A stretch of DNA of 64,000 nucleotides from Candidatus Gastranaerophilales bacterium (GTDB lineage Bacteria > Cyanobacteriota > Vampirovibrionia > Gastranaerophilales > Gastranaerophilaceae). The stretch is taken from positions 1-64,000 of the forward strand of contig CALURG010000079.1 in the NCBI GenBank assembly GCA_944323115.1, read 5' to 3'. Below the pieces are notes generated by a model, which saw only the letters and a program-made list of their open reading frames with translations, had not been told where the DNA came from and made no database searches. Each line of letters opens with the position of its first letter. The first letter of the stretch is position 1. The position numbers and the translations under genes are program-made. Shown here in pieces: positions 1 to 64,000 of the stretch.

Positions 1-31
1 ATGTATCCGGTTTTCTTATCAAATATTTCAT
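1..31 (-). CDS. 5' end of an unidentified gene (truncated by window edge)
   Basis: Reading the minus strand, an ATG at 31-29 is preceded by the ribosome binding site AGGAG at 42-38 with a 6-base spacer, and opens MKYLIRKPDT before the window ends. Only ten codons are visible, so no function can be given. A strong hairpin terminator at 81-119 separates it from the next minus-strand gene. The start is convincing because of the well-placed Shine-Dalgarno; the gene itself is inferred. Confidence 0.55.
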   Translation of the reverse strand, partial: MKYLIRKPDT

Positions 32-80
32 AATTTTCTCCTCGTTTGTTCTTTTAATAATTTTTTTATATTTTTTACAA

Positions 81-119
81 AAAAAATGATACTTACATTG
101 CCTGTAAGTATCATTTTTT
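81..119 (-). terminator. Rho-independent terminator, probably bidirectional
   Basis: A 17-base perfect inverted repeat (81-97 with 103-119) has a 5-base loop and an A/T-rich base that supplies a T-run on both strands. On the minus strand it lies just after the stop of the 101-aa gene that ends at 146. Confidence 0.8.
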
Positions 120-145
120 CGTATAAACTATTATTCTTTTATTTT

Positions 146-451
146 TTAACTTTCCATATCTTTGTCAAACTGTGCCAGTTGTTTTTTCTTCAAATTGTGA
201 ACAACCGCATCTACCAAAAAATCATAGGATTTCATTTTTTGGATTTCCGGAGAAAATTCTCTGATAAGAGATTCTCTGACAATTTCTTCCAATTTATCAT
301 TTGCTGTCTGCGTATTGTTGTCAGAACAAATCATATCAATGTATTTTGAATTTACCTTGTAATCTTGAATTTGTGAAAACATAAGCCATTTGAGTTTTGG
401 CTTGATTGAATTTAATTTTTTCACGATTTTCAAGTTTTTTAAATTAAACAT
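146..451 (-). CDS. Hypothetical protein, 101 aa
   Basis: This is a lysine-rich, probably helical soluble protein with no motif I recognise, no signal peptide and no membrane segment. The start is supported by AGGTGG about 8 bases upstream of the ATG, and the gene is followed by the hairpin terminator at 81-119, so it looks like a monocistronic transcript. Codon use resembles its neighbours. Function unknown. Confidence 0.6.
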   Translation of the reverse strand: MFNLKNLKIVKKLNSIKPKLKWLMFSQIQDYKVNSKYIDMICSDNNTQTANDKLEEIVRESLIREFSPEIQKMKSYDFLVDAVVHNLKKKQLAQFDKDMES

Positions 452-652
452 ATTTTATTCCACCTATTTATATTAATGAGTCTTGGTAGTTCACACACAA
501 TTATAAAGTATGCTCAAAAGTTAAATTTACTTTTTTATACTATGGTCTTAACAATTTGTTACTAAAAGCGTATTCTTTAATATTTATTAGTATTTTCGTT
601 GTTTTTTGGGTTTTTGTCAACGCCAAAATAATTTTTTAAAATCATGTACCAA

Positions 653-678
653 AAAGCCGGCTTGCAAAAACCGGCTTT
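653..678 (-). terminator. Rho-independent terminator
   Basis: AAAGCCGG (653-660) pairs with CCGGCTTT (671-678), and on the minus strand the stem is followed by a T-run. It sits about 30 bases after the stop of the small gene at 709-867. Confidence 0.8.
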
Positions 679-708
679 GTTAATTTCTATTTAATTTTTT
701 TATATAAT

Positions 709-867
709 TTAATCCCAGCAGAATTTATTTTTAAATTTTTTCTCCTTTTTTCTCGGCTTAACACATTTTTTTTCATTGAACATCAATTTGATGTCATTGA
801 GCTCTTCTTTTAGTTCCTCAAGAGCAAGGTCTGATTCCATGTCTAAATACATGTTTTTTGTAATCAC
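709..867 (-). CDS. Small acidic/basic hypothetical protein, 52 aa, GTG start
   Basis: I choose the GTG at 867-865 because GGAGG (879-875) lies 7 bases upstream; the longer reading frame from 912 has no properly spaced ribosome binding site. The protein has an acidic helical middle (LALEELKEELNDIKLMF) followed by a lysine-rich tail ending CWD. The leader contains an inverted repeat, GAACCG/CGGTTC (895-900 with 918-923). A terminator follows at 653-678. Function unknown; it could be a small DNA- or protein-binding factor, but nothing shows this. Confidence 0.55.
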   Translation of the reverse strand: MITKNMYLDMESDLALEELKEELNDIKLMFNEKKCVKPRKKEKKFKNKFCWD

Positions 868-1008
868 GAATACGCCTCCAAATTCTACTAATACGAACCG
901 CAAAAAATTCATCCCTTCGGTTCACATATAATATTTACGGATTTTTACGAAAAAACTTTAGTATTATTTTCAAAATCTTTATAATCTGTTACAAACTTTT
1001 TAAAAAAC

Positions 1009-1635
1009 TTATGAATTTCTTAATTTATAAATTTCCTCAATTTCTTTTTTAGAAAGCTCTTTTGGTCCGCCCAAAAGCAAAGAGTTTAAGTATATTTGAG
1101 CATAAGTTTCGGCTGTTTCCGTAAGATAATATGCATTTTTCAAATCCGTACCGCCGATTATTATCCCATGATTTGCAAGCAAAACAGCATTGTGTTTTTC
1201 AAAATATTTAGCAGTATTTTCAACAAGTTTGTTTGAACCCGGAAGAGCATAGTCCGCAACAGGAATTTCTCCAAAATAAAAAACATTTTCAGATATTATA
1301 GGTTTCGAAAGAGGTATCCTGCAAACCGCAAAAGCTGATATATACGGGGAATGACAGTGTACGATAGCGTTTATGTCAGGCCTGATTTGATAAATTGCAA
1401 TATGCAGATTTTTTTCGGACGAAGGCTTTTTGTTTCCTTCAACAACATTTGCATTTTCATCTATCAGAACAATATCATCAAAAGACAACTCACTAAGACA
1501 GGTACCTGAAGCGGTAATTAAAATTTTGTCTTCAAAACGTGCACTGATGTTTCCGGATGTTGCCGGCGACATATTTTTTTGCGAAAGTTTTTTTCCGTAT
1601 TCTATTATCTTGGATTTAAGTTCTTCTTTTTGCAT
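1009..1635 (-). CDS. Class II aldolase/adducin family protein (fuculose-phosphate aldolase-like)
   Basis: A zinc-dependent class II aldolase of 208 aa, the usual length for L-fuculose-phosphate/L-ribulose-phosphate enzymes. The TSGNIS phosphate-binding loop is near residues 27-32, the catalytic glutamate is expected at E74 (PSSEKNLH), and the metal-binding histidines are H93 and H95 (VHCHSPY) and H156 (LANHG). Such enzymes split a sugar-1-phosphate into dihydroxyacetone phosphate and an aldehyde, or epimerise or dehydrate related phosphosugars. The sequence cannot separate fuculose-phosphate aldolase from a methylthioribulose-phosphate dehydratase or a deoxyribulose-phosphate shunt aldolase, and no pathway neighbours help. 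It is divergent from the sigma factor gene, sharing a 65-bp spacer. Confidence 0.85.
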   Translation of the reverse strand: MQKEELKSKIIEYGKKLSQKNMSPATSGNISARFEDKILITASGTCLSELSFDDIVLIDENANVVEGNKKPSSEKNLHIAIYQIRPDINAIVHCHSPYISAFAVCRIPLSKPIISENVFYFGEIPVADYALPGSNKLVENTAKYFEKHNAVLLANHGIIIGGTDLKNAYYLTETAETYAQIYLNSLLLGGPKELSKKEIEEIYKLRNS

Positions 1636-1700
1636 GATTTCATTTTACCAATTTTTTACATAAAATGATATAATAAAACAATATTAGAGAGGAAAAACTT

Positions 1701-2522
1701 TTGTCAAAAACAGGAACAAAAATTGTGGCCGGAAATTTACCCAAACTTGTCGACTACGACCAAGTGGCAGTTTGGCTTGATGAATATCAAAAAATAAATT
1801 CGGAAAAAAGCAAAAAACATTTGCAAAACCTTATTGCAATAACCTGTATGCCTCTTGTAAAAAAAGTAGCAAGAACTCTCGCAAGAAGAAGCACCGACCC
1901 TGTTGAAGATATTATTCAAGTGGGCAGTGTAGGGCTGATTAAGGCAATAAGACTCTATAATTCTAAAATCAGCAAAAATTTTAAATCATATGCAACTTAC
2001 CTGATAACAGGTGAAATTCGCCATTACCTTAGAGATAAAGCTGCAATGATAAAAGCACCCAGAGCAATTCAGGAACTCGCCTATCGTGTACACAAACTTA
2101 CACTTGAAATGATAGAAGAACAGGGGGAAAAGCCTACGGATAAAGAAATTGCAAACAAAATGGAACTCCCTGTTGACAAAGTACAGGAAGCAATCGATGC
2201 AGACAGAAGAAAAACTATAGTGTCTCTTGACCAGCTTACGTTCCAAGATGATGATGACTATTGCAATTGGGGAGATAAAATAGCGGATATAAACTATGAA
2301 AATGCTCAAAGTTTGAGAGAAGACCGCATGATGCTTACAGAATCTCTGGGCAATATTGAACCAATGCTTCAAAAAATTGTTGAAATGACTTATTTTAAAG
2401 ATTTGAGCCAGGTAGAAATAGCAAATCAGCTTGGAATTTCTCAAATGCAAGTTTCAAGAAAACTTAAAAAAGCACTGGTGCTTTTGCATGACATAATTAA
2501 AGAAAAACAAGCGGAACAATAA
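1701..2522 (+). CDS. Group 3 RNA polymerase sigma factor, SigB/SigF type
   Basis: A 273-aa sigma-70 family alternative sigma factor. Region 2 is visible as DIIQVGSVGLIKAI and FKSYATYLITGEIRHYLRD, and region 4 carries the helix-turn-helix LSQVEIANQLGISQMQVSRK. The GEIRHYLRD and SQMQVSR signatures are typical of the SigB/SigF/SigG branch rather than FliA/SigD, which has a RIRGA-type motif. Start is TTG at 1701 with GAGAGG about 8 bases upstream. The prepilin peptidase gene begins 2 bases after its stop, so they are co-transcribed. In cyanobacteria SigF controls pilus and motility genes; the pairing with prepilin peptidase and the nearby flagellar block suggests a similar role, which is inference. 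Confidence 0.9.
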   Translation: MSKTGTKIVAGNLPKLVDYDQVAVWLDEYQKINSEKSKKHLQNLIAITCMPLVKKVARTLARRSTDPVEDIIQVGSVGLIKAIRLYNSKISKNFKSYATYLITGEIRHYLRDKAAMIKAPRAIQELAYRVHKLTLEMIEEQGEKPTDKEIANKMELPVDKVQEAIDADRRKTIVSLDQLTFQDDDDYCNWGDKIADINYENAQSLREDRMMLTESLGNIEPMLQKIVEMTYFKDLSQVEIANQLGISQMQVSRKLKKALVLLHDIIKEKQAEQ

Positions 2523-2524
2523 AC

Positions 2525-3499
2525 ATGACTGTATTTTGGGTAACATACGTGTTTATATTCGGTCTGTGTATAGGCAGTTTTTTAAATGTAGTTGTTTTAA
2601 GGGGTCTTTCGGGAGAATCTATTGTTTTGCCTCCTTCTCACTGCACAAAATGCAATCACAAACTTGCGTGGTATGACAATATCCCTGTTTTGTCTTATCT
2701 TTTGTTAAGAGGGAAATGCAGATACTGCAAAGAAAAAATAAGCATTCAATACCCTCTGGTGGAACTTTTTACGGGACTGGTTTTTGCAGGGATTTATTAC
2801 AAATACGGTTTTAGTTTAAACACCTTTTTTCTTGTGATTGCAGCCTCTTTATGCACAGTAATGGCAGTTACCGATATAAAAGAAAAAGTGATTCTTTCAG
2901 TACATGCGTATATTCTTGCTGCATTGGGGCTTTTGTACAACTTCTTTAATATTTCCGGTGCTAATTCAGCAAAAATCAGTCTTTGGATAGCAAATTTCAA
3001 TATTTCCGTTTATCAATCATTTATCTACTCTTTGTTAGGACTGATAGGCGGTTTTGCTGTTATGAGTTTTATTGCTCTTGTTACAAAGTTGATAACAAGA
3101 AAAGACTGTTTCGGAGAAGGTGACTCATATATATTGGGCTCTTTGGGAGCATTTTTCGGTATTTCAAATGCAATAGTAATTTTAATCCTCAGCATATTCA
3201 TATGGGGAGGACTTGCCGTACCTGTTTTTTTGTACAAATGGTTTAAAGATAAAAACTTTAAAATATTCAGTGCATTATTGTTGTTTGTTATTTCTGCAAT
3301 TTTATACGGACTTGGTGAATTTTTTGACATATTTACATCAAATCTTTTCCACTGGTTTGCTTTTCTCCTTATGGCAAGTATAGGCCTGTACTGCTGCAAG
3401 CTTCTTGTACAATCCATAAAAGAAGGTGAAAAACTGACAATCATTCCTTACGGCCCGGCACTTATTTTTGGTGTGTTTGTTGTAATGTTTTTGCTGTAG
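2525..3499 (+). CDS. pilD: Prepilin peptidase (type IV leader peptidase/N-methyltransferase)
   Basis: An integral membrane aspartyl protease that cleaves and usually N-methylates type IV pilin-like precursors at the inner membrane. The N-terminal GSFLNVVVLR and the zinc-type tetracysteine motif (CTKCNHK and CRYCKEK) mark the methyltransferase domain, and the two catalytic aspartates are in TDIKEK (near residue 117) and GEGDSY (near residue 199). At least six hydrophobic segments follow. Length 324 aa is slightly longer than the usual 250-290 aa because of an extended C-terminal membrane part. It is coupled to the sigma factor upstream (2-base gap). Pilin genes themselves are not in this window. 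Confidence 0.92.
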   Translation: MTVFWVTYVFIFGLCIGSFLNVVVLRGLSGESIVLPPSHCTKCNHKLAWYDNIPVLSYLLLRGKCRYCKEKISIQYPLVELFTGLVFAGIYYKYGFSLNTFFLVIAASLCTVMAVTDIKEKVILSVHAYILAALGLLYNFFNISGANSAKISLWIANFNISVYQSFIYSLLGLIGGFAVMSFIALVTKLITRKDCFGEGDSYILGSLGAFFGISNAIVILILSIFIWGGLAVPVFLYKWFKDKNFKIFSALLLFVISAILYGLGEFFDIFTSNLFHWFAFLLMASIGLYCCKLLVQSIKEGEKLTIIPYGPALIFGVFVVMFLL

Positions 3500-3578
3500 A
3501 TTGTTTAAATTTGTTATAACAAAACGGATAAAATACTCTTGCCTTTCAGTCACAGGCATATTAAATAAAATTTTTATT

Positions 3579-3696
3579 GACCACATGGTCTATATGCAAA
3601 AAATAAATTTCAACCATCGGGTTGATGAGAAAATACTTCATATAGAGTAACTTATACATGAGGGATAATAATTAATCTGTTTGGTTGATTTCAACC
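3579..3696 (+). promoter_or_regulatory. Cluster of inverted repeats upstream of the flagellar block
   Basis: Three short inverted repeats lie in the 200-bp gap before the lytic transglycosylase gene: GACCA/TGGTC (3579-3590), TCAACC/GGTTGA (3610-3625) and GGTTGA/TCAACC (3683-3696). The last two share the same arm in opposite order. They could be operators for the flagellar operon or RNA stem-loops. No clear promoter consensus could be assigned. Confidence 0.3.
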
Positions 3697-3701
3697 CTTA
3701 A

Positions 3702-4343
3702 ATGGTAAGAAAACTTGGGCAGGACAAAAGAATAGTGGAACTCAGTGGATTAGATATTACTCTAAGACGTATGCAGGCTATTGAAAGTACTTTCAACAGC
3801 TTGGCAAACTTTGGCATGGAACCTGTAAGACCTGATCAGGATTTTCAAAAAATTCTTGATGCAAACATGTCATCAAAATCCTCAAACAATTCTTCTCCTT
3901 TTGTGAACAAGATTTTTTCAAGCGAATTAAACGGTTCTTCTGAACAAAACGCAGATATAGACAATCTTATTGAAACTTACAGTGCAAAAAACGGTCTTGA
4001 CAGTGCGTTTGTAAAAGCCGTAATCAAACAGGAATCAGGATTTCAGCCGGATGTAACATCTCACTGCGGAGCGATGGGGCTTATGCAGCTTATGCCTGCA
4101 ACCGCAAATTCATTGGGCGTAAAAGATGCCTATGACCCTGAACAAAACATAGCAGGCGGAACAAAATACCTTAAAGGGCTGCTGGACAGATTCGGAGGAG
4201 ACAAATCGCTGGCACTTGCCGCATACAATGCAGGGCCCAATGCAGTAGCAAAATACAACGGCATCCCGCCATACAAAGAAACACAAAACTACGTTAAAAA
4301 TATAATGAGTATGTATCAAAAATACAGCGGAGGCAGACAGTAA
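3702..4343 (+). CDS. Lytic transglycosylase with SLT domain, flagellar cluster
   Basis: A 213-aa protein whose C-terminal two thirds is a goose-lysozyme-like SLT domain: the catalytic glutamate is in IKQESGF (near residue 112), followed by GAMGLMQLMPATA and LALAAYNAGPNAV. It cleaves the peptidoglycan glycan strand with anhydromuramate formation. The N-terminal 80 residues are low complexity, and there is no signal peptide, so export may be through the flagellar apparatus. The stop overlaps the flgF start (TAATG). Position and content suggest it opens the wall for rod passage, replacing the muramidase half missing from flgJ here. The ATG at 3702 lacks a clear Shine-Dalgarno; an internal start near codon 24 is possible. 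Confidence 0.88.
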   Translation: MVRKLGQDKRIVELSGLDITLRRMQAIESTFNSLANFGMEPVRPDQDFQKILDANMSSKSSNNSSPFVNKIFSSELNGSSEQNADIDNLIETYSAKNGLDSAFVKAVIKQESGFQPDVTSHCGAMGLMQLMPATANSLGVKDAYDPEQNIAGGTKYLKGLLDRFGGDKSLALAAYNAGPNAVAKYNGIPPYKETQNYVKNIMSMYQKYSGGRQ

Positions 4344-5158
4344 TGATATCAAGAGGCATAGACATAGCGGCAAAAGGCATGATGAGCCTGATTGATTTTC
4401 AGGACTCCACTGCAAACAATATTGCAAACGTAAATACAGCAGGATACAAAAAAGAAGGTCTTTCTTTCAGAAACGTTTACAACGCTCTTATTGAAGAACC
4501 GACTGAAAGAAACAATCCGAAAAATCAAGACGGAAGACTTGTCGGAGAAATAAGTATGGGTTCCGTTACACACAGGCTTGTCCACCAGTTTACTCAAGGT
4601 ACTTTATCAAGAACGGAAAATCCTCTGGATTTGGGTATTGAAGGCGATGGCTTTTTCAAACTCAGAGCACCTGACGGAACAATTACTTATACAAGAAACG
4701 GTTCTTTCTGCATAAATTCACAAAACCTTTTGACAGACATGCAAGGCAACCAGGTTTTGGACTACAACAACCAGCCGATAAGAATAAACTTGAGAGAACT
4801 GAATGTAAAATCTGAAAAAGATATTACCGTAAATGAAGACGGGACAATAGTCGCAACAAGAAATGAAACAGCACAGGCCCTTCAAAGAATCGGTATTTAC
4901 GATTTTGCAAACAAAGACGACATGATGGCAGTAGGCACATCAATGTATGTTCCTAAAAATATAAACACAAACCCTGAAATAAGAGCACAAAAATTTTCAG
5001 TACAACAGGGTGCAATTGAACTTTCTAATGCAAACATAATCAATGAAATGATTAACTCAATTAAAGTATCCAGAAACTATGAAACACTAAGCAGCTTTGT
5101 GAGAGAAAAATCAAACCAGCTCTCTCAGGCAATTAATCTGGGCAGACTAAATACATAA
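4343..5158 (+). CDS. flgF: Flagellar basal-body rod protein FlgF
   Basis: Part of the proximal rod. The N-terminal motif STANNIANVNTAGYKKE and the C-terminal helix SNANIINEMINSIKVSRNYE are the paired ends typical of axial flagellar proteins; the middle LGIEGDGFFKL and TYTRNGSF are shared by FlgF and FlgG. Length 271 aa fits. It overlaps the upstream gene by one base (TAATG) and is followed 51 bases later by flgG. I call it FlgF rather than FlgG because the second copy downstream matches FlgG more closely. Confidence 0.9.
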   Translation: MISRGIDIAAKGMMSLIDFQDSTANNIANVNTAGYKKEGLSFRNVYNALIEEPTERNNPKNQDGRLVGEISMGSVTHRLVHQFTQGTLSRTENPLDLGIEGDGFFKLRAPDGTITYTRNGSFCINSQNLLTDMQGNQVLDYNNQPIRINLRELNVKSEKDITVNEDGTIVATRNETAQALQRIGIYDFANKDDMMAVGTSMYVPKNINTNPEIRAQKFSVQQGAIELSNANIINEMINSIKVSRNYETLSSFVREKSNQLSQAINLGRLNT

Positions 5159-5209
5159 TTTAAAAAGAAAGAATAAAAAGACTATTAAAAAATCAGCGGG
5201 AGAGAGAAA

Positions 5210-5998
5210 ATGCTAAGATCACTAACAACAGCAGCAACAGGTATGATAGCACAACAAAACAATTTGGATGTTGTGGCAAACAACGTTGCAAACGTAAACA
5301 CAACGGGTTTTAAAAAATCCAGAGCGGAATTTCAGGACTTGCTTTCTACAGCAATAAGAACACCCGGTGCAATGATTACACAGGGTACATATCAGCCTGT
5401 CGGTGTTGAAATCGGTCTCGGTGTAAAAACATCCGCAACAAGAAAAATTATGACAGGCGGTGTAATGCAAAGTACAGGAAATAAATATGATATGGCTATT
5501 GAAGGCGAAGGATTCTTCCAGATAGTCAGACCTGACGGTACACTTGCATACACAAGAGACGGCTCCTTTGCTCCTGATGCAGTCGGCCAGCTTTGTACTT
5601 CTGACGGATATCTCCTTCAGCCGCAGATAACCATCCCGCAAAATACTACAGAGGTAAACATTACCCCTGACGGAAACATTTCCGTAAAAGTCGGAAACGA
5701 TACAACCCAGACAATTGTAGGACAGATTCAGCTTGTCAGATTCCAAAACCCAGCCGGTTTGCTTTCTATAGGCCACAACCTGTACGTTGAAACACCGGCA
5801 TCAGGCACACCGATACCGGGTACACCTGACCAAGACGGCGTAGGCTCTATTCAGCAGGCATTTTTGGAAGGTTCAAACGTACAAATCGTTGACGAAATGA
5901 TAAACCTGATTAAGGCTGAAAGAGCTTTTGAAACAAACTCAAAAATCATCACAGCCGCTTCGGATATCCTCAGAACAACCAATCAGATAGTGACATAA
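5210..5998 (+). CDS. flgG: Flagellar distal rod protein FlgG
   Basis: The distal rod subunit, 262 aa as in model species. It opens MLRSLTTAATGMIAQQ, carries the signature NNVANVNTTGFKKSR, IEGEGFFQI and TRDGSF, and ends in the conserved MINLIKAERAFETNSKII helix. A strong Shine-Dalgarno (GGGAGAG) precedes the ATG. It is exported by the flagellar type III system, so it has no Sec signal. Confidence 0.96.
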   Translation: MLRSLTTAATGMIAQQNNLDVVANNVANVNTTGFKKSRAEFQDLLSTAIRTPGAMITQGTYQPVGVEIGLGVKTSATRKIMTGGVMQSTGNKYDMAIEGEGFFQIVRPDGTLAYTRDGSFAPDAVGQLCTSDGYLLQPQITIPQNTTEVNITPDGNISVKVGNDTTQTIVGQIQLVRFQNPAGLLSIGHNLYVETPASGTPIPGTPDQDGVGSIQQAFLEGSNVQIVDEMINLIKAERAFETNSKIITAASDILRTTNQIVT

Positions 5999-6052
5999 AT
6001 TAAATAATAAAATTAACTCGATAAATTAAAAACCAAAGAAGGCAGAACAAAT

Positions 6053-6766
6053 TTGAAAAACATAATTAAAACAATTTTAATAACATCAATAATCCTAAGC
6101 ACAGCTTCAGTTTGCAGTGCTCAGGTGATTTCTGCCGACAAATTCAAATCTCTTGTCGCAAAACAAGCCCAAAAAGATTTGCTGAAATACGATGTTGATG
6201 AATCGGAAGTAACCGTAGGACATCTGCCTGTAGACAGTTTTACACTGCCTGACGGCAAAGTTACGGTAGAGATAGTTGCAGGTTCAAACAACCTGACTGC
6301 AAGAGAATTCAAAAAAATTAATCTGTACGTAAACGGCAAGTATGCAAGAACTTATTATGCACCCATTGAAACAAAAGCTTTCAAATATGTAGCCGTAGCC
6401 AAAGAAATGATTCCGAGAGACAAAGTTGTACCGCTTCAAGCAGTAGAGTTTAAAAAAATGAATGTTGTCGGAAACCTCAACAACACAGTCAGCATGAACG
6501 ACATTGCAAAAGAACTCGTTGCAACAAAAGTCTTTTATCCGGGTGAAATGATTACAAAAAGATATACTATGGCAAAACCTGATGTTGTGAAAAATGCTAT
6601 GGTTACAGTAAATTTCAGAGCAGGGTCAGATTTGAATGTTTCAGTAGAAGGCACTGCTCTTATGCAGGGAAATATCGGCGACATGATTCAAGTGAAAAAC
6701 AAAAGATACAACAAAATATACACAGGCGAGGTTATCGGCATAAATCAAGTGCTTGTGCAAATATAA
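6053..6766 (+). CDS. flgA: Flagellar P-ring assembly chaperone FlgA
   Basis: A periplasmic chaperone for P-ring (FlgI) assembly. A Sec signal peptide covers roughly the first 24 residues (KNIIKTILITSIILSTA... SA), followed by the SAF-like region with VAKEMIPRDKVVPLQAVEF and KVFYPGEMITKRY, and ending with the conserved VKNKRYNKIYTGEV. The start is TTG at 6053 with AAGAAGG upstream. It sits between flgG and flgH, the order seen in many Gram-negative flagellar operons. Confidence 0.9.
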   Translation: MKNIIKTILITSIILSTASVCSAQVISADKFKSLVAKQAQKDLLKYDVDESEVTVGHLPVDSFTLPDGKVTVEIVAGSNNLTAREFKKINLYVNGKYARTYYAPIETKAFKYVAVAKEMIPRDKVVPLQAVEFKKMNVVGNLNNTVSMNDIAKELVATKVFYPGEMITKRYTMAKPDVVKNAMVTVNFRAGSDLNVSVEGTALMQGNIGDMIQVKNKRYNKIYTGEVIGINQVLVQI

Positions 6767-6795
6767 AAATTTTTCAGGGGAGAAAAAACAAAAAA

Positions 6796-7446
6796 ATGAG
6801 AAGAGTTAAAACAAAAAATTTCATAAAAAAAGCAGTGCTGATACTTGCAATTGCAATGTTTTCAATAAATATTGCACAAGATACAAAAGCAGAATCACTC
6901 TATGCACTAAATTTAACTCAAACTTATTATTCAGAACCAAAATCTCTCTTTGGAGGAGTCAGAGCACGTTCTGTAGGCGATTTGGTAACAATTGTTCTGT
7001 CAGAAACAATTACATTCAATGATTCATTGAATTATTCTTCAGACCGTTCGGCAAACACAGTAGACAATTTTACCAATTTTATAAACAAAATTTTGCCGGG
7101 TACTCCTTTAAACAACCAGTTCAACAACTTTGGCGGTTCAAACACTGTTGAATCAACAACAAGCAACCAAAGACAATTGGGTATCAATGACTACGTAACC
7201 GTTCAGGTTGTACAGCTTTTGCCAAACGGAAATCTCATGGTTCAAGGCAAAAAAACTTTAGTTAACGGAAATGAAAGAGTAGACTTTCTCGTAAGCGGTG
7301 TCGTTGACCCAAGATCAATTGACCAAAACGGACAGGTCTACTCAAGAAATGTTGCCAACTTCCAATTCGCACTTGCAGGCAAGGGAACAGTATCAAGAGC
7401 AGGCAACGAAGGTATCATAAACAGAGCGGTAAAATACCTGTTCTAG
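6796..7446 (+). CDS. flgH: Flagellar L-ring protein FlgH, without lipobox
   Basis: The outer-membrane L-ring subunit: SLFGGVRARSVGDLVTIVLSE near residues 50-70, NDYVTVQVVQLLPNGNLMVQG, and GVVDPRSIDQNG are strong family motifs. Length 216 aa fits. An N-terminal hydrophobic signal is present (residues 12-30), but there is no lipobox cysteine; the whole protein contains no cysteine, although most FlgH proteins are lipoproteins. GGGGAG upstream is unusually far (13 bases) from the ATG. Its stop overlaps the alternative GTG of flgI. Confidence 0.93.
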   Translation: MRRVKTKNFIKKAVLILAIAMFSINIAQDTKAESLYALNLTQTYYSEPKSLFGGVRARSVGDLVTIVLSETITFNDSLNYSSDRSANTVDNFTNFINKILPGTPLNNQFNNFGGSNTVESTTSNQRQLGINDYVTVQVVQLLPNGNLMVQGKKTLVNGNERVDFLVSGVVDPRSIDQNGQVYSRNVANFQFALAGKGTVSRAGNEGIINRAVKYLF

Positions 7447-7469
7447 TGAATAAAACAAGGGAAAAAGAA

Positions 7470-8573
7470 ATGACCAGGTTTTTAAAAGTAATAACAGCAA
7501 TAATAATGATAGCAGGCATGATTTCGTCGGACGTACTGGCGACAATGGTGAGAATAAAAGACATTGCACATGTAAAAGGCGTCAGAAACAACCAAATAGT
7601 CGGCTACGGTATCGTTGTCGGTTTGCCGGGTACAGGTGACAACTCACGTTCAACACAGATTACAAACCAAATGCTCCTGCAAAATCTGGGCACGGTAATC
7701 GAACAATCAAACTATATCCAAAAAGGTTCTTCAGCAGCCGTTCTCGTTACGGCAACTGTTCCTCCGTTTGCAAAAAACGGCGACCAAATTGATTTGACCG
7801 TATCAACAATGGCTGACGCAAAGAGTCTTGAAGGCGGTGTTCTTGTTCAAACACAATTGAGAGCCCCGAACGGAGAAATCATTGCAATAGGTCAAGGCCC
7901 TGTATCAGTAGGCGGTATTTCAAAAGACTCCAACGGAACAAGTACAAGAACAGCCATAACAACAACAGGCCGTATACCAAGAGGAGGTATTGTTGAAAGA
8001 GACATAAATACAGTAATAGGCGACGAAAACTCTCTTACACTTCTTCTTGACAAATCAGATTACACAATGGCTACAAGAGTTGCCGGAACAATCTCCAGAA
8101 ATGTTACCGCCGCAAAAGCTCTTGACGGCTCAAGCATAAAAGTTGCAATTCCGGCAAAATTCAACAATGACAGAATTGCATTCCTCTCAATCATAGAAAA
8201 CATGATGGTTGATGCGACAAGAGACAAAGCACGTGTTGTAGTAAACGAAAGAACAGGAACTGTTGTAATAGGCAGCGAAGTAAAACTTCTTCCGGCAGCC
8301 GTTGCACACGGAAATATTACGGTAACTGTTCAAACAACAAATCAGGTTTCACAGCCTGAACCGTTTGCAGGCGGTACAACTACAGCTTTTGCAAACAGTG
8401 CTGTATCAGTAAACAAAGGCGGCGGAAGTCTTGTCACCATGCCGGCTAACAGCACGCTGAACGATTTGGTTCGTGCACTGAATGCTATCGGTGTGGCACC
8501 GATTGACCTTATATCAATAATGCAGGCTCTGAGAGAAGCAGGAAGCCTCCAGGCAGAAATTCAGGTAATTTAG
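7470..8573 (+). CDS. flgI: Flagellar P-ring protein FlgI
   Basis: The periplasmic P-ring subunit, 367 aa from the chosen ATG. I prefer ATG 7470 over the GTG at 7446 because AAGGG lies 8 bases upstream and the Sec signal peptide then starts at once (TRFLKVITAIIMIAGMISS). Mature protein begins MVRIKDIAHVKGVRNNQIVGYG, the hallmark N-terminus (shown here in pieces: VRIKDIA, GVRNNQ, GYGIVVGLPGTGD). It ends with the conserved LIAxMQALREAGSLQAE-type motif. FlgA, FlgH and FlgI together show that the cell has an outer membrane. Confidence 0.95.
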   Translation: MTRFLKVITAIIMIAGMISSDVLATMVRIKDIAHVKGVRNNQIVGYGIVVGLPGTGDNSRSTQITNQMLLQNLGTVIEQSNYIQKGSSAAVLVTATVPPFAKNGDQIDLTVSTMADAKSLEGGVLVQTQLRAPNGEIIAIGQGPVSVGGISKDSNGTSTRTAITTTGRIPRGGIVERDINTVIGDENSLTLLLDKSDYTMATRVAGTISRNVTAAKALDGSSIKVAIPAKFNNDRIAFLSIIENMMVDATRDKARVVVNERTGTVVIGSEVKLLPAAVAHGNITVTVQTTNQVSQPEPFAGGTTTAFANSAVSVNKGGGSLVTMPANSTLNDLVRALNAIGVAPIDLISIMQALREAGSLQAEIQVI

Positions 8574-8629
8574 AGATTCTGTATACACTTCGTACAAATC
8601 TCAAAAACAAACAAAAAGGTAAAAACAAA

Positions 8630-9211
8630 ATGACAAACATTTCATCACAAACAGCAAATCTTTCACCGGACATCATAAACCACGATGTCCAAAGATTCGG
8701 CAACATAAAAACGATGAAATCTCCAAAAGCACAGCTTGAAAAAGTATCCAGAGAATTTGAAGCAATATTCGTGACAAAAATGCTCAACACAATGGACAAA
8801 ACAGTGAACAAAGAAGACAGCGTGTTCGGAAATGATGACAAATACATGGATAAATTCAAAACTTTCATATACGACGAAATCGGACGTGATATTGCAAACA
8901 ATCCCAGAACAAGCATAGGTTTTGCAAAACAAATTTATGCACAAATGGAAAGATATCTGCCAAAAGAAGAATCCGAAAGCCAAAATGTTGTTGAAAGTAC
9001 AAAACATACAGCACACGCCGCATCGAATGTTGCTGTAAAAAAAGCCGCTGAAACAGTATCACAAACAGCAGTTCAAAATTCTGCATCCATAGGATATGCA
9101 GCCGAACAAAACAAACAATTCTTGAACAAAAATGAAAACAATGAAGAAGCAACAGTCTTTGAAAATACGGAAACACAAGAAATAAAAAATCGAGTCGATA
9201 AGGAGATATAA
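8630..9211 (+). CDS. flgJ: FlgJ-like rod-binding protein, no muramidase domain
   Basis: The N-terminal rod-binding (rod cap) domain is clear: REFEAIFVTKMLNTMDKTV near residues 40-58 and FIYDEIGRDIANNPRTSIGFAKQIY near residues 83-107. The remaining 80 residues are low complexity (Ala/Glu/Asn) with no glucosaminidase domain, so it is the short type of FlgJ. The wall-cutting activity is presumably supplied by the separate SLT gene at the head of this block. AAAGG precedes the ATG. Exported through the flagellar channel. Confidence 0.85.
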   Translation: MTNISSQTANLSPDIINHDVQRFGNIKTMKSPKAQLEKVSREFEAIFVTKMLNTMDKTVNKEDSVFGNDDKYMDKFKTFIYDEIGRDIANNPRTSIGFAKQIYAQMERYLPKEESESQNVVESTKHTAHAASNVAVKKAAETVSQTAVQNSASIGYAAEQNKQFLNKNENNEEATVFENTETQEIKNRVDKEI

Positions 9212-9218
9212 CTAAAAA

Positions 9219-9500
9219 ATGCTAGGTTCAGTAAACAATTCATCAAATATCAGTGCAATTCAGCTTTTGAATGCGGCAAACGCTTTTAAAAACAACTCTG
9301 CCGCAACAAAACCGATTGAAGCACAAGAGCCTTTTACTACAGACGGAACAGAACTCAATGACAACAATATACTGAAAGGACAAAATATAAACGAGATAAA
9401 AAAATATGCAGAACTTGCCGGTGAAAACAACCTTACCGAAGAAGACATAAAATACGGTCTCAGCTACGGCAGAAGCGTAATAGTAGAATACCTCGCATAA
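9219..9500 (+). CDS. Unknown 93-aa protein at the flgM position
   Basis: A small soluble protein with an Asn/Ala-rich first half and a conserved-looking C-terminus (TEEDIKYGLSYGRSVIVEYLA). It lies between flgJ and flgN, where flgM (anti-sigma-28) is often found, and like FlgM it is small with a disordered N-terminus and helical C-terminus, but I cannot recognise the FlgM motif. AAGGAG is 13 bases from the ATG, a long spacer. It may be a divergent FlgM or a lineage-specific flagellar protein. Confidence 0.6.
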   Translation: MLGSVNNSSNISAIQLLNAANAFKNNSAATKPIEAQEPFTTDGTELNDNNILKGQNINEIKKYAELAGENNLTEEDIKYGLSYGRSVIVEYLA

Positions 9501-9525
9501 AAAATTACTTATACGGAGAAATAAC

Positions 9526-10026
9526 ATGCTGCAAGAACAGATTAAAACACTCGAAAACATAGTCGACAAAGAAATAGACGGATACAAAAACATAGAAAAG
9601 CTCTATGTCGACAAAAAAGAAATTCTTATCAAAGGAAAAAGCACTGAATTGTTTGATGTTGATGCAAAGATTGTAGATACCTTCAAAAGCATCAGCAACT
9701 ATTCCGAAATGAGAAAAAATATCTCTAAGTCTATGAATATGCCGACATTTTCCTTGACGGATATTATAAACAATATTAAACAGCAAGATGCTCAAGCTGC
9801 CGAAAACCTCGAAAAGAAAAGAGATGAAGTAAAAGAACTTTCTCAAAAGATTTTTGAACTCGAAAAAGTAAACTTGGAACTTTTAAAACACGGCATGCAC
9901 GTAACAAATAAAACTCTTGAAATTATAATCAAAGGACTGAAACCTATTACGGAAGAATATAATAAAAACGGCAAAAATATTACAAAAGACCAATTAGAAA
10001 TGTCATCAATCATCGAAGAAGCATAA
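9526..10026 (+). CDS. flgN: FlgN-like flagellar export chaperone
   Basis: A 166-aa, almost wholly helical, charged protein with a heptad-like pattern, immediately upstream of flgK. FlgN is the cytoplasmic chaperone for the hook-filament junction proteins FlgK and FlgL, and is weakly conserved in sequence, so the call rests on size, predicted helical hairpin (LEKKRDEVKELSQKIFELEK) and position before flgK-flgL. Start ATG with GGAG 8 bases upstream. Confidence 0.7.
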   Translation: MLQEQIKTLENIVDKEIDGYKNIEKLYVDKKEILIKGKSTELFDVDAKIVDTFKSISNYSEMRKNISKSMNMPTFSLTDIINNIKQQDAQAAENLEKKRDEVKELSQKIFELEKVNLELLKHGMHVTNKTLEIIIKGLKPITEEYNKNGKNITKDQLEMSSIIEEA

Positions 10027-10050
10027 CTGAAAAAATAAAAAGGAAAAATA

Positions 10051-11601
10051 ATGGGAAGCACCTTAAACGGATTAATGAATATTGCGGTAAATTCAGTCAA
10101 CAATAATCAGATTGCACTGAATGTAGTGAGCAACAACATTGCCAACATGAATACAGAAGGCTACACAAGGCAAGAAGTGGATTTTGCGGCCATACCCGGC
10201 TACAGAATTTTTGACTGGTGTGCAAGCAACGGAAAAGTAACACCCGGTCAAGGTGCAGAAATCACCGGTATCTCCACAAAAAGGTCTGAATGGCTTGACA
10301 ATTATTTTAGAGACCAAAATGCAGGTGCAGGCTACTATGACCAAATTGGCGGTATGTTAAATAACATGGAAAATCTCCTGAATGATGAATTGAGTTCCAA
10401 CGGTCTTTCCAAGCTTTTTAATGACTTCTTTGCAGCTTCTGAAGCACTAAGCGGAGACCCGACAAATAAAGCTTACAAGATAGCTTTTGTAAGTGCTGCT
10501 CAAGATATTGCCAACGGTCTGAACAATATGGCTAATACAATAAATAATTATATAAGCACCTCTGTCGGGACTTTTGGCGATGCAGACAGTTTTGAAGCTT
10601 CTTTGATAAATACAAAAGTAGATACTCTGGATTCAAAACTTGAACAATTGGCATCTTTGAACAATCAAATTGCACAAAATCCGGAATCAAATACTTTGAT
10701 GGATCAAAGAAATATTATTCTTGACGAAATTTCTTCGATGGTGCCCATTACAACTACCACAAATGAAAACGGGACAGTAAACGTCCTTATCGACGGCCAA
10801 ACTGTTGTAAAAGGCGGAGAAAAAAGGTTAACAATCCAAGCCGTACAAAGCGACGATGAGAACAATCCTGTCAAAATCCAACTTGTAGACAAAGAAGGTA
10901 ATATCAAAAAAGATGACATATCAGATTCACTCGGTGATTGTGCCATAACAGCTATTTTACAGGCAGGCAAAGGCGATGCTTTCGGATATAAGTCAATTTT
11001 GAATGATATAAACAAACTTGCATCAGCATTTGCCCAAGAAATGAACAGAATCCAAACTCAGGCTGATGCAAACGGAACACCTTTGTATATAGGGCCTGAC
11101 GGAACACTTGTTGAATCAACAACTCCTCTTTTTGTTACAAAAGACGGTTCGGCAGATTTTACGGCAGGCAATATTCAAATTAACCAGGCGGTCATTGACG
11201 ATCCGAATCTTGTTGCTACAGCAAGAATAGACACGACAGATCCGAATTATGAAGACATCGCTGTCGGCAATGCTTCAAACATGGTACTGTTCAATGAACT
11301 TGCAAAAGGGAAAATTGCAGGTTTAAATATTTCGGATCCACCCGGAGAAGGTATGAGCATAACCGATTATCTTTCAAGCCTGGTATCAAAAATCGGCTCG
11401 GGTGTCGCCTCTATAAACGATGCAGCTGATGCACAGGATGCAGTGCTTCAACAGGCACAAACCCAAAGAGACGAACTGTACGGAGTAGATTTGAATGAAG
11501 AATTGGCTGATTTGATTAAATATCAAAGAGCTTATGAAGCTTCTGCAAGAGTATTTACAGTAGCAAACGAATTGATGCAAACGATTTTACAAATGATTTA
11601 A
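10051..11601 (+). CDS. flgK: Flagellar hook-associated protein 1, FlgK
   Basis: The first hook-filament junction protein, 516 aa. The N-terminal axial motif SNNIANMNTEGYTRQEVDF and the FlgK signatures WLDNYFRDQNAGAGYYDQ and GLSKLFNDFFAASEALS are clear, and the C-terminus ends with the matching helix LADLIKYQRAYEASARVFTVA. AAAAGGA precedes the ATG. Exported via the flagellar apparatus. Confidence 0.96.
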   Translation: MGSTLNGLMNIAVNSVNNNQIALNVVSNNIANMNTEGYTRQEVDFAAIPGYRIFDWCASNGKVTPGQGAEITGISTKRSEWLDNYFRDQNAGAGYYDQIGGMLNNMENLLNDELSSNGLSKLFNDFFAASEALSGDPTNKAYKIAFVSAAQDIANGLNNMANTINNYISTSVGTFGDADSFEASLINTKVDTLDSKLEQLASLNNQIAQNPESNTLMDQRNIILDEISSMVPITTTTNENGTVNVLIDGQTVVKGGEKRLTIQAVQSDDENNPVKIQLVDKEGNIKKDDISDSLGDCAITAILQAGKGDAFGYKSILNDINKLASAFAQEMNRIQTQADANGTPLYIGPDGTLVESTTPLFVTKDGSADFTAGNIQINQAVIDDPNLVATARIDTTDPNYEDIAVGNASNMVLFNELAKGKIAGLNISDPPGEGMSITDYLSSLVSKIGSGVASINDAADAQDAVLQQAQTQRDELYGVDLNEELADLIKYQRAYEASARVFTVANELMQTILQMI

Positions 11602-11623
11602 TTTACAATCAGAGGTATAAAAA

Positions 11624-12556
11624 ATGAACATAGGCAGTTATTCATCAAAAAATATGATAGATATAATATCAAACCAGCAGAACAAACTGTATGATATCTA
11701 TAACAAACTGAATACAAATCAGAAATATACAAATATTTCCGAAAACCCTATTGATGCAGCTGATTTGGTCAGGATAAACAAACAGTTGTCCGAGATAGAA
11801 ACCTATGCAAAAAACGTAAACAATGCAATCACCCAGATAAATGCTCAAGACAGCGTGTTTTCCACTATCGTTGACAAACTGCAAAGAATAAATGACCTTG
11901 CCATCCAGGCTGCAAACGGAGCAAGCGGGGAAAATGGCGTAGAAGCCTGCCGAACAGAGTTTGAAGAACTCAAAAAAACAATTGTCAGCCTTGCAAACAG
12001 CCAGTATGACGGGAAATATATATTTGCAGGAACAAATGTGACAACAGAGCCTTTCACCTTGAACGATGACGGCTCCATTACTTATGCAGGTACAACAGCC
12101 GACAATTTTGCAGGATATGAAAGATATCTGGAAGTTTCAGACGGTGACTACATTGATTTAAACAGTGCAGGTGATTCTATTTTCGGCACATACGACGCAA
12201 ATGACCCTGACAATCCTGATGTAAGCTCGGGACTTTTCAAAGTGCTCGGCGATTTGAGTGCCGCTTTTGAAAGCGGTGATCAGGAAAAAATCAGAGAACA
12301 GCTCACACCTTTACAAAATTCGATAGAACATATCTCTGAAATTCAATCTGTACACAGTTCAACAGTAACAAAGCTGAACATGACAACAGAAATATTGAAA
12401 GAAACAGAACTCACACTGACTTCAAGAAAAGCAGAAATTTCAGAAGTTGATATGACTACAGCCATAACAGAACTCATGCAGCAAAACTATGCTCTGCAAG
12501 CCTCTATGCAGGCTTATACAATAATATCCAACCAATCACTGTTGGATTATATTTAA
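11624..12556 (+). CDS. flgL: Flagellar hook-associated protein 3, FlgL
   Basis: The second junction protein, flagellin-like at both ends. The N-terminus has NQQNKLYDIYNKLNT and SENPIDAADLVRINKQLSE, and residues 120-145 include the family motif NSQYDGKYIFAGTNVTTEPF. The C-terminal ALQASMQAYTIISNQSLLDYI is characteristic. Length 310 aa is normal. AGAGGT precedes the ATG. It is the last gene of the block; a terminator lies 130 bases downstream. Confidence 0.95.
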   Translation: MNIGSYSSKNMIDIISNQQNKLYDIYNKLNTNQKYTNISENPIDAADLVRINKQLSEIETYAKNVNNAITQINAQDSVFSTIVDKLQRINDLAIQAANGASGENGVEACRTEFEELKKTIVSLANSQYDGKYIFAGTNVTTEPFTLNDDGSITYAGTTADNFAGYERYLEVSDGDYIDLNSAGDSIFGTYDANDPDNPDVSSGLFKVLGDLSAAFESGDQEKIREQLTPLQNSIEHISEIQSVHSSTVTKLNMTTEILKETELTLTSRKAEISEVDMTTAITELMQQNYALQASMQAYTIISNQSLLDYI

Positions 12557-12687
12557 AAATTAACAGTGCAAAACTGCATTTGTTTATGCGGCGGCATTTT
12601 ACACTTAAAAAATCCAAAATTTTGCATAAAAAACACTATACGCAGAATTTTACAATACAAATTTTATCTTACCATTATTTATTTTAC

Positions 12688-12728
12688 GGGCGTTACTAGG
12701 GATATACAATAGTTCTGCCCTTTTTTTT
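12688..12728 (+). terminator. Terminator of the flagellar flg block
   Basis: GGGC (12688-12691) pairs with GCCC (12717-12720), with inner ACTA/TAGT pairing, followed by eight T residues at 12721-12728. The 306-base gap between flgL and the next gene otherwise holds only this and the minus-strand terminator at 12761-12785. Confidence 0.7.
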
Positions 12729-12760
12729 ATACATATTGGCCTGGCAAATTTTGCGGCAAA

Positions 12761-12785
12761 ACAAAAAAACAGACCTTTCGGTCTG
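12761..12785 (-). terminator. Rho-independent terminator
   Basis: On the minus strand CAGACC-GAAA-GGTCTG forms a 6-bp stem capped by a GAAA tetraloop and followed by seven T residues. It ends transcription of the small gene at 12863-13147. Confidence 0.85.
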
Positions 12786-12862
12786 AGTTTACTGCATCTA
12801 TTCAAATTAAAATGTATAACGGGGAAAAGTCTTTTAATGTTTCGGCTTGCAATATACTATAC

Positions 12863-13147
12863 TTAGTACAATATATTGATATTTGAATCGTAACTGTCCA
12901 AAATTTCCTGCAATTCTTTTGCTTTTCTTGTAGTTGTGTCAGAGAAAAGAACATCTCTTAAAAAAGAAAGCTTGCTTGCAAGCGGATTTTTGTTGTATTT
13001 TTGGTCATTAGCAGATTCAATAAACTGATCTATAACAGCTCTTTGAGCTATATTTGAAATATCTTGTTTAAATACGGGTCTGGAATAATATTGTTTTCTA
13101 TTTACGTTGGAATAATCATAAGAGCTTATTCCATTTACTTTCATCAT
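12863..13147 (-). CDS. Hypothetical protein, 94 aa
   Basis: A small soluble protein with a Tyr/Asn-rich N-terminus and helical C-terminal half; no motif recognised. Two adjacent ATG codons start it, with AAGGA about 9 bases upstream, and a good terminator follows the stop, so it is probably a real single-gene transcript. It converges on the flagellar block but nothing links it to motility. Confidence 0.6.
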   Translation of the reverse strand: MMKVNGISSYDYSNVNRKQYYSRPVFKQDISNIAQRAVIDQFIESANDQKYNKNPLASKLSFLRDVLFSDTTTRKAKELQEILDSYDSNINILY

Positions 13148-13574
13148 TTTTTTTAAATCCTTGTGTTTGTAAATTGAATTAAGTGTTTTTACTACACTAT
13201 TTATTACATTTTCATTATGAACTATAAAGTATTCTTTGTCAACCCCTATTGAATAATTCTTAATAAATCGCCAAATGTATTGTTATCATTGGGTTTTACA
13301 AAAAGTGTATTTTGTGCACTTATTCGCCTAATTTAGTAGTATTTTTTATAAATCAAAAGACAAATAATAAAAATTATTCTAAAAATACACCAAAAAGGGA
13401 ATTGTTTTTATTCAAAAAATGATGTTTCATGTAATTAAATCTTTTTCATACTTCCAACTATTCTTAATTCCAGACACTAGGGCTTTTATAACCAAAAATT
13501 GCCCTATTTTTTTGTTCAAATCTGCATAAAATACGAACTTTTAAAGTGTATTTTTTACAATTATTATCCGGTTG
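13148..13574. other. 427-base gap without a recognised gene
   Basis: This AT-rich stretch holds no convincing reading frame. Its only clear element is a plus-strand terminator at 13478-13513 with no annotated gene feeding it. The left end probably carries the promoter of the 94-aa gene. Confidence 0.5.
13478..13513 (+). terminator. Rho-independent terminator with no assigned gene
   Basis: TAGGGC (13478-13483) pairs with GCCCTA (13501-13506), followed by seven T residues. It is oriented for plus-strand transcription, but the nearest upstream plus-strand gene is flgL, which already has its own terminator, and the gene to the right (kdsC) runs the other way. Confidence 0.65.
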
Positions 13575-14111
13575 TTATTCCCTGTTAATTATTGCCGACA
13601 GCATAGAATCGTACTTTTCCGTTGATTTGAGTATCAAATCACACAACTCTCGTATCGCACCGTTGCCGCCGTTTTTTGAAGACACAAACTTTGAATATTT
13701 TTTCACCTCTTCAACTGCGTCGCAGGGGCAGCATGGCAGCCCGACTTCTTTCAAAACGCAAATATCAGGCAGGTCGTCACCCATATAGGCTATTTCTTCG
13801 GGCTTCAAACCAAATTCCGACATAAACTCTTTTAATGAAGCTATTTTATTTTTGCTTCCTTCATAAAGTTTTGTCATGCCAAGATTCTTAAATCGGTAGC
13901 GGACTGTTCCGTTTTCTCTTGCAGTGATTATTGCGGTGACAAAACCGGCTTTATTAAGCATTACAATACCCTGCCCGTCTTTGGCATTGAAAGTCTTGTA
14001 TTCTTTTCCGTCTTCATCAAAAGTCAATGAACCATCCGTCAACACTCCGTCAACATCGGTGACCAGTGCTTTTATTTTGCTCGCCGCATATTTAAGTTCA
14101 AGATTCACCAT
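13575..14111 (-). CDS. kdsC: 3-deoxy-D-manno-octulosonate 8-phosphate phosphatase
   Basis: A HAD-family phosphatase that releases Kdo from Kdo-8-phosphate for lipopolysaccharide inner core. The nucleophile motif is DVDGVLTDG (D19, D21), with the KdsC-specific KTFNAKDGQGI, ITARENGTVRYR, and YMGDDLPDI motifs. At 178 aa it is the compact tetrameric type with no cap domain. Its start overlaps the kdsD stop (TAATG), so the two steps of Kdo synthesis are translationally coupled. Confidence 0.93.
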   Translation of the reverse strand: MVNLELKYAASKIKALVTDVDGVLTDGSLTFDEDGKEYKTFNAKDGQGIVMLNKAGFVTAIITARENGTVRYRFKNLGMTKLYEGSKNKIASLKEFMSEFGLKPEEIAYMGDDLPDICVLKEVGLPCCPCDAVEEVKKYSKFVSSKNGGNGAIRELCDLILKSTEKYDSMLSAIINRE

Positions 14112-15097
14112 TATGCAACTCCCGCTTTAAGCAAATCATGGATATGTATAAGCCCGATAGGCTTGCCGGTATTGTCGCACACAGCCAGTGACGTAATAGA
14201 ATGTTTTTCCATAATATGCAATGCCTTTGCCGCAAGGTCATTTACAAGTATAACTTTCGGATTTTGAGTCATGACATCTTTTGCCTTTAAATTTACCGTA
14301 GAATTGTATTTCAAAAGAGTCCTTCTGATATCACCGTCTGTTAATATACCGGTCATAACACCATTGTCATTAATTATAATTGCACATCCGAGTTTTTTAG
14401 CGGAAATAAGAGAAATTGTATCAAGGAAGTTGTTATTTTCATTGACAACGGGTATCCTGTCACCTGTAATCATAAGGTCGCTTACGTGATACAATACACC
14501 TTTGCCGAGTGCACCTGAAGGATGGAACATAAGGAAATCTTCTTCCGTAAACCCGCGTTTTTTCAAAAGACAAATTGCAACAGCATCACCCATAGCAAGT
14601 GTAGCCGTTGTACTGGCTGTCGGTGCTTTCCCCAGAGGGCATGCTTCTTTTTCAACGGAAACATCGAGCACTACATCTGACTTTCTGCCGAGCGTAGAAT
14701 CTTTTTTACCTGTCATTGCAATCATTTTTACGCCAAATCTTTCTATAAGAGGCAAAAGATTCATAAGCTCAGCCGTTTCACCGCTGTTTGAGATAGCAAT
14801 AACAACATCATCTCTTGTGATAAGTCCGGAATCCCCGTGCGTGCTTTCTGCCGGATGCAAAAAATAAGAAGGTGTGCCTGTAGAAGAAAGCGTTGCGGCA
14901 ATTTTTCTGCCGACATGTCCGGATTTGCCCATGCCCGTAACAATCACACGGCCTTTGCATTCATACAAAATATCAATAGCCTTTTCAAAATCTTTGTTTA
15001 TTCTGTCTTTGAGATTTAATATTGAATCAGCTTCTATTTGCAAAACTTCTTTTGCAAGATCGCATATGGAATTGATTTTGTTAAGGGTTTGGAGCAT
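14111..15097 (-). CDS. kdsD: Arabinose-5-phosphate isomerase
   Basis: Converts ribulose-5-phosphate to arabinose-5-phosphate, the first Kdo precursor. The SIS domain (residues about 35-175) shows VTGMGKSGHVGRKIAATLSS, HGDSGLI and ISNSGETAE, and two CBS domains fill the C-terminal half (about 205-328). Length 328 aa matches KdsD/KpsF. GAGG lies upstream of the ATG. It is divergent from pheS; a 14-base perfect palindrome (15157-15170) lies between them. Confidence 0.95.
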   Translation of the reverse strand: MLQTLNKINSICDLAKEVLQIEADSILNLKDRINKDFEKAIDILYECKGRVIVTGMGKSGHVGRKIAATLSSTGTPSYFLHPAESTHGDSGLITRDDVVIAISNSGETAELMNLLPLIERFGVKMIAMTGKKDSTLGRKSDVVLDVSVEKEACPLGKAPTASTTATLAMGDAVAICLLKKRGFTEEDFLMFHPSGALGKGVLYHVSDLMITGDRIPVVNENNNFLDTISLISAKKLGCAIIINDNGVMTGILTDGDIRRTLLKYNSTVNLKAKDVMTQNPKVILVNDLAAKALHIMEKHSITSLAVCDNTGKPIGLIHIHDLLKAGVA

Positions 15098-15156
15098 ACT
15101 TCCTCACTGTATTATTATCTCTGCCTGCACAACCGTTTTAATTATTATAGGACAAA

Positions 15157-15170
15157 TTCAAATATTTGAA
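15157..15170. promoter_or_regulatory. Perfect 14-base palindrome between kdsD and pheS
   Basis: TTCAAATATTTGAA is a perfect palindrome in the 169-base divergent intergenic region. It could be a repressor or activator operator, but an AT-rich palindrome of this length could also occur by chance. Confidence 0.3.
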
Positions 15171-15266
15171 CATTTTTTCATGAACCTTATTTTATTATAT
15201 AATATTCTTTGTTGAGAAAAAAATGCTCTTTAAAATCAAATTTTGATAAAGAATACGAGGATAAAA

Positions 15267-16301
15267 ATGAAAGATACACTGGAAAAAATTCATAAAACTG
15301 CACTTGAAGCGATTGAAAAAATTCAATCAACATCTGATATTGAAGATATCAGAAACACTTATCTCAGCAGGAAAAGTGAATTAAACAACATAAAAAAGAA
15401 TCTAAAAGATCTTTCTAATGACGACAAAAGAATCATTGGCTCTTTGTCCAATCAAATATCAAAAGATATTGAAGAAAAATTGAATGAAAAATATCAGGTA
15501 TTCTATCAAAAAGAACTAAACGAAAAACTGGAAAAAGAAAGAATTGATATAACAATGCCGGGTGTTTTTACACCTTTTGGAAAAACACATCCTCTGACAC
15601 AAACCATAGATGAAATTACGAAAATCTTTCAAGGGATGGGTTTTTCTCTTGTTCACAATGAAAATTCTCCGGAAGTTGAAACCGAATATTTCAATTTTGA
15701 TATGCTGAATATTCCCAAAGACCATCCCGCAAGAGACATGCAAGATACTTTTTATACGAAGGTCGCACCAAATGTAATTTTGAGAAGCCAGACATCAGGT
15801 GCACAAATCCACGAAATGCTGACAACGAAACCGCCTATCAGAGTCGTTGCTCCGGGTCGTGTATACAGATGTGAATCTGTCAGTGCCAGAAAAAACAATC
15901 TTTTCCATCAGATAGAGGGTCTGCTTGTTGACAAAGACATTACCTTTGCTGACCTAAAAGGAGTTATGAATGAATTTTTGAGACTGTATTTCGGTTCTGC
16001 CAGACCGACAAGATTTCGCAACAGTTTTTTCCCTTTTACGGAACCGTCAGCAGAAGTTGATGTACAGTGCATAATGTGTCACGGCAAAGGCTGTCGTGTT
16101 TGTTCAGGAACAGGCTGGCTTGAAATTTTGGGTGCAGGCATGGTTGATCCCAATGTCTTGAGAAATGTAGATATTGACCCGGAAGTGTATTCCGGTTTTG
16201 CCTTCGGTATGGGAGTTGAAAGACTCGCAATGCTGAAATGGGCAATAGATGATATCCGCCTGTTTTTCAACAACGATGTCAGATTTTTGAAACAGTTTTA
16301 A
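15267..16301 (+). CDS. pheS: Phenylalanine--tRNA ligase alpha subunit
   Basis: Class II aminoacyl-tRNA synthetase alpha chain, 344 aa. The N-terminal coiled coil (about 1-80) is followed by motif 1 and the catalytic core with HPLTQTIDEI, FDMLNIPKDHPARDMQDTF, LRSQTSGAQIHEM, and the C-terminal GFAFGMGVERLAMLKW. A tight Cys cluster (CIMCHGKGCRVC) precedes GWLEILGAGMV, as in many bacteria. I choose ATG 15267, since GAGG is 6 bases upstream; the in-frame TTG at 15243 has none. pheT is not adjacent. Confidence 0.96.
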   Translation: MKDTLEKIHKTALEAIEKIQSTSDIEDIRNTYLSRKSELNNIKKNLKDLSNDDKRIIGSLSNQISKDIEEKLNEKYQVFYQKELNEKLEKERIDITMPGVFTPFGKTHPLTQTIDEITKIFQGMGFSLVHNENSPEVETEYFNFDMLNIPKDHPARDMQDTFYTKVAPNVILRSQTSGAQIHEMLTTKPPIRVVAPGRVYRCESVSARKNNLFHQIEGLLVDKDITFADLKGVMNEFLRLYFGSARPTRFRNSFFPFTEPSAEVDVQCIMCHGKGCRVCSGTGWLEILGAGMVDPNVLRNVDIDPEVYSGFAFGMGVERLAMLKWAIDDIRLFFNNDVRFLKQF

Positions 16302-16338
16302 TTATTGATTATCCAAAAACAATCTTAAAATAGAAAAA

Positions 16339-17250
16339 TCACATAAGTGCGAGAAGTCCGGCACCAATCATGCCTGCGTTGTTTTTTGTTAATGCGGATT
16401 TTACTTTTACTGGTGTGACAACCGATTCCGCATTAATCATATCTTCCAGCTTTTGTGTGTCAACAAACTCACACATACCTCCGGAAATTACAATACAATC
16501 CGGATTAAAAATATCAGTCAGACTGACAAGTCCGACAAACATGTAATACTGCCACTGTTCAAACACTTTCAAGCAGAATTCATCTTTTTTTTCTACACCT
16601 TCAGTAATGTCGTATGTGGTAATCTCTTCAGGTTTTTTGTGTTTTAAAAAACTTGTCTCAAATTCCGGATATTCTTTTGCACCTTCTTGTGCACAATTTT
16701 TGAGTCCTGTTCCGGACGCATAAGACTCCCAGCAGTCATATCTGCCGCAGGTGCATTTTCGGCGTTTGTCGGCAAAAATCTTTAAACTGCCGACTTCAAG
16801 AGCATTACCCATCGAACCTCTGAACAACCTGCCGTCTGAAACTACGCCTCCGCCTATTCCCGTACCTATAGTAGCCATTAAAACGGTATTAAACCCTTTA
16901 GCGGCACCGCTTTTGTATTCTGCCCATACCGCACAATTTGCATCGTTTTCCACAAAAACTTTTTTGTCCGACAGTGTTGAAAAATCAATAGTGTTATACC
17001 CTTTCGGCAGATTTGGCGTAGAACTCAAAACCATAGTATTTTCGAGGTTTACCGCACCGGCAGAAGACAATCCTACAACATCAATCTCATTGTCATATTC
17101 CTGAATTATGGATTTTAGTGTGTCAACTATCTCTTCAGATGTTTTCGGGGTTTTTGTTTTTTTTATTTCAGAAAGAATATTGCCGTTTTCATCCAAAACA
17201 GCATACAAAATTTTTGTCCCGCCAATATCAATACCGAGTGCTTTTTTCAT
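16339..17250 (-). CDS. ROK-family sugar kinase, probable N-acetylmannosamine kinase
   Basis: A 303-aa kinase with the ROK ATP-binding motif GIDIGGTKILYAVLDE at the N-terminus, ENDANCAVWAEY and GTGIGGGVV in the middle, and a zinc cluster (CTCGRYDCWESYASG) near residue 170. ROK kinases phosphorylate glucose, ManNAc, GlcNAc or fructose. Because its ATG overlaps the stop of nanE (ATGA), the likely substrate is ManNAc (NanK role), but glucokinase cannot be excluded. Confidence 0.8.
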   Translation of the reverse strand: MKKALGIDIGGTKILYAVLDENGNILSEIKKTKTPKTSEEIVDTLKSIIQEYDNEIDVVGLSSAGAVNLENTMVLSSTPNLPKGYNTIDFSTLSDKKVFVENDANCAVWAEYKSGAAKGFNTVLMATIGTGIGGGVVSDGRLFRGSMGNALEVGSLKIFADKRRKCTCGRYDCWESYASGTGLKNCAQEGAKEYPEFETSFLKHKKPEEITTYDITEGVEKKDEFCLKVFEQWQYYMFVGLVSLTDIFNPDCIVISGGMCEFVDTQKLEDMINAESVVTPVKVKSALTKNNAGMIGAGLLALM

Positions 17251-17939
17251 GAACTTGCCTTTTCTCTGTTTACAAATCTTTTTGTAATAAGCTGGGGTCT
17301 TGTTATTGCAGAACCGATTACAACGGAATATGCCCCGATTTCAAAAGCTCTGTCAACTTGAGCAGGTTCCCAAATTCTGCCTTCCAGAACTACCGGGCAG
17401 TCTACGGCTTTAACAAGGCCTTGAAGCAATTCAAAATCAGGCTCGGTAGTATTTTCAGAAGATTCAAGAGTGTATCCTGACAGTGTTGTGGAAATAATAT
17501 CCGCACCGAGTATCCTTGCGGCAATACCTTCCGACAAAGTAGACACATCAGCCATTACAAGTTTTTTATTTATTTTTATAAACTTTATGATTTGTTTCAG
17601 ATTGTTTTCACCTCTCGGGCGTGAAGTTCCGTCAAGTGCTATAATATCCGCCCCCGCTTGTATAAGGTCTTTTGCGTCTTTTATTGTCGGTGTAATATAA
17701 ACTATTTCTCTCCAATTAGGAGGGATAACTTCGGGTTTTGTTATACCAATTACAGGTATTTTAAAAAGTTTTTTTGCATTTATAACATCTCGTACGCCTG
17801 CAACACGCAAAGCAGCCGCACCGCCTTTTACAACGGACTGCATCATAGCAGCCATACATTCTTCTTTGTACAAAGGTTCCGACGGCATTGCCTGAACGGA
17901 CACTATTACCTTGTGTTTTATTTGTGAAAGTATATCCAT
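17247..17939 (-). CDS. nanE: N-acylglucosamine-6-phosphate 2-epimerase
   Basis: A TIM-barrel enzyme converting ManNAc-6-phosphate to GlcNAc-6-phosphate. Family motifs include KVIVSVQAMPSEPLY near the start, GAAALRVAGVRDV, PVIGITKP, GADIIALDGTSRPRG, LVMADVSTLSEG, and VLEGRIWEPAQVDRAFE. Length 230 aa is normal. It overlaps the downstream ROK kinase by 4 bases. NanA (sialate lyase) is not nearby, so the pathway may start from ManNAc rather than sialic acid, or the other genes lie elsewhere. Confidence 0.92.
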   Translation of the reverse strand: MDILSQIKHKVIVSVQAMPSEPLYKEECMAAMMQSVVKGGAAALRVAGVRDVINAKKLFKIPVIGITKPEVIPPNWREIVYITPTIKDAKDLIQAGADIIALDGTSRPRGENNLKQIIKFIKINKKLVMADVSTLSEGIAARILGADIISTTLSGYTLESSENTTEPDFELLQGLVKAVDCPVVLEGRIWEPAQVDRAFEIGAYSVVIGSAITRPQLITKRFVNREKASS

Positions 17940-18037
17940 AAATTTAATTATAATCCCTCTTTAAGGTATATGCAATTTTTTGGAGTTAGCTTATTGTATT
18001 TAAATGTAACTATTTGTTAAAGATTATGTTATTTCTC

Positions 18038-18065
18038 TAAAGTTTTTTCTAAAAAAACCGTATAT
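18038..18065 (+). promoter_or_regulatory. Possible sigma-28-type promoter
   Basis: TAAAGTTT (18038-18045) is followed after 11 bases by ACCGTATAT, close to the flagellar sigma-28 pattern TAAAGTTT-N11-GCCGATAA but with mismatches in the -10 part. It lies 36 bases upstream of a small coiled-coil gene. The call is weak because only the -35 half is a full match. Confidence 0.3.
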
Positions 18066-18100
18066 ACATTTGTAAGTTATAAAACAGGGAGTATAAAAAA

Positions 18101-18277
18101 ATGGCAGGTTTTGAAAAATTTAAAACAGCTTTAAAAAATGTGGAAACACAAAAGTATGAAGAATTACAAAAAGATGTAAAAAACGTAAAAAATGTTATAG
18201 AAAAAATACTTAAAATGGCATTGGAAAATACGGCTCAAGTAACAAGAAGCAGCTATGCCGGTTTAGAAATGCTCTGA
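18101..18277 (+). CDS. Small helical protein, 58 aa
   Basis: An ATG preceded by AGGGAG (9-base spacer) opens a 58-residue frame that is strongly helical and charged (FEKFKTALKNVETQKYEELQ), ending SSYAGLEML. No family is recognised. The good ribosome binding site, neighbour-like codon use and the possible sigma-28 promoter upstream support a real gene. It converges on scpB. Confidence 0.6.
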   Translation: MAGFEKFKTALKNVETQKYEELQKDVKNVKNVIEKILKMALENTAQVTRSSYAGLEML

Positions 18278-18338
18278 TTTAAAAATTTTTTCTTTAAATT
18301 CATATTAGCTTGATTTAACCTATCACAAAATACCGCAT

Positions 18339-18370
18339 AAGCCCGATATTGCTTAAAAAAGGGCTTTGCT
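18339..18370 (+). terminator. Possible weak terminator
   Basis: AAGCCC (18339-18344) pairs with GGGCTT (18361-18366) across a 16-base loop and is followed by a short T-rich stretch. It is placed to end the 58-aa gene, but the long loop and broken T-run make it uncertain. Confidence 0.35.
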
Positions 18371-18421
18371 TTGTGCCGGGTTGATTCAAGCTATATGTTA
18401 TAAACTTATTGGAAGGAATCT

Positions 18422-18976
18422 TTATTCTTCCACAAATTCAGACAAATCAAGGTCTTCGGCCGAAACTTCTTCGTCATTTTCTCTGGCTTGTTTTTCCAAA
18501 TCCATGATTTTAGCCAGAGTTTTGGCGTCACCTTTAAGTTTAAAATATTCCGCAAATTTCGGGGTAGTCCTAAGGTTGAAAGAACGGCCGTTTTTGTCTC
18601 TGTGTCGTGATATCAAACCCATTTTGAGCAATTCTTGTACGTGTTCATATGCATTTGAACGCAGCTCTTTTAAATAAGACTGTCTTATAGGTTCTTTAAG
18701 AGCAATTACAGTAAGTGTTTTCAATACAGCAGGCTTAAGCTCAACCGGACAAAGCTGTTCCACTATATCCATGTAATCTTGTTTTACCTGCAAAATATAG
18801 CCGTTTTCATCATCGATTTCCAAAGCACCTTCACGGGAAGAATAATCCATGATGAGTTCAAGCAAAGCTTCTTCTACATCAGTTTCTTCTTCTTTCAGAA
18901 TTTCTGCAATATCTTTGACTTCCAGTGCCTGTGCGGTGATAAATAAAACGGCTTCTATTCTTGATTTCAGTGACAT
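18422..18976 (-). CDS. scpB: Segregation and condensation protein B
   Basis: A winged-helix partner of the SMC-ScpA condensin that helps chromosome segregation. Family motifs are SRIEAVLFITAQAL at the N-terminus, LKPAVLKTLTVIALKEPI, and LKMGLISRHRD with RTTPKFAEYFKL near the C-terminus. Length 184 aa is typical. scpA, usually next door, is not within this window. Confidence 0.93.
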   Translation of the reverse strand: MSLKSRIEAVLFITAQALEVKDIAEILKEEETDVEEALLELIMDYSSREGALEIDDENGYILQVKQDYMDIVEQLCPVELKPAVLKTLTVIALKEPIRQSYLKELRSNAYEHVQELLKMGLISRHRDKNGRSFNLRTTPKFAEYFKLKGDAKTLAKIMDLEKQARENDEEVSAEDLDLSEFVEE

Positions 18977-19172
18977 AATAAATCTCCGAATTTATTATAT
19001 CACATTTGTATTTTTAAACCAGAATGCTCATTTATCTGACTGACTAAACATTAACCTTTAACGGCTATATATTTACTTAGTCAATTAAGGCAATGTAAAT
19101 TTTTTCAGAAATGCAAAAATGGAAAGGTGAGCAAAACAAAACGCTTACGAAATAAAAAAAGGAGAAAAATAT

Positions 19173-19472
19173 ATGAAAAAGATATTATCTACGGCTATCA
19201 TTGCAACAGCAGCAACGGTAATGTTCGGTGCAACCGCTTTCGGAGCATGTCCCATTAAAGCTTCACAAACATCATGCTCAATAGGAACACCGACAGGTGC
19301 TGCGGCTCCCGTGTCTTACATAGTTGCTCCGGTTGCACAAAGAACATACGTGCCGCCGTGCAACAACTGCTCTAATCAACCGGCAAAAAAATCTATTTTT
19401 CAAAAGATGATGACGCCGTTTACAGGAGTGTACAACGCCGTGTTCGGGCCGTTCACCAACCTGTACGATTAG
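19173..19472 (+). CDS. Small secreted protein, 99 aa
   Basis: A Sec signal peptide (KKILSTAIIATAATVMFGATAFG, cleavage near residue 24) precedes a mature part of about 75 residues with five cysteines, an Ala/Pro-rich stretch, a PPCNNCSNQP motif and a C-terminal segment FTGVYNAVFGPFTNLYD. AAAAAGGAG lies 7-8 bases before the ATG. Its stop codon overlaps that of the convergent gene on the other strand by 4 bases. No family recognised; a periplasmic or cell-surface location is likely. Confidence 0.7.
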   Translation: MKKILSTAIIATAATVMFGATAFGACPIKASQTSCSIGTPTGAAAPVSYIVAPVAQRTYVPPCNNCSNQPAKKSIFQKMMTPFTGVYNAVFGPFTNLYD

Positions 19473-20464
19473 AGAATCATGGCCAGCACCATAAGAAGTA
19501 TACTTCCTATTTGTATACCGGTGTTTAATCGACGTGCCCATTTGTTGGAATCATACTCCTGAGAAGTCTTTTGGGCTGTAGTTACAGCCAAGAGTCTCTG
19601 GATTCGGGCTTCTTCATCGTCTGAAAAAGTCCGCTGAAAAACTTTTGATTCCAGACGGGCAAGACGTTTGGAAGGAATCTCGCTCGAGTATCTTTTACCG
19701 AGCAGATTCTTTTCCAATATGTCCAAATCATAACTTTGAGCGTATCTTTCTGCATAAGCCCCGCCGTCTGATTCATAATTGTATTCATTATCCGGCTGTC
19801 CTTTCGGAATATGATTTTTTGAATTCTCATAACTGTAATAGTTGTAATGGGAATTTTCACCGCCGTAATATTTTTGCCCGTTTTCAAGGACAATTTCTTC
19901 CGTCTTTGGGTTTATATCAGTTTCAAAAAAGTTATCTTGCGTCCCTCCCAAAATTTTAGAACGCAATGCATCCACTCTTTCGTTTAAAGAGAGGGTGCTT
20001 TCTTTTTTAAACGTTTGTTTTTCAAGTCTTGAAAGCCTTGCATATATATCATCGTTTAAGTATGCTTTTTTAAAAATTTTTTCTTCCATTTTATCCACAA
20101 CAGGATATTTGATACCTGCGTCAGCTTTCGGACCTATATCCGTGCTTTGAGAAGACGCCGTATTTTTATTCTCATAAACAGGAGCGGCAGCTCCTGTTGA
20201 AGCTGCAATATTTAAGTCATTGTACAACTTTTCTATTCTTTCTTTTTGCGTTTTATTACTTAAAGAGCCGTATACTGCATTTTCCAGTCTTGAAAGTCTT
20301 GAAGAAACATTTCCCGAAAAAGTATAGCCGTAATAAGATTTTTCGATTTCATTGAGTTTTGAATTGTAATCCGCACAAAATGCAGGTAGTGCAAAAAACA
20401 AAAAAGCAATAAAAAAAACTGCAAACAGTAAATATTTTCTCATATCAACTAAAGACACATTCAT
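19469..20464 (-). CDS. Repeat-containing membrane-anchored secreted protein
   Basis: A 331-aa protein with an N-terminal signal segment (residues 9-31) and a C-terminal hydrophobic helix (IGSILLMVLAMIL). Three copies of a degenerate unit of about 28 residues end in RLxRLExxxF: SRLSRLENAVYG (55-66), ARLSRLEKQTFKK (142-154) and KRLARLESKVFQ (266-277). Between copies 2 and 3 is a Tyr/Asn/Gly-rich linker. No family I can name; the repeats suggest an envelope scaffold or peptidoglycan-associated role. Its stop overlaps that of the gene on the other strand. Confidence 0.7.
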   Translation of the reverse strand: MNVSLVDMRKYLLFAVFFIAFLFFALPAFCADYNSKLNEIEKSYYGYTFSGNVSSRLSRLENAVYGSLSNKTQKERIEKLYNDLNIAASTGAAAPVYENKNTASSQSTDIGPKADAGIKYPVVDKMEEKIFKKAYLNDDIYARLSRLEKQTFKKESTLSLNERVDALRSKILGGTQDNFFETDINPKTEEIVLENGQKYYGGENSHYNYYSYENSKNHIPKGQPDNEYNYESDGGAYAERYAQSYDLDILEKNLLGKRYSSEIPSKRLARLESKVFQRTFSDDEEARIQRLLAVTTAQKTSQEYDSNKWARRLNTGIQIGSILLMVLAMIL

Positions 20465-20669
20465 TGTTAAAAATCCGTTTACTTACCCGTTTTCAACTTA
20501 AACGGTTTTTTTGTGTGTCTCAATTGTCCAAAGATAAAAATCTAAAGAGAAATTTTATGACAAAAAAATAATACTTTTTTCCTATTTTTTATGAAAAGCC
20601 TTTTAAAACAACAAAAAACTCATAGCACAAAAGTACTATATTTTATAAAAAACTGGCGGAAAAAATAAT

Positions 20670-22169
20670 CTAACAATATTTTTTTACTGTTTTATCCAAA
20701 AGATTTACAAAAATATCCTGATATCTTTCACAGTTTTCTTTTGATTTTGCCTCAAATCTAAGAGTGAAGACAGGTTCTGTATTGCTCTGGCGAATCATTG
20801 CAAATCCGTCTTCCAGAATAATCCTCATACCATCCAGAGTAATTATGTCTTTGATTTTTGTTCCGAACAAATCAGGATTGTTTTGTACTGCTTTTTCCAT
20901 GTCTTCAAGCACTGCTTTTTTGAAATCGTTTTGACAACGGAAACGAACTTCTTTTGATGTACAAATTCCGTCAAACGGTTTTAGCATGTCTTCAATTTTA
21001 AAATCAGGATTTGTCATTTTGTGTTTAGCTATAATTTCTATAATTCTGCATCCGGCATAAATCGCATCATCAAACCCGTAATATCTGTCTTTAAAGAAAG
21101 TATGACCCGACATTTCTCCGGCAAGAATAGCATTTTCTTCTTTCATTTTTGCTTTTATGTATCCGTGACCGGTTTTTGTCATAATTGCATTGCCGCCCAT
21201 TGCGTTTATTGTGTCATACAAAACCTGTGAACACTTAACTTCTGAAACCACGACAGGTTTTTCCCCTCTGCGGGTAAGGGGTTCGCAAATATCCGTTGCA
21301 TAAATTAAAAGCAGCTTGTCACCTGTCATGCTTTCGCCTTTTGAATCCACAATACCTATTCTGTCAGAATCTCCGTCAAAAGCTATACCGACATCCGCAT
21401 TTTCTTTTACAACAGTCTTTTTCAAAGCTTCAAGCGTTTTTTCATCACTCGGATTCGGATGATGGTTCGGGAATGTTCCGTCCGGCTCGGTGAAAAGTTC
21501 AACAACCTCGCAGCCCAAGTCTCTGTACAACTGCGGAGCAACAAGACCTGCCGTAGCATTGCCGCAGTCTGTGACAACCTTTATGCCCCGACCTATCGCT
21601 GCAAATTTGTTTATGATGTTTTCACTGTACTGTTCTATAATATTGTATTTTCTAATAATACCGTGCCTGTTTGTTGTTTCTCTGGCATCAACTTCCGCCA
21701 TAGAAAGTTTTTTCACTTCTTTTATTTGTTCTTCCGTCAAAGAAGCTCTGTTAAATGTCATTTTCAAACCGTTATATTCACTTGGATTGTGACTTGCTGT
21801 AACAATCAGTGCACCGTTGACTTTTCCGACAGAAATAACATTGTCCGGAATTTGGGCAAATTCCGAATAATACCCGAGCGGTGTAGGAGCAACGCCCAGA
21901 TTTAAAACATTTGCACCAGTTGATGTTACACCCTTAATCAATGACGAAGTCAAAGACGGTGAATGCGTTCTCACATCCATGCAAACACTGACCCAAATAT
22001 CTTTTATATCAGTTTGATTGTTTTCATCGGCATTTTTGTTGAGTTCTTGAAAAATGTATCTGACATAACCCCGACCGGCATAATAAAAAAGTTCTTCCGT
22101 TACATCTTCGTTGTAAATTCCTCTGATATCATTTTTGCCGAACGCTCTAAAATCCAGTGTATTACTCAT
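20670..22169 (-). CDS. Phosphomannomutase/phosphoglucomutase
   Basis: An alpha-D-phosphohexomutase of 499 aa that interconverts hexose-6- and hexose-1-phosphates, feeding nucleotide-sugar and polysaccharide synthesis. The catalytic serine loop is TASHNPSEYNG (near residue 126), the metal loop DGDSDRIG, the sugar-specificity region GEMSGHTFF, and the C-terminal phosphate loop RQSNTEPVFTLRFEA. The four-domain layout is complete. GEMSGH favours ManB/AlgC-type dual phosphomannomutase/phosphoglucomutase. It stands alone on the minus strand. Confidence 0.92.
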   Translation of the reverse strand: MSNTLDFRAFGKNDIRGIYNEDVTEELFYYAGRGYVRYIFQELNKNADENNQTDIKDIWVSVCMDVRTHSPSLTSSLIKGVTSTGANVLNLGVAPTPLGYYSEFAQIPDNVISVGKVNGALIVTASHNPSEYNGLKMTFNRASLTEEQIKEVKKLSMAEVDARETTNRHGIIRKYNIIEQYSENIINKFAAIGRGIKVVTDCGNATAGLVAPQLYRDLGCEVVELFTEPDGTFPNHHPNPSDEKTLEALKKTVVKENADVGIAFDGDSDRIGIVDSKGESMTGDKLLLIYATDICEPLTRRGEKPVVVSEVKCSQVLYDTINAMGGNAIMTKTGHGYIKAKMKEENAILAGEMSGHTFFKDRYYGFDDAIYAGCRIIEIIAKHKMTNPDFKIEDMLKPFDGICTSKEVRFRCQNDFKKAVLEDMEKAVQNNPDLFGTKIKDIITLDGMRIILEDGFAMIRQSNTEPVFTLRFEAKSKENCERYQDIFVNLLDKTVKKYC

Positions 22170-22371
22170 TTTTGCCTCACAAGTGTAATTTCATACAATC
22201 AACTGATTTTTTAATTATTATTCCACAAAATTTTTTAAAGGTAAATTCAAATTTACTGACAGCACTGCCCCGTTTACAAGATTTAATCGCAATCTTGTTA
22301 AATATAATTAAAATTTAATACGGACGGGTAAAACAATTGGTATTTATACGTGATGTTATTTCATTTGAGTT

Positions 22372-22382
22372 TATAATATAAT
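22372..22382 (+). promoter_or_regulatory. Probable -10 region upstream of the large zinc-ribbon/ATPase gene
   Basis: Two overlapping TATAAT boxes (22372-22377 and 22377-22382) lie about 35 bases before the ATG of the 1131-aa gene. A 9- to 11-bp inverted repeat (22273-22301, ACAAGATT/AATCTTGT core) is about 75 bases further upstream and could be an operator. Confidence 0.4.
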
Positions 22383-22412
22383 AATACCAGTTTAGCTAAA
22401 CGGTTTTTTTAC

Positions 22413-25400
22413 ATGCGTTGCCTAAAATGCAAAAAAGAAATATCAGACAACCTTTTACGTTGCAATTTTTGTAACACAAAAGTAAAAACGGTCTGCCCCA
22501 TATGCGGTACCGTTAATGTTATTACGTCTGAATTTTGTGAAGGCTGCGGACTACAGCTTTTGAAATATTGCCCGGAATGCAAAAGTGTAAACCTTCCTAA
22601 TGTTTCTCAATGCCGAAAATGCGGTGCAAAATTTGAAAAAGATGATGCCATTGTTACTATCTCGGACTTAAATGATAATAACAAACCAGAAGCTGCACCG
22701 GAAAAAGAAAATCTGCCTTTAAGCAAACCGGAAAATAATGCGGCTCAAGATGATAACGAGCCTTTAGTTTTAGACAAAGCAGATGAATTTGACTTTGCAG
22801 AAGAACAAGAAAATTCCCCCGCAGAAACAGCAAATACTGAACAAACTCAAGACACTCCGGAAAAAATTGACGAAGATGAGCTGGATTTGTCCGAATTTGC
22901 AGATTCGGAATTTGAAAATCCTTCAATAGAATTTGAAGAAAATGAGAACAATGAACCTTCAGAGCAAGTCATACCTGAAGAAAAAACAGACACTCCGCCC
23001 AAAAAAGCTGAAGAGATTTCTCAAGAAATTGAACAGTTTCGTGAAGAGCTGGAAGACGATTTTTCCGGTGTGTCTAACGATCAATCAAACATAAAAATCT
23101 GTGACCAGATGAAATGCAAAAAGCTTATAGTAAATGCCATAAGAAATCCCGACAAATTGATAATAGGGATGAGTGCACCGGAAGGAAGCGGAAAATCAAC
23201 CGTTTTAAAATATCTTTTCGGAGATTTGATGAACGAAAACCATGCCTGGCTGTGGGGAGAATGTTCTGCAAATTCACAGATAAGCCCCTTTGGTATATTC
23301 CAGGAAATGATACTAACGTTTTTTAATATGCCGAATTTTTCAAATATGTCACAGGATTTTTTGAAACAGGCAAAAACCATGCTTTCGCAGACATTGCCGA
23401 ATTTCAGCCAGACAGAAATATTTAATCTTTTTAATTTTCTTTATCCGACTCTTACCGCAAATTTTGAAGATATACTTGTAAATAAAGATACAACCTTTGC
23501 ATTGCTGGAAAAACTTATACTTGAAATTTCCAAAAAAGCAAATCTTATCATTGTTATTGACGATTTTGACATGATTGACGGAGCGTCATATGAATTCTTA
23601 TCTTATTTTGTAGACAAAGGATACTTGGGAAACAGCATAAAACTTCTAATAACTTACAAAGACAACAGGATTACGCAGGGATATTTTTATTCCGAAAACA
23701 TTGCACAAAACCAATATGAAGATATAAGACTCTCAAAACTCACAAAAAAAGATGCATTTAATTTCATAAAAATGTTTTTCAACGGCACAAACCCTCTGCC
23801 GGAAAACATCTTCGGACAAATTTTTGAATACTCTCAAGGCAACAGTGCATACATTGAACAAATTTTGATTTTGTTCAATGAATACAAAATTCTTACAACA
23901 AAAGACGGAGTGACAAAATACAGAAAAACAAGCATAGAACAAAAACTGCCGTCAAATATCTATGAAATACTAAATTTGAGACTGAGATATCTTCAAAAGA
24001 AACAACCTTCAGCTTTCAAAATGCTTTGCACAGCAGCAATTATGGGCAACAAATTTAATATCAGACTGCTTGAAATAATAATGAAAATGAAACCGCAAGA
24101 GTTTCAAAATGTAACACAGCTTTTGTGCAGTTCTGCTTATATCGCACAATTTAACACAAATATATTTGAATTTAAAAACACAATATTGTGGAAATTTGTT
24201 TATGAAAAGGCAAAACAAAACAAAGATTTTGTTGTTCTGAATGAAAAAATATTCGATATAATAAATTCATTTACACTTTCAAGCAATGCATTGAAAGCCC
24301 TAATCGCCCAAAGTCTCAATCAAAAACTGCTTGCATTAAACATCTGGACAGAAAATGTCAAACTCTGTTCATATCTCGGAGACGAGCATTTGTGGGCACT
24401 CTCTCAAAAACAGTGTTTGAAAATTGCACAAGAAACCGAACCTGAAAACAATTTGGTAATCATAAACAACATTCAGGAGCGTCTTGGAAAACTCCTTTAC
24501 ACTACCAAACCGACAGAAGCTATAGTATATCTTTCAAACGCAATCAGCAATGCTCTGAAAATCAACAATCAGCCAAAGATTATAGAACTCGCCGGCTATC
24601 TTTCAAAAAGCTGCTCTTTAACCGGCAATTATGTAGGTGTAATCGAAGCCATAGACACTATATTGAAAATAGTTGAACCTCTTGGAAATAAGCTTGAAAC
24701 AGCACTCATAAAATATAAAAAGCTAAAAGCAATATTCAGTATAGGAAATTCAGAAGAAATATACAATCTTGCCTCAAACGAAATCATACCCATCGTGGAA
24801 CAAGCTCTTTCGGGTGTAATACCAAACAATGATATCTCTATGGATGTCATTTATGAAACTTGGCTGGAATGCAACCTTACCGTCGCAATGGCATTGATTT
24901 CACAAGGAAATAAAAAAGCATTTGACGTTTTGTCCGTCATTGATGAAATAGTGCTCAAAAACAATGTAGAAAACAAAAATTACCTTCAAAGGCTAAAACT
25001 TGCAAAAGCTCTTGCTTTTTCCATACAAGGTGATATTAAAAAATCCGATGATTTGCTTGTTGAATTTTCACAAGAAACATCAAAAGAGATTGTTGAACCC
25101 GATATTATTTCCATGTGGAATTTTATCAACATACTGAACAAACTTTTCAAACACGAATGGCAGAATATAAAACAGGATTTGTATTCCGTAGTTACATTTG
25201 CAAACAACTACAATGATGTTCTTGTCAAAAATCTTTTGAAAGTATTTCTCGGAAAGATTTTGCAGGAAGAAGGCAATCTGTCAAAAGCACTTGATATTTT
25301 CAATGAACAGGTAACCATCTTTGCAAAAGAAAAAATAGCAATAGGTGCAATGCTTTGCTGGTATTACATTGCTAAAATTACACTTGTTACAGAAGGTACG

Positions 25401-25808
25401 GACAAAGCTCTTGATATCTCTCAAAAAGCTCTTGATGTTGCCAAAAATCCCAAAATTTCAAACTACTATTTCATGGTACTGTACAAAAGACTTATTGCAG
25501 AAATATATCTTATAAAAGGCGATACCGATGCAGCAAAAATGTATATTGAAAAAGCACTTATGATTGCAAAACAGTATGACTTGAAATTCTTAAAAATTTC
25601 TTTGTACCAGTTGTATTCAAAATATTTGGAAGAAATGGTTTTGAAAAAGCCTCAAAACAAAGCAAATTACGCCCAAAACGCAATAAACACGTATAAAAAG
25701 ACAATCACTCTTGTCCAAAGCCTTTCTATAAAACCAATAGAAGAAGAAGTTCAAAAAAATTACGCTTCTTTCAAAGCATTCTGCCAGTTGAATAATATTC
25801 AAGTTTAA
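22413..25808 (+). CDS. Zinc-ribbon, AAA ATPase and TPR protein, 1131 aa
   Basis: A large cytoplasmic protein of STAND-like layout. Residues 1-75 carry four or five zinc-ribbon CxxC pairs (CLKCKKE, CNFC, CPICG, CEGCG, CPECK, CRKCG). A very acidic low-complexity linker follows (about 80-215). An ATPase domain starts with Walker A GAPEGSGKST (near 255) and a Walker B-type LIIVIDDFDMIDG (near 385). From about 560 to the end it is helical with TPR-like repeats (for example EEGNLSKALDIFNEQ and KGDTDAAKMYIEKALMIA). Related proteins often carry a cyclase domain between ribbon and ATPase; here the acidic linker is in its place. There is no Shine-Dalgarno before the ATG. Function unknown, probably signalling or regulation. 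Confidence 0.85.
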   Translation: MRCLKCKKEISDNLLRCNFCNTKVKTVCPICGTVNVITSEFCEGCGLQLLKYCPECKSVNLPNVSQCRKCGAKFEKDDAIVTISDLNDNNKPEAAPEKENLPLSKPENNAAQDDNEPLVLDKADEFDFAEEQENSPAETANTEQTQDTPEKIDEDELDLSEFADSEFENPSIEFEENENNEPSEQVIPEEKTDTPPKKAEEISQEIEQFREELEDDFSGVSNDQSNIKICDQMKCKKLIVNAIRNPDKLIIGMSAPEGSGKSTVLKYLFGDLMNENHAWLWGECSANSQISPFGIFQEMILTFFNMPNFSNMSQDFLKQAKTMLSQTLPNFSQTEIFNLFNFLYPTLTANFEDILVNKDTTFALLEKLILEISKKANLIIVIDDFDMIDGASYEFLSYFVDKGYLGNSIKLLITYKDNRITQGYFYSENIAQNQYEDIRLSKLTKKDAFNFIKMFFNGTNPLPENIFGQIFEYSQGNSAYIEQILILFNEYKILTTKDGVTKYRKTSIEQKLPSNIYEILNLRLRYLQKKQPSAFKMLCTAAIMGNKFNIRLLEIIMKMKPQEFQNVTQLLCSSAYIAQFNTNIFEFKNTILWKFVYEKAKQNKDFVVLNEKIFDIINSFTLSSNALKALIAQSLNQKLLALNIWTENVKLCSYLGDEHLWALSQKQCLKIAQETEPENNLVIINNIQERLGKLLYTTKPTEAIVYLSNAISNALKINNQPKIIELAGYLSKSCSLTGNYVGVIEAIDTILKIVEPLGNKLETALIKYKKLKAIFSIGNSEEIYNLASNEIIPIVEQALSGVIPNNDISMDVIYETWLECNLTVAMALISQGNKKAFDVLSVIDEIVLKNNVENKNYLQRLKLAKALAFSIQGDIKKSDDLLVEFSQETSKEIVEPDIISMWNFINILNKLFKHEWQNIKQDLYSVVTFANNYNDVLVKNLLKVFLGKILQEEGNLSKALDIFNEQVTIFAKEKIAIGAMLCWYYIAKITLVTEGTDKALDISQKALDVAKNPKISNYYFMVLYKRLIAEIYLIKGDTDAAKMYIEKALMIAKQYDLKFLKISLYQLYSKYLEEMVLKKPQNKANYAQNAINTYKKTITLVQSLSIKPIEEEVQKNYASFKAFCQLNNIQV

Positions 25809-25834
25809 ACTGTATAATATCTAAATTATTCTCA

Positions 25835-26040
25835 CCTGTCTCAAGAGTAACAGGCCGGAGGTTGTTGTTGCATGTTTTCAAAACAGGATTTGAGACGGAG
25901 CTAGTCTTTTGTCATCCTGAAGAACGAAGCCTGTTCTGAATCTTGTCGAATAAGTGATTGCAAATCAATATTGATTTCTATTCCACCTCTCTTGAAACAA
26001 GCGAGGGTGGTTCAAACAACGTAATATTAAATTGACAGTA
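25835..26040. repeat. Palindrome-rich intergenic region
   Basis: The 287-base gap before the glycan cluster contains CCTGT/ACAGG (25835-25854), a stretch near 25910-25950 resembling the widespread GTCATCCTGAA...GAATCT intergenic repeat, a perfect 16-base palindrome AAATCAATATTGATTT (25961-25976) and CCACC/GGTGG arms with inner CTTG/CAAG (about 25982-26009). No coding frame is visible. It may hold the cluster promoter and a decayed mobile repeat. Confidence 0.4.
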
Positions 26041-26095
26041 CATACATTATGTGCTTAAATTTTAGGTGTGTAAGTTCCGGTATAAAAAGAATAAA

Positions 26096-26869
26096 ATGAT
26101 GAAAATTGGAATAGTTGGCTGTGGTGTAATAGGCGGAGTAATGAAAAAATGGATTGAATTAAACAATCCTTCTTGTGAACTTTTGATTTCCGACCCGCCT
26201 AAAAATTACAATGATGATTTGTCAGATATAGATATTGCTTTTGTCAGCATACATATTCCGACTGACAATGACGGTTCACAGGATTTGACCGTGTTAAATG
26301 AAATAATCTCAAATCTTCCTGATGTACCTGTGTTTATCAGGACAACACTGCTTCCCGGCACCTGTGACAGACTTTCTAAAGAATTTAACAAAAAAATATA
26401 CTTCATGCCCGAGTTTTTGACAGAACGCACAGCTTATGAAAATTTCTGCACACAACCTATGATTTTCACGGGTGAAACAGAGCTGTTGAAAAAGATATTC
26501 AAAAACAAAGAATATATCGAAATGACAAACCTGGAAGCAGAAATTACCAAATATGCACACAATGTTTTCGGTGCACTTAAAGTTACGTTTTTCAACGGAA
26601 TTTACAAACTTTGCGAAGAAAAAAATTGCAGCTATTCAAATGTTCAAAAAGGTGTTTTGCTGAGCGGATATATAAACAAACCACACACGGATGTACCCGG
26701 CCCTGACGGAAAATTCGGCTACGGCGGAAAATGTTTCCCGAAAGATGTAAACGCTTTTGTTGAATACGTAAAAGGCAGCAGGCTGCATGAACTTTTGGAA
26801 GTTGTACTGGAATCAAATCAAGAATACAGAAACGGAAGTGAGCTTTGTCAAACCCAAAAGTCTCTATAA
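26096..26869 (+). CDS. Short nucleotide-sugar (UDP-glucose-type) dehydrogenase
   Basis: The N-terminal Rossmann fold opens KIGIVGCGVIGG and continues to RTTLLPGTCDRLS; the central helical domain has EITKYAHNVFGALKVTFFN and the catalytic-cysteine motif FGYGGKCFPKD. It ends at 257 aa, right after the central dimerisation helix, so the C-terminal UDP-binding domain found in 390-450 aa family members is absent. The reading frame shows no frameshift. The ATG at 26096 is chosen because the Rossmann strand follows at once; the GTG at 26066 would add a non-conserved basic leader. Its last 25 bases overlap the next glycosyltransferase. Substrate unknown. Confidence 0.8.
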   Translation: MMKIGIVGCGVIGGVMKKWIELNNPSCELLISDPPKNYNDDLSDIDIAFVSIHIPTDNDGSQDLTVLNEIISNLPDVPVFIRTTLLPGTCDRLSKEFNKKIYFMPEFLTERTAYENFCTQPMIFTGETELLKKIFKNKEYIEMTNLEAEITKYAHNVFGALKVTFFNGIYKLCEEKNCSYSNVQKGVLLSGYINKPHTDVPGPDGKFGYGGKCFPKDVNAFVEYVKGSRLHELLEVVLESNQEYRNGSELCQTQKSL

Positions 26870-27882
26870 TCGTACCTGTTTTCAATACCGGCTGCTATCT
26901 TGATGATATGCTGACATCACTTGAGTCCCAATCTTTCAGTGATATAGAAATAATCTGTGTTGACGACGGTTCGGCAGACGATTCCGCTCAAATAATAAAA
27001 AATCACACGGAAAAAGACAGCCGCGTGCAATATCTTTTTCAGGAAAATCAAGGCGGAGGAGTTGCAAGAAATCTGGGGATTTCAAAAGCATCGGGGAAAT
27101 ACATTATTTGCCTTGATTCTGATGATATTTACGAAAAAAATCTGATTGAAAAATTATACGAAAAAGCACAAAAGACAGACGCTGATATTGTAATTTGCAT
27201 GTACAACCAGATTGACATGCAGACTTCAAAAATCTCTCACGGCAAAGGTTTGAATCTTAAAAAACTGCCCCAAAAAGAAGTTTTTTCAAGAAAAGATACG
27301 GAAAATATTTTTTCCGTGACAAATCCCGGCCCTTGCAACAAGTTTTACAAAACGGAATTTATAAAGTCTAACAACCTCAAGTATTCTTCTTTAAAAACAA
27401 CAAATGACTTGAGTTTTACGACTATTGCTCTTGCTTTGGCACAAAAAATATCAACAGTAAAAGAAGAACTGTCTACCGTGAGATACATGTCAGCGGTTTC
27501 CGGCACTACACAACGCCAAAAATCGACACACAATTCTATAACCGCTTATCAGGAAATATACGACTCTTTTGCTGAACGGAACATTTTTGAAGAAATGAAA
27601 ACGCAGTTTTTTGAAACTGTTTCAGGTGCAATTGTTTACAACCTGACCTTTCCGACAAATGAAAAGTTTATAGAAAATCTAAAAATATATTTTTCAAAAG
27701 AGCCTTTCAACAGCCTGTCAAAAGATGAGTTGAAAAAAGTCTTGAAAATAAACAGATTTCAAAGAGAATATTTCGAGTATACATTCCTTTTCTTTTTAAC
27801 ACTCGGGTTGAACAAAAACCTGAAAAAGAAAAGAAACGGAATGAAAAATTTGTTTAAAAATTTAAAGTTGTTGGGAATATAA
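26845..27882 (+). CDS. Family 2 glycosyltransferase
   Basis: An inverting GT-A glycosyltransferase, 345 aa. VSIIVPVFNTGCYLDDMLTS at the N-terminus, the nucleotide-binding VDDGSADDS, and the metal-binding DSDD in CLDSDDIYEK (near residue 95) are standard GT2 motifs. The C-terminal 120 residues are variable and give acceptor choice. The start is a TTG that overlaps the previous gene by 25 bases, so the two are translationally coupled. It belongs to the surface-glycan cluster. Confidence 0.9.
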   Translation: MSNPKVSIIVPVFNTGCYLDDMLTSLESQSFSDIEIICVDDGSADDSAQIIKNHTEKDSRVQYLFQENQGGGVARNLGISKASGKYIICLDSDDIYEKNLIEKLYEKAQKTDADIVICMYNQIDMQTSKISHGKGLNLKKLPQKEVFSRKDTENIFSVTNPGPCNKFYKTEFIKSNNLKYSSLKTTNDLSFTTIALALAQKISTVKEELSTVRYMSAVSGTTQRQKSTHNSITAYQEIYDSFAERNIFEEMKTQFFETVSGAIVYNLTFPTNEKFIENLKIYFSKEPFNSLSKDELKKVLKINRFQREYFEYTFLFFLTLGLNKNLKKKRNGMKNLFKNLKLLGI

Positions 27883-27892
27883 GGAGAAAGAA

Positions 27893-29023
27893 ATGAGTAT
27901 TCAGCTTTTTGTACCAAAATTCAGAGTAGATGAATGTCTGGAAGAAATCAAAGAATGTCTTGAAAAAGGCTGGACAGGTCTTGGATTCAAAACCGTTCAG
28001 ATTGAAGAAGAATGGAAAAAATATACGGGACTGCCTCATGCACATTTTTTGAATTCCGCTACAGTCGGGCTTGATATGGCTGTAAGAATCTTAAAAATGG
28101 AAAACGGCTGGAAAGACGGAGACGAAATCATTTCTACTCCTTTGACATTTGTTTCGACAAACCATGCTGTTTTGTACAACAACATGTCCGTTGTCTTTGC
28201 GGATGTAGACGAGTATCTTTGTCTTGATCCGAAAGATGTTGAAAAGAAAATCACACCAAAAACAAGAGCAGTCATTTTTGTCGGTCTCGGCGGTAACTCC
28301 GGAAGGCTAGACGAAATCAAAAAGCTTTGCAAAAAACATAATTTAAAACTCATACTCGACGCAGCACATATGTCAGGTACAAGAATAGACGGAAAACATG
28401 CCGGTACAGACATCGACGTGTCCGTATTTTCTTTTCAGGCCGTAAAAAATCTGCCCACCGCCGACTCAGGCATGATTTGTTTTAAAGAAGAAAAATATGA
28501 CGCAATTGCACGCAAAATCTCTTGGCTTGGTATAAACAAAGACACATATGCCCGCTCGGTAAGCTCAAAAGGTGCCTACAAATGGAAATATGATGTTGAG
28601 TACGTCGGCTATAAAAATCACGGAAACTCAATCATGGCGGCAATCGGACTTGTGTCATTGAAATACCTCGACAGAGACAATGCCTACAGAAGACAACTGG
28701 CAGAGTGGTATGATAATGCTTTTGCATTCTGCAAAAGCATTGGTACAGTACCAATGGCAAAAAATTGTGAATCTTCAAGACATCTTTACCAGATTAAAGT
28801 CGAAAACAGAGATGAACTTCTGCTTGCACTTAATGAAGCTGAAATATATCCGGGAGTCCACTACAGAGACAATACAGAATATCGCATGTATGATTATGCA
28901 AAGGGCACCTGTCCCAATGCTCATTACGCATCCGAACACATTTTGTCTCTGCCCATGCATATGAACCTGACAAAAGCGGATGTGGATTTTATAACAGAAA
29001 AAGTAATTGAGTACGCAAAGTAG
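27893..29023 (+). CDS. DegT/DnrJ/EryC1/StrS-family sugar aminotransferase
   Basis: A PLP-dependent aminotransferase, 376 aa, that converts a keto-sugar nucleotide into an amino sugar. Key features are NSATVGLDMA, STPLTFVSTNHAV, ILDAAHMSGT, and the PLP-lysine region VFSFQAVKNLPTADSG (lysine near 187). The C-terminus GVHYRDNTEY and the closing LSLPMHMNLTKADVDFI are typical. AAGGAG lies just upstream of the ATG. Together with the acyltransferase downstream, it suggests an N-acylated amino sugar in the glycan made by this cluster. Confidence 0.92.
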   Translation: MSIQLFVPKFRVDECLEEIKECLEKGWTGLGFKTVQIEEEWKKYTGLPHAHFLNSATVGLDMAVRILKMENGWKDGDEIISTPLTFVSTNHAVLYNNMSVVFADVDEYLCLDPKDVEKKITPKTRAVIFVGLGGNSGRLDEIKKLCKKHNLKLILDAAHMSGTRIDGKHAGTDIDVSVFSFQAVKNLPTADSGMICFKEEKYDAIARKISWLGINKDTYARSVSSKGAYKWKYDVEYVGYKNHGNSIMAAIGLVSLKYLDRDNAYRRQLAEWYDNAFAFCKSIGTVPMAKNCESSRHLYQIKVENRDELLLALNEAEIYPGVHYRDNTEYRMYDYAKGTCPNAHYASEHILSLPMHMNLTKADVDFITEKVIEYAK

Positions 29024-29031
29024 AGGTAAAC

Positions 29032-29814
29032 ATGAAAAAAATAGATATTGTCAAAGAAATCGGGTGTTTTTTAGTTTCAAATTATCCAAAGTTTTTTGTT
29101 TCCGAAAAAGATAAATTTGAATGCATTTTAATAATGGAATTTAATTGGGGCGGAAACCCGCTGGGCTTGGATGAAAATTATCTTGACAAAAGATTTAAGC
29201 TTTTTGACAAATATACTTTTCCTTCAATAAACGCCCAGACTGATACAGATTTTACATGGTATATCATTTTTAATGAAAAAACTCCTCAAAAATATAAAGA
29301 TATAATGCAAGATTACTGTTCAAAAGCAAATATGAAAATGGTGCTTGTATATACAGATCTAAACGCAAATGAATACAAGGTAAAAGACGTAATGAAAAGC
29401 TATGTTGATGAAATAAAAACAGACTGGCTTTTGTCTTGCAGATGTGACAATGATGATATTCTTTCAAAATTTTATATAGAAAAAATGAAAGAACAATTCC
29501 GCCCCGTAAACAACATGTATATAGATTTTATCAGGGGATACAATCTTAATGTAATAACGCAAGAACTAAATGCTTTCAAGAATCGTTCTTGCCACTTTTT
29601 AGGTTATGTTGAAAATTTGCATAAACAAAAAGAAACCGTGCTAAATTATGACCACTCGCTTGTAAAACAAAACGGATGGGTAAGAAGACTGGATAATAAA
29701 AAATATCCTCTGTGGTGTGAAGTTGTCCATGACACAAATATGATAAATTCTTTCAGAGGCAAGCCTGCAACAAATGAGCAAAAGCAATATTTTTATGAAA
29801 ACTTTGTATTTTGA
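29032..29814 (+). CDS. Putative rhamnosyltransferase-like glycosyltransferase
   Basis: A 260-aa protein matching the pattern of the putative rhamnosyltransferase family (PF11316): RFKLFDKYTFPSINAQTD, DFTWYIIFNEKTPQKY, and an acidic metal site CRCDNDDILS near residue 142. A GT-A-like fold is expected. It follows the aminotransferase by 8 bases with AGAGGT before the ATG. The donor sugar cannot be told. Confidence 0.78.
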   Translation: MKKIDIVKEIGCFLVSNYPKFFVSEKDKFECILIMEFNWGGNPLGLDENYLDKRFKLFDKYTFPSINAQTDTDFTWYIIFNEKTPQKYKDIMQDYCSKANMKMVLVYTDLNANEYKVKDVMKSYVDEIKTDWLLSCRCDNDDILSKFYIEKMKEQFRPVNNMYIDFIRGYNLNVITQELNAFKNRSCHFLGYVENLHKQKETVLNYDHSLVKQNGWVRRLDNKKYPLWCEVVHDTNMINSFRGKPATNEQKQYFYENFVF

Positions 29815-29853
29815 GTGCAGTTATTTTGTTAATAATATTATCAGGAAGTTTTA

Positions 29854-30435
29854 ATGTTTTTTATTTATAAATATTTTTTATATTTCCTTTGCCTTTTTGT
29901 ACCGGATAAAGAACTAAAAGGCCGGCTCAGAAACAAAGCAAAAAACTGTGAGTCTTACTACAAAGTGAGGCGTATGGCAAAATCTGTCGGAAAAAATCTT
30001 AAAATCACAGGCAACGTCAGAATAAACAGAGAAACGGTTATAGGAAACAATGTCGGGTTTAATGACGGTTTATGCATAGACGGTGCCGGAAAAGTTATTT
30101 TCGGGAACAATATTGCAATAGGAAGAGACCTTTTAATAATTGCCCAAAGTCATGATTATGATCACGGTGACAAACTGCCGTTTGGGAATAAAGATATTTT
30201 TAAAGATATAATTATCGAAGATAACGTTTGGATTGGCTCAAGAGTGACACTTGTACCAGGTGCAGTAATTCGGGAAGGTGCTATTATTCAGGCAGGAAGC
30301 ACTGTCGTAAACGAAATCCCAAAATGTGCAATAGCGGGAGGACATCCTGCAAAAGTTTTTAAATATAGAGATTTTGAACATTATGAAAAACTCAAAAAAG
30401 AAGGAAAATTTATAAATTCCGACTTACAAAAATAA
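29854..30435 (+). CDS. Hexapeptide-repeat acyltransferase (WbbJ/maltose acetyltransferase-like)
   Basis: A left-handed beta-helix O- or N-acyltransferase, 193 aa. Hexapeptide repeats run from about residue 45 (VGKNLKITGNVRINRETVIGN in parts) to 165, with the catalytic histidine in AQSHDYDHG and the C-terminal GHPAKVFKYRD motif that positions acetyl-CoA. A hydrophobic N-terminal segment (residues 1-18) may attach it to the membrane. It modifies a sugar of the glycan made by this cluster. Confidence 0.87.
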   Translation: MFFIYKYFLYFLCLFVPDKELKGRLRNKAKNCESYYKVRRMAKSVGKNLKITGNVRINRETVIGNNVGFNDGLCIDGAGKVIFGNNIAIGRDLLIIAQSHDYDHGDKLPFGNKDIFKDIIIEDNVWIGSRVTLVPGAVIREGAIIQAGSTVVNEIPKCAIAGGHPAKVFKYRDFEHYEKLKKEGKFINSDLQK

Positions 30436-30470
30436 TAGGTTTTTTGTTGTACAATACAGGAAAAGTTATC

Positions 30471-31397
30471 ATGAAATTGCTTGATTACAAAAATGAAAAT
30501 ACAAAAATAATTGTCAGATTTTTGGGGATAAAATTTACCATTGCAAAACGTATCAACAAATCTGCAATAGACAAAAAAATTAAAAGTTTTAAAACATATT
30601 GTTTGACAGAAGAAAAAAGAACCCCAAAACTGATAGTTTCTTTGACCTCTTTCCCCCAAAGAATGAAAGATATTCATTATTGCATTTATTCGCTGTTGAA
30701 TCAAACATTGAAACCGGATGAAATAATTCTGTGGCTTGCGGAAGAAGAATTTCCGAACAAAGAAAAAGATTTGCCTGAAACTGTTTTAAAATTTAAAGAA
30801 AACGGCTTGACCATAAAATGGTGTAAAAATATAAAATCATACAAAAAACTTATACCCGCACTCAAAGAATACCCTGACGAAATTATCGTCACTGCTGATG
30901 ATGACGTGTACTATCCTGCGAATTGGCTCGAGATTTTGTATGCAGCTTATTTAGAAAACCCTGAGTATATACACTGTCATACAGCACACAAAATCAAGTT
31001 TAACGACAAAAAAGAAATTGAACCTTATGCAAAATGGGATAAACGTGTAAAAAACGAAAAACCTTCCTCCTTGAATTTCTTTACTGGAGCAGGTGGAGTT
31101 TTGTATCCTCCTCATTCTCTTTACAAAGATGTGTTGAATGAAGAACTGTTTACAAAACTGGCTCCAAATGCAGATGATATATGGTTTTGGGCAATGTGTG
31201 TACTCAACAAACGGAAAATAAATGTTGTGCAAAACTGCATAAACAAATGTCTGAGCGTAAATCTCGAAAGAGATTTACAAAAAACGGACGAATTTACCTT
31301 ATATAAGATAAACGAAACTCAAAACGACGTACAATTAAAACAAGTTTTGGATTTTTATCCCGACCTGATATCATATATATATATATATATAGTATAA
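30471..31397 (+). CDS. Glycosyltransferase-like protein with AT-repeat C-terminus
   Basis: A 308-aa GT-A-like protein: LIVSLTSFPQRMKDIHYCIYSLLNQT opens the fold in conserved pieces, DEIILWLAEEEFP follows, and VTADDDVYYPANWL carries the DxD metal motif near residue 140. The later NADDIWFWAM is a common acceptor-site motif. ATG 30471 is chosen over 30444 because AGGAAAAG sits upstream. The final codons fall in nine AT dinucleotides (31373-31390), so the tail reads ISYIYIYIV. Slippage there would only alter the last few residues. Last gene of the cluster. Confidence 0.78.
   Translation: MKLLDYKNENTKIIVRFLGIKFTIAKRINKSAIDKKIKSFKTYCLTEEKRTPKLIVSLTSFPQRMKDIHYCIYSLLNQTLKPDEIILWLAEEEFPNKEKDLPETVLKFKENGLTIKWCKNIKSYKKLIPALKEYPDEIIVTADDDVYYPANWLEILYAAYLENPEYIHCHTAHKIKFNDKKEIEPYAKWDKRVKNEKPSSLNFFTGAGGVLYPPHSLYKDVLNEELFTKLAPNADDIWFWAMCVLNKRKINVVQNCINKCLSVNLERDLQKTDEFTLYKINETQNDVQLKQVLDFYPDLISYIYIYIV
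31373..31391. repeat. AT dinucleotide tract at the 3' end of a glycosyltransferase gene
   Basis: Nine consecutive AT units plus a final A overlap the last codons of the preceding glycosyltransferase. Such tracts are prone to replication slippage; the effect here would be a changed or extended C-terminus. Confidence 0.7.
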
Positions 31398-31460
31398 CAA
31401 ATTAAACATGCATTTTTTAAAATATTTAATACTTAATATTTTCTACCCTAAAATTTTGAT

Positions 31461-31496
31461 ATAAAAAATTTTCATATAGTCAACTGACTCCGACTA
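31461..31496 (-). repeat. 36-bp dispersed repeat, copy R1
   Basis: Read on the minus strand, this 36-base sequence (TAGTCGGAGTCAGTTGACTA, then TATGAAAATTTTTTAT) matches 36075-36110 at 35 of 36 positions, in inverted orientation. A weaker third copy is at 62689-62725. It contains an internal palindrome, AGTC-AGTT-GACT. Confidence 0.75.
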
Positions 31497-31534
31497 TGTC
31501 TTGGGTTTTCTTCACGCTCGGACAAATAATAATA

Positions 31535-31563
31535 TAAAACCGAAGGCAATTTATCCCTTCGGT
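31535..31563 (-). terminator. Terminator of ctpA
   Basis: On the minus strand ACCGAAGG and CCTTCGGT (31563-31556 with 31546-31539) form an 8-bp stem with a 9-base loop followed by TTTTAT. It lies about 80 bases after the ctpA stop. Confidence 0.75.
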
Positions 31564-31645
31564 CTTATACTATATACTATTGTTGAAAGTATGACGGCTG
31601 TTTTAAGACAACAAAAAGTCATTAAATTTTTCGGGAAAAAAGTTC

Positions 31646-32875
31646 TTATTTTGCTGCAACAGATTGATTTTTTATCATTTGTACGAGCAATTCATTGGCT
31701 TTTTTCAACTGCACATCATCTTTGTTTTTGATGTTTTCTTCCGTCAGTTCAACAGTAACATCAGGAGCAATACCTTTTTTGTTTATGTCTGTACCGTTTG
31801 GTGTCAGATACTTTTGAATTGTTATATTTGCACCGGAACCGCCCATGAGTTTGTTTACTTCCTGCACAAGTCCTTTGCCAAACGTATTTTCTCCGACGAG
31901 GAGTGCTCTTTTGTTGTCTTTCATCGCACCTGAGAAAATTTCGCTCGCAGAAGCCGAGCCTTTGTTTATCAAGATAACTATAGGTTTGTCCGTTACATAT
32001 TTTCTTGTTGCTCTTGTTGTTTCTTTGTATCCGTCTCTGTCGACTGTGCTCACGATAATTCCGCCGTCAAGAAACATATCCGAAATCAAAATGGCATTGC
32101 TCAAGAGCCCGCCCGGATTTGAACGAAGGTCAATGATGTAGCCTTGTTTGTTTTTGTAAAGATTCAATGCCTGTTCAAACTCTGTTGTTGCATTTTTGCT
32201 GATAAAAGAACTCAGCCTGATATATCCGACACAATCATCGAGTTTTACTTTTTCAGGAATTTTTGTTGATACGGATTTGATTTCTATTTCTGCACGCTGA
32301 ATTTTATAAAGCTTATTTTCTTGATTTTTTCTTTTTATCAAAAGCGTAACATAAGTGCCTTCTTCACCTCTGATTTGGTCAGCGGCTTTGTCTATGGTGA
32401 TACCTTTTGTGGATTTTCCATCAATTTCAAGGATTTCGTCTTCTGCAAGAAGTCCTGCTTTTTCTCCGGGTGTATCCTCAATCGGAGCAATGATGACAAG
32501 TTTTCCTTCTCTCAAGCCGATTTGTACACCGATGCCTTTTAGTGAACCTTTTATGGAACTTGTTTCTTCCGCAAATTCTTTCGGGTCAAGAAATTTTGTA
32601 TAAGGATCGTTCAAACTGGCAAGCATGGTCTGTATGGCGACATAAGCGTCTTCATCTGTTTTTATGACTTTATCGTATTTGCAACGCCATCTTTTCCAAT
32701 CCTGCTGGTTGTTTGTATGGTCAACGTATTTTGAGTTGATAAGTTTCCACACCTGTTCATACAGCTGCTGGGGTGATGAAGCAAATACACCGCCTGATGT
32801 ATTGAACGAACTTGTAAAAAATATTGCTGCCAGCACAAGGATTATTAAACCGTATTTTTTTAAATTAATTTTCAA
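31646..32875 (-). CDS. ctpA: Carboxyl-terminal processing protease (S41 family)
   Basis: A periplasmic tail-specific protease, 409 aa. An N-terminal signal/anchor (residues 8-30) is followed by a PDZ domain (about 107-185, with GIGVQIG and EDTPGEKAGLLAEDEIL) and the S41 catalytic core. The Ser-Lys dyad is S309 (NKGSASASEIF) and K334 (ENTFGKGLVQE), 25 residues apart as in Prc/CtpA. In cyanobacteria CtpA trims photosystem D1; in other bacteria it processes cell-wall hydrolases and signalling proteins, the likely role in a non-photosynthetic cell. Confidence 0.95.
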   Translation of the reverse strand: MKINLKKYGLIILVLAAIFFTSSFNTSGGVFASSPQQLYEQVWKLINSKYVDHTNNQQDWKRWRCKYDKVIKTDEDAYVAIQTMLASLNDPYTKFLDPKEFAEETSSIKGSLKGIGVQIGLREGKLVIIAPIEDTPGEKAGLLAEDEILEIDGKSTKGITIDKAADQIRGEEGTYVTLLIKRKNQENKLYKIQRAEIEIKSVSTKIPEKVKLDDCVGYIRLSSFISKNATTEFEQALNLYKNKQGYIIDLRSNPGGLLSNAILISDMFLDGGIIVSTVDRDGYKETTRATRKYVTDKPIVILINKGSASASEIFSGAMKDNKRALLVGENTFGKGLVQEVNKLMGGSGANITIQKYLTPNGTDINKKGIAPDVTVELTEENIKNKDDVQLKKANELLVQMIKNQSVAAK

Positions 32876-33208
32876 AATTCTACCTCTTTTTTCCCTGCTT
32901 AATATTAGGTTATGAATATAATACCATAAAGTACCCGATAAAATATATCGGAGGTATTGCTAACCTTTTTCCTCTCCGTTTTATTAAAAATACTTTTTTT
33001 AGTTAGACTAAAGTACTAAACAAAAGTTTCCGAAAATTTAGTTTTGTAAAGAAAAAAGAAGACAAAAATTTTGACAATTTCACAAATTGCCCGCAGTCAA
33101 TATTTTTTGTAAAATGACAAGAGCAGATCTTTGTAATTTGATTTTGTTAAAAAGCATATACAGTGGTATGTCAAAGAACAAAATCAAACAGAAATAAGGA
33201 TATTTGGA
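32876..33208. other. 333-base divergent gap between ctpA and the C1 trio
   Basis: Besides the leader stem at 33137-33188, this AT-rich gap contains a small inverted repeat CCGATA/TATCGG (32935-32951) near the ctpA start. No reading frame is convincing. Confidence 0.5.
33137..33188 (+). promoter_or_regulatory. Long leader stem-loop before the MetE-like gene
   Basis: TTTGATTTTGTT (33137-33148) pairs perfectly over 12 bp with AACAAAATCAAA (33177-33188), enclosing a 28-base loop that can form a smaller CATA/TATG stem. It ends only 7 bases before the Shine-Dalgarno AAGGA of the MetE-like gene. It could be an RNA leader element or a protein operator. Confidence 0.45.
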
Positions 33209-34306
33209 TTGAAAAATTTAACACTAAAAGCTACTGCAATCGGAAGTCTTCCGCATAAAGATTCAAAAGATGCGATATCTTTGATTTTTGATACATTTAA
33301 GGATATTCCTTTTTGGCCTCAGCTTTCGAATATAAACAAACACGAAGAAATGACAATTCAATATCTGCAAGGAATACCGGGCTTAAAATTTGATGAAGAG
33401 CACGGAAAATTGTTCTACGATGCTCTGTCGGATGAATTTTTTATAGAGCTTGAAGAATTTTTTATGGACTATGAGGCTATTGTAAACGAAAAGAACTTTT
33501 CCTCTCTTGATAAGTACGCAATTACACCTCCGTACAGCAGTGCAATTTCTTTGTATTTTGAAAAGTTAAAAAATAAAAATTATGAATATGCCAAAGGGCA
33601 AATCATCGGCCCTTTTACTTGGGGGACAAGCATTTGCGACAAAGATAACGTCTGTGCTTTTTATGATGAGACATACAGAGAAGTTTTGATAAAAGGGCTT
33701 ACTTTAAAAGCCGTATGGCAGATTGAACAAATTAAAAAACACTCACCCGAAACTACACCGATAATTTTTATGGATGAACCTGTAATGTCACAGTACGGTA
33801 CTTCCGCTTTTATTACGGTAAAAAGAGAAGATATTGTAAATGCCTTAAGCGACATAACAAAGGTAATAAAAGACTTTGGCGGATTGAGTGCCGTCCATTG
33901 CTGCGGAAAGTCGGACTGGTCGGTTTTGATTGATTCGGGTATTGATATGATAAACTTTGACGCTTTTGCTTACACAAAAAGTCTTGGTGCGTATGCAAAA
34001 GATATGGACAGATTCTTGAAAAAAGACGGATATATAGCATGGGGACTCGTTCCCACTCTTGATAGAGACGCTTTGGAAAAAGTTACTCTTGAAGACTTGA
34101 TTAAAAAGTTTGAAAACGGTGTGAGTGACCTTGAAAAAAAATCAAACGGCAAAATTTCAAAAGATATGATTCTAAAACACAGTCTTTTCACACCTTCCTG
34201 CGGGGCCGGAGGCTTGAATAAGGAACTTGCACAAAAAGCTATGAAACTCGTTGAGGAGCTTTCAGTTTATTTTTCAAAAAAGTATTTTAATAATTATGAG
34301 GTTTAA
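33209..34306 (+). CDS. MetE/uroporphyrinogen-decarboxylase-like methyltransferase
   Basis: A 365-aa TIM-barrel protein of the cobalamin-independent methionine synthase/UroD superfamily. GSLPHKDSKDAI at the N-terminus, KGQIIGPFTWGTSI, IFMDEPVMSQYG and a zinc-type site made of SAVHCCGKSDW (near 226) and SCGAGGLN (near 334) fit enzymes that move methyl groups to thiols from folate or a corrinoid. It is half the length of MetE and lacks its N-terminal domain, as in core methionine synthases and corrinoid methyltransferases. TTG start with AAGGA 8 bases upstream. Its stop directly abuts the CooC-like ATPase. Confidence 0.8.
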   Translation: MKNLTLKATAIGSLPHKDSKDAISLIFDTFKDIPFWPQLSNINKHEEMTIQYLQGIPGLKFDEEHGKLFYDALSDEFFIELEEFFMDYEAIVNEKNFSSLDKYAITPPYSSAISLYFEKLKNKNYEYAKGQIIGPFTWGTSICDKDNVCAFYDETYREVLIKGLTLKAVWQIEQIKKHSPETTPIIFMDEPVMSQYGTSAFITVKREDIVNALSDITKVIKDFGGLSAVHCCGKSDWSVLIDSGIDMINFDAFAYTKSLGAYAKDMDRFLKKDGYIAWGLVPTLDRDALEKVTLEDLIKKFENGVSDLEKKSNGKISKDMILKHSLFTPSCGAGGLNKELAQKAMKLVEELSVYFSKKYFNNYEV

Positions 34307-35062
34307 ATGGCATTATCAATCGCAATCACGGGAAAAAGCGGCAGTGGAAAAACTACTTTGACAAAAAATTTTGTCAAAGTTTTGAAAGAAACTTATCCGG
34401 GCAAATCTATTTTGCTCTTTGACAATGACTTGTCAACAGAACTGGCCCACAGCTACGGTATGGACGTGAGAAACACCATATACGGCATAAGAAGCGGCAA
34501 ACACGAGTACAAAACAGGAATCCCTTCAAGAATGACAAAACAGGAGTATATAGAATGGGCTCTTGAAGATATACTTGTCGAAGTGGAAGAAAACGTAGAT
34601 TTGATAGTATCATGGCTGGTTCCGTCAAAAGACTGCCGCTGCCCGATTACCGGACAAATCAGTGACGCCGTTGCTAAACTTATAAACCAATATGACATTG
34701 TTGTTTTTGACTGCGAATTTGATTTGAAATATTTGCATCAGCTTGTGGATATACCAATGGATGTAACATTGATAATTGCAACTGCAACGGAAGAATCAAT
34801 ATTTCTTGCACAGCGTATCGAGGAATTCTCCGCAAAATATGCCGCCGGCGGCCAGATGGCATTGATTCTCAACAATGTAAACAACGAACAGTACAACAAA
34901 ATACAGGATTACTTGAGCAAGTATAGCCTGGAAGTGCTTGGAGTAATCCCGAGAGACAAGGCTCTTGCAGAACATTCTATTGACAAAAATTCAAAAGTTG
35001 TGGAAGACGCAATAAAATCCATGTATTTTAGGTTGAATCTTCCGCAGGTAATGAACTGGTAA
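34307..35062 (+). CDS. CooC/ArsA-like P-loop ATPase
   Basis: A 251-aa MinD/CooC-type ATPase. The deviant Walker A is GKSGSGKTTLTK (residues 9-20), the switch region is LLFDNDLS, and VFDCEFDLKYLHQL resembles the Walker B/switch II area. A CxC pair in KDCRCPITGQ (near residue 108) recalls the metal-binding CxC of CooC, the nickel-loading factor of CO dehydrogenase. The gene starts immediately after the upstream stop and ends 8 bases before folD. CooC-type ATPases mature or reactivate metal or corrinoid enzymes; here the partner is probably the MetE-like protein or a corrinoid enzyme elsewhere, which is inference. Confidence 0.75.
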   Translation: MALSIAITGKSGSGKTTLTKNFVKVLKETYPGKSILLFDNDLSTELAHSYGMDVRNTIYGIRSGKHEYKTGIPSRMTKQEYIEWALEDILVEVEENVDLIVSWLVPSKDCRCPITGQISDAVAKLINQYDIVVFDCEFDLKYLHQLVDIPMDVTLIIATATEESIFLAQRIEEFSAKYAAGGQMALILNNVNNEQYNKIQDYLSKYSLEVLGVIPRDKALAEHSIDKNSKVVEDAIKSMYFRLNLPQVMNW

Positions 35063-35070
35063 GGATATTT

Positions 35071-35916
35071 ATGGCAAAAATTTTAGACGGAAAACTTGTT
35101 GCAAAAGAAATTCTAGACAACCTTTCAGACGAAATTCTTTTTCTTGAAAAAGCTCCTTGCTTGGCCGTGATTATTGTAGGAGACGACCCTGCAAGCAAAA
35201 TATATGTAAATTTGAAAAGAAAAAAAGCTACGGAACTCGGCTTTGACTCCGTTGTAGTTGAAATGCCCGAGACCATTACACAAAATGACCTTTTGGCCAA
35301 AATAGAAGAATTGAATGAAGACAAAAAAATCAATGCAATACTTGTTCAAATGCCTTTGCCAAAACATATAGACGCAAATGCGGTTATTGAAAAAATAAAC
35401 CCGATAAAAGATGTTGATTGTTTTCATCCCTACAATGTCGGACGAATCGCAACGGGCAATATTCCTTATATTTATCCCTGCACACCAAAAGGGATTATGA
35501 GACTTTTGGAATATTACGATATAGAAATTTCCGGGAAAAATGCTGTTGTAGTCGGCAGGTCTAACATAGTAGGAAAACCTATGGCACAAATGCTGTTGAA
35601 CTCAAATGCAACAGTAACGATTTGCCACAGCAAAACAAAAAATCTTTCACAAATAACACAAAAAGCGGATATATTGATTTCTGCCGTCGGAAAAGCAAAT
35701 CTTATTACAAAAGATATGGTCAAAGAAGGTGCTGTTGTCGTGGATGTCGGAATGAATCGTACACAAGACGGTAAACTATGCGGTGACGTAGATTTTTGGG
35801 AAGCAGAGCAAAAAGCTTCTTATATTACACCCGTACCGGGAGGCGTCGGTCCTATGACTATTTGTTCATTAATGGTTAACACGTATGATTTGTTTAAGAA
35901 ACAAAATGAGCTATAA
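35071..35916 (+). CDS. folD: Methylenetetrahydrofolate dehydrogenase/cyclohydrolase
   Basis: The bifunctional cytosolic enzyme that interconverts methylene-, methenyl- and formyl-tetrahydrofolate. SKIYVNLKRKKATELG carries the catalytic Tyr and Lys, VQMPLPKHID and PCTPKGIMRLL are folate-site motifs, and VVGRSNIVGKPMAQMLL is the NADP loop; TPVPGGVGPMTICSLM closes the protein. Length 281 aa is normal. AAGGA precedes the ATG. With its two upstream neighbours it forms a compact one-carbon operon. Confidence 0.96.
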   Translation: MAKILDGKLVAKEILDNLSDEILFLEKAPCLAVIIVGDDPASKIYVNLKRKKATELGFDSVVVEMPETITQNDLLAKIEELNEDKKINAILVQMPLPKHIDANAVIEKINPIKDVDCFHPYNVGRIATGNIPYIYPCTPKGIMRLLEYYDIEISGKNAVVVGRSNIVGKPMAQMLLNSNATVTICHSKTKNLSQITQKADILISAVGKANLITKDMVKEGAVVVDVGMNRTQDGKLCGDVDFWEAEQKASYITPVPGGVGPMTICSLMVNTYDLFKKQNEL

Positions 35917-35917
35917 T
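35890..35917 (+). promoter_or_regulatory. Promoter-like sequence inside the folD 3' end
   Basis: TTGTTT (35890-35895), a 16-base spacer and TATAAT (35912-35917) overlap the folD stop codon. Transcription would begin near 35924, just before the structured region that follows. Confidence 0.5.
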
Positions 35918-35934
35918 ATAAAATAATTGTCTGA

Positions 35935-36076
35935 GGCGGCCTCGCTTGTAGGAGTGTACACGGAGTGCGAGTGACGCCAAGTCTAGCATTTTGCGGAAGT
36001 GACCCCATGCACTTGTTGCCTGTGCCAGACTTGTCCGCAATGAATGGACTTGATTAATGCACAGGTTCAACAAGTA
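35935..36076 (+). ncRNA. Candidate structured RNA or switch-like leader
   Basis: This stretch is more GC-rich than its surroundings. Pairings seen: GGCG/CGCC (35935-35938 with 35975-35978) around CTCGC/GCGAG (35941-35945 with 35967-35971); CAAGTC/GACTTG (35978-35983 with 36047-36052) enclosing TTGCGGA/TCCGCAA (35991-35997 with 36034-36040) and GCAC/GTGC. A rival 15-bp stem, ACTTGTTGCCTGTGC (36011-36025) with 36059-36075 and a 2-base bulge, crosses the second set, so the folds exclude each other. It matches no RNA family I know. It may be a free small RNA or a leader of the DUF3137 gene. Confidence 0.5.
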
Positions 36077-36110
36077 GTCGGAGTCAGTTGACTATATGAA
36101 ATTTTTTTAT
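36075..36110 (+). repeat. 36-bp dispersed repeat, copy R2
   Basis: Inverted partner of 31461-31496 with one mismatch in 36. It begins at the last base of the structured region's long stem and ends in a T-run, so it may also serve as a weak RNA 3' end. The ORF of the next gene runs back into it but the likely start is downstream. Confidence 0.75.
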
Positions 36111-36137
36111 AAAAAATTTAATAATAGAGGAAAGTTC

Positions 36138-37331
36138 ATGACAGAAAATTCAGCAAAGAATTTTGTGGGTTATTTTAATTCAAAAGTTGCACCACACGCA
36201 CAAACAGTGGAGCAAAAAAGGAAGAAATATTTACTTGCTTTTATTGCTGCATGTATATTTGCTGTTGTCGTATTACCGATTTTCGGTATGGTTTTGACAC
36301 CTGTTTTTACAAAACAAACAACGGTGGGTCTGGTTGGATTTGCTGCTTTGATATTTGCTTTTGTCGGAACACCTTATATGTTCATAAAAAATATTTATGG
36401 TGTTTATGCTAAAAAACAAATTCTTCCTCCGCTGCTCGGTTTTTGGGGTAATTTTGAATATTTTGAACCTGAAAACAAATTTTCTATGGCTTACAAACTA
36501 ATTAATGCTGTTAAAAATAAAATCGGTTTGCAAGGGCTGGTGAGTGATTTTACTAAAGACAAATCAACAAACATTTCTGTAAACCCTCATGTGCTGGCAC
36601 GATTGATTGAATTTGACGGGATAGATTACGATGACAAAATTACAGGCAAATTCAACGAAATGAACATTGAATTGTGTGAATTAAAAACATTTAAAGTTTC
36701 ACGTGACAAAGAAGGCAAAGAATCACATTATCCAACATTTAGGGGTGTTGTTTTCAGTGCGGCAATGAACAAAAAATTTAAAGGACTTACCGTTATTTCA
36801 AATGAGTCTGAATCCAAAAACAGAATGGCAAATCATCACCGTATAAATTTTGCATCAGGCAAGGCTTCAGACCAGTTATCTACCTTGCTTGCAATAGGTG
36901 CTCATCTGGCAGAAGCCGCCTCAAATCCCGAAGAATTTCAGGAAAAAGCAAAGCAGGCTGAAAAACAAAACAAAGAAAATCTTCCTACGGTTTTACGAAA
37001 TTTAAAAATAGATGATGTAAACCTTGAAGACCCGCAGTTTAGAAATAGATTTAAGGTTTATTCATCAGACCAGATAGAAGCCAGATATATTTTGACAACT
37101 GCTTTTATGGAAAGATTTATGAAAATGGCAGAGTCATTCAATTACAAAGTGAAAGCTGTTTTTGTTGACGAAAATATATATGTACTTGTTAAAGACAGAA
37201 AAAATTGGTTTGAACTTCCGTTTTTCCGTTCTTGCACGGATTTGAACAACTATAATGAATTTTTAAATGATTTTTCAAGATTTCTTGCCATCGCTCAAAC
37301 ATTGAAACTAAATCAAAATATAGGTCTTTAA
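36138..37331 (+). CDS. DUF3137 family membrane protein
   Basis: A 397-aa protein of the DUF3137 family. Two transmembrane segments lie near residues 32-52 and 60-80 (LLAFIAACIFAVVVLPIFG and GLVGFAALIFAFVGTPYMF). The soluble part has FRGVVFSAAMNKKFKGLTVI, FKVYSSDQIEARYILT and FMERFMKMAE, the family core. ATG 36138 is chosen because AGAGGA lies upstream; the in-frame ATG at 36096 is inside the dispersed repeat and has no binding site. The molecular function of this family is unknown to me. Confidence 0.82.
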   Translation: MTENSAKNFVGYFNSKVAPHAQTVEQKRKKYLLAFIAACIFAVVVLPIFGMVLTPVFTKQTTVGLVGFAALIFAFVGTPYMFIKNIYGVYAKKQILPPLLGFWGNFEYFEPENKFSMAYKLINAVKNKIGLQGLVSDFTKDKSTNISVNPHVLARLIEFDGIDYDDKITGKFNEMNIELCELKTFKVSRDKEGKESHYPTFRGVVFSAAMNKKFKGLTVISNESESKNRMANHHRINFASGKASDQLSTLLAIGAHLAEAASNPEEFQEKAKQAEKQNKENLPTVLRNLKIDDVNLEDPQFRNRFKVYSSDQIEARYILTTAFMERFMKMAESFNYKVKAVFVDENIYVLVKDRKNWFELPFFRSCTDLNNYNEFLNDFSRFLAIAQTLKLNQNIGL

Positions 37332-37549
37332 TTAGTCGTTGATATAAAGAATAAAATATAATATAATTCAATATATTGATATTGTCCAAAAAAATTTGTT
37401 GTAAAAAATAAAAAATATAAACAAATTTTTGACAAAACAAATAAACACAACAAAAAACAGTTTTAATCCGTCTCTACACTGTATGACAAACAATACCTGG
37501 CAGATGAGCGGCTTATTAAAAAGATGATACTAAATTATCAGGTGAACAA

Positions 37550-37897
37550 ATGGCAAAACATAACGATACAATTCCAATAGAAGTGTGTATTTTAACGGTT
37601 GATCACGATATCAAAGGAACGGTGCATGTTTCTAAATATACAAACACAAACCGTGAATTGACTGATTTGTTGAACGACAAGGAAAGAAGATTTCTTGCTG
37701 TAACAAATGTAGAAATATATCCCCGCAACTCAAATCAGCCGCCGAGAAGATACAATTTCCTGGAAATTCACATGGATTACGTTTTGATGGTTCACCCGTC
37801 ATCACAGGTTGTGTTTAAAGAATCTTCCAAAGCACAGGAAGATATTGCAAGATTCAGAGAGTTAAGAAACAAACTCAGCCAGACAAAACCTTTCTAA
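37550..37897 (+). CDS. Conserved hypothetical protein, 115 aa
   Basis: A small soluble, probably beta-rich protein (IPIEVCILTVDHDIKGTVHV and FLAVTNVEIYPR) with a charged helical tail. AGGTGA lies 6 bases before the ATG. The pattern suggests a small barrel domain, but I do not know the family with certainty. It precedes the heptosyltransferase-like gene by 38 bases in the same direction. Confidence 0.65.
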   Translation: MAKHNDTIPIEVCILTVDHDIKGTVHVSKYTNTNRELTDLLNDKERRFLAVTNVEIYPRNSNQPPRRYNFLEIHMDYVLMVHPSSQVVFKESSKAQEDIARFRELRNKLSQTKPF

Positions 37898-37935
37898 ATT
37901 GTCAAAATTGAGTTTGCGTTGGAATATTTATATTT

Positions 37936-38928
37936 ATGAAAGAGCCGAAAAAAATTTTAGCGATAAATTTTGGCGGAATAGGGGATGAAATCCTTTTTTT
38001 GCCTGCATTGTCGAGTTTAAAAAAAGAATATCCTAATGTTGAAATCACACTTGCATTGGAGCCGAGAAGCAAGTCAATAAAAGATTTGTCAAACCTGGTT
38101 GATGATGTTATGTGTATTGATGTCAAAGGCAAAAACAAATATCTTGCACTTTTGAATCTTCTTTTTAAAGCAATGACAGGCAGATTTGACATGGTTTTTT
38201 CTTCCGGTGCAAACAAGCTGATACCCGTGTTGTTGTTTTTTACAGGGATTAAATACCGCTATGGATTTGACACAGGATTTTTGAGCCGGCTGATTTTGAC
38301 AAAAGCGGTAAAACTTAATAAACAGCAGTATGCTTCAAAGATGTATCACGAGCTTGTGACTCCTGTTACCGATTACAAAACTGAATATCCGCAAATAGAT
38401 GCCGGTGACATAGAAAAAGAACCGAATTCCGTTTTAATACATCCGGGTGTCAGCAAAATGAGCGTTCAAAAAAATATGGTTAAAACCTGGAGTGCACAAA
38501 TCTGGGCAGAGCTTGTTAAAAAAGTGCTCGACACAGGCAAAAAGGTTTATTTGATAGGCGGCCCGGATGACAAAGAGTGTATTGAAAAAATAGTTGAAAT
38601 AGTAGGAGATGTACCAAATTTTGAAAATCTTTACGGTACAACAAAAAATATCATGGACCTTGCCCGTTTGACAAAAAGAGCAGAGATTCTTATATGTTCC
38701 GATTCTGCACCGATGCATATAGGAGTGGGTGTCGGCACAAAGACTTTTGCCCTTTTCGGACCTACGGATGAAAAGAAACTTATACCGGACAATGAAAATT
38801 ATGTTGTGATAAAAAATAAAAACTGCGGCTGCCGCCCGTGTCTTTGGGACAAAAGACAAACCACCTGTGATAAATTGGAATGTTTAAAAATAGACTTGGA
38901 TGAAGTCATTAAATTAATCAAATCGTAG
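37936..38928 (+). CDS. Family 9 glycosyltransferase (ADP-heptose:LPS heptosyltransferase-like)
   Basis: A GT-B glycosyltransferase of 330 aa acting at the cytoplasmic face on lipopolysaccharide core. ILAINFGGIGDEILFLPAL opens the acceptor domain, and the donor domain has VLIHPGVSKMS, KVYLIGGPDDKE, LICSDSAPMHIGVGVGTKTFALFGPTD, the GT9 signature in pieces. A late Cys cluster (NCGCRPC) is common in this family. The donor is probably ADP-heptose, but that is by family resemblance only. Confidence 0.9.
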   Translation: MKEPKKILAINFGGIGDEILFLPALSSLKKEYPNVEITLALEPRSKSIKDLSNLVDDVMCIDVKGKNKYLALLNLLFKAMTGRFDMVFSSGANKLIPVLLFFTGIKYRYGFDTGFLSRLILTKAVKLNKQQYASKMYHELVTPVTDYKTEYPQIDAGDIEKEPNSVLIHPGVSKMSVQKNMVKTWSAQIWAELVKKVLDTGKKVYLIGGPDDKECIEKIVEIVGDVPNFENLYGTTKNIMDLARLTKRAEILICSDSAPMHIGVGVGTKTFALFGPTDEKKLIPDNENYVVIKNKNCGCRPCLWDKRQTTCDKLECLKIDLDEVIKLIKS

Positions 38929-39000
38929 GCTTTCTTTTTGCTTTGATTCAAACAAATCGTAACGCTTTTTTAAACCCCTTTCATTTATTTAAGAAAGAAC

Positions 39001-39822
39001 CTATTCTTCGGAGCTTATCAAGCTTTTTTCTCTGGTTTCTATAAATAGATTCATAAGCTCTATATCATCGTAGTCAATATATGCGGTTTGAAAAAGGTTT
39101 TTGCCGGATTTGATGGTTAACTGGTTGCTACCGTTTTGACGGATAATACTGTGCGGAATTTTAATCTGCTGATTGTCGCCGTTTAGGTTTAATTCCGCAA
39201 TCATGTTTCCGTTAAAAAACACCTGCACCGGTGCGGCGTATGTTGTTTTGACTTTTGACTGCCCCATGTCTCGTGCCATTTTTGTATCTATTCCTATCAC
39301 AGAGCCTATTATCAGATACACATCGCTTGAGGGCGGAATTGTTTTTATGTTGAAGTTTTTTGTATAAAACGGGCCGATTGCTTTTACGCGAAAATCACCT
39401 GCATTTGCAGAGTTGGATGAAAAATTGTCATCTCCTATATGGTACATATCTTTGTCGATAATTATGTCATGAGGGTTTGTTTTTTCTATCCCCACTACAA
39501 TCGGTTTTGAGGCGGAATTTCCGTCTATAGTTAAAGAAAAAGGCTTGTATCCGTCTTTTTGCACGGACATAATAGTCGGTGCGTCAACTTTTGCTCCGAG
39601 AGAAAACCTACCTTGATTGTCTGTTTTTGTTTGGTAACCCTTAGACGGAAGTGAAACATCTGCCGATGGTATAGGACGGCCGTTTTTTGAATCAACAACC
39701 TGGTTGTAATCTCCCACACCGTTTTTTTCTACGTTTCCGCTGATTGCAGAATATGATTTTGCTCCGAAAGAAAAGTTTATAAGTACAAAAGCAAAAATAC
39801 ATGCCAAAAAGCAATATTTCAT
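39001..39822 (-). CDS. Secreted protein with carboxypeptidase-regulatory-like domain
   Basis: A 273-aa protein with a Sec signal peptide (residues 1-21). Residues about 35-110 look like a CnaB/carboxypeptidase-regulatory beta-sandwich: GRPIPSADVSLPSKGYQTKTDNQGRFSL in segments, then VQKDGYKPFSLTI. The rest is beta-rich with no family recognised and may be a carbohydrate- or protein-binding domain (PVQVFFNGNMIAELNLNGD). Likely periplasmic or outer surface. Ends in a charged tail. Confidence 0.72.
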   Translation of the reverse strand: MKYCFLACIFAFVLINFSFGAKSYSAISGNVEKNGVGDYNQVVDSKNGRPIPSADVSLPSKGYQTKTDNQGRFSLGAKVDAPTIMSVQKDGYKPFSLTIDGNSASKPIVVGIEKTNPHDIIIDKDMYHIGDDNFSSNSANAGDFRVKAIGPFYTKNFNIKTIPPSSDVYLIIGSVIGIDTKMARDMGQSKVKTTYAAPVQVFFNGNMIAELNLNGDNQQIKIPHSIIRQNGSNQLTIKSGKNLFQTAYIDYDDIELMNLFIETREKSLISSEE

Positions 39823-39937
39823 ATTTACTCCCTGATTTTATTTTATATTTGTAAATTTTATAAAAAATCAATGAGTAAACTATACCCGAACAGAGCTAAT
39901 TCATATTGGCATAAAGTCAAACGGGGGACATGGATAT

Positions 39938-41545
39938 TTATTCGCCTCGTGGTATAAGAGTGCAGCCGGTATTCGGGTTGTACTCACAAATACAGTTTTT
40001 GCCGTTATTTTTTGCATTGTACAAAGCGACGTCCGCAAGTTCTATCAGAGTTTGTTCATCAAGGGCACAGGACGGATACTCGCTCATACCTATACTGACT
40101 GTCGGACAGATATAAATATCGTCTTTTACATTAATTTTTATCTGGCTGATATTTTTTCTGATTCTTTCTGCGATTACTTTTGCGTCCGTAATATTAGTTT
40201 CGGGCAGAATTACCGTAAATTCTTCACCGCCGTATCTGGAAGCTATATCTATTTTTCTTATGGTTTGTTGAATACAATTTGCAATTTCTCTCAAAACCTG
40301 GTCACCGACAGGGTGCCCGTAAGTATCGTTTACACTCTTGAAGCTGTCTATGTCCATCATCAAAAGAGACATTTCATGATTGTATCTTGAAGAACGTTTG
40401 ATTTCGTTTTCAAGCAGTGTATAGAAATGTCTGTAGATATACAATTTTGTCAGACCGTCTTTTGTCGCCAATTCATACAACTTTGCGTTGTCTATGGCAA
40501 TTGCTGCCTGGTTTGCAAGTGCTTCGATAAACTCCAAATCCTGTTTGTTAAAGAGTTTTCCGTTAAGCTTATTTGTAATGTTGATAACGCCAATCGGCTC
40601 GCCTTTGGCAATCAGCGGAACGCACAACAATGAATTTACATTCAATTCTTGTCCGTTATCGATAAATCGAGGGTCATTTTGTCCCAAATTTGAGATTATG
40701 GATTTCTTTTCAACAAATACCGTGCCGGCGATGCCTTCACCAACTTTGATTTTTGAACATTCAACAAGACCGTTGTTGATTTCTGTTTCAAGATTCTTGT
40801 CGGCAAGCCCATACACAACTTTTGTCTGGAGCACGTTTTCCGCAAAATTGTACAGCATCAAAGAGCCTTTTTCCGCATCAATTGTTTCCAAAGCCTTGTT
40901 TAAAATTACACGAAGCAGTCTTTTGAGGTCATCTATAAAGTTTACTGCCTGAGAAATATTGTAAAGAATAGAAATATTGTGCAATGATTTTTGCAGTTTT
41001 TTCAGGTCGTTTTCCTGATCTCTTCTTTTGATGTATTTAATCAATATCGGCCCGATGTAATTGAAAATTTTGTTCAAATAATGAAGCTCTTCTTCCGAAA
41101 ATTCGGAACCGTCCGTTTTTGCACCTATTGAACATATAAAATAAGGAATATTGTCTTTTTGAAAAAGTTTAAAATAGTAGCTCTTCAGATTTTCAAGATT
41201 ATATTTTTCCCAAAATGACCGGTAAATAGGGTTTCCGGCACTGTCGGAAACTTTTATGAATTCATTTTTATTTAAGACTTCCCAAAAACCTTCTTCGTCG
41301 TTTTCAAACTGAAAGTATTCATGGTCATCTGTGTTTTGATTTGCAACCATGTAGTAAACTCTGTCATGGTTTATAAAAAATCTTACATTGTTAACCCCTA
41401 AAGCCTGAATAACAAAATCAGTAACTTTCTCTATCAAATCCTCAATAGAGTCTGCTTGTGTAGCGATAATGCTAAGTTCAAACAAACTGTTTAAGTCATA
41501 AAAGTTTTTTTGCAGAAGAGTAATTTTTTCAGAAAGATTTTCCAT
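39938..41545 (-). CDS. GAF-GAF-GGDEF diguanylate cyclase
   Basis: A soluble 535-aa enzyme making cyclic di-GMP from two GTP. Residues about 20-170 form a GAF-like sensor, a short coiled coil follows, and a second, clearer GAF (about 195-350) contains EKGSLMLYN, KVGEGIAGTVF, LLCVPLIAKGEPIGVI. The GGDEF domain (about 365-520) has LLMMDIDSFKSVNDTYGHPVGD and the active site GGEEF. An RKID (RxxD) inhibitory site lies five residues before GGEEF, so product inhibition is expected. It is the last gene of the fliF-to-ribD run. Confidence 0.93.
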   Translation of the reverse strand: MENLSEKITLLQKNFYDLNSLFELSIIATQADSIEDLIEKVTDFVIQALGVNNVRFFINHDRVYYMVANQNTDDHEYFQFENDEEGFWEVLNKNEFIKVSDSAGNPIYRSFWEKYNLENLKSYYFKLFQKDNIPYFICSIGAKTDGSEFSEEELHYLNKIFNYIGPILIKYIKRRDQENDLKKLQKSLHNISILYNISQAVNFIDDLKRLLRVILNKALETIDAEKGSLMLYNFAENVLQTKVVYGLADKNLETEINNGLVECSKIKVGEGIAGTVFVEKKSIISNLGQNDPRFIDNGQELNVNSLLCVPLIAKGEPIGVINITNKLNGKLFNKQDLEFIEALANQAAIAIDNAKLYELATKDGLTKLYIYRHFYTLLENEIKRSSRYNHEMSLLMMDIDSFKSVNDTYGHPVGDQVLREIANCIQQTIRKIDIASRYGGEEFTVILPETNITDAKVIAERIRKNISQIKINVKDDIYICPTVSIGMSEYPSCALDEQTLIELADVALYNAKNNGKNCICEYNPNTGCTLIPRGE

Positions 41546-41585
41546 AGTACCTATTTTATTCGAATTTTATTAATAATTCAATCAA

Positions 41586-42680
41586 TTAAATGTACGCTTC
41601 TATTAAAATATCCGGTTCAAAAATTTTTACCTTGTGTATTTTCAGTTTAATGCTGTCAGAGATTTTATCAACGCAAAATCCTTCCGCAAAATTTTTTGCC
41701 TCTTTGTCACCGAGTATTTTGGGGGCAATAAACTGGTAAACTTTATCAACAAGTCCGGCTTTCAAAAATGCACCGTTCAGGCTCCCTCCTGCTTCAATGA
41801 GAATGCTTCGGATTCCTTTTTCATAAAGTTTGAAAATCAGATAATTTAAATCTATTTTATTATCTGCCAGAGGGCATTTTATTATTTCTACATTGCTGCC
41901 GTAATCTTTTGGTTTTGAGTTTTCTGAAACCGCAAGAAAAACTTTTGTGCCGTCATCGCTGTATATATTTGCTTCAAAGGAAGTTATTTGTTTTGAATCA
42001 ACAATTATTCTTGCGGGATTTCTGCCGTTTTTCAGCCGGCAAGTCAAATACGGGTTGTCAGCCAAAACTGTACCTGAGCCTGTAAGTATGGCATCGTATT
42101 TATTTCTCAATTTTTGAACGTATGAACGGGCTTTTTGTGATGTTATCCATTTTGAAGAGCCTGTCCTTGAGGCAATTTTTGCATCCATTGTTGTTGCGGT
42201 TTTTATTGCAACAAACGGCATATTTTTTGTTTGATTTTTAAAAAATATTTCATTCAACCGCATACATTCTTCTTCAAGAATATTTGTAACAACCTCTATA
42301 CCGGCTTCTTTGAGTTTTTTTATCCCGCCGCCGTCAACTTTTGGATTTGGGTCTTTGCAGCCTATCACAACTTTTTTTATACCTTTTTTTATAATCAAAT
42401 CAGCACAAGGCGGGGTTTTTCCAAAATGAGAGCAAGGCTCAAGACTCACAAAAATCGTACCGCCTTTAACATTAATGTTATTTTTTTTGGCCTCTTCAAA
42501 AGCGTTTACTTCTGCATGTGCTTCGCCGAATTTTTTGTGCCACCCGCATCCTGCGACATTACCATTTTTATCAAGCACTACAGCACCTACAAGAGGATTT
42601 GGCGAAACAAATCCCTCCCCTTTTTTTGCCAGCTGCAAGCACTTTTTTATATATTTTTCGTAAACTTTATGATTTTTCAT
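41586..42680 (-). CDS. ribD: Riboflavin biosynthesis deaminase/reductase RibD
   Basis: The bifunctional enzyme for steps two and three of riboflavin synthesis. The N-terminal deaminase has the zinc motif HAEVNAF and PCSHFGKTPPCADL; the C-terminal reductase (from about 150) shows ATTMDAKIAS, ITSQKARSYVQKLRN and ILIEAGGSLNGAFL. Length 364 aa is normal. Its start overlaps the previous gene by 14 bases. Other rib genes are not in the window. Confidence 0.95.
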   Translation of the reverse strand: MKNHKVYEKYIKKCLQLAKKGEGFVSPNPLVGAVVLDKNGNVAGCGWHKKFGEAHAEVNAFEEAKKNNINVKGGTIFVSLEPCSHFGKTPPCADLIIKKGIKKVVIGCKDPNPKVDGGGIKKLKEAGIEVVTNILEEECMRLNEIFFKNQTKNMPFVAIKTATTMDAKIASRTGSSKWITSQKARSYVQKLRNKYDAILTGSGTVLADNPYLTCRLKNGRNPARIIVDSKQITSFEANIYSDDGTKVFLAVSENSKPKDYGSNVEIIKCPLADNKIDLNYLIFKLYEKGIRSILIEAGGSLNGAFLKAGLVDKVYQFIAPKILGDKEAKNFAEGFCVDKISDSIKLKIHKVKIFEPDILIEAYI

Positions 42681-43284
42681 CTCCGGATTGAACCATTTTG
42701 AAGAACTGTTCTGAAATTATTTGAGAGTATTTGTCTCCCTGATTTGCGGCAACAAGTATTTTGTTTTTTCCGTTTTTGTCTTTGACTACAGAAATCAATC
42801 CTTCTATCTCTTTTACCGGCAAATTTGTAACATCCGCCTTGAACCTGGCAAAAGGAACACTTTGCCCCATTGCTTTCATTGTGCCTTGTTTGGTTATTTT
42901 AAAATTTTCTACGTGTATGTACTGATAACTGAGTTTTTCGTTTATTGCGTTAATTTTTTTTTCAAGCTGGTTATTTTTGAAATCATCGGCAGAAAGTTTA
43001 ATTGTCTTGTTTTCATTCACTACAGCGAGTTTTTGTCCTGTAGCTTCATGCTCTGCGACAACAGCACGATAACCGAGAATATTTGTTGATTTTGATATTT
43101 CATATTCTTCCGGAATTTTAGAAAAATCGGCAACATCTCTGCTTTTTTCAATCAGCTCTTCTTGTGTAGGCTTTTCAAAAAAATGCCAGTGCGTTACAAC
43201 CCAATCCCAGCCGCCGAGAGATTTAAAACCGATAATAGCAAGTACAACAATAATTACTTTAATAATAAATTTTAAACAACCCAT
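42667..43284 (-). CDS. Membrane-anchored hypothetical protein, 205 aa
   Basis: One N-terminal transmembrane helix (IIKVIIVVLAIIGF) leads into a soluble domain of about 175 residues, probably periplasmic, with mixed alpha/beta character and no known motif. The ATG overlaps the purB stop (TAATG), and the C-terminus overlaps ribD, so it is translationally coupled to both. Function unknown. Confidence 0.75.
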   Translation of the reverse strand: MGCLKFIIKVIIVVLAIIGFKSLGGWDWVVTHWHFFEKPTQEELIEKSRDVADFSKIPEEYEISKSTNILGYRAVVAEHEATGQKLAVVNENKTIKLSADDFKNNQLEKKINAINEKLSYQYIHVENFKITKQGTMKAMGQSVPFARFKADVTNLPVKEIEGLISVVKDKNGKNKILVAANQGDKYSQIISEQFFKMVQSGDEKS

Positions 43285-44579
43285 TAAATACCAAATCTTT
43301 CATATATAGTGTGAATATTTCTCAAATAATACTGTGCGTTAAAACAGTCTTCTATTTCTCCCGTACTCAAAACATCCGTTACGGAACTATCCGACAGAAG
43401 GTTTTCTTTAAAATTTCCGTTTTCTTTGTTAAAAGCTTCAAGTGCGTTTTTTTGTACAATTGAATATGCATTTTCTCTCGACAAACCTTTTTTTACAAGT
43501 TCAAGTAAAACCCTTTGGGAGTACACAATTCCGCCGTATAAAGAAGCGTTTTTTAACATGTTATTTTTGTGAACAACAAGACCTTCAACAAGATTTCTAA
43601 ACCTATTCAGCATGTAATCAATAAGTATGGTTGAATCAGGAAAAATGATTCTTTCAACAGAGCTGTGTGAAATGTCTCTCTCATGCCACAAAGGAATGTT
43701 GTCAAGAGCCGCAATTGCATTGCTTTTGACCACTCTTGCCAGTCCTGAAAGATTTTCTGATGAAATCGGATTTTTTTTGTGCGGCATAGCAGAAGAGCCT
43801 TTCTGGCCTTTTTGAAAAGCTTCTTCAACTTCAAGAACCTCTGTTTTTTGCAAATGTCTGATTTCTACCGCACACTGTTCTATCGCACAGGCAATAAGTG
43901 CCAAAGCCTGCATGTAATAAGCGTGATAGTCTCTTGCAATAACCTGTGTGGAAATTTTAGCAGGTTTCAATCCGAGACTTTTACAGGTAATCTCCTCAAT
44001 TTCAGGAAGAATATTGCTGTAAGTACCGACAGGCCCTGAAATTTGGCCGACAGAAATCTCTTCTTTCGCAGAAAGAAAGTGTTTTTTTGCTCTTTCAAAA
44101 ACATCAAGCCAGCTGCAAAGTTTTACACCAAAGGTCATAGGTTCCGCGTGCACGCCGTGTGAACGTCCTATGCAGACGGTTTCTTTGTGCTCTTTTGCTT
44201 TTTTTCTGATTGTGTCTATAACATTTTGTATATCTTTTTCTATAATTTCAGATGCTTTTTTTATTTGTAATGCAAACGCAGTGTCTATTACATCGGAGCT
44301 TGTCATCCCCATGTGAATATATCGTGAGGCTTCTCCGACATTTTCGTTGACATTAGTCAAAAAAGCTATGACATCGTGATGGACTTCCCGTTCTATTTCG
44401 TCAATTCTTTCAACGGAAAACGAGGCTTTTTCTTCTATCTCTTTTAGTGCAGAATCAGGTATTTCGCCTAATTTGCGGTAAGCTTTGCAAACGGCAAGTT
44501 CAACTTGCAGATAGTAGTTAAACTTAGACTCAAGAGTCCATATATTTTTCATTTCAGGTAAACTGTATCTGTCTATCAT
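43284..44579 (-). CDS. purB: Adenylosuccinate lyase
   Basis: A 431-aa fumarase-superfamily enzyme that releases fumarate from SAICAR and adenylosuccinate in purine synthesis. Motifs include MGMTSSDVIDTA, RSHGVHAEPMTFG, the signature loop GSSAMPHKKNPISSEN, and RDISHSSVERI. AAAGGAGG precedes the ATG, 21 bases after the phosphoesterase gene stop. Confidence 0.96.
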   Translation of the reverse strand: MIDRYSLPEMKNIWTLESKFNYYLQVELAVCKAYRKLGEIPDSALKEIEEKASFSVERIDEIEREVHHDVIAFLTNVNENVGEASRYIHMGMTSSDVIDTAFALQIKKASEIIEKDIQNVIDTIRKKAKEHKETVCIGRSHGVHAEPMTFGVKLCSWLDVFERAKKHFLSAKEEISVGQISGPVGTYSNILPEIEEITCKSLGLKPAKISTQVIARDYHAYYMQALALIACAIEQCAVEIRHLQKTEVLEVEEAFQKGQKGSSAMPHKKNPISSENLSGLARVVKSNAIAALDNIPLWHERDISHSSVERIIFPDSTILIDYMLNRFRNLVEGLVVHKNNMLKNASLYGGIVYSQRVLLELVKKGLSRENAYSIVQKNALEAFNKENGNFKENLLSDSSVTDVLSTGEIEDCFNAQYYLRNIHTIYERFGI

Positions 44580-44600
44580 TTTGTATTCCTTTAAAGGAGG

Positions 44601-45347
44601 TTATTGAGGATACCTCGATGTTGCATGGATAAGCATTTGAGCAAGTTTATCAGAACCTTCAAATCCCCTTTCTTTCAATATTGCCGCTGCTGTTTTGTAA
44701 TCATAATCCACAAAATTGTGTTTAACTGAAAACTCTTTGTTGTTAATTTCCAAAACGGCATAGCAGGATTTCGGTTCTTCGGAAAACGGTCTTCCGACAC
44801 TTCCCGTATTCACTACGGTTTGTTTTGTGTTCGTTTGATAACCGCATGGCATATGGGTGTGACCGCAAAAAATTATGTCAGCGTCAGTGCCTGATATCAT
44901 GTTTTCAACTTCTTCAATTTTTAAATCCGGAAAAATGTTTTCATTATTTTTTCTCGGGCTGCCGTGTACAAGAAGTATCTTTGTCCCCTCAATTTCAAGT
45001 TCTTTTTGCTTGGGAAGGTTTCTTAAGAAATTTTTGAGTTCTTCCGGAATCACAAACACATCATTTTCAAGGGCATGAGCCATAATGGGATTATTTTCTT
45101 CCAAAAGATGTATCATTTGATTGTCACAGTTTGCAATCATTTCATCGGTGTTTCCCTGTATAATTTCAAAATCTTCGGATTCTTGAAGTTCAATAATTTT
45201 TTGAATAGTTTTTGCAGGTTCAGGGCCTGCCATTGCAATATCACCCAAGCAGAATATTTTTGAGCAATTTTCTTTTTTTATATCCGAAAGTACTGCTTCA
45301 AGTGCCTGCATGTTACCGTGTATATCAGAAATGACCGCAATTTTCAT
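44601..45347 (-). CDS. Metallophosphoesterase (YfcE/calcineurin-like)
   Basis: A 248-aa two-metal phosphoesterase. The metal ligands appear in order as ISDIHGNMQAL, CLGDIAMAGPEP, QGNTDE, LLVHGSPR and FCGHTHMPCG, then NTGSVGRPF. Such enzymes hydrolyse phosphodiesters or nucleotides; the substrate cannot be told. GAGG lies upstream of the ATG. It sits between fliI and purB on the same strand. Confidence 0.9.
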   Translation of the reverse strand: MKIAVISDIHGNMQALEAVLSDIKKENCSKIFCLGDIAMAGPEPAKTIQKIIELQESEDFEIIQGNTDEMIANCDNQMIHLLEENNPIMAHALENDVFVIPEELKNFLRNLPKQKELEIEGTKILLVHGSPRKNNENIFPDLKIEEVENMISGTDADIIFCGHTHMPCGYQTNTKQTVVNTGSVGRPFSEEPKSCYAVLEINNKEFSVKHNFVDYDYKTAAAILKERGFEGSDKLAQMLIHATSRYPQ

Positions 45348-45461
45348 AACTTTCCTCTATCAAATTACAAGTCAATTTTATCACACAATAGATAAAGTGT
45401 CAGTATTAAAACACGGGAGAACAAGAGTTTTTCTGTAAAAATATTATTTCTGCCAATAATT

Positions 45462-46784
45462 TTAGATATTTATCTGATTGCCAAGAGCCATAAGCTGTGT
45501 CACGGTTTGTTCGTATGTGGTTTTTTCGTCAACTTTTTGCTGCAAAAATGCATTTATTTGAGGCATAAATCTAATGGCCTGGTCAGTGACAGGGTCCGCA
45601 CCGTTTACGTAAGCTCCGATGTTTATCAAGTCTTCATTCTTTTTGTATGCAGCGAGCAGTGTTCTTATTTTACCTGCGGCGTTTGAGTGTTCTTTGTTTG
45701 TAACTTCTTTCATAACACGGCTTACACTTTGCAATACATCAACTGCGGGGTAGTGATTTTTGTGAGCCAGTTCACGTGAAAGCATAATGTGGCCGTCCAG
45801 GATACTTCTGGCTGTATCAGAAATTGGTTCGTTAAAATCATCACCTTCAACAAGTACGGTATAAAGACCCGTAATTGTACCGTATTCGTTGCTTCCGGCA
45901 CGTTCCAAAAGCTTTGGCATCAATGCAAAAACAGAAGGAGTATAACCTCTTGTTGCCGGAGGTTCACCGACTGCAAGACCGACTTCTCTTTGTGCCATTG
46001 CAATACGGGTAACACTGTCCAGCATAAACAACACGTCTTTTCCTTGATCTCTAAAATATTCGGCTATTGCGGTTGCGACAAATCCCGCTTTTATTTTCAC
46101 CAAAGACGGCTGCTCTGATGTAGCAACAACGACAATGGAACGTTTCATACCTTCAGGCCCCAGTGTTGTTTCGATAAACTCTCTTACCTCTCTGCCTCGT
46201 TCACCGATAAGGGCAATTACGTTCAAATCCGCATTTGTATTTTTTGCCATCATGGCAAGAGTTGTGGATTTTCCGACACCGGATCCTGCAAACACACCGA
46301 GCCTTTGACCTTTTCCGGCTGTGATAAATCCGTCTATGGAACGTATTCCTAAAGAGAGAGGTGTTCTTATAAGCTGCCTGTTAAGCGGATTTATTATATC
46401 TGCCTGAGTGGAATACAGCGACTGTGTGTTTATTGCCCCCAAGTTGTCAATCGGTCTGCCCAGTCCGTCAAGAACTCTGCCTAAAAGCTGGGGGCCGACT
46501 TTAATTTTCATTGATGAGCCTGTATTCATCACGACTGCACCGGGCATAAGACCTTCCATTGAACCCAGCGGCATGAGAAGTATTTTTGATGTTTTAAAAC
46601 CGACAACTTCCGCCCATATCGGCTCTGTATCCAGTCTGTTGTATATATAACACAAATCTCCTATGCTGGCTTTTGGCCCGTCGGCTTCAATAATAAGTCC
46701 GATGATTTGAATTACCTTTCCGACTTCTTGCAAAGGCTTTGTATTTTGTATTACGTTTTTATATCTCTGAAGATTTATCGTCAT
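45462..46784 (-). CDS. fliI: Flagellum-specific ATPase FliI
   Basis: The ATPase of the flagellar type III export machine, related to F1 beta. Walker A is GVFAGSGVGKST (about 163-174), the Walker B region VLFMLDSVTRIAMAQREV, followed by GEPPATRGYTPSVFALMPKLLERAG and GSITALYTVLVEGDD-type residues (here GTITGLYTVLVEGDD). Length 440 aa is normal. Its start lies 26 bases inside the end of fliH. Confidence 0.95.
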   Translation of the reverse strand: MTINLQRYKNVIQNTKPLQEVGKVIQIIGLIIEADGPKASIGDLCYIYNRLDTEPIWAEVVGFKTSKILLMPLGSMEGLMPGAVVMNTGSSMKIKVGPQLLGRVLDGLGRPIDNLGAINTQSLYSTQADIINPLNRQLIRTPLSLGIRSIDGFITAGKGQRLGVFAGSGVGKSTTLAMMAKNTNADLNVIALIGERGREVREFIETTLGPEGMKRSIVVVATSEQPSLVKIKAGFVATAIAEYFRDQGKDVLFMLDSVTRIAMAQREVGLAVGEPPATRGYTPSVFALMPKLLERAGSNEYGTITGLYTVLVEGDDFNEPISDTARSILDGHIMLSRELAHKNHYPAVDVLQSVSRVMKEVTNKEHSNAAGKIRTLLAAYKKNEDLINIGAYVNGADPVTDQAIRFMPQINAFLQQKVDEKTTYEQTVTQLMALGNQINI

Positions 46785-47550
46785 TGTCCGAGTCGTCTAT
46801 TTCTCTTACAAGTTCAATTTCAGGCGTTGAATTCAACTCATTGTACATGCATTGAGCAAACTGTTCTATTTGAGCTGAAACTCTTGCATCTACCCTTGAG
46901 CCTACAGATTCTACTATTGTTCCGTCAGCAGACACTGCATTGTCTTCAATTATCTTTATGTGTTCAAGATTGTGGATATTTTCTTTTATATTGTCGGAAA
47001 TTTCATATATTTTTTGTGCCATTAAAGGATTTACAATAACGGTTACACTCTCTTTTTCTTTCAGTTGTGCTATGGAATTTACGACAAGATTCAACAAAGT
47101 TTGTCTGCTTTGCATAATCTGGGTTTTGCAAATTTTTTCCGAAATAGTCAGCACCAAATCCAAAATATCATTGTGAACTGATTTTATAATCCGGTTTTTC
47201 ATATCAAATTTGCATTTGGCAAAATTGTCCAGATTGTATACCAAATCTTCCATCTCGGTTGTTATTTTTTCTTTGCCTGCTTCATATCCTTCTTCGTATC
47301 CGAGTTTTTTTGATTCCGCAAGGACATCATCTTTAGAGGTTTCTGCCTGTTCTTGTGCCTGCATAAGAATTTTGTCGGCTTTTTGCTTGGCATCGTTTAA
47401 AAGAGCCTGGCTCTTTTTTTGAGCATCAGCAATTATTGAATCGGCTATAATTTGAGCATCTGAAATTTCCTTGTTCAAGACTGCTTTGCCGTCAGAATTT
47501 AAGACAAACGAATTTCCGACATTTATTTTGCTTGCATCTATTTTACTCAA
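46759..47550 (-). CDS. fliH: Flagellar assembly protein FliH
   Basis: The FliI regulator linking the ATPase to the rotor. A 263-aa protein with a long charged central coiled coil (about 35-100), a GYEEGYEAGKE GxxxG element, and a C-terminal V-ATPase-E-like domain. It starts with TTG inside the end of fliG (8-base overlap) and ends inside fliI. Sequence conservation is low in this family, so the gene order is a large part of the evidence. Confidence 0.88.
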   Translation of the reverse strand: MSKIDASKINVGNSFVLNSDGKAVLNKEISDAQIIADSIIADAQKKSQALLNDAKQKADKILMQAQEQAETSKDDVLAESKKLGYEEGYEAGKEKITTEMEDLVYNLDNFAKCKFDMKNRIIKSVHNDILDLVLTISEKICKTQIMQSRQTLLNLVVNSIAQLKEKESVTVIVNPLMAQKIYEISDNIKENIHNLEHIKIIEDNAVSADGTIVESVGSRVDARVSAQIEQFAQCMYNELNSTPEIELVREIDDSDNDDKSSEI

Positions 47551-48565
47551 TGTATTCGTCCTCAGCTGTGTCTCTCGTAATTACAATTTCACCTGCTGAT
47601 TCAAGAGCACGAATAATACCGACAATTTTTGTTTGTTTTTCCTGTACTTCTTTTGCTCTGACAGGACCCATGTATTCCAGTTCTTCTTTCAACATAGCCT
47701 GAGCACGTTCGGACATGTTGCTGTATATTTTTTCTTTGATTTCATCTCTTACACCTTTAAGCGAAATTGCAAGGTCTCTGGTTTCGACTTCCCTTATGAT
47801 ACGTTGAATAGCGTTGTCTTTGAGTTGTATAATGTCTTCAAATACAAACATGAGTTCACGTACGCCTTCTGCGAGTTCAAGATTTTTAATTTCAAGATAT
47901 TCCAATACATTTTTTTCTGTTGCACGGTCAGACCTGTTCAATATATTGGCAAGTGCACCTACACCGCCTGCTTTTGAAAAGTCCTGTGCAACAACAGATG
48001 AAAATTTGCTTTCCACAATTTTTTCAATTTCTGAAATAATTTCAGGGTTTGTAGAATTCATATCCGCAATTTTAAACGCAACTTGGGCCTGAACTTCAGG
48101 CGGAAGGCTGTTCAAAACTTTTGCAGAACTTTCCGGTTTCAGATAAGCCAGAATCAAAGCAATCAACTGCGGGTTTTCGTTTTGAAAAGAAGTTGCAAGT
48201 TGTGACGGATCCGCATCATTGAAAAACTGAAAAGGGTTTGTCGTAAGCAAATTGACGAGTCTTCCGAGCATATTTTGTGCCTGCTCCGCACCATATGCTT
48301 TTTCGAGCAATGTCCTTGCATAGTTTGTACCGCCTGATGACAAATAGTCACTGGCTAAAAACAGTGAATGAAACTCCTCTAAAACCTGATTTAATATTTC
48401 TGTAGGGACTTTATTTAAGCTTGCAATATCAAAAGTAATCTGCTCAAGTATGTCATCGTCTTTTATATTTTTTAAAATTTCGGAAGCGGTAGTAGGTCCC
48501 AGTGCGATGAGCAATGCTGCGACCTTTTGCCTTTGTGTCATTGTTTCATAAGTCAATTCTACCAT
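47543..48565 (-). CDS. fliG: Flagellar motor switch protein FliG
   Basis: A C-ring rotor component that takes torque from the stator. The N-terminal part has QKVAALLIALGPTTASEILK, the middle the LIALILAYLKPESSAKVL EHPQ-type region and the C-terminal charged torque helix is in DLAISLKGVRDEIKEKIYSNMSERA with MLKEELEYMGPVRAKEV. Length 340 aa is normal. Only 7 bases separate it from fliF. Confidence 0.95.
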   Translation of the reverse strand: MVELTYETMTQRQKVAALLIALGPTTASEILKNIKDDDILEQITFDIASLNKVPTEILNQVLEEFHSLFLASDYLSSGGTNYARTLLEKAYGAEQAQNMLGRLVNLLTTNPFQFFNDADPSQLATSFQNENPQLIALILAYLKPESSAKVLNSLPPEVQAQVAFKIADMNSTNPEIISEIEKIVESKFSSVVAQDFSKAGGVGALANILNRSDRATEKNVLEYLEIKNLELAEGVRELMFVFEDIIQLKDNAIQRIIREVETRDLAISLKGVRDEIKEKIYSNMSERAQAMLKEELEYMGPVRAKEVQEKQTKIVGIIRALESAGEIVITRDTAEDEYIE

Positions 48566-48572
48566 TTTTTAA

Positions 48573-50156
48573 TTAGTCCTTAATATAAGAAATAAGTATT
48601 TTTGCCGCTTCACTCGGATCGGCCATGATTGTATCCGTCAAGTCGGTTTTGAGCTTATCAAGTTCAGGGTTGAGCCTTGCTTCAATTTGCGGAAGTGATT
48701 CAACTTCAAACTTGTCAATAAGATTGTCCGTAATAGTTTGCTGTTGTTCTTGATACTGTTCCTCCCAGCTGTCTGATGTATCCGTAGTTTTTCCGAACAA
48801 TGAGCGGAAGACAAACAGAGCAACAAGGCCGAGCACCAGTATGACAAACATTGGAACGAGTTTGTTGATAACAATTTCTTGAGTTCTTTCTTTTTGAATT
48901 GTCTTGGCTTCCTGTTCAACAGCCGCTTGCTGCTGATCTTTTGCAGAAAATTCAAGACTTGTTATGTTTATAATATCGCCTCTGTCCAAGTCAGCACCGC
49001 TTGCTGAAATAACAAGTTTTTGGAGCTCATCTTTTTCTTCTGTTGTTAATATTTTATTTACGGCAACGGCTATTGTCATTCTTTTTACCGTTCCTGGTGC
49101 ATATATAATTTGTTTTACTTCTTTTGAAACACTGTAGGTGGCAGCAGTTTTTTGCTTTTGATAGTTGAGATTTCTTGGTTGACCGCCTTGTGCAGGCTGT
49201 GCAGGCGGATTGTTTGTACCCGTTGTTATGCCCGGCGAGTTCGGGTTCGGATTGTCATAGTTTTCGGTTTCCGTTTGAGAAGAAGTCAACACACCCTGCT
49301 GTGAATCACCGACAGGCAGGTAGCTTTCTATAGTTGAGCGGGTTGAGTTAAAATCAATATCCGCACTGACCTGAACGGATGCATTGTCTGCACCGACTAT
49401 TTTGTCCAAAACGCTTTGGATTTTCTTTGCTGTTTGTGTTTCATAATTTGTTTTGTATGATTCAATGTCGTTTGAATTTTTTTCGATTTCATCGGAAAGA
49501 TTGTTTCCTGACTGGTCGGTAATAAAAACTTTTTCGGGCGTCAAACGGGGAATAGCATATGCAACAAGATTTTTTATAGCCTTAACTTGTGATGTTTTGA
49601 GTTTGTAACCCGGTTCCAGTATAAGCATTACGGAAGCGGTAGGAGCCTCGTCACGTTCTGAAAATACTGAACGTTCGGGATCGGCAATTTGAACACGAGC
49701 CTTTCTTACGCCGCTCATTCTTTCAATAGAGCGGGTAAGTTCTCCTTGATATATTCTTTGTTTTGTGAGTTTGTTTTTAAAATCTGTTGACCCAAGCTGC
49801 ATGTCATCAAGAAGTTCAAATCCGGGTGAAGAATCCTGAATAAGATCATTTTCCGCAACAAATATTCTTAAATCATCCTGCATTTCCTGAGGAACAAGAA
49901 CAGATTTTTTGTCAGCACTAATTTTGTAAGGATATCCGCTTTTTTTCAAGCTTTCGGAAACCGCTGCTGCATCTTGAGGAGAAAGATCGGAATATAAAAC
50001 AGACCAATTCGGTTCCATTGATTTCATCACAAAAAATGATACGGCCAGCACCGTTATAATACTCAAAATTATTATTCCGAGTTTTTGTCCAACTTCCAGA
50101 CCGTTCCACAATCTGGTCATGTCATCTAAAAATAGTTTAAAATAGTTAGTTTCCAA
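48573..50156 (-). CDS. fliF: Flagellar MS-ring protein FliF
   Basis: The inner-membrane ring on which the flagellum is built, 527 aa. Transmembrane helices lie near residues 27-45 (GIIILSIITVLAVSFFVM) and about 437-457 (MFVILVLGLVALFVFRSLF). The periplasmic ring-building motifs include ALYSDLSPQDA-type VLYSDLSPQDAAAV, GELTRSIERMSGVRKARVQIA, and the C-terminal cytoplasmic end ISYIKD binds FliG. It heads the fliF-G-H-I run. Upstream, a palindrome CAAACTT-A-AAGTTTG (about 50183-50197) contains a TAAAGTTT half-site. Confidence 0.95.
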   Translation of the reverse strand: METNYFKLFLDDMTRLWNGLEVGQKLGIIILSIITVLAVSFFVMKSMEPNWSVLYSDLSPQDAAAVSESLKKSGYPYKISADKKSVLVPQEMQDDLRIFVAENDLIQDSSPGFELLDDMQLGSTDFKNKLTKQRIYQGELTRSIERMSGVRKARVQIADPERSVFSERDEAPTASVMLILEPGYKLKTSQVKAIKNLVAYAIPRLTPEKVFITDQSGNNLSDEIEKNSNDIESYKTNYETQTAKKIQSVLDKIVGADNASVQVSADIDFNSTRSTIESYLPVGDSQQGVLTSSQTETENYDNPNPNSPGITTGTNNPPAQPAQGGQPRNLNYQKQKTAATYSVSKEVKQIIYAPGTVKRMTIAVAVNKILTTEEKDELQKLVISASGADLDRGDIINITSLEFSAKDQQQAAVEQEAKTIQKERTQEIVINKLVPMFVILVLGLVALFVFRSLFGKTTDTSDSWEEQYQEQQQTITDNLIDKFEVESLPQIEARLNPELDKLKTDLTDTIMADPSEAAKILISYIKD

Positions 50157-50379
50157 ATCTTCCCCTTGTCTGTTAGGTTTTTCAAACTTTAAGTTTGCAA
50201 ATTTCAGGTCATTTTAACCTTAATTAAAATAATAGACTATTTTTGCAACCAGTTCAAATATGTTAATTTACGTTAATTACCACCCTGTCTTGAGAAATAT
50301 TTACATTTCTTAAAACTTGTCAAATCACATGGAAACATGTATCCTGACATGATTTACATGATGTCAAACAGTCGAAAGC
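50157..50379. other. Intergenic region upstream of fliF
   Basis: About 220 bases with the presumed fliF promoter. A 15-base inverted repeat, CAAACTT/AAGTTTG (about 50183-50197), is the most visible element. No full promoter consensus could be fixed. Confidence 0.4.
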
Positions 50380-50550
50380 ATGTCATCATCTGAATTATGG
50401 ATTCTTGAAACACCTGAAAAGCTTTATTTTTCAGCAAAACTAAGCACGAAATATAACTTAACAATTCCTCATGATGAGCTTGTAAAAAGGGTTTTTGTCA
50501 ATATAATAAAAAAAGAAAAAGTTCATGTTGACCTTGCTCAAGGCTTTTGA
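50380..50550 (+). CDS. Possible small protein, 56 aa
   Basis: An open frame from ATG 50380 encodes 56 residues beginning SSSELWILETPEKLYFSA. There is no clear Shine-Dalgarno. Its stop overlaps a TTG that is in frame with the next Cys-containing protein, so coupling is possible. Codon use is gene-like, but evidence is thin. Confidence 0.35.
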   Translation: MSSSELWILETPEKLYFSAKLSTKYNLTIPHDELVKRVFVNIIKKEKVHVDLAQGF

Positions 50551-50591
50551 ACTATTTTCAAAAAACGAACCTTGTAATTTTGTTAAGAATT

Positions 50592-50867
50592 ATGGGATGG
50601 GGAGTCTCTTCAAAGGTTCTGTGTAAATATTCGGGAGGACAAGTTAAAGTGCTAAGAAGCAGAGATATGGGAAGATCTATAGCTGTAAGAAGATGGACGA
50701 ATACAGCATTAGAATGTTATAAAAGAGGGTGTGTATGCGAAGGCTGTTTTTATACAGACTTTTTTAACGGCACTTCTCAAAAATGTCAGATGAAAGCATC
50801 TGTTTTGGAATTGGTAAGAGTTTTGGGAAAACCTGATGTGGATATTCCGCAGGTTTTGGCTGATTAA
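50592..50867 (+). CDS. Small Cys-rich conserved-looking protein, 91 aa
   Basis: A basic N-terminal half (KVLRSRDMGRSIAVRRWT) is followed by a four- or five-Cys region, CYKRGCVCEGCFYTDFF, then CQMKASVLELVRVLGKPD. The Cys spacing suggests a zinc or iron-sulfur site and the end a helical DNA- or protein-binding segment. Start is uncertain: ATG 50592 begins the well-formed part, while the frame is open back to TTG 50547, which overlaps the previous small frame. Function unknown. Confidence 0.6.
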   Translation: MGWGVSSKVLCKYSGGQVKVLRSRDMGRSIAVRRWTNTALECYKRGCVCEGCFYTDFFNGTSQKCQMKASVLELVRVLGKPDVDIPQVLAD

Positions 50868-51061
50868 TTATTCCGTTTTCAATTGCAAGAAAATTTTTGT
50901 GATATGGATTGCTCTGATGGCTTCCACTCGTTTAGAAAGCGACGGTCTGCCGGCAGAAGCTTTGTATCAGTCAAATTCTTATATTTAAAAATTTTGTGAA
51001 ATGGCTGCAAAAAAGTAGTATAATAGTATTGTAAGCTTTGTTTTTGATAAGGTACAAGACT

Positions 51062-51247
51062 ATGTATGATAATCCATCAACTAAAAATTTTGTAGGTGTA
51101 ATGTTTACCTGCTGCAATGTATACGGCCGTGTTTATAAAAATAAAGAAGGTACTGCCTATGTAGGCAGATGTCCGAAATGCCTGAAATCTATTCGTATGA
51201 AAATAGGTGAAGGCGGATGTAACGAAAGATTCTTTTACGCAGGGTAA
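51062..51247 (+). CDS. Small zinc-ribbon-like protein, 61 aa
   Basis: AAGG 9 bases before ATG 51062 and a TATAAT box at about 51019 support this start. The protein has FVGVMFTCCNVYGRVYKN, GTAYVGRCPKCLKSI and ends GGCNERFFYAG; the CC and CPKC pairs look like one small zinc ribbon. A strong terminator follows at 51265-51290. Similar small proteins occur in several Gram-negative phyla; role unknown. Confidence 0.7.
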   Translation: MYDNPSTKNFVGVMFTCCNVYGRVYKNKEGTAYVGRCPKCLKSIRMKIGEGGCNERFFYAG

Positions 51248-51264
51248 AATTTGTGTGTTTGTAA

Positions 51265-51290
51265 CAGCTTTTGGCAAAGGCTGGTTTTTT
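51265..51290 (+). terminator. Rho-independent terminator
   Basis: CAGCTTTT (51265-51272) pairs with AAAGGCTG (51276-51283) with one G-T pair and a 3-base loop, followed by GTTTTTT. It ends the 61-aa gene and separates it from gpsA. Confidence 0.85.
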
Positions 51291-51324
51291 GTTTGAATGT
51301 TGTTATGCAAAAACTCAATAAACT

Positions 51325-51354
51325 TGTTTTTTAGGCAAAGATAACGCTATAATA
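51325..51354 (+). promoter_or_regulatory. Probable gpsA promoter
   Basis: TTGTTT (51325-51330), an 18-base spacer and TATAAT (51349-51354) lie 34 bases before the gpsA ATG, right after the terminator of the previous gene. Confidence 0.55.
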
Positions 51355-51388
51355 AAACAGCTACATCATACTGAAATGAGGATGGAAT

Positions 51389-52381
51389 ATGAAACTTACG
51401 GTGCTTGGTGCAGGATGTTGGGGATTAACTTTGACATGGCTCTTAACTGACAATTTTGAAAAAGTTTGCGTTTGGGGCAGAGAATGCGATATATCAGACG
51501 AACTGCGAACAAAAAAACATACTACAAAACCCCTTGAAATACAGCTTAAGGATAAAGTTGAAGTAACATCAAATCTTGAAGAAGCACTAAAAGATGCTGA
51601 TATAATTCTCCTTGTAGTTGCTACATCCGGTATAAGAGATGTATGTAAGCAGCTTGCTAAAATCGGTCTTTCCGACAATCAGGTGCTTGTAAATACCTCA
51701 AAAGGCCTTGAACTGCCTTCTCTTATGAGAATGAGCGAAGTTATAAAAGAAGAGCTTCCGGATGCAAATATAGCAGTGTTATCCGGACCTACTCTTGCAA
51801 AAGAAGTTCTTATGGGTTGTCCGACTGCGGCATCTGTTGCTTGCGAAAACAAACCTGAAATTTCAAAATATTTGCAAGAAAAATTGACTGTTCCCTCAAG
51901 ATTTCGTCTTTACACAAATGATGATGTCATTGGTGTTGAGTTTGGCGGAAGTTTAAAAAACGTAATTGCTATTGCTTCCGGTTTTGCTGATGCAATGAAA
52001 CTCGGCGACAACTGTCGCGGGGCTCTTTTGACAAGAGGAATGGCAGAAATTACACGAGTGTCTGTAGCTTTGGGGGCAAAACCTTCTACACTCTACGGGT
52101 TGTCAGGCATGGGGGATTTGATTGCAACTTGTTCAAGCCCTATGTCTCGTAATTTTACCGTCGGTTCAATGCTTGGGAAAGGCAAAAAAATTGATGATAT
52201 TTTGAAAGAACTCGGTTCTGTCGCTGAAGGGGTCAAAACCTCCAAAGCTGTTTGTGAGCTTGCAAAAAAATTGAATATTGAGGTACCGATTTCTTCAGCA
52301 ATCTATGAAGCAGTTTATACGGATATTACACCAAAAGAACTGCTGGAAAAACTGATGAACAGAAAATTGCGTGGAGAATAA
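51389..52381 (+). CDS. gpsA: Glycerol-3-phosphate dehydrogenase [NAD(P)+]
   Basis: Makes glycerol-3-phosphate from dihydroxyacetone phosphate for phospholipid synthesis. LTVLGAGCWGLTLTWLL is the Rossmann loop, VNTSKGLELP and VLSGPTLAKEV follow, and EFGGSLKNVIAIASGF contains the catalytic lysine; LSGMGDLIATCSSPMSRN is also characteristic. Length 330 aa is normal. GAGGATGG-type sequence upstream gives the ribosome binding site. Its stop abuts the end of the convergent gene. Confidence 0.96.
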   Translation: MKLTVLGAGCWGLTLTWLLTDNFEKVCVWGRECDISDELRTKKHTTKPLEIQLKDKVEVTSNLEEALKDADIILLVVATSGIRDVCKQLAKIGLSDNQVLVNTSKGLELPSLMRMSEVIKEELPDANIAVLSGPTLAKEVLMGCPTAASVACENKPEISKYLQEKLTVPSRFRLYTNDDVIGVEFGGSLKNVIAIASGFADAMKLGDNCRGALLTRGMAEITRVSVALGAKPSTLYGLSGMGDLIATCSSPMSRNFTVGSMLGKGKKIDDILKELGSVAEGVKTSKAVCELAKKLNIEVPISSAIYEAVYTDITPKELLEKLMNRKLRGE

Positions 52382-52672
52382 CTATTCCTGCTGACGTCCG
52401 TCATCTTTTAAGTTTGCCTGAATTTCAGCTTTGTCATTGAACTCGTTGATAAAATGAGAATATCTTTCCATTCTCAATTTGAGCCAAGAGAGCATTGTTT
52501 CTGAGCCATACACTTCAATTGTTCTTGTTCTCGTGTACTGTTTGTGCGATCTGTTGTAGGTCTCGTCTATGTAAGTTTTGCACTTACAATTCAACTCTTC
52601 TACGAGATCGTAAAGTGTTTTTAACCATGCAGGTTGAACCAGTGCTTCGTTTACAGAGTATTCGAGAATCAT
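52382..52672 (-). CDS. Hypothetical protein, 96 aa
   Basis: A small soluble protein with a helical N-terminus (WLKTLYDLVEELNCKCK) and a middle strand region TRTRTIEVYGSETM. No family recognised. It is convergent with gpsA, the two stops being directly adjacent. Likely cytoplasmic; function unknown. Confidence 0.6.
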   Translation of the reverse strand: MILEYSVNEALVQPAWLKTLYDLVEELNCKCKTYIDETYNRSHKQYTRTRTIEVYGSETMLSWLKLRMERYSHFINEFNDKAEIQANLKDDGRQQE

Positions 52673-52860
52673 GTTCGTCCTTAACTTTCTATTTTGCTAC
52701 ACTACTTTATAAAATACCCATTTCTGAGAATTTTACACATCAGGCGACAACAATTTGAACTTGTATCCCACATGCAATCTATCGGCTTTGTGCGGTAAAA
52801 CTTAAATATTTTTACTATATTTGTAACATTTTTTTACAATTATAAAAATTTTTCGGCATA

Positions 52861-52890
52861 AAAAAGCCCTGCCGTATAATGACAGGGCTT
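52861..52890 (-). terminator. Terminator of the ADP-forming acyl-CoA synthetase gene
   Basis: On the minus strand AAGCCCTG and CAGGGCTT (52890-52883 with 52871-52864) form an 8-bp stem followed by a T-run, 25 bases after the stop. Confidence 0.88.
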
Positions 52891-52915
52891 CTTTTATTTT
52901 TGTTTTTGTAAAGGA

Positions 52916-55081
52916 CTATTTTCCGCAAGCTGTGCATTCAGCTCCGCAGCCAAAGTATTCTTTGACTTCGTCTACTCTTACTTTGATACGACCGTCAACG
53001 GCAATGCCTTCGCCGGTTTTTTCAGAAATAAGAAGCGGGTTGATGTCGAGTTCGTCAATGAATTTGAAGTCATTGACCATTTGTGACAATCTCAAGAGTG
53101 TTTCTTGGATTTGTGCCATATCAGCAGGTTTTGTACCTCTTGCACCTTTTAAGAGTTCGTATGCTTTTACTGATTTAATCATTTCATCAGCGTCAACATC
53201 TGTCAAAGGAGCAATTCTGAAAGTTACGTCCTTCATTGTTTCGATGAACACACCGCCCAAACCGAACATCATCATCGGGCCGTATTGCGGGTCTGTTGCA
53301 ATACCGCAAACCATTTCACGGTTGCCTTTAACCATTTCCTGAATGATTACGCCTTCCAAGCCGTCAATAAGTCCTTTTTCTGTTAATTTGCTGATAAGGT
53401 CTCTGTATTCTTCTCTCAATTGTTCTTCTGACTGGATATTTACTCTTACACCGCCGACATCAGTTTTGTGAGAAGTTGTTTTTGATGTCATTTTCATAAC
53501 AACAGGGTAGCCGATAGAGTTACCGAGATTTACAACTTCTTCTTCATTAGTAGCAAGGCCGTATTTGCAAGCTCTGATTCCGTAAGCGTCTAATACATCG
53601 ATTGATTCCAATGTAGTCAATTGTGCACGTCCGTCAGCAACAGCACCTTTGATAATTTTTTCTGCTTTTGCTTTGTCTACATCGTACACAGGGATTTTTC
53701 CTTCCGGTCTTTCCATCCACAATCTTTGCTGATTGAGTCTGTTAAATCCGTCAGCTGCTTCTTCTGCGTACATAAAGAACGGCATATTAACATCCATGTT
53801 AGAAAGTTTTGTAAAGAATTCGCTCTTGGTCATGAAAATACCGATGATTGGTTTTTCAGGATATTTAGCCTTGATTTCCATCAACGCTTGAGCAACGTCG
53901 ATGTCCTTCAAGCCTAAGAACGGCAAGTAAATAACACCAATCATATCAACATTTTCATCTGCAATAACAGTTTCAAGTGTTTGTTTGTAGTGTTCGATAG
54001 GTGCGGAAGCAATCATATCAACAGGGTTTTTAACACTTGCTGCGGCAGGTAAAAAGCTTCTCAATTTTTCTTTTGTAGCATCTGAAAGTTTAGCCATCTG
54101 CATACCGTATTCGCAAACAGCGTCAGTAGCCATAATGCCGGGACCACCTGAGTTTGTGATGATTGCTACTCTGTCACCTTTCGGAATCGGAGAAGTAGCA
54201 AAAACTTTAGCTGTAGCAAAAAGGTTTTTCAAAGAGTATTCTCTGATAACACCTGATTGCATTAACAATGCGTTTGCTGCTTTGTCTGCACCTGCTAAAG
54301 AACCTGTGTGAGAAGATGCAGCGGAAGCACCTGCTGCTGAACGGCCGGCTTTAAGAGCCAGGATAGGTTTTTTCTTGGTTACTCTGGTAGCAAGTTTTCT
54401 AAAGTTTGCAGGGTTTTGGATAGATTCCATGTATAACAAAATTTGTTGTACATCGTCTTCGTTTTCCCAGTATTCAATAGCTGTTTCTGCGTTTACATCA
54501 GCCTGGTTGCCTATAGAAATGAATTGTGCAAAACCTAAGTTAAGGTCTTTTAAAATATTTAAAATACCGCCACCTAAGGCACCTGATTGAGAAACAAAAC
54601 CGATGTTGCCTCTTTCGGGAAGAGATTCTGCAAAGCAGCCGTCCATTCTGATATCAGGAGCAGTGTTTACAACGCCCAAGCAGTTAGGGCCTACACATCT
54701 CATGCCGTATTCTTTTAATTTTGCAACGAGTTGTTTTTCAGCTTCAGCACCTTCGGCACCTGCTTCTTTAAATCCGGCAGAAATAATACATATGCCTTTG
54801 ATACCTTTTTCGTGGCATTCGTCGATTGCGTTTAATACAAATTTTTGTGCAATAACAATTATTGCCAAATCAACATTGCCCGGAATTTCTTTTACGCTTG
54901 TATAAGCTTTGAAACCTTGAATTTCGCCGCCTTTAGGGTTTACAGGGTAAATGTCGCCTGTAAATTGATATTCTTTAAGTCTTTTCATAATGTCGGAACC
55001 AATAGTATGTTCCTTTGTAGAAGCACCGATAACAGCGATTGCTTTCGGACGCATAATTTTGTCCAGTTGTTCTTTTAGCAT
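52916..55081 (-). CDS. ADP-forming acetate/acyl-CoA ligase
   Basis: A 721-aa fused alpha-beta enzyme that turns acetyl-CoA (or another acyl-CoA), ADP and phosphate into acid, CoA and ATP, giving ATP in fermentation. The CoA-binding domain opens MRPKAIAVIGASTKEHTIG; the central domain has FVSQSGALGGGIL and the phosphohistidine region SSHTGSLAGAD; the ATP-grasp part starts near 490 with YPVVMKMTSKTTSHKTDVGGV. The C-terminus is unusual, ending CGAECTACGK, with three cysteines in CX3CX2C spacing after the family's normal end. The substrate is not determined. Confidence 0.93.
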   Translation of the reverse strand: MLKEQLDKIMRPKAIAVIGASTKEHTIGSDIMKRLKEYQFTGDIYPVNPKGGEIQGFKAYTSVKEIPGNVDLAIIVIAQKFVLNAIDECHEKGIKGICIISAGFKEAGAEGAEAEKQLVAKLKEYGMRCVGPNCLGVVNTAPDIRMDGCFAESLPERGNIGFVSQSGALGGGILNILKDLNLGFAQFISIGNQADVNAETAIEYWENEDDVQQILLYMESIQNPANFRKLATRVTKKKPILALKAGRSAAGASAASSHTGSLAGADKAANALLMQSGVIREYSLKNLFATAKVFATSPIPKGDRVAIITNSGGPGIMATDAVCEYGMQMAKLSDATKEKLRSFLPAAASVKNPVDMIASAPIEHYKQTLETVIADENVDMIGVIYLPFLGLKDIDVAQALMEIKAKYPEKPIIGIFMTKSEFFTKLSNMDVNMPFFMYAEEAADGFNRLNQQRLWMERPEGKIPVYDVDKAKAEKIIKGAVADGRAQLTTLESIDVLDAYGIRACKYGLATNEEEVVNLGNSIGYPVVMKMTSKTTSHKTDVGGVRVNIQSEEQLREEYRDLISKLTEKGLIDGLEGVIIQEMVKGNREMVCGIATDPQYGPMMMFGLGGVFIETMKDVTFRIAPLTDVDADEMIKSVKAYELLKGARGTKPADMAQIQETLLRLSQMVNDFKFIDELDINPLLISEKTGEGIAVDGRIKVRVDEVKEYFGCGAECTACGK

Positions 55082-55285
55082 TTTCTTACCTTTCTTTTTG
55101 GTTTTTATAGCTTTTTACGATTAATTTACCAAAATTACAATTTATTCACGATTTGTGAAATCCACCTCTATAATTATCATACGAACAAAATTTTTATTCA
55201 AATGGAAAAGTGAACACGCAAAAAATTCGTGATAAGAAATGAAATGACCTAAACGAATTTTTCTCGGACATTCTATGGTGTCAAA

Positions 55286-55909
55286 CTAATATCCGTTGTC
55301 CAGCCAAGGGCGTTCTCTAAATTTTGCACCCATTGCTTCAATTTGTTCTTTGCAGCTTTCCAAGTCAACGGCATAATCCTTATAACCTGTTACAATGGTT
55401 GCTGTAGTTTCTATGCCCTCTTTTACGCATTCTCTGATGAATTCTTTCATTCCTTCATAAGCATTCTCTATTTTAGGTAAAGAAATTGCATCGTAGACTT
55501 CTTTATTCTCACCGTTAAAACTTATGGAAACACTGTCTATTATACCTTTTAACTCGGGAACAATATTCCTTTTATAAATAAGATTTCCCTGTCCGTTTGT
55601 ATTTATTCTGGTTTTTATGTGAGGATATTTTTCTTTGATATACTTTGCGACTTCTTTCAGTTCTTCCAGTTTTAAAATAGGTTCTCCGTACCCGCAGAAA
55701 ACAATATCTTTATACTTGTCAGGTTCAAAAGAATCAAGCTGTTTTTTTACCTCTTCAACATCAAGAATCTCTGTGTCCAAAAACAAGTTTGCCCCGACAA
55801 CGTCATCTTTTATTGCACGAATACAAAATACACAATCGTTCGTACAAAGGTTCGTCAGGTTAATATAAATTTTTCCGTCCAGTAAATATACGTAATTGTT
55901 TTTATTCAT
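55286..55909 (-). CDS. Radical SAM protein, TatD-associated type
   Basis: A short radical SAM enzyme of 207 aa. The iron-sulfur motif is CTNDCVFC (C22, C26, C29), followed by IVFCGYGEPILKLEEL, the GEP motif of SAM binding, and RINTNGQGNLIYKRNI. It matches the small radical SAM family usually encoded beside a TatD-type DNase, but no tatD gene is nearby here. I choose ATG 55909; a TTG at 55930 would add seven residues. No strong ribosome binding site is visible. Reaction unknown. Confidence 0.82.
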   Translation of the reverse strand: MNKNNYVYLLDGKIYINLTNLCTNDCVFCIRAIKDDVVGANLFLDTEILDVEEVKKQLDSFEPDKYKDIVFCGYGEPILKLEELKEVAKYIKEKYPHIKTRINTNGQGNLIYKRNIVPELKGIIDSVSISFNGENKEVYDAISLPKIENAYEGMKEFIRECVKEGIETTATIVTGYKDYAVDLESCKEQIEAMGAKFRERPWLDNGY

Positions 55910-55959
55910 AGCAGTTAAATTGTTGCACAACGAACGTCGATATTCAAGAAAAAAACAAA

Positions 55960-56631
55960 TTATAAAATGTTTGAATCACCGTTGCTTTTAACATACAAGC
56001 CAAACCCGAAAGATTTATATCTGCTCAGTTCATTTCTCAGGTTGTAAACTTCTTTGTTAAGTTCATTGATTTTATAGCGTAAAGTTTCGTTTTCGGTTTT
56101 GCATCTGACAAGTTCAACAACAACCTCGTCCATTCCGTCAAGTTTTTCATCAAGTTTTGCACCGATTTTTTCATCAACCAGTTTTGACAATTTTCCGACA
56201 AGATTGTTTTCCAAAGAAGCCAATGATGTGCAAATTCTGTCTATAGCAGCCGTTGCAGGTGCAATGCCGTTTTGCACTTTGGGTTGTGTTTTCAAAGGCT
56301 TTTGCACTGCCGTTTCGACAGTGTTTTTTGCAAAAGGTGTTTTTGCTATTGCTTCTTTCATAGGAACAGTAGCATAAGACTTTGCCGCACCGGGTTGTCT
56401 TGAAGAGCGTTTTATGGTTTTTTGCTGTTCCGACAAGCCTTTTACTCGTCTTAAAATTTCTACGTCATCTTTTGTAAAATAAGTCCTGCCCTGATTGTCC
56501 TTTTTCGGCATTAAAGAAACCCTTGCACACAGTTTTGCAATACTTTTATTATCTAAATTTAGCAAATTTCTGACTGTTTCTACAGAAAAACTCTGAATCC
56601 TTGACTGCGGATGTTGGTTCAGTACGCTCAA
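55960..56631 (-). CDS. MerR-like helix-turn-helix and coiled-coil protein
   Basis: Residues about 14-70 look like a MerR-type winged helix (FSVETVRNLLNLDNKSIAKL, then RTYFTKDDVEILRRVKGLS). A basic, Ala/Lys/Thr-rich linker follows, and the C-terminal 80 residues form a coiled coil (CKTENETLRYKINELNKEVY). This is a DNA-binding protein of 223 aa, possibly a regulator or a nucleoid/plasmid-partition-like factor. Target unknown. Confidence 0.72.
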   Translation of the reverse strand: MSVLNQHPQSRIQSFSVETVRNLLNLDNKSIAKLCARVSLMPKKDNQGRTYFTKDDVEILRRVKGLSEQQKTIKRSSRQPGAAKSYATVPMKEAIAKTPFAKNTVETAVQKPLKTQPKVQNGIAPATAAIDRICTSLASLENNLVGKLSKLVDEKIGAKLDEKLDGMDEVVVELVRCKTENETLRYKINELNKEVYNLRNELSRYKSFGFGLYVKSNGDSNIL

Positions 56632-56788
56632 TGTAACCCTTCCTTTGAATCTTGCTTACGCATAATTTTTTCAAGTATATATACGATTTATAAGTATTAT
56701 ATTTTAAAATGATTTCAATTTAAATAAAAAAAGCAAATATCTTTACAATCTTAATCTAAAAAATCAATTTTAATTTTGTACGGTATGG

Positions 56789-57004
56789 CTATACAAAAGG
56801 ATTGTTTGGCTTTACTCTTTGTTCACTATTTTTAACAAGCATTCCGCATTTTGAGCAGGCGAGTGTTTCGCCGGTGCTGTCTATCGGAAAAAATGTATGT
56901 TCGCATTTTTCAGGATAATCCCCTTCTGTGTCAACTGTTTCGGCAAGTATTTCCGGTTCTTTCTTTTTACAAAATTTTTTTGCTATTAATTCGAAAATAT
57001 ACAT
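56789..57004 (-). CDS. Small protein with one zinc-type Cys pair, 71 aa
   Basis: From ATG 57004 the protein reads MYIFELIAKKFCKKKE, then an acidic stretch and CEHTFFPIDSTGETLACSKCG, with the Cys/His spacing of a small zinc ribbon. The longer frame (to 57106) would run through the terminator at 57024-57054, so I reject it. A TATAAT at 57017-57012 ends 7 bases before the ATG and no Shine-Dalgarno fits, so the transcript may be nearly leaderless. Confidence 0.55.
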   Translation of the reverse strand: MYIFELIAKKFCKKKEPEILAETVDTEGDYPEKCEHTFFPIDSTGETLACSKCGMLVKNSEQRVKPNNPFV

Positions 57005-57023
57005 ACAAACTGTATTATACAAC

Positions 57024-57054
57024 ATAAAAAGCCCTGAATCTAATTCAGAGCTTT
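57024..57054 (-). terminator. Bidirectional hairpin terminator
   Basis: A 14-bp stem with one mismatch (57024-57037 with 57041-57054) has a CTA loop and A/T ends giving T-runs on both strands. On the minus strand it follows the 126-aa gene. Confidence 0.75.
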
Positions 57055-57179
57055 TTATTTCGGAGAAGTTTCTGATTTTACAAACGCATCTAATCCGGTA
57101 TTGCATTGCTGTCTATCGTCTTAAAAGTCGTTTATATCATCAGCTTTTATCACAAACTTTTAGGTTTTCTTTCAAAATA

Positions 57180-57560
57180 CTAAACCATTTTTGCGGCAAT
57201 TTCATATTTGGCTTGTTCTGACAAGCCGGCCAATTCATCCATCCCGTTTATTGCTATCAGTCCCTGTGCAACTTGGTCTTCAAAACTGGTAACAAATCCT
57301 GCAATACGTGCAGCCTGTTCCGGTGTAACGTATTTTGAAACATCGTACGTTCTTGGAGCAGATACTTTAGGGTTTACTGTTACTGCCTGTTGTGCCATAT
57401 AAGAAAGCACATCTTCAGCTTTTACCTGGCTGTTTTGCGGTGCCGCAGGTGTATTTTCTGTCGGTTTTTCTTCGGGTTTTGCTTCCGAGCCCTTTGTTTG
57501 GTTTCCGTAAGGGTTTACCGAGCCTGTATTGATGCCAATTCCGTGAACATTGTTTGTCAT
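57180..57560 (-). CDS. Hypothetical protein, 126 aa
   Basis: The N-terminal 50 residues are Gly/Asn/Pro/Glu-rich and probably disordered; the C-terminal 75 residues are helical (VKAEDVLSYMAQQAVTVNPK, VTPEQAARIAGFVTSFEDQV). CAGGAGAAG precedes the ATG. No family recognised, no signal peptide. It is followed by the terminator at 57024-57054. Confidence 0.68.
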   Translation of the reverse strand: MTNNVHGIGINTGSVNPYGNQTKGSEAKPEEKPTENTPAAPQNSQVKAEDVLSYMAQQAVTVNPKVSAPRTYDVSKYVTPEQAARIAGFVTSFEDQVAQGLIAINGMDELAGLSEQAKYEIAAKMV

Positions 57561-57814
57561 TTATCTTCTCCTGTTTAAATAATTTTGATCCACACAATGT
57601 TTATCGGCTTATACTTTAATGAACTTTAGAGTTTTTCCAAAAATAAGTAAGTTTTTTTTACATAAATTTACAATTCTGCATTTTCAATCTTTTGTATAGC
57701 ACCTATAAAAATAACTCCACAAAACTCACCCCTTCTTTGCGGAAGTGAAAAATTTGAGCCGGCTATGACAACACCGGATTGGTTAAGCAAAAATATGATA
57801 TACAAACTTAAAAA

Positions 57815-57888
57815 CGTGTCCGGGGGGAGTCGAACCCCCGACCAACAGCTTCGGAGACTGATACTCTATCCAACTGAGCTACGGACAC
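57815..57888 (-). tRNA. tRNA-Arg, anticodon CCG
   Basis: On the minus strand a complete cloverleaf of 74 bases: acceptor GTGTCCG/CGGACAC, D arm GCTC-AGTTGGATA-GAGT, anticodon loop CTCCGAA (U33, anticodon CCG), T arm GGGGG-TTCGACT-CCCCC and discriminator G. The first anticodon-stem pair (27-43) is a T-T mismatch. CCA is not encoded and TTTT follows at once. Upstream of it lies a tandem repeat that copies its first 13 bases. Confidence 0.95.
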
Positions 57889-58140
57889 AAATAATATTCA
57901 ACTGTCACAATCTTACCATAGCTCAGTTGGATAAAATATCTAAATTTTGTTGTACTTTAACTCCGTTAAAGATACAACGGGTGAGCTACGGACACAAATA
58001 ATATTCAACTATCACAATCATACCATAGCTCAGTTGGATAAAATATCTAAATTTTGTTGTACTTTAACTCCGTTAAAGATACAACGGGTGAGCTACGGAC
58101 ACAAATAATATTCAACTGTCACAATCTTACCATAGCTCAG
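57876..58140. repeat. 107-bp tandem repeat (2.5 copies) at the 5' end of tRNA-Arg
   Basis: The period is exactly 107 bases (GAGCTACGGACAC recurs at 57876, 57983 and 58090). Each unit carries, on the minus strand, a TATTAT box and the first 13 bases of the tRNA, plus a TATCCAACTGAGCTA segment that is the exact antisense of the tRNA D arm (57919-57933 and 58026-58040), and a 13-bp hairpin GTTGTA-CTTTAAC/GTTAAAG-TACAAC (57949-57978). Copies differ by only a few bases. Confidence 0.9.
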
Positions 58141-58256
58141 ATAAAAAAATTAAAATCTAAAAAATACATCCACAAACAGCACTGAATCTACAACATTTGA
58201 ATGCTTTCAAATTATATTACAATGCTATATAATTAAAAAAAATGAATAGAGGTATT

Positions 58257-58589
58257 ATGGAAAACTGCGTATTTTGCAAAATAGCTAAAAAAGAAATTCC
58301 TTCAAACCTTGTGTATGAAGATGAATACACTGTTGCGTTTAATGATTTGAATCCTCAAGCCCCTGTACACATTTTAGTAATTCCGAAAAAGCATTATGCA
58401 TCTTTGAATGAAGTTGATGACCCGGTTATAATGGGTGCTTTGCTCAACGCTGTCAAAGAAACGGCAAAAAAACTTAATATATCTGATTACCGAACTGTAA
58501 TCAACACAGGTAAAGGTGCAGGACAAGAAGTTTTTCACATTCATTTACATATGCTTGCCGGAAGACCCCTCAAATGGCCGCCGGGATAA
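58257..58589 (+). CDS. HIT-family nucleotide hydrolase (HinT-like)
   Basis: A 110-aa histidine-triad protein. CVFCKIAKKEIPSNLVYED at the N-terminus includes a zinc-type CxxC, AFNDLNPQAPVHILVIPKKH is the core, and the active site is HIHLHML near the C-terminus, with the closing GRPLKWPPG. It hydrolyses purine nucleoside phosphoramidates. ATG 58257 has AGAGG 4 bases upstream; the earlier ATG at 58242 lies before that site. Confidence 0.94.
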   Translation: MENCVFCKIAKKEIPSNLVYEDEYTVAFNDLNPQAPVHILVIPKKHYASLNEVDDPVIMGALLNAVKETAKKLNISDYRTVINTGKGAGQEVFHIHLHMLAGRPLKWPPG

Positions 58590-58615
58590 ACAGTGAATAA
58601 TTATAGGAGTAATTG

Positions 58616-60244
58616 ATGCTAAACAATTTAATTCTTATAGTTTTATTTATCTGCTTTGTTTCGGCACTGTCTTATGTTTATTTGTACATAAAAGCTGAAG
58701 CGGTAAAAAAAATGTCAAAAAAAGGAGATGATTTGCAAATCACTCCTGATGAAGTCTACAAGCAGGTTCAAACTATGCTTGCAAATGCGGATTTTTCTAC
58801 TGCACAAAAACTTGCAAAAAAATATCTTGCACAAAATCCGTACCATCATGAATTGCGTAAACTTCTTGTAAAATCTTATATAGACACACAAAAAGAATAT
58901 GAAGCTATTTCCAATCTTCTGGTTCTTGTTCAGTTTTATCCTGATGATTTGAGTCTTTATTTACAGCTTGCAAATTTGTATAAAAATACTCACCAAAACA
59001 AAAAAGCAATTCATTTCTATTCTTATCTTTTGAGCAAAGACAAATACGATATCAATTCCATGAGAAATCTGGCTGAATTGTATTTTAACAACAAGCAAAA
59101 AGAATCTGCACTAAAACTCTATAAACAACTTGTAACCTATATAGATGATGAAGATGAAAAAGTTCAATATTATGAAATCATAGCAAATATTTATATGACG
59201 TACGGCGAATATAATAAGGCAATAAATTTCTACAAAAAAGTGCTTGATCACAAGTCAGATAATATAGATGCGGTTAAAGATTTAAGAAAAATATATCTGA
59301 AATTAAAAGATACAGAAAATGTCATTTATTACTCAAGAAAATTGATTGACCTTGAACCGGACAATTACAGTTATTATGAAGAAATTGTAAATCTGCTTTT
59401 TCACATTCACTCATATGACGATGCACTCAGATATGCACAAAAAGCTCTTGAGCTGCCAACAGCCGATATTTTTGCAATAAAAAACCTTATTGCAAAAATT
59501 TATATTTACACAGGAAAAATCCAAGAAAGTATAGATTTAATCAAAGAAACAATAGTATCAGACCCGACAAATCTCTTGCTCAGCCAAACACTGGCTATGG
59601 CTTATTGTATGAACAAAGATTTTGAAATGGCAAAAAAAGTCTGCCAAGAAGCAATTGACGTCGCCGTACCATCTGATATCAAAGTTATACACAACAATTT
59701 GAGTACAATATTGGCAGAAGAGGCTGTTAACCTTCTTAATCAAGGCAAGACAAAAGAAGCTTTTGAAAAATTTACGGAAGCAATGCAGTACAACAACGAA
59801 AACCCGGAAATATACTTTAAACTTGCCAAAGCAAACCGCATGATAAAAAATTATTCGGAAGCCATCAGACAGTGCAGAAGAGCTATTGAACTTGCACCGG
59901 AAGTCAGTCTTTATTATGAAACTCTTGCGGATATTTATTATGAACTGCAAAACTTTATTGAAGCAAAAAAATTGTACAAAGAAGCTGTATTTATTGACCC
60001 CAAAAATGCACGTGCACATACTTTTTTGGGTATACTTCAATCCAAAGACAAAGAACATGACAATGCCATTAAATCACTTGAAACAGCCGTTTCTATTGAA
60101 CCTGACAATGTAGATATCAGATACAACCTTGCTCTTTCATATGAAGTAGCCGGAAAACGTGATGAAGCCAAAGCTGAATATGAAAAAGTTTTGGAACTTG
60201 ATCCGAACCACAAAGAAGCAAAAAATAACTTAAAACTTTTATAA
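58616..60244 (+). CDS. TPR-repeat protein with N-terminal membrane anchor
   Basis: One transmembrane helix (residues 2-23) is followed by about 500 residues of tetratricopeptide repeats, for example YNKAINFYKKVLDHKSDNID, KEAFEKFTEAMQYNNENPE and DEAKAEYEKVLELDPNHKEA. Such proteins are scaffolds at the membrane, often in envelope or secretion assembly. TAGGAGT lies 5 bases before ATG 58616. Its end overlaps the convergent trmFO end by 6 bases. Partner unknown. Confidence 0.88.
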   Translation: MLNNLILIVLFICFVSALSYVYLYIKAEAVKKMSKKGDDLQITPDEVYKQVQTMLANADFSTAQKLAKKYLAQNPYHHELRKLLVKSYIDTQKEYEAISNLLVLVQFYPDDLSLYLQLANLYKNTHQNKKAIHFYSYLLSKDKYDINSMRNLAELYFNNKQKESALKLYKQLVTYIDDEDEKVQYYEIIANIYMTYGEYNKAINFYKKVLDHKSDNIDAVKDLRKIYLKLKDTENVIYYSRKLIDLEPDNYSYYEEIVNLLFHIHSYDDALRYAQKALELPTADIFAIKNLIAKIYIYTGKIQESIDLIKETIVSDPTNLLLSQTLAMAYCMNKDFEMAKKVCQEAIDVAVPSDIKVIHNNLSTILAEEAVNLLNQGKTKEAFEKFTEAMQYNNENPEIYFKLAKANRMIKNYSEAIRQCRRAIELAPEVSLYYETLADIYYELQNFIEAKKLYKEAVFIDPKNARAHTFLGILQSKDKEHDNAIKSLETAVSIEPDNVDIRYNLALSYEVAGKRDEAKAEYEKVLELDPNHKEAKNNLKLL

Positions 60245-61549
60245 AAAGTATTCCAAAGACCTGTTTGAAAGCATTTCTGTTTTCAATTTTTTATTTTTCT
60301 TTATTTTTCTGTCAACATTTAATTCCTCTACAATTCCCCAGTTAGAGTTTATCGGCTGGAAATGTTTTTGATCATTATCGGAAATGTAGTGTGTCAATGC
60401 TCCAAGCATAGTGATTTTAGGCAATTCCAAAAGATTTTCACCGCTCAAAAATCTTGACATGTTGATACCGGCAAGCATGCCTGTTGCAATAGATTCCGTA
60501 TAGCCTTCGGTGCCCGTAATTTGTCCGGCGAAAAACAAATCTTTTCTTTTTCTGCACTGAAGTGTCGCATCGAGAAGTTTTGGACTGTTTATAAATGTAT
60601 TACGATGCATAACGCCATATCTTAGTATGTTTGCGTTTTCAAGACCCGGAATTGAGTGCAAAAGCTCCTTTTGGCTTCCCCATTTCAAATTTGTCTGGAA
60701 CCCGACAAGATTGTACATTGTAGCCGATTGATTGTCCTGACGAAGCTGGACTACTGCGTAATTTTCCGCATTTGTTCTTTTGTCCACAAGTCCTACCGGT
60801 TTCATCGGGCCAAAACGTAATGTATCTACCCCTCTCGAAGCCAGAACTTCAATCGGAAGGCAGGATTCAAAAAATTTTGCATTTTTTTCAAACTCTTTAA
60901 GTTCTATTCTTGGTGCATTTATTAAAATGTCGTAAAATTTTTCGTATTCTTTTTTGTTCATCGGACAATTTATATAAGAAGCTTCGCCTTTGTCATAGCG
61001 GCTTGCATAAAAGGCTTTGTCAAAATCAATGGAATCTTTTTCGACAATCGGTGCAATTGCATCAAAAAAATGCAAATGCTCCGAACCCGTAAAACTCTTT
61101 ATGTCATCAGCCAATTCGTCAGATGTCAAAGGCCCTGATGCAACAATTACCGGGATATCAGTCGGAATTTTTGTCACTTCTTCTCTTATGAGTTCTATAT
61201 TCTCATTTGACTCTATAAGGTTTTGAACTTTTTGGGAAAACATTTCTCTGTCGATGGCCAGAGCATTTCCTGCCGGCAGGGCAACAGATTTTGCAATTTC
61301 TATTAAAAAAGAACCCAAAAGCGACATTTCTTTTTTCAAAAGACCGCTTGCATTTGTGACATCCAAAGAGCCCAGACTGTTTGAACAAACAAATTCCGCA
61401 AGGTTTTGTGTCGTATGAGCACCGGTCATTTTTTTTGGTCTCATTTCGTAAAGTTTTACTTTTATACCCCTTTTGGCAAGCTGGAGTGCAGCTTCACAGC
61501 CTGCAAGTCCTGCTCCTATAACTGCTGCATTAAAAGTTGTTTCAGCCAT
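60239..61549 (-). CDS. trmFO: Folate-dependent tRNA (uracil-54-C5)-methyltransferase TrmFO
   Basis: A flavoprotein that makes ribothymidine at position 54 of tRNA with methylene-tetrahydrofolate. AAVIGAGLAGCEAALQLAKRG is the FAD loop in the N-terminus, EFVCSNSLGS and ASGPLTSDELAD follow, and GRKDLFFAGQITGTEGYTESIATG-type residues (here KRKDLFFAGQITGTEGY) are at the C-terminus. Length 436 aa is normal. Found in low-GC Gram-positives, Cyanobacteria and some others. Confidence 0.96.
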   Translation of the reverse strand: MAETTFNAAVIGAGLAGCEAALQLAKRGIKVKLYEMRPKKMTGAHTTQNLAEFVCSNSLGSLDVTNASGLLKKEMSLLGSFLIEIAKSVALPAGNALAIDREMFSQKVQNLIESNENIELIREEVTKIPTDIPVIVASGPLTSDELADDIKSFTGSEHLHFFDAIAPIVEKDSIDFDKAFYASRYDKGEASYINCPMNKKEYEKFYDILINAPRIELKEFEKNAKFFESCLPIEVLASRGVDTLRFGPMKPVGLVDKRTNAENYAVVQLRQDNQSATMYNLVGFQTNLKWGSQKELLHSIPGLENANILRYGVMHRNTFINSPKLLDATLQCRKRKDLFFAGQITGTEGYTESIATGMLAGINMSRFLSGENLLELPKITMLGALTHYISDNDQKHFQPINSNWGIVEELNVDRKIKKNKKLKTEMLSNRSLEYFL

Positions 61550-61563
61550 TTTTCCCCGACAAA

Positions 61564-62577
61564 TTATTGAGCCATTTCATCATACGGTTCAAGATCGTTG
61601 TAATTATACATGTTGACAAACTGATATAAAAGTTCAGGCTGGAATTTTTTTGTACCAACTTCAAGCATAATACGAAGTGCTTCTTTTGTGTTTTTTATTT
61701 TGTGCACGGTTCTGTTTGATGTCAAATCATCAAAAAAGCTGCACAACCCTACAACTCGTGTAAGCTCGCTGATTTGTTCACCGGAAAGCTTAAACGGATA
61801 GCCGGAGCCGTCATTGTTTTCATGGTGTTCCAGAGCTACAAGACAAATTTCTTCCGGAAGATGCATTTCGTACTTAAGAATTTTATAACCGATTTGTGTA
61901 TGTTTTTGAAAAATTTTGTTGTCCTGTTGTGACAGAGTGGATTTTTCCAAAATTTCTTTAGGCAGTCTTGTCATTCCTATATCGTGAAGCAGAGCTGCTT
62001 GAGCGAGTTTTTCAATTTTATCTTCTTCATAATTAAGACGATAACCCATAGCTGTGGCAAGAATGGCTGTATTTAGTGCGTGACAGTCCTGGTAATTTCC
62101 GAGCAATTTAAGCTGAGAACAGTATTTTACATCAGGAATAATAGCCTGAACATCATTCAGAATTTTGTCTTTTATTTCATCAACCATCTGTATGGCATCT
62201 TGGTTTGCATTTTCTTTGAGTGCAAACATTGTAGTTGCATAATAAGACTTCATATCAACCTGAGACTGGGCTTTTAATTTTGATTTTCTGTTGACGGTTT
62301 TGTCAAATATAATTTCTTTCGGACGTTCAGGTTCTAAATTTTCAAATGTATTAAGCCCCATTGATTCGTCGTCATATGATGTTTTTGAGCCTTTTGACCC
62401 GCCTCTGTCAAAATTTTTCGGCATTGACTTGTACAAAACATCATACTGGCTGATTTGCAAAAGTTTTCCGGATGTGAGAATTTCTCCCGCATCAACAAGT
62501 TTTTCTCCGTTTTCGTTGTATACATCAAACGGGAGCATTTTAAATTTTATTAATTCTTCAACAGGAATCTTTTCCAT
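61564..62577 (-). CDS. HD-GYP domain protein (c-di-GMP phosphodiesterase type)
   Basis: A 337-aa cytosolic protein. The N-terminal 130 residues are a poorly conserved segment; the HD-GYP domain (about 150-310) has LLHDIGMTRLPKEIL, HTQIGYKIL, and LEHHENNDGSGYPFKLSGE, so the HD and GYP metal sites are intact. Such enzymes degrade cyclic di-GMP to GMP, opposing the GGDEF protein at 39938-41545. The N-terminal part may be a sensory or regulatory module. Confidence 0.9.
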   Translation of the reverse strand: MEKIPVEELIKFKMLPFDVYNENGEKLVDAGEILTSGKLLQISQYDVLYKSMPKNFDRGGSKGSKTSYDDESMGLNTFENLEPERPKEIIFDKTVNRKSKLKAQSQVDMKSYYATTMFALKENANQDAIQMVDEIKDKILNDVQAIIPDVKYCSQLKLLGNYQDCHALNTAILATAMGYRLNYEEDKIEKLAQAALLHDIGMTRLPKEILEKSTLSQQDNKIFQKHTQIGYKILKYEMHLPEEICLVALEHHENNDGSGYPFKLSGEQISELTRVVGLCSFFDDLTSNRTVHKIKNTKEALRIMLEVGTKKFQPELLYQFVNMYNYNDLEPYDEMAQ

Positions 62578-62688
62578 TTACAAACGCATAAATAAACTAC
62601 TACATTATAAATTATAGGTCATTTTAAGCTAATTGCCAACACACTGTTTATATGATTTAAAAATATTGGTATAATAATCCCTGAAGAG

Positions 62689-62725
62689 TAGTCGGTTGAC
62701 TGCATGAAATTCGTAAATTTTTTAT
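62689..62725 (+). repeat. Degenerate dispersed repeat, copy R3
   Basis: TAGTCGG-TTGACTGCATGAAATTCG followed by a T-rich run resembles R1 and R2 with a 4-base gap and several changes. A TATAAT at 62670-62675 lies just upstream, so it may be in the 5' leader of the MBL-fold gene. Confidence 0.5.
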
Positions 62726-62741
62726 TCGGAAAGGATATTTT

Positions 62742-63419
62742 ATGTCTGTAATTTTACAATACATCGGGCACAGTGCTTTTTACATAAAATCACAAAACAG
62801 CGGTATTCTTGTAGATCCTTTTATCTCTCAAAACCCAAAAGCAAATTTTGATTTGAATAATACAATTACCGATATTTTTGTAACACACGGGCATGCTGAC
62901 CATCTCGGAGATGCTCTTTCCATATCGAGAAGCAAAAAGGCCGAAATTACGGCTATTTTTGAACTTGCCAACTATTGTGCCCAAAAAGGTGCATTTGCAA
63001 ACGGTGTAAACTTTGGAGGAAAAATAAAATACAACTGGGGAAGTGCCAGATTTTTGCCGGCTTTTCACAGCAGTTCCACTCCGGACGGTATTTATGCAGG
63101 CATGCCTGCTTCAATTCTTTTTGAAATCAACGGGACAAAAATATACCATGCCGGCGACACTTGTTTGAACAGCGAAATGAAAACAATTGGAGAAATCTAC
63201 AAGCCTGACATAGCTCTTCTGCCTGTTGGCTCGCATTTCACAATGGATATTGACGAAGCGGTGACAGCAGCAAAATGGCTTTGTGCAAAAAAAGCAGTGC
63301 CCATGCACTACAACACGTTTGATGCAATAAATGTCAATATAGAGGATTTTGATACAAAACTGAAGTCTGAAAATATTGAGCCTGTAATATTAAAACCGTC
63401 AGAAAGAATTGAACTCTAA
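62742..63419 (+). CDS. Metallo-beta-lactamase-fold hydrolase (UPF0173 type)
   Basis: A 225-aa member of the metal-dependent hydrolase family UPF0173. The metal motif is FVTHGHADHLGDA, and the later ligands fall in HAGDTCLN and LPVGSHFTMDIDEA; PMHYNTFDAI closes the site. AAAGGA precedes the ATG. Its stop overlaps the start of the next gene (TAATG). Substrate unknown. Confidence 0.9.
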   Translation: MSVILQYIGHSAFYIKSQNSGILVDPFISQNPKANFDLNNTITDIFVTHGHADHLGDALSISRSKKAEITAIFELANYCAQKGAFANGVNFGGKIKYNWGSARFLPAFHSSSTPDGIYAGMPASILFEINGTKIYHAGDTCLNSEMKTIGEIYKPDIALLPVGSHFTMDIDEAVTAAKWLCAKKAVPMHYNTFDAINVNIEDFDTKLKSENIEPVILKPSERIEL

Positions 63420-64000
63420 TGAAAAAAGTATCACTGATGATTGTACCAACAGGTGTCGGTGCTTCCATAGGCGGATATGCCGGTGATGCAAGCCTCACGG
63501 CACAAAAAATAGCAGCCCGTATACCTTTGATAGTAAACCCGAATATCGTAAATGCCGCTGTTTTTTCGGGTATAAACGACAACATGTTTTATGTTGAAGG
63601 ATGGGCAATTGAGCAGTTTCTAAAAAATAGAATAGCACTCAGGCCTTCAAAAAATAATAAAATAGGCATAATTTTTGATAAAGCCATACCCGAAAATATT
63701 CTTAATATACATATAAATACAATTAATGCAGTTAAGACAATATACGGCATAGACATAATCGGCTACGAAATTACAGATGAAAACGCAGGTGTTGAGTTTT
63801 TCAACACGGAAAACGGCATATCTTCCGGAACGGTAAAAAATCCCGAAACACTTCTTTCTGCCGGTAAAAAACTGATAAGCAAAGGTGCACAGGCTCTTGC
63901 TGTTGTATGCTATTTTGAAGAACCGCCGGAAGATGATTATGAAAAAGGCGAAGGTGTTGATATAGTAGGCGGTGTAGAGGCTGTAATTTCTCATTATCTG
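63419..64000 (+). CDS. DUF3326 family protein, 5' part (window edge)
   Basis: The first 194 codons of a protein of the DUF3326 family, which is known chiefly from Cyanobacteria and plant plastids. It begins MKKVSLMIVPTGVGASIGGY, with GDASLTAQKIAARIPLIVNPN and KGEGVDIVGGVEAVISHYL later (shown in short pieces). It is translationally coupled to the MBL-fold hydrolase. No function is known to me; the family helps place the genome near Cyanobacteria. Confidence 0.85.
   Translation, partial: MKKVSLMIVPTGVGASIGGYAGDASLTAQKIAARIPLIVNPNIVNAAVFSGINDNMFYVEGWAIEQFLKNRIALRPSKNNKIGIIFDKAIPENILNIHINTINAVKTIYGIDIIGYEITDENAGVEFFNTENGISSGTVKNPETLLSAGKKLISKGAQALAVVCYFEEPPEDDYEKGEGVDIVGGVEAVISHYL

Follow-up and report, generated by a model that had tools for sequence, protein, structure and literature searches.

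Tandem units of tRNA segments and a conserved hairpin beside tRNA genes of Gastranaerophilales

The array upstream of tRNA-Arg(CCG)

The window, a stretch of 64,000 nucleotides from contig CALURG010000079.1 of a Candidatus Gastranaerophilales bacterium (GCA_944323115.1), contains an intact tRNA-Arg(CCG) gene on the reverse strand (57814–57889), identified by ARAGORN and by Rfam RF00005 (62.9 bits). On its 5' side and on the same strand lies a tandem array with a period of 107 bp and 2.5 copies (57875–58140), which covers the first 15 bases of the tRNA. TRF and repeat comparison both recovered it, bearing out a first-pass annotation, made from the sequence alone, that had described a 107-bp repeat with sense and antisense pieces of the tRNA at this position. 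The copies show 97% matches overall (TRF) and the two full ones are 98% identical, in agreement with the recent duplication proposed there.

In the reading direction of the tRNA, a unit has tRNA nucleotides 1–14 followed by a hairpin and, after a spacer, by 15 nt antisense to the D arm; about 30 nt then lead to the next tRNA copy. The outer copies of nucleotides 1–14 (GTGTCCGTAGCTCA) were located in the sequence on the reverse strand at 57982–57995 in the first unit and at 58089–58102 in the second; the 5' end of the tRNA is thus present in the unit as annotated, with a length of 14 bases and not 13. The antisense copies are exact over 15 bases, as had been stated, and were found by inverted-repeat comparison on the forward strand at 57919–57933 in the proximal unit (also read directly in the sequence) and at 58026–58040 in the second unit. 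An 8-base remnant (58133–58140, forward strand) is visible in the sequence of the distal partial unit, where the TRF array ends. When extended beyond the exact 15 bases, the inverted match in the array reaches 25 nt at 88%. The hairpin annotated for each unit, GTTGTA-T-CTTTAAC-GGA-GTTAAAG-TACAAC (13 bp, one bulged base, GNA loop), was confirmed by pattern search at 57949–57978 and 58056–58085 on the reverse strand, the first copy also by covariation.

Folding predicts a three-way junction (57907–57996, reverse strand) in which the outer tRNA copy is paired with the antisense segment and the hairpin is enclosed. The predicted fold of the 107-bp unit is much more stable than those of its shuffles, with z values of −4.1 as RNA and −4.9 as DNA. 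In an Rfam scan the gathering score was reached by the tRNA alone, and no known structured RNA family was found for the array. The TATTAT sequence that had been taken for a multiplied promoter is unlikely to be a −10 box, because it ends only 2 nt before the mature 5' end of the tRNA, which is too close, and is not conserved in relatives. A −35/−10-like TTTAGA-N17-TACAAT spanning the antisense segment fits several same-genus units, but neither the window nor other families.

Recurrence at the same tRNA and at other tRNA genes

In the following, G000 is this genome (a 93% complete draft), other G labels are related genomes and L labels are loci. When 59 related genomes were searched, tRNA-Arg(CCG) proved to carry the array in many species of this genus as well as in a second family; the repeat period is 103–108 bp, copies number up to about four, and the array often reaches a contig end. 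The antisense and outer copies in these relatives match the sequence of their own tRNA with few differences. Empty and filled sites occur next to the same HIT gene, L098 having tRNA-Arg(CCG) and the HIT gene with no element, and intact tRNA-Arg(CCG) genes without an array are also present in the same genus at L100, L101 and L104. Loss of the repeat in close relatives, one of the two observations that the first-pass annotation had set together against its own regulatory proposal, was therefore found, and since several same-genus species have an intact tRNA-Arg(CCG) without the array, the latter is dispensable. Remnants of the element on the tRNA-proximal side were identified at L099 and L102 (same genus) and at L116 (another family). 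At L083 (about 5640–5780, 5' of tRNA-Arg(ACG)) a hairpin element is followed by a partial tRNA-Arg (nucleotides 1–48) and then by the full tRNA-Arg(ACG); this is another type of insertion into that gene.

For a genome-wide test, the flanks of detected tRNAs were searched for copies of the same tRNA, with mismatched tRNA–flank pairs as control. Elements were observed 5' and/or 3' of 14 of the 25 tRNAs in this genome and of 16 of the 30 in G040, which belongs to another family, against near zero in mismatched pairs; a 5' sense score of at least 26 was reached by 9 of 25 matched pairs and by a fraction of 0.000 of the mismatched ones. G046, from another family of the order, had two 3' copies only, and in the outgroup G058, from another order, no elements were detected at tRNA flanks. 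The arrangement in the window is not a product of chance, since many species have it at this tRNA and it recurs at numerous others. The tRNAs with elements in this genome include those for Gly, Asp, His, Leu, Val and Met, which disagrees with the suggested dosage role peculiar to a rare Arg codon.

The elements carry a partial tRNA copy, as a rule together with part of the D or T arm in reverse complement, and unit sizes range from about 83 to 250 bp. Other arrays in the same genome are found at Gly-TCC (93 bp), His (133 bp) and Leu-CAA (125 bp). Compared with the 5' form, the 3' form is mirrored: it runs from the tRNA 3' end through a flank with a terminator, an antisense T arm and hairpins to an outer copy of the tRNA 3' end; the His 3' unit includes a duplicated terminator. 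Outer 5' copies end at nucleotides 11–20 (D loop) and outer 3' copies begin at nucleotide 56 or beyond (T loop), and both forms consequently stop at the loops that make the tRNA elbow. At L086, two halves of an older tRNA-Asp enclose a complete one, which has promoter-like and terminator-like sequences. Many tRNA genes on contigs C71, C38, C7, C75 and C87 of G000 lie no more than a few hundred bases from a contig end; the likely reason is that the arrays break short-read assembly.

The conserved hairpin and the antisense segment

The hairpin has 13 pairs, a three-base loop and one bulged base, which may be any base while the bulge itself is kept. With one mismatch allowed, its pattern was found in 17 of 118 related genomes and the reversed-pattern control in zero. 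In a separate pattern search with the loop left free, all true matches had a GNA loop. In the GTDB genomes, the hairpin was identified in 31 contigs, 30 of which are from Gastranaerophilales MAGs or from an uncultured bacterial relative in the same genus. The remaining contig is labelled Lutibacter; it shares its sample series with a Gastranaerophilales MAG, and its binning may be wrong. Wherever the contig includes a tRNA (Arg-CCG, Arg-ACG, Asp-GTC or Lys-TTT), the hairpin lies just 5' of it, and no case of the window hairpin was seen away from tRNAs or contig ends. L090 (JAQVGD010000095.1, labelled Lutibacter, perhaps through misbinning) has two tRNAs, Lys-TTT and Arg-CCT, with Gastranaerophilales-type elements. 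IMG/VR contigs gave no match to the hairpin. A phage or plasmid origin was rejected, as the array had no viral or plasmid match and the phage matches listed were to tRNA-Arg genes.

Among 19 distinct forms of the hairpin, 23 cells had both sides changed and 1 was unpaired (covariation 0.277 versus 0.098 when shuffled); the collecting pattern preselects purine or pyrimidine at some positions, and the free positions 5:26 and 12:20 alone exchange A-T, T-A and C-G. Intermediates with G-T are almost absent from the arms, and this scarcity hints that the hairpin acts as DNA. The same genome contains 12 copies (control 0) of a second palindrome, CCTCTC-hairpin-TCGGCAGAGT. Its sites are beside the 3' ends of His, Met and Leu tRNAs, beside the tmRNA, in the loops of other palindromes and within the D loop of the outer tRNA-Leu(TAG) copy, where the element has no antisense segment. 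Palindromes inserting into hairpin loops would be the simplest common theme. In the tRNA-distal array unit of L012 (G001:C2), a palindromic repeat with the ends CTAATCTAGTGTCG and TCTCGGACA lies inside the hairpin loop; similar sequence is present in L020 and L103, near other tRNA-Arg genes. The 3'-type palindromic element of several tRNAs is also present at the 3' end of the tmRNA gene in L236 (G000:C12).

The first-pass annotation had also proposed that RNA started upstream would be able to pair with the D arm of the tRNA, and folding predicts the same: joint folds of unit and tRNA gained 5–23 kcal/mol over separate folds at 26 of 26 5' loci, shuffled leaders giving a mean of about 1–4. Regulation by antisense pairing would thus be thermodynamically possible. 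The antisense segment extends further than the outer copy and takes in the greater part of the D arm or T arm. In G000 and G003 it matches the D loop of the tRNA to which it belongs; some further species have a change in it that leaves a G-U pair. Antisense positions 15–23 are conserved though they have no partner inside the unit, which suggests a relation to the intact tRNA. Where the antisense could follow either the outer copy (as at L078) or the intact tRNA, 2 cases were cis, 11 trans and 1 neither, with the positions mostly at the module junction and the filter favouring trans.

Possible origins and relation to known systems

The window array may be one of a family of small palindromic mobile elements whose insertion sites are Gastranaerophilales tRNA genes, a reading to which we give an even chance. 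A small non-coding palindrome would enter the tRNA gene from its 5' side at the D loop or from its 3' side at the T loop and duplicate the gene end, that is, the tRNA terminus and its flank with the promoter or terminator region, so that an intact tRNA would survive beside a broken outer copy. Such elements would owe their spread to mobility, a putative enzyme acting in trans would recognise a cruciform or folded single-stranded DNA, and the antisense arm would either close the hairpin or match the target. Tandem arrays would grow later by recombination between duplicates. Insertion by mobile palindromes is favoured because the hairpin is tRNA-adjacent wherever its contig includes a tRNA, and because of its clade restriction and covariation, the empty and filled sites at one locus and the palindromic modules nested in other palindromes' loops, all of which are directly observed, as are the anatomy of the units, their recurrence at many tRNAs and the mirror 3' form. 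The same reading is weakened by the confinement of the hairpin to tRNAs or contig ends, by the conservation of antisense positions 15–23 without a partner in the unit and by the failure to find a Y1 transposase, an autonomous copy or a viral or plasmid match to the array. PF01797 had 0 matches in G000 (93% complete draft) and none in the array carriers G005–G007, G009, G010, G013–G015, G017 and G040; a Y1/REP transposase was rejected as the driver, since this family does not co-occur with the arrays. Moreover, a long duplication of gene end and flank is unusual for a transposase, and this also counts against mobility.

As the chief alternative, the elements could act on RNA, with D-arm antisense upstream and T-arm antisense downstream inactivating tRNA made from read-in or read-through transcripts, so that folding would be limited to RNA that starts at the proximal promoter and stops at the proximal terminator; the outer sense copy could neutralise the antisense and thereby form a switch. 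Such boundary control would agree with the predicted joint-fold gain at all 26 loci, with an antisense that extends past the outer copy over most of the D or T arm and tracks the D-loop base in G000 and G003 (elsewhere sometimes leaving a G-U pair), and with the duplicated terminator of the 3' His unit. We nevertheless consider it unlikely, given close relatives with intact tRNAs and no elements, the tRNA-Leu(TAG) element that has no antisense copy and the decay to remnants at L099, L102 and L116. Doubtful, too, is an origin with no mobility at all, in which recurrent replication template switching at tRNA arms would give duplication–inversion–duplication, followed by amplification and homogenisation. 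The sense–antisense–sense order and the duplicated flank are consistent with it, and arm-to-arm conversion can yield strict Watson–Crick covariation, but the same hairpin sequence, GNA loop and unrepaired bulge recur at four tRNA isotypes in several genera, and hairpin and elements are restricted to one clade. Integration is usually recognised by partial copies of a tRNA (PMC9897764), and the 3' form, with nucleotides 59–76, has a typical block; the units might accordingly be read as attL/attR pairs of ordinary integrative elements after cargo loss. This is very improbable in view of a D-loop 5' form that is mirror-symmetric to the 3' form, units of 83–250 bp that are tandemly repeated with conserved hairpins, and no integrase or cargo seen between copies.

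Genes for tRNAs are among the most constrained small genes, yet more than half of those examined in two genomes are accompanied by broken copies of themselves, nested around hairpins and lying on either side of the tRNA, across several families of one order of non-photosynthetic gut cyanobacteria. If insertion by mobile palindromes is true, the elements would form a new class of tRNA-anchored palindrome with its own putative enzyme. They would help to account for gut-bacterial assemblies that break at tRNA genes, and they would offer a natural test of whether antisense next to a tRNA gene alters tRNA output. In the papers searched we found no report of such elements for Gastranaerophilales, nor of anything like them. 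Among palindromic repeats and tRNA-anchored elements, their mirrored, antisense-bearing and genome-wide form appears to be a new variant. More tentatively, they might represent an undescribed mobile palindrome guided to the D or T arm by antisense complementarity, or else a control of tRNA transcript boundaries by flanking antisense arms that inactivate mis-started or read-through tRNA.

Integrative elements that target tRNAs leave a partial tRNA at attR (PMC9897764). The direct repeat of the tRNA terminus and the restored intact tRNA are shared with the Gastranaerophilales elements; integrase and cargo are not, the units of 83–250 bp being too short for genes, with assembly gaps in some arrays. 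The elements described here also differ in being tiny, in occurring at the 5' end as well and in having an antisense arm. Integron attC arrays are likewise tandem imperfect palindromes with an extrahelical base, but the Gastranaerophilales units are anchored to tRNAs, and no GTTRRRY core was found by eye in the array units. REP/BIME sequences with their Y1 transposase RAYT resemble the elements in their short imperfect hairpins and tandem groups. The stable hairpin with an unpaired base typical of this IS200/IS605-type system is present in the array, whereas a cognate Y1 HUH transposase is absent from this genome and many carriers, and REPs, unlike these units, are not known to be made of tRNA pieces. 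Rickettsia palindromic elements are short palindromes of about 100–150 bp that are scattered among the genes of a single bacterial group; they sit inside genes, while the Gastranaerophilales elements occupy tRNA ends and come with a duplicated gene end. The closest analogue is probably that of E. coli tyrT, where 178-bp repeats (rtT RNA) stand in tandem beside the tRNA, each with part of the tRNA terminus. To our knowledge, the tyrT repeats are confined to one locus and to the 3' side, with no antisense arm or conserved hairpin. Both systems have tandem repeats by a tRNA that include a piece of its terminus, but the Gastranaerophilales elements occur at many tRNAs and on both sides of them.
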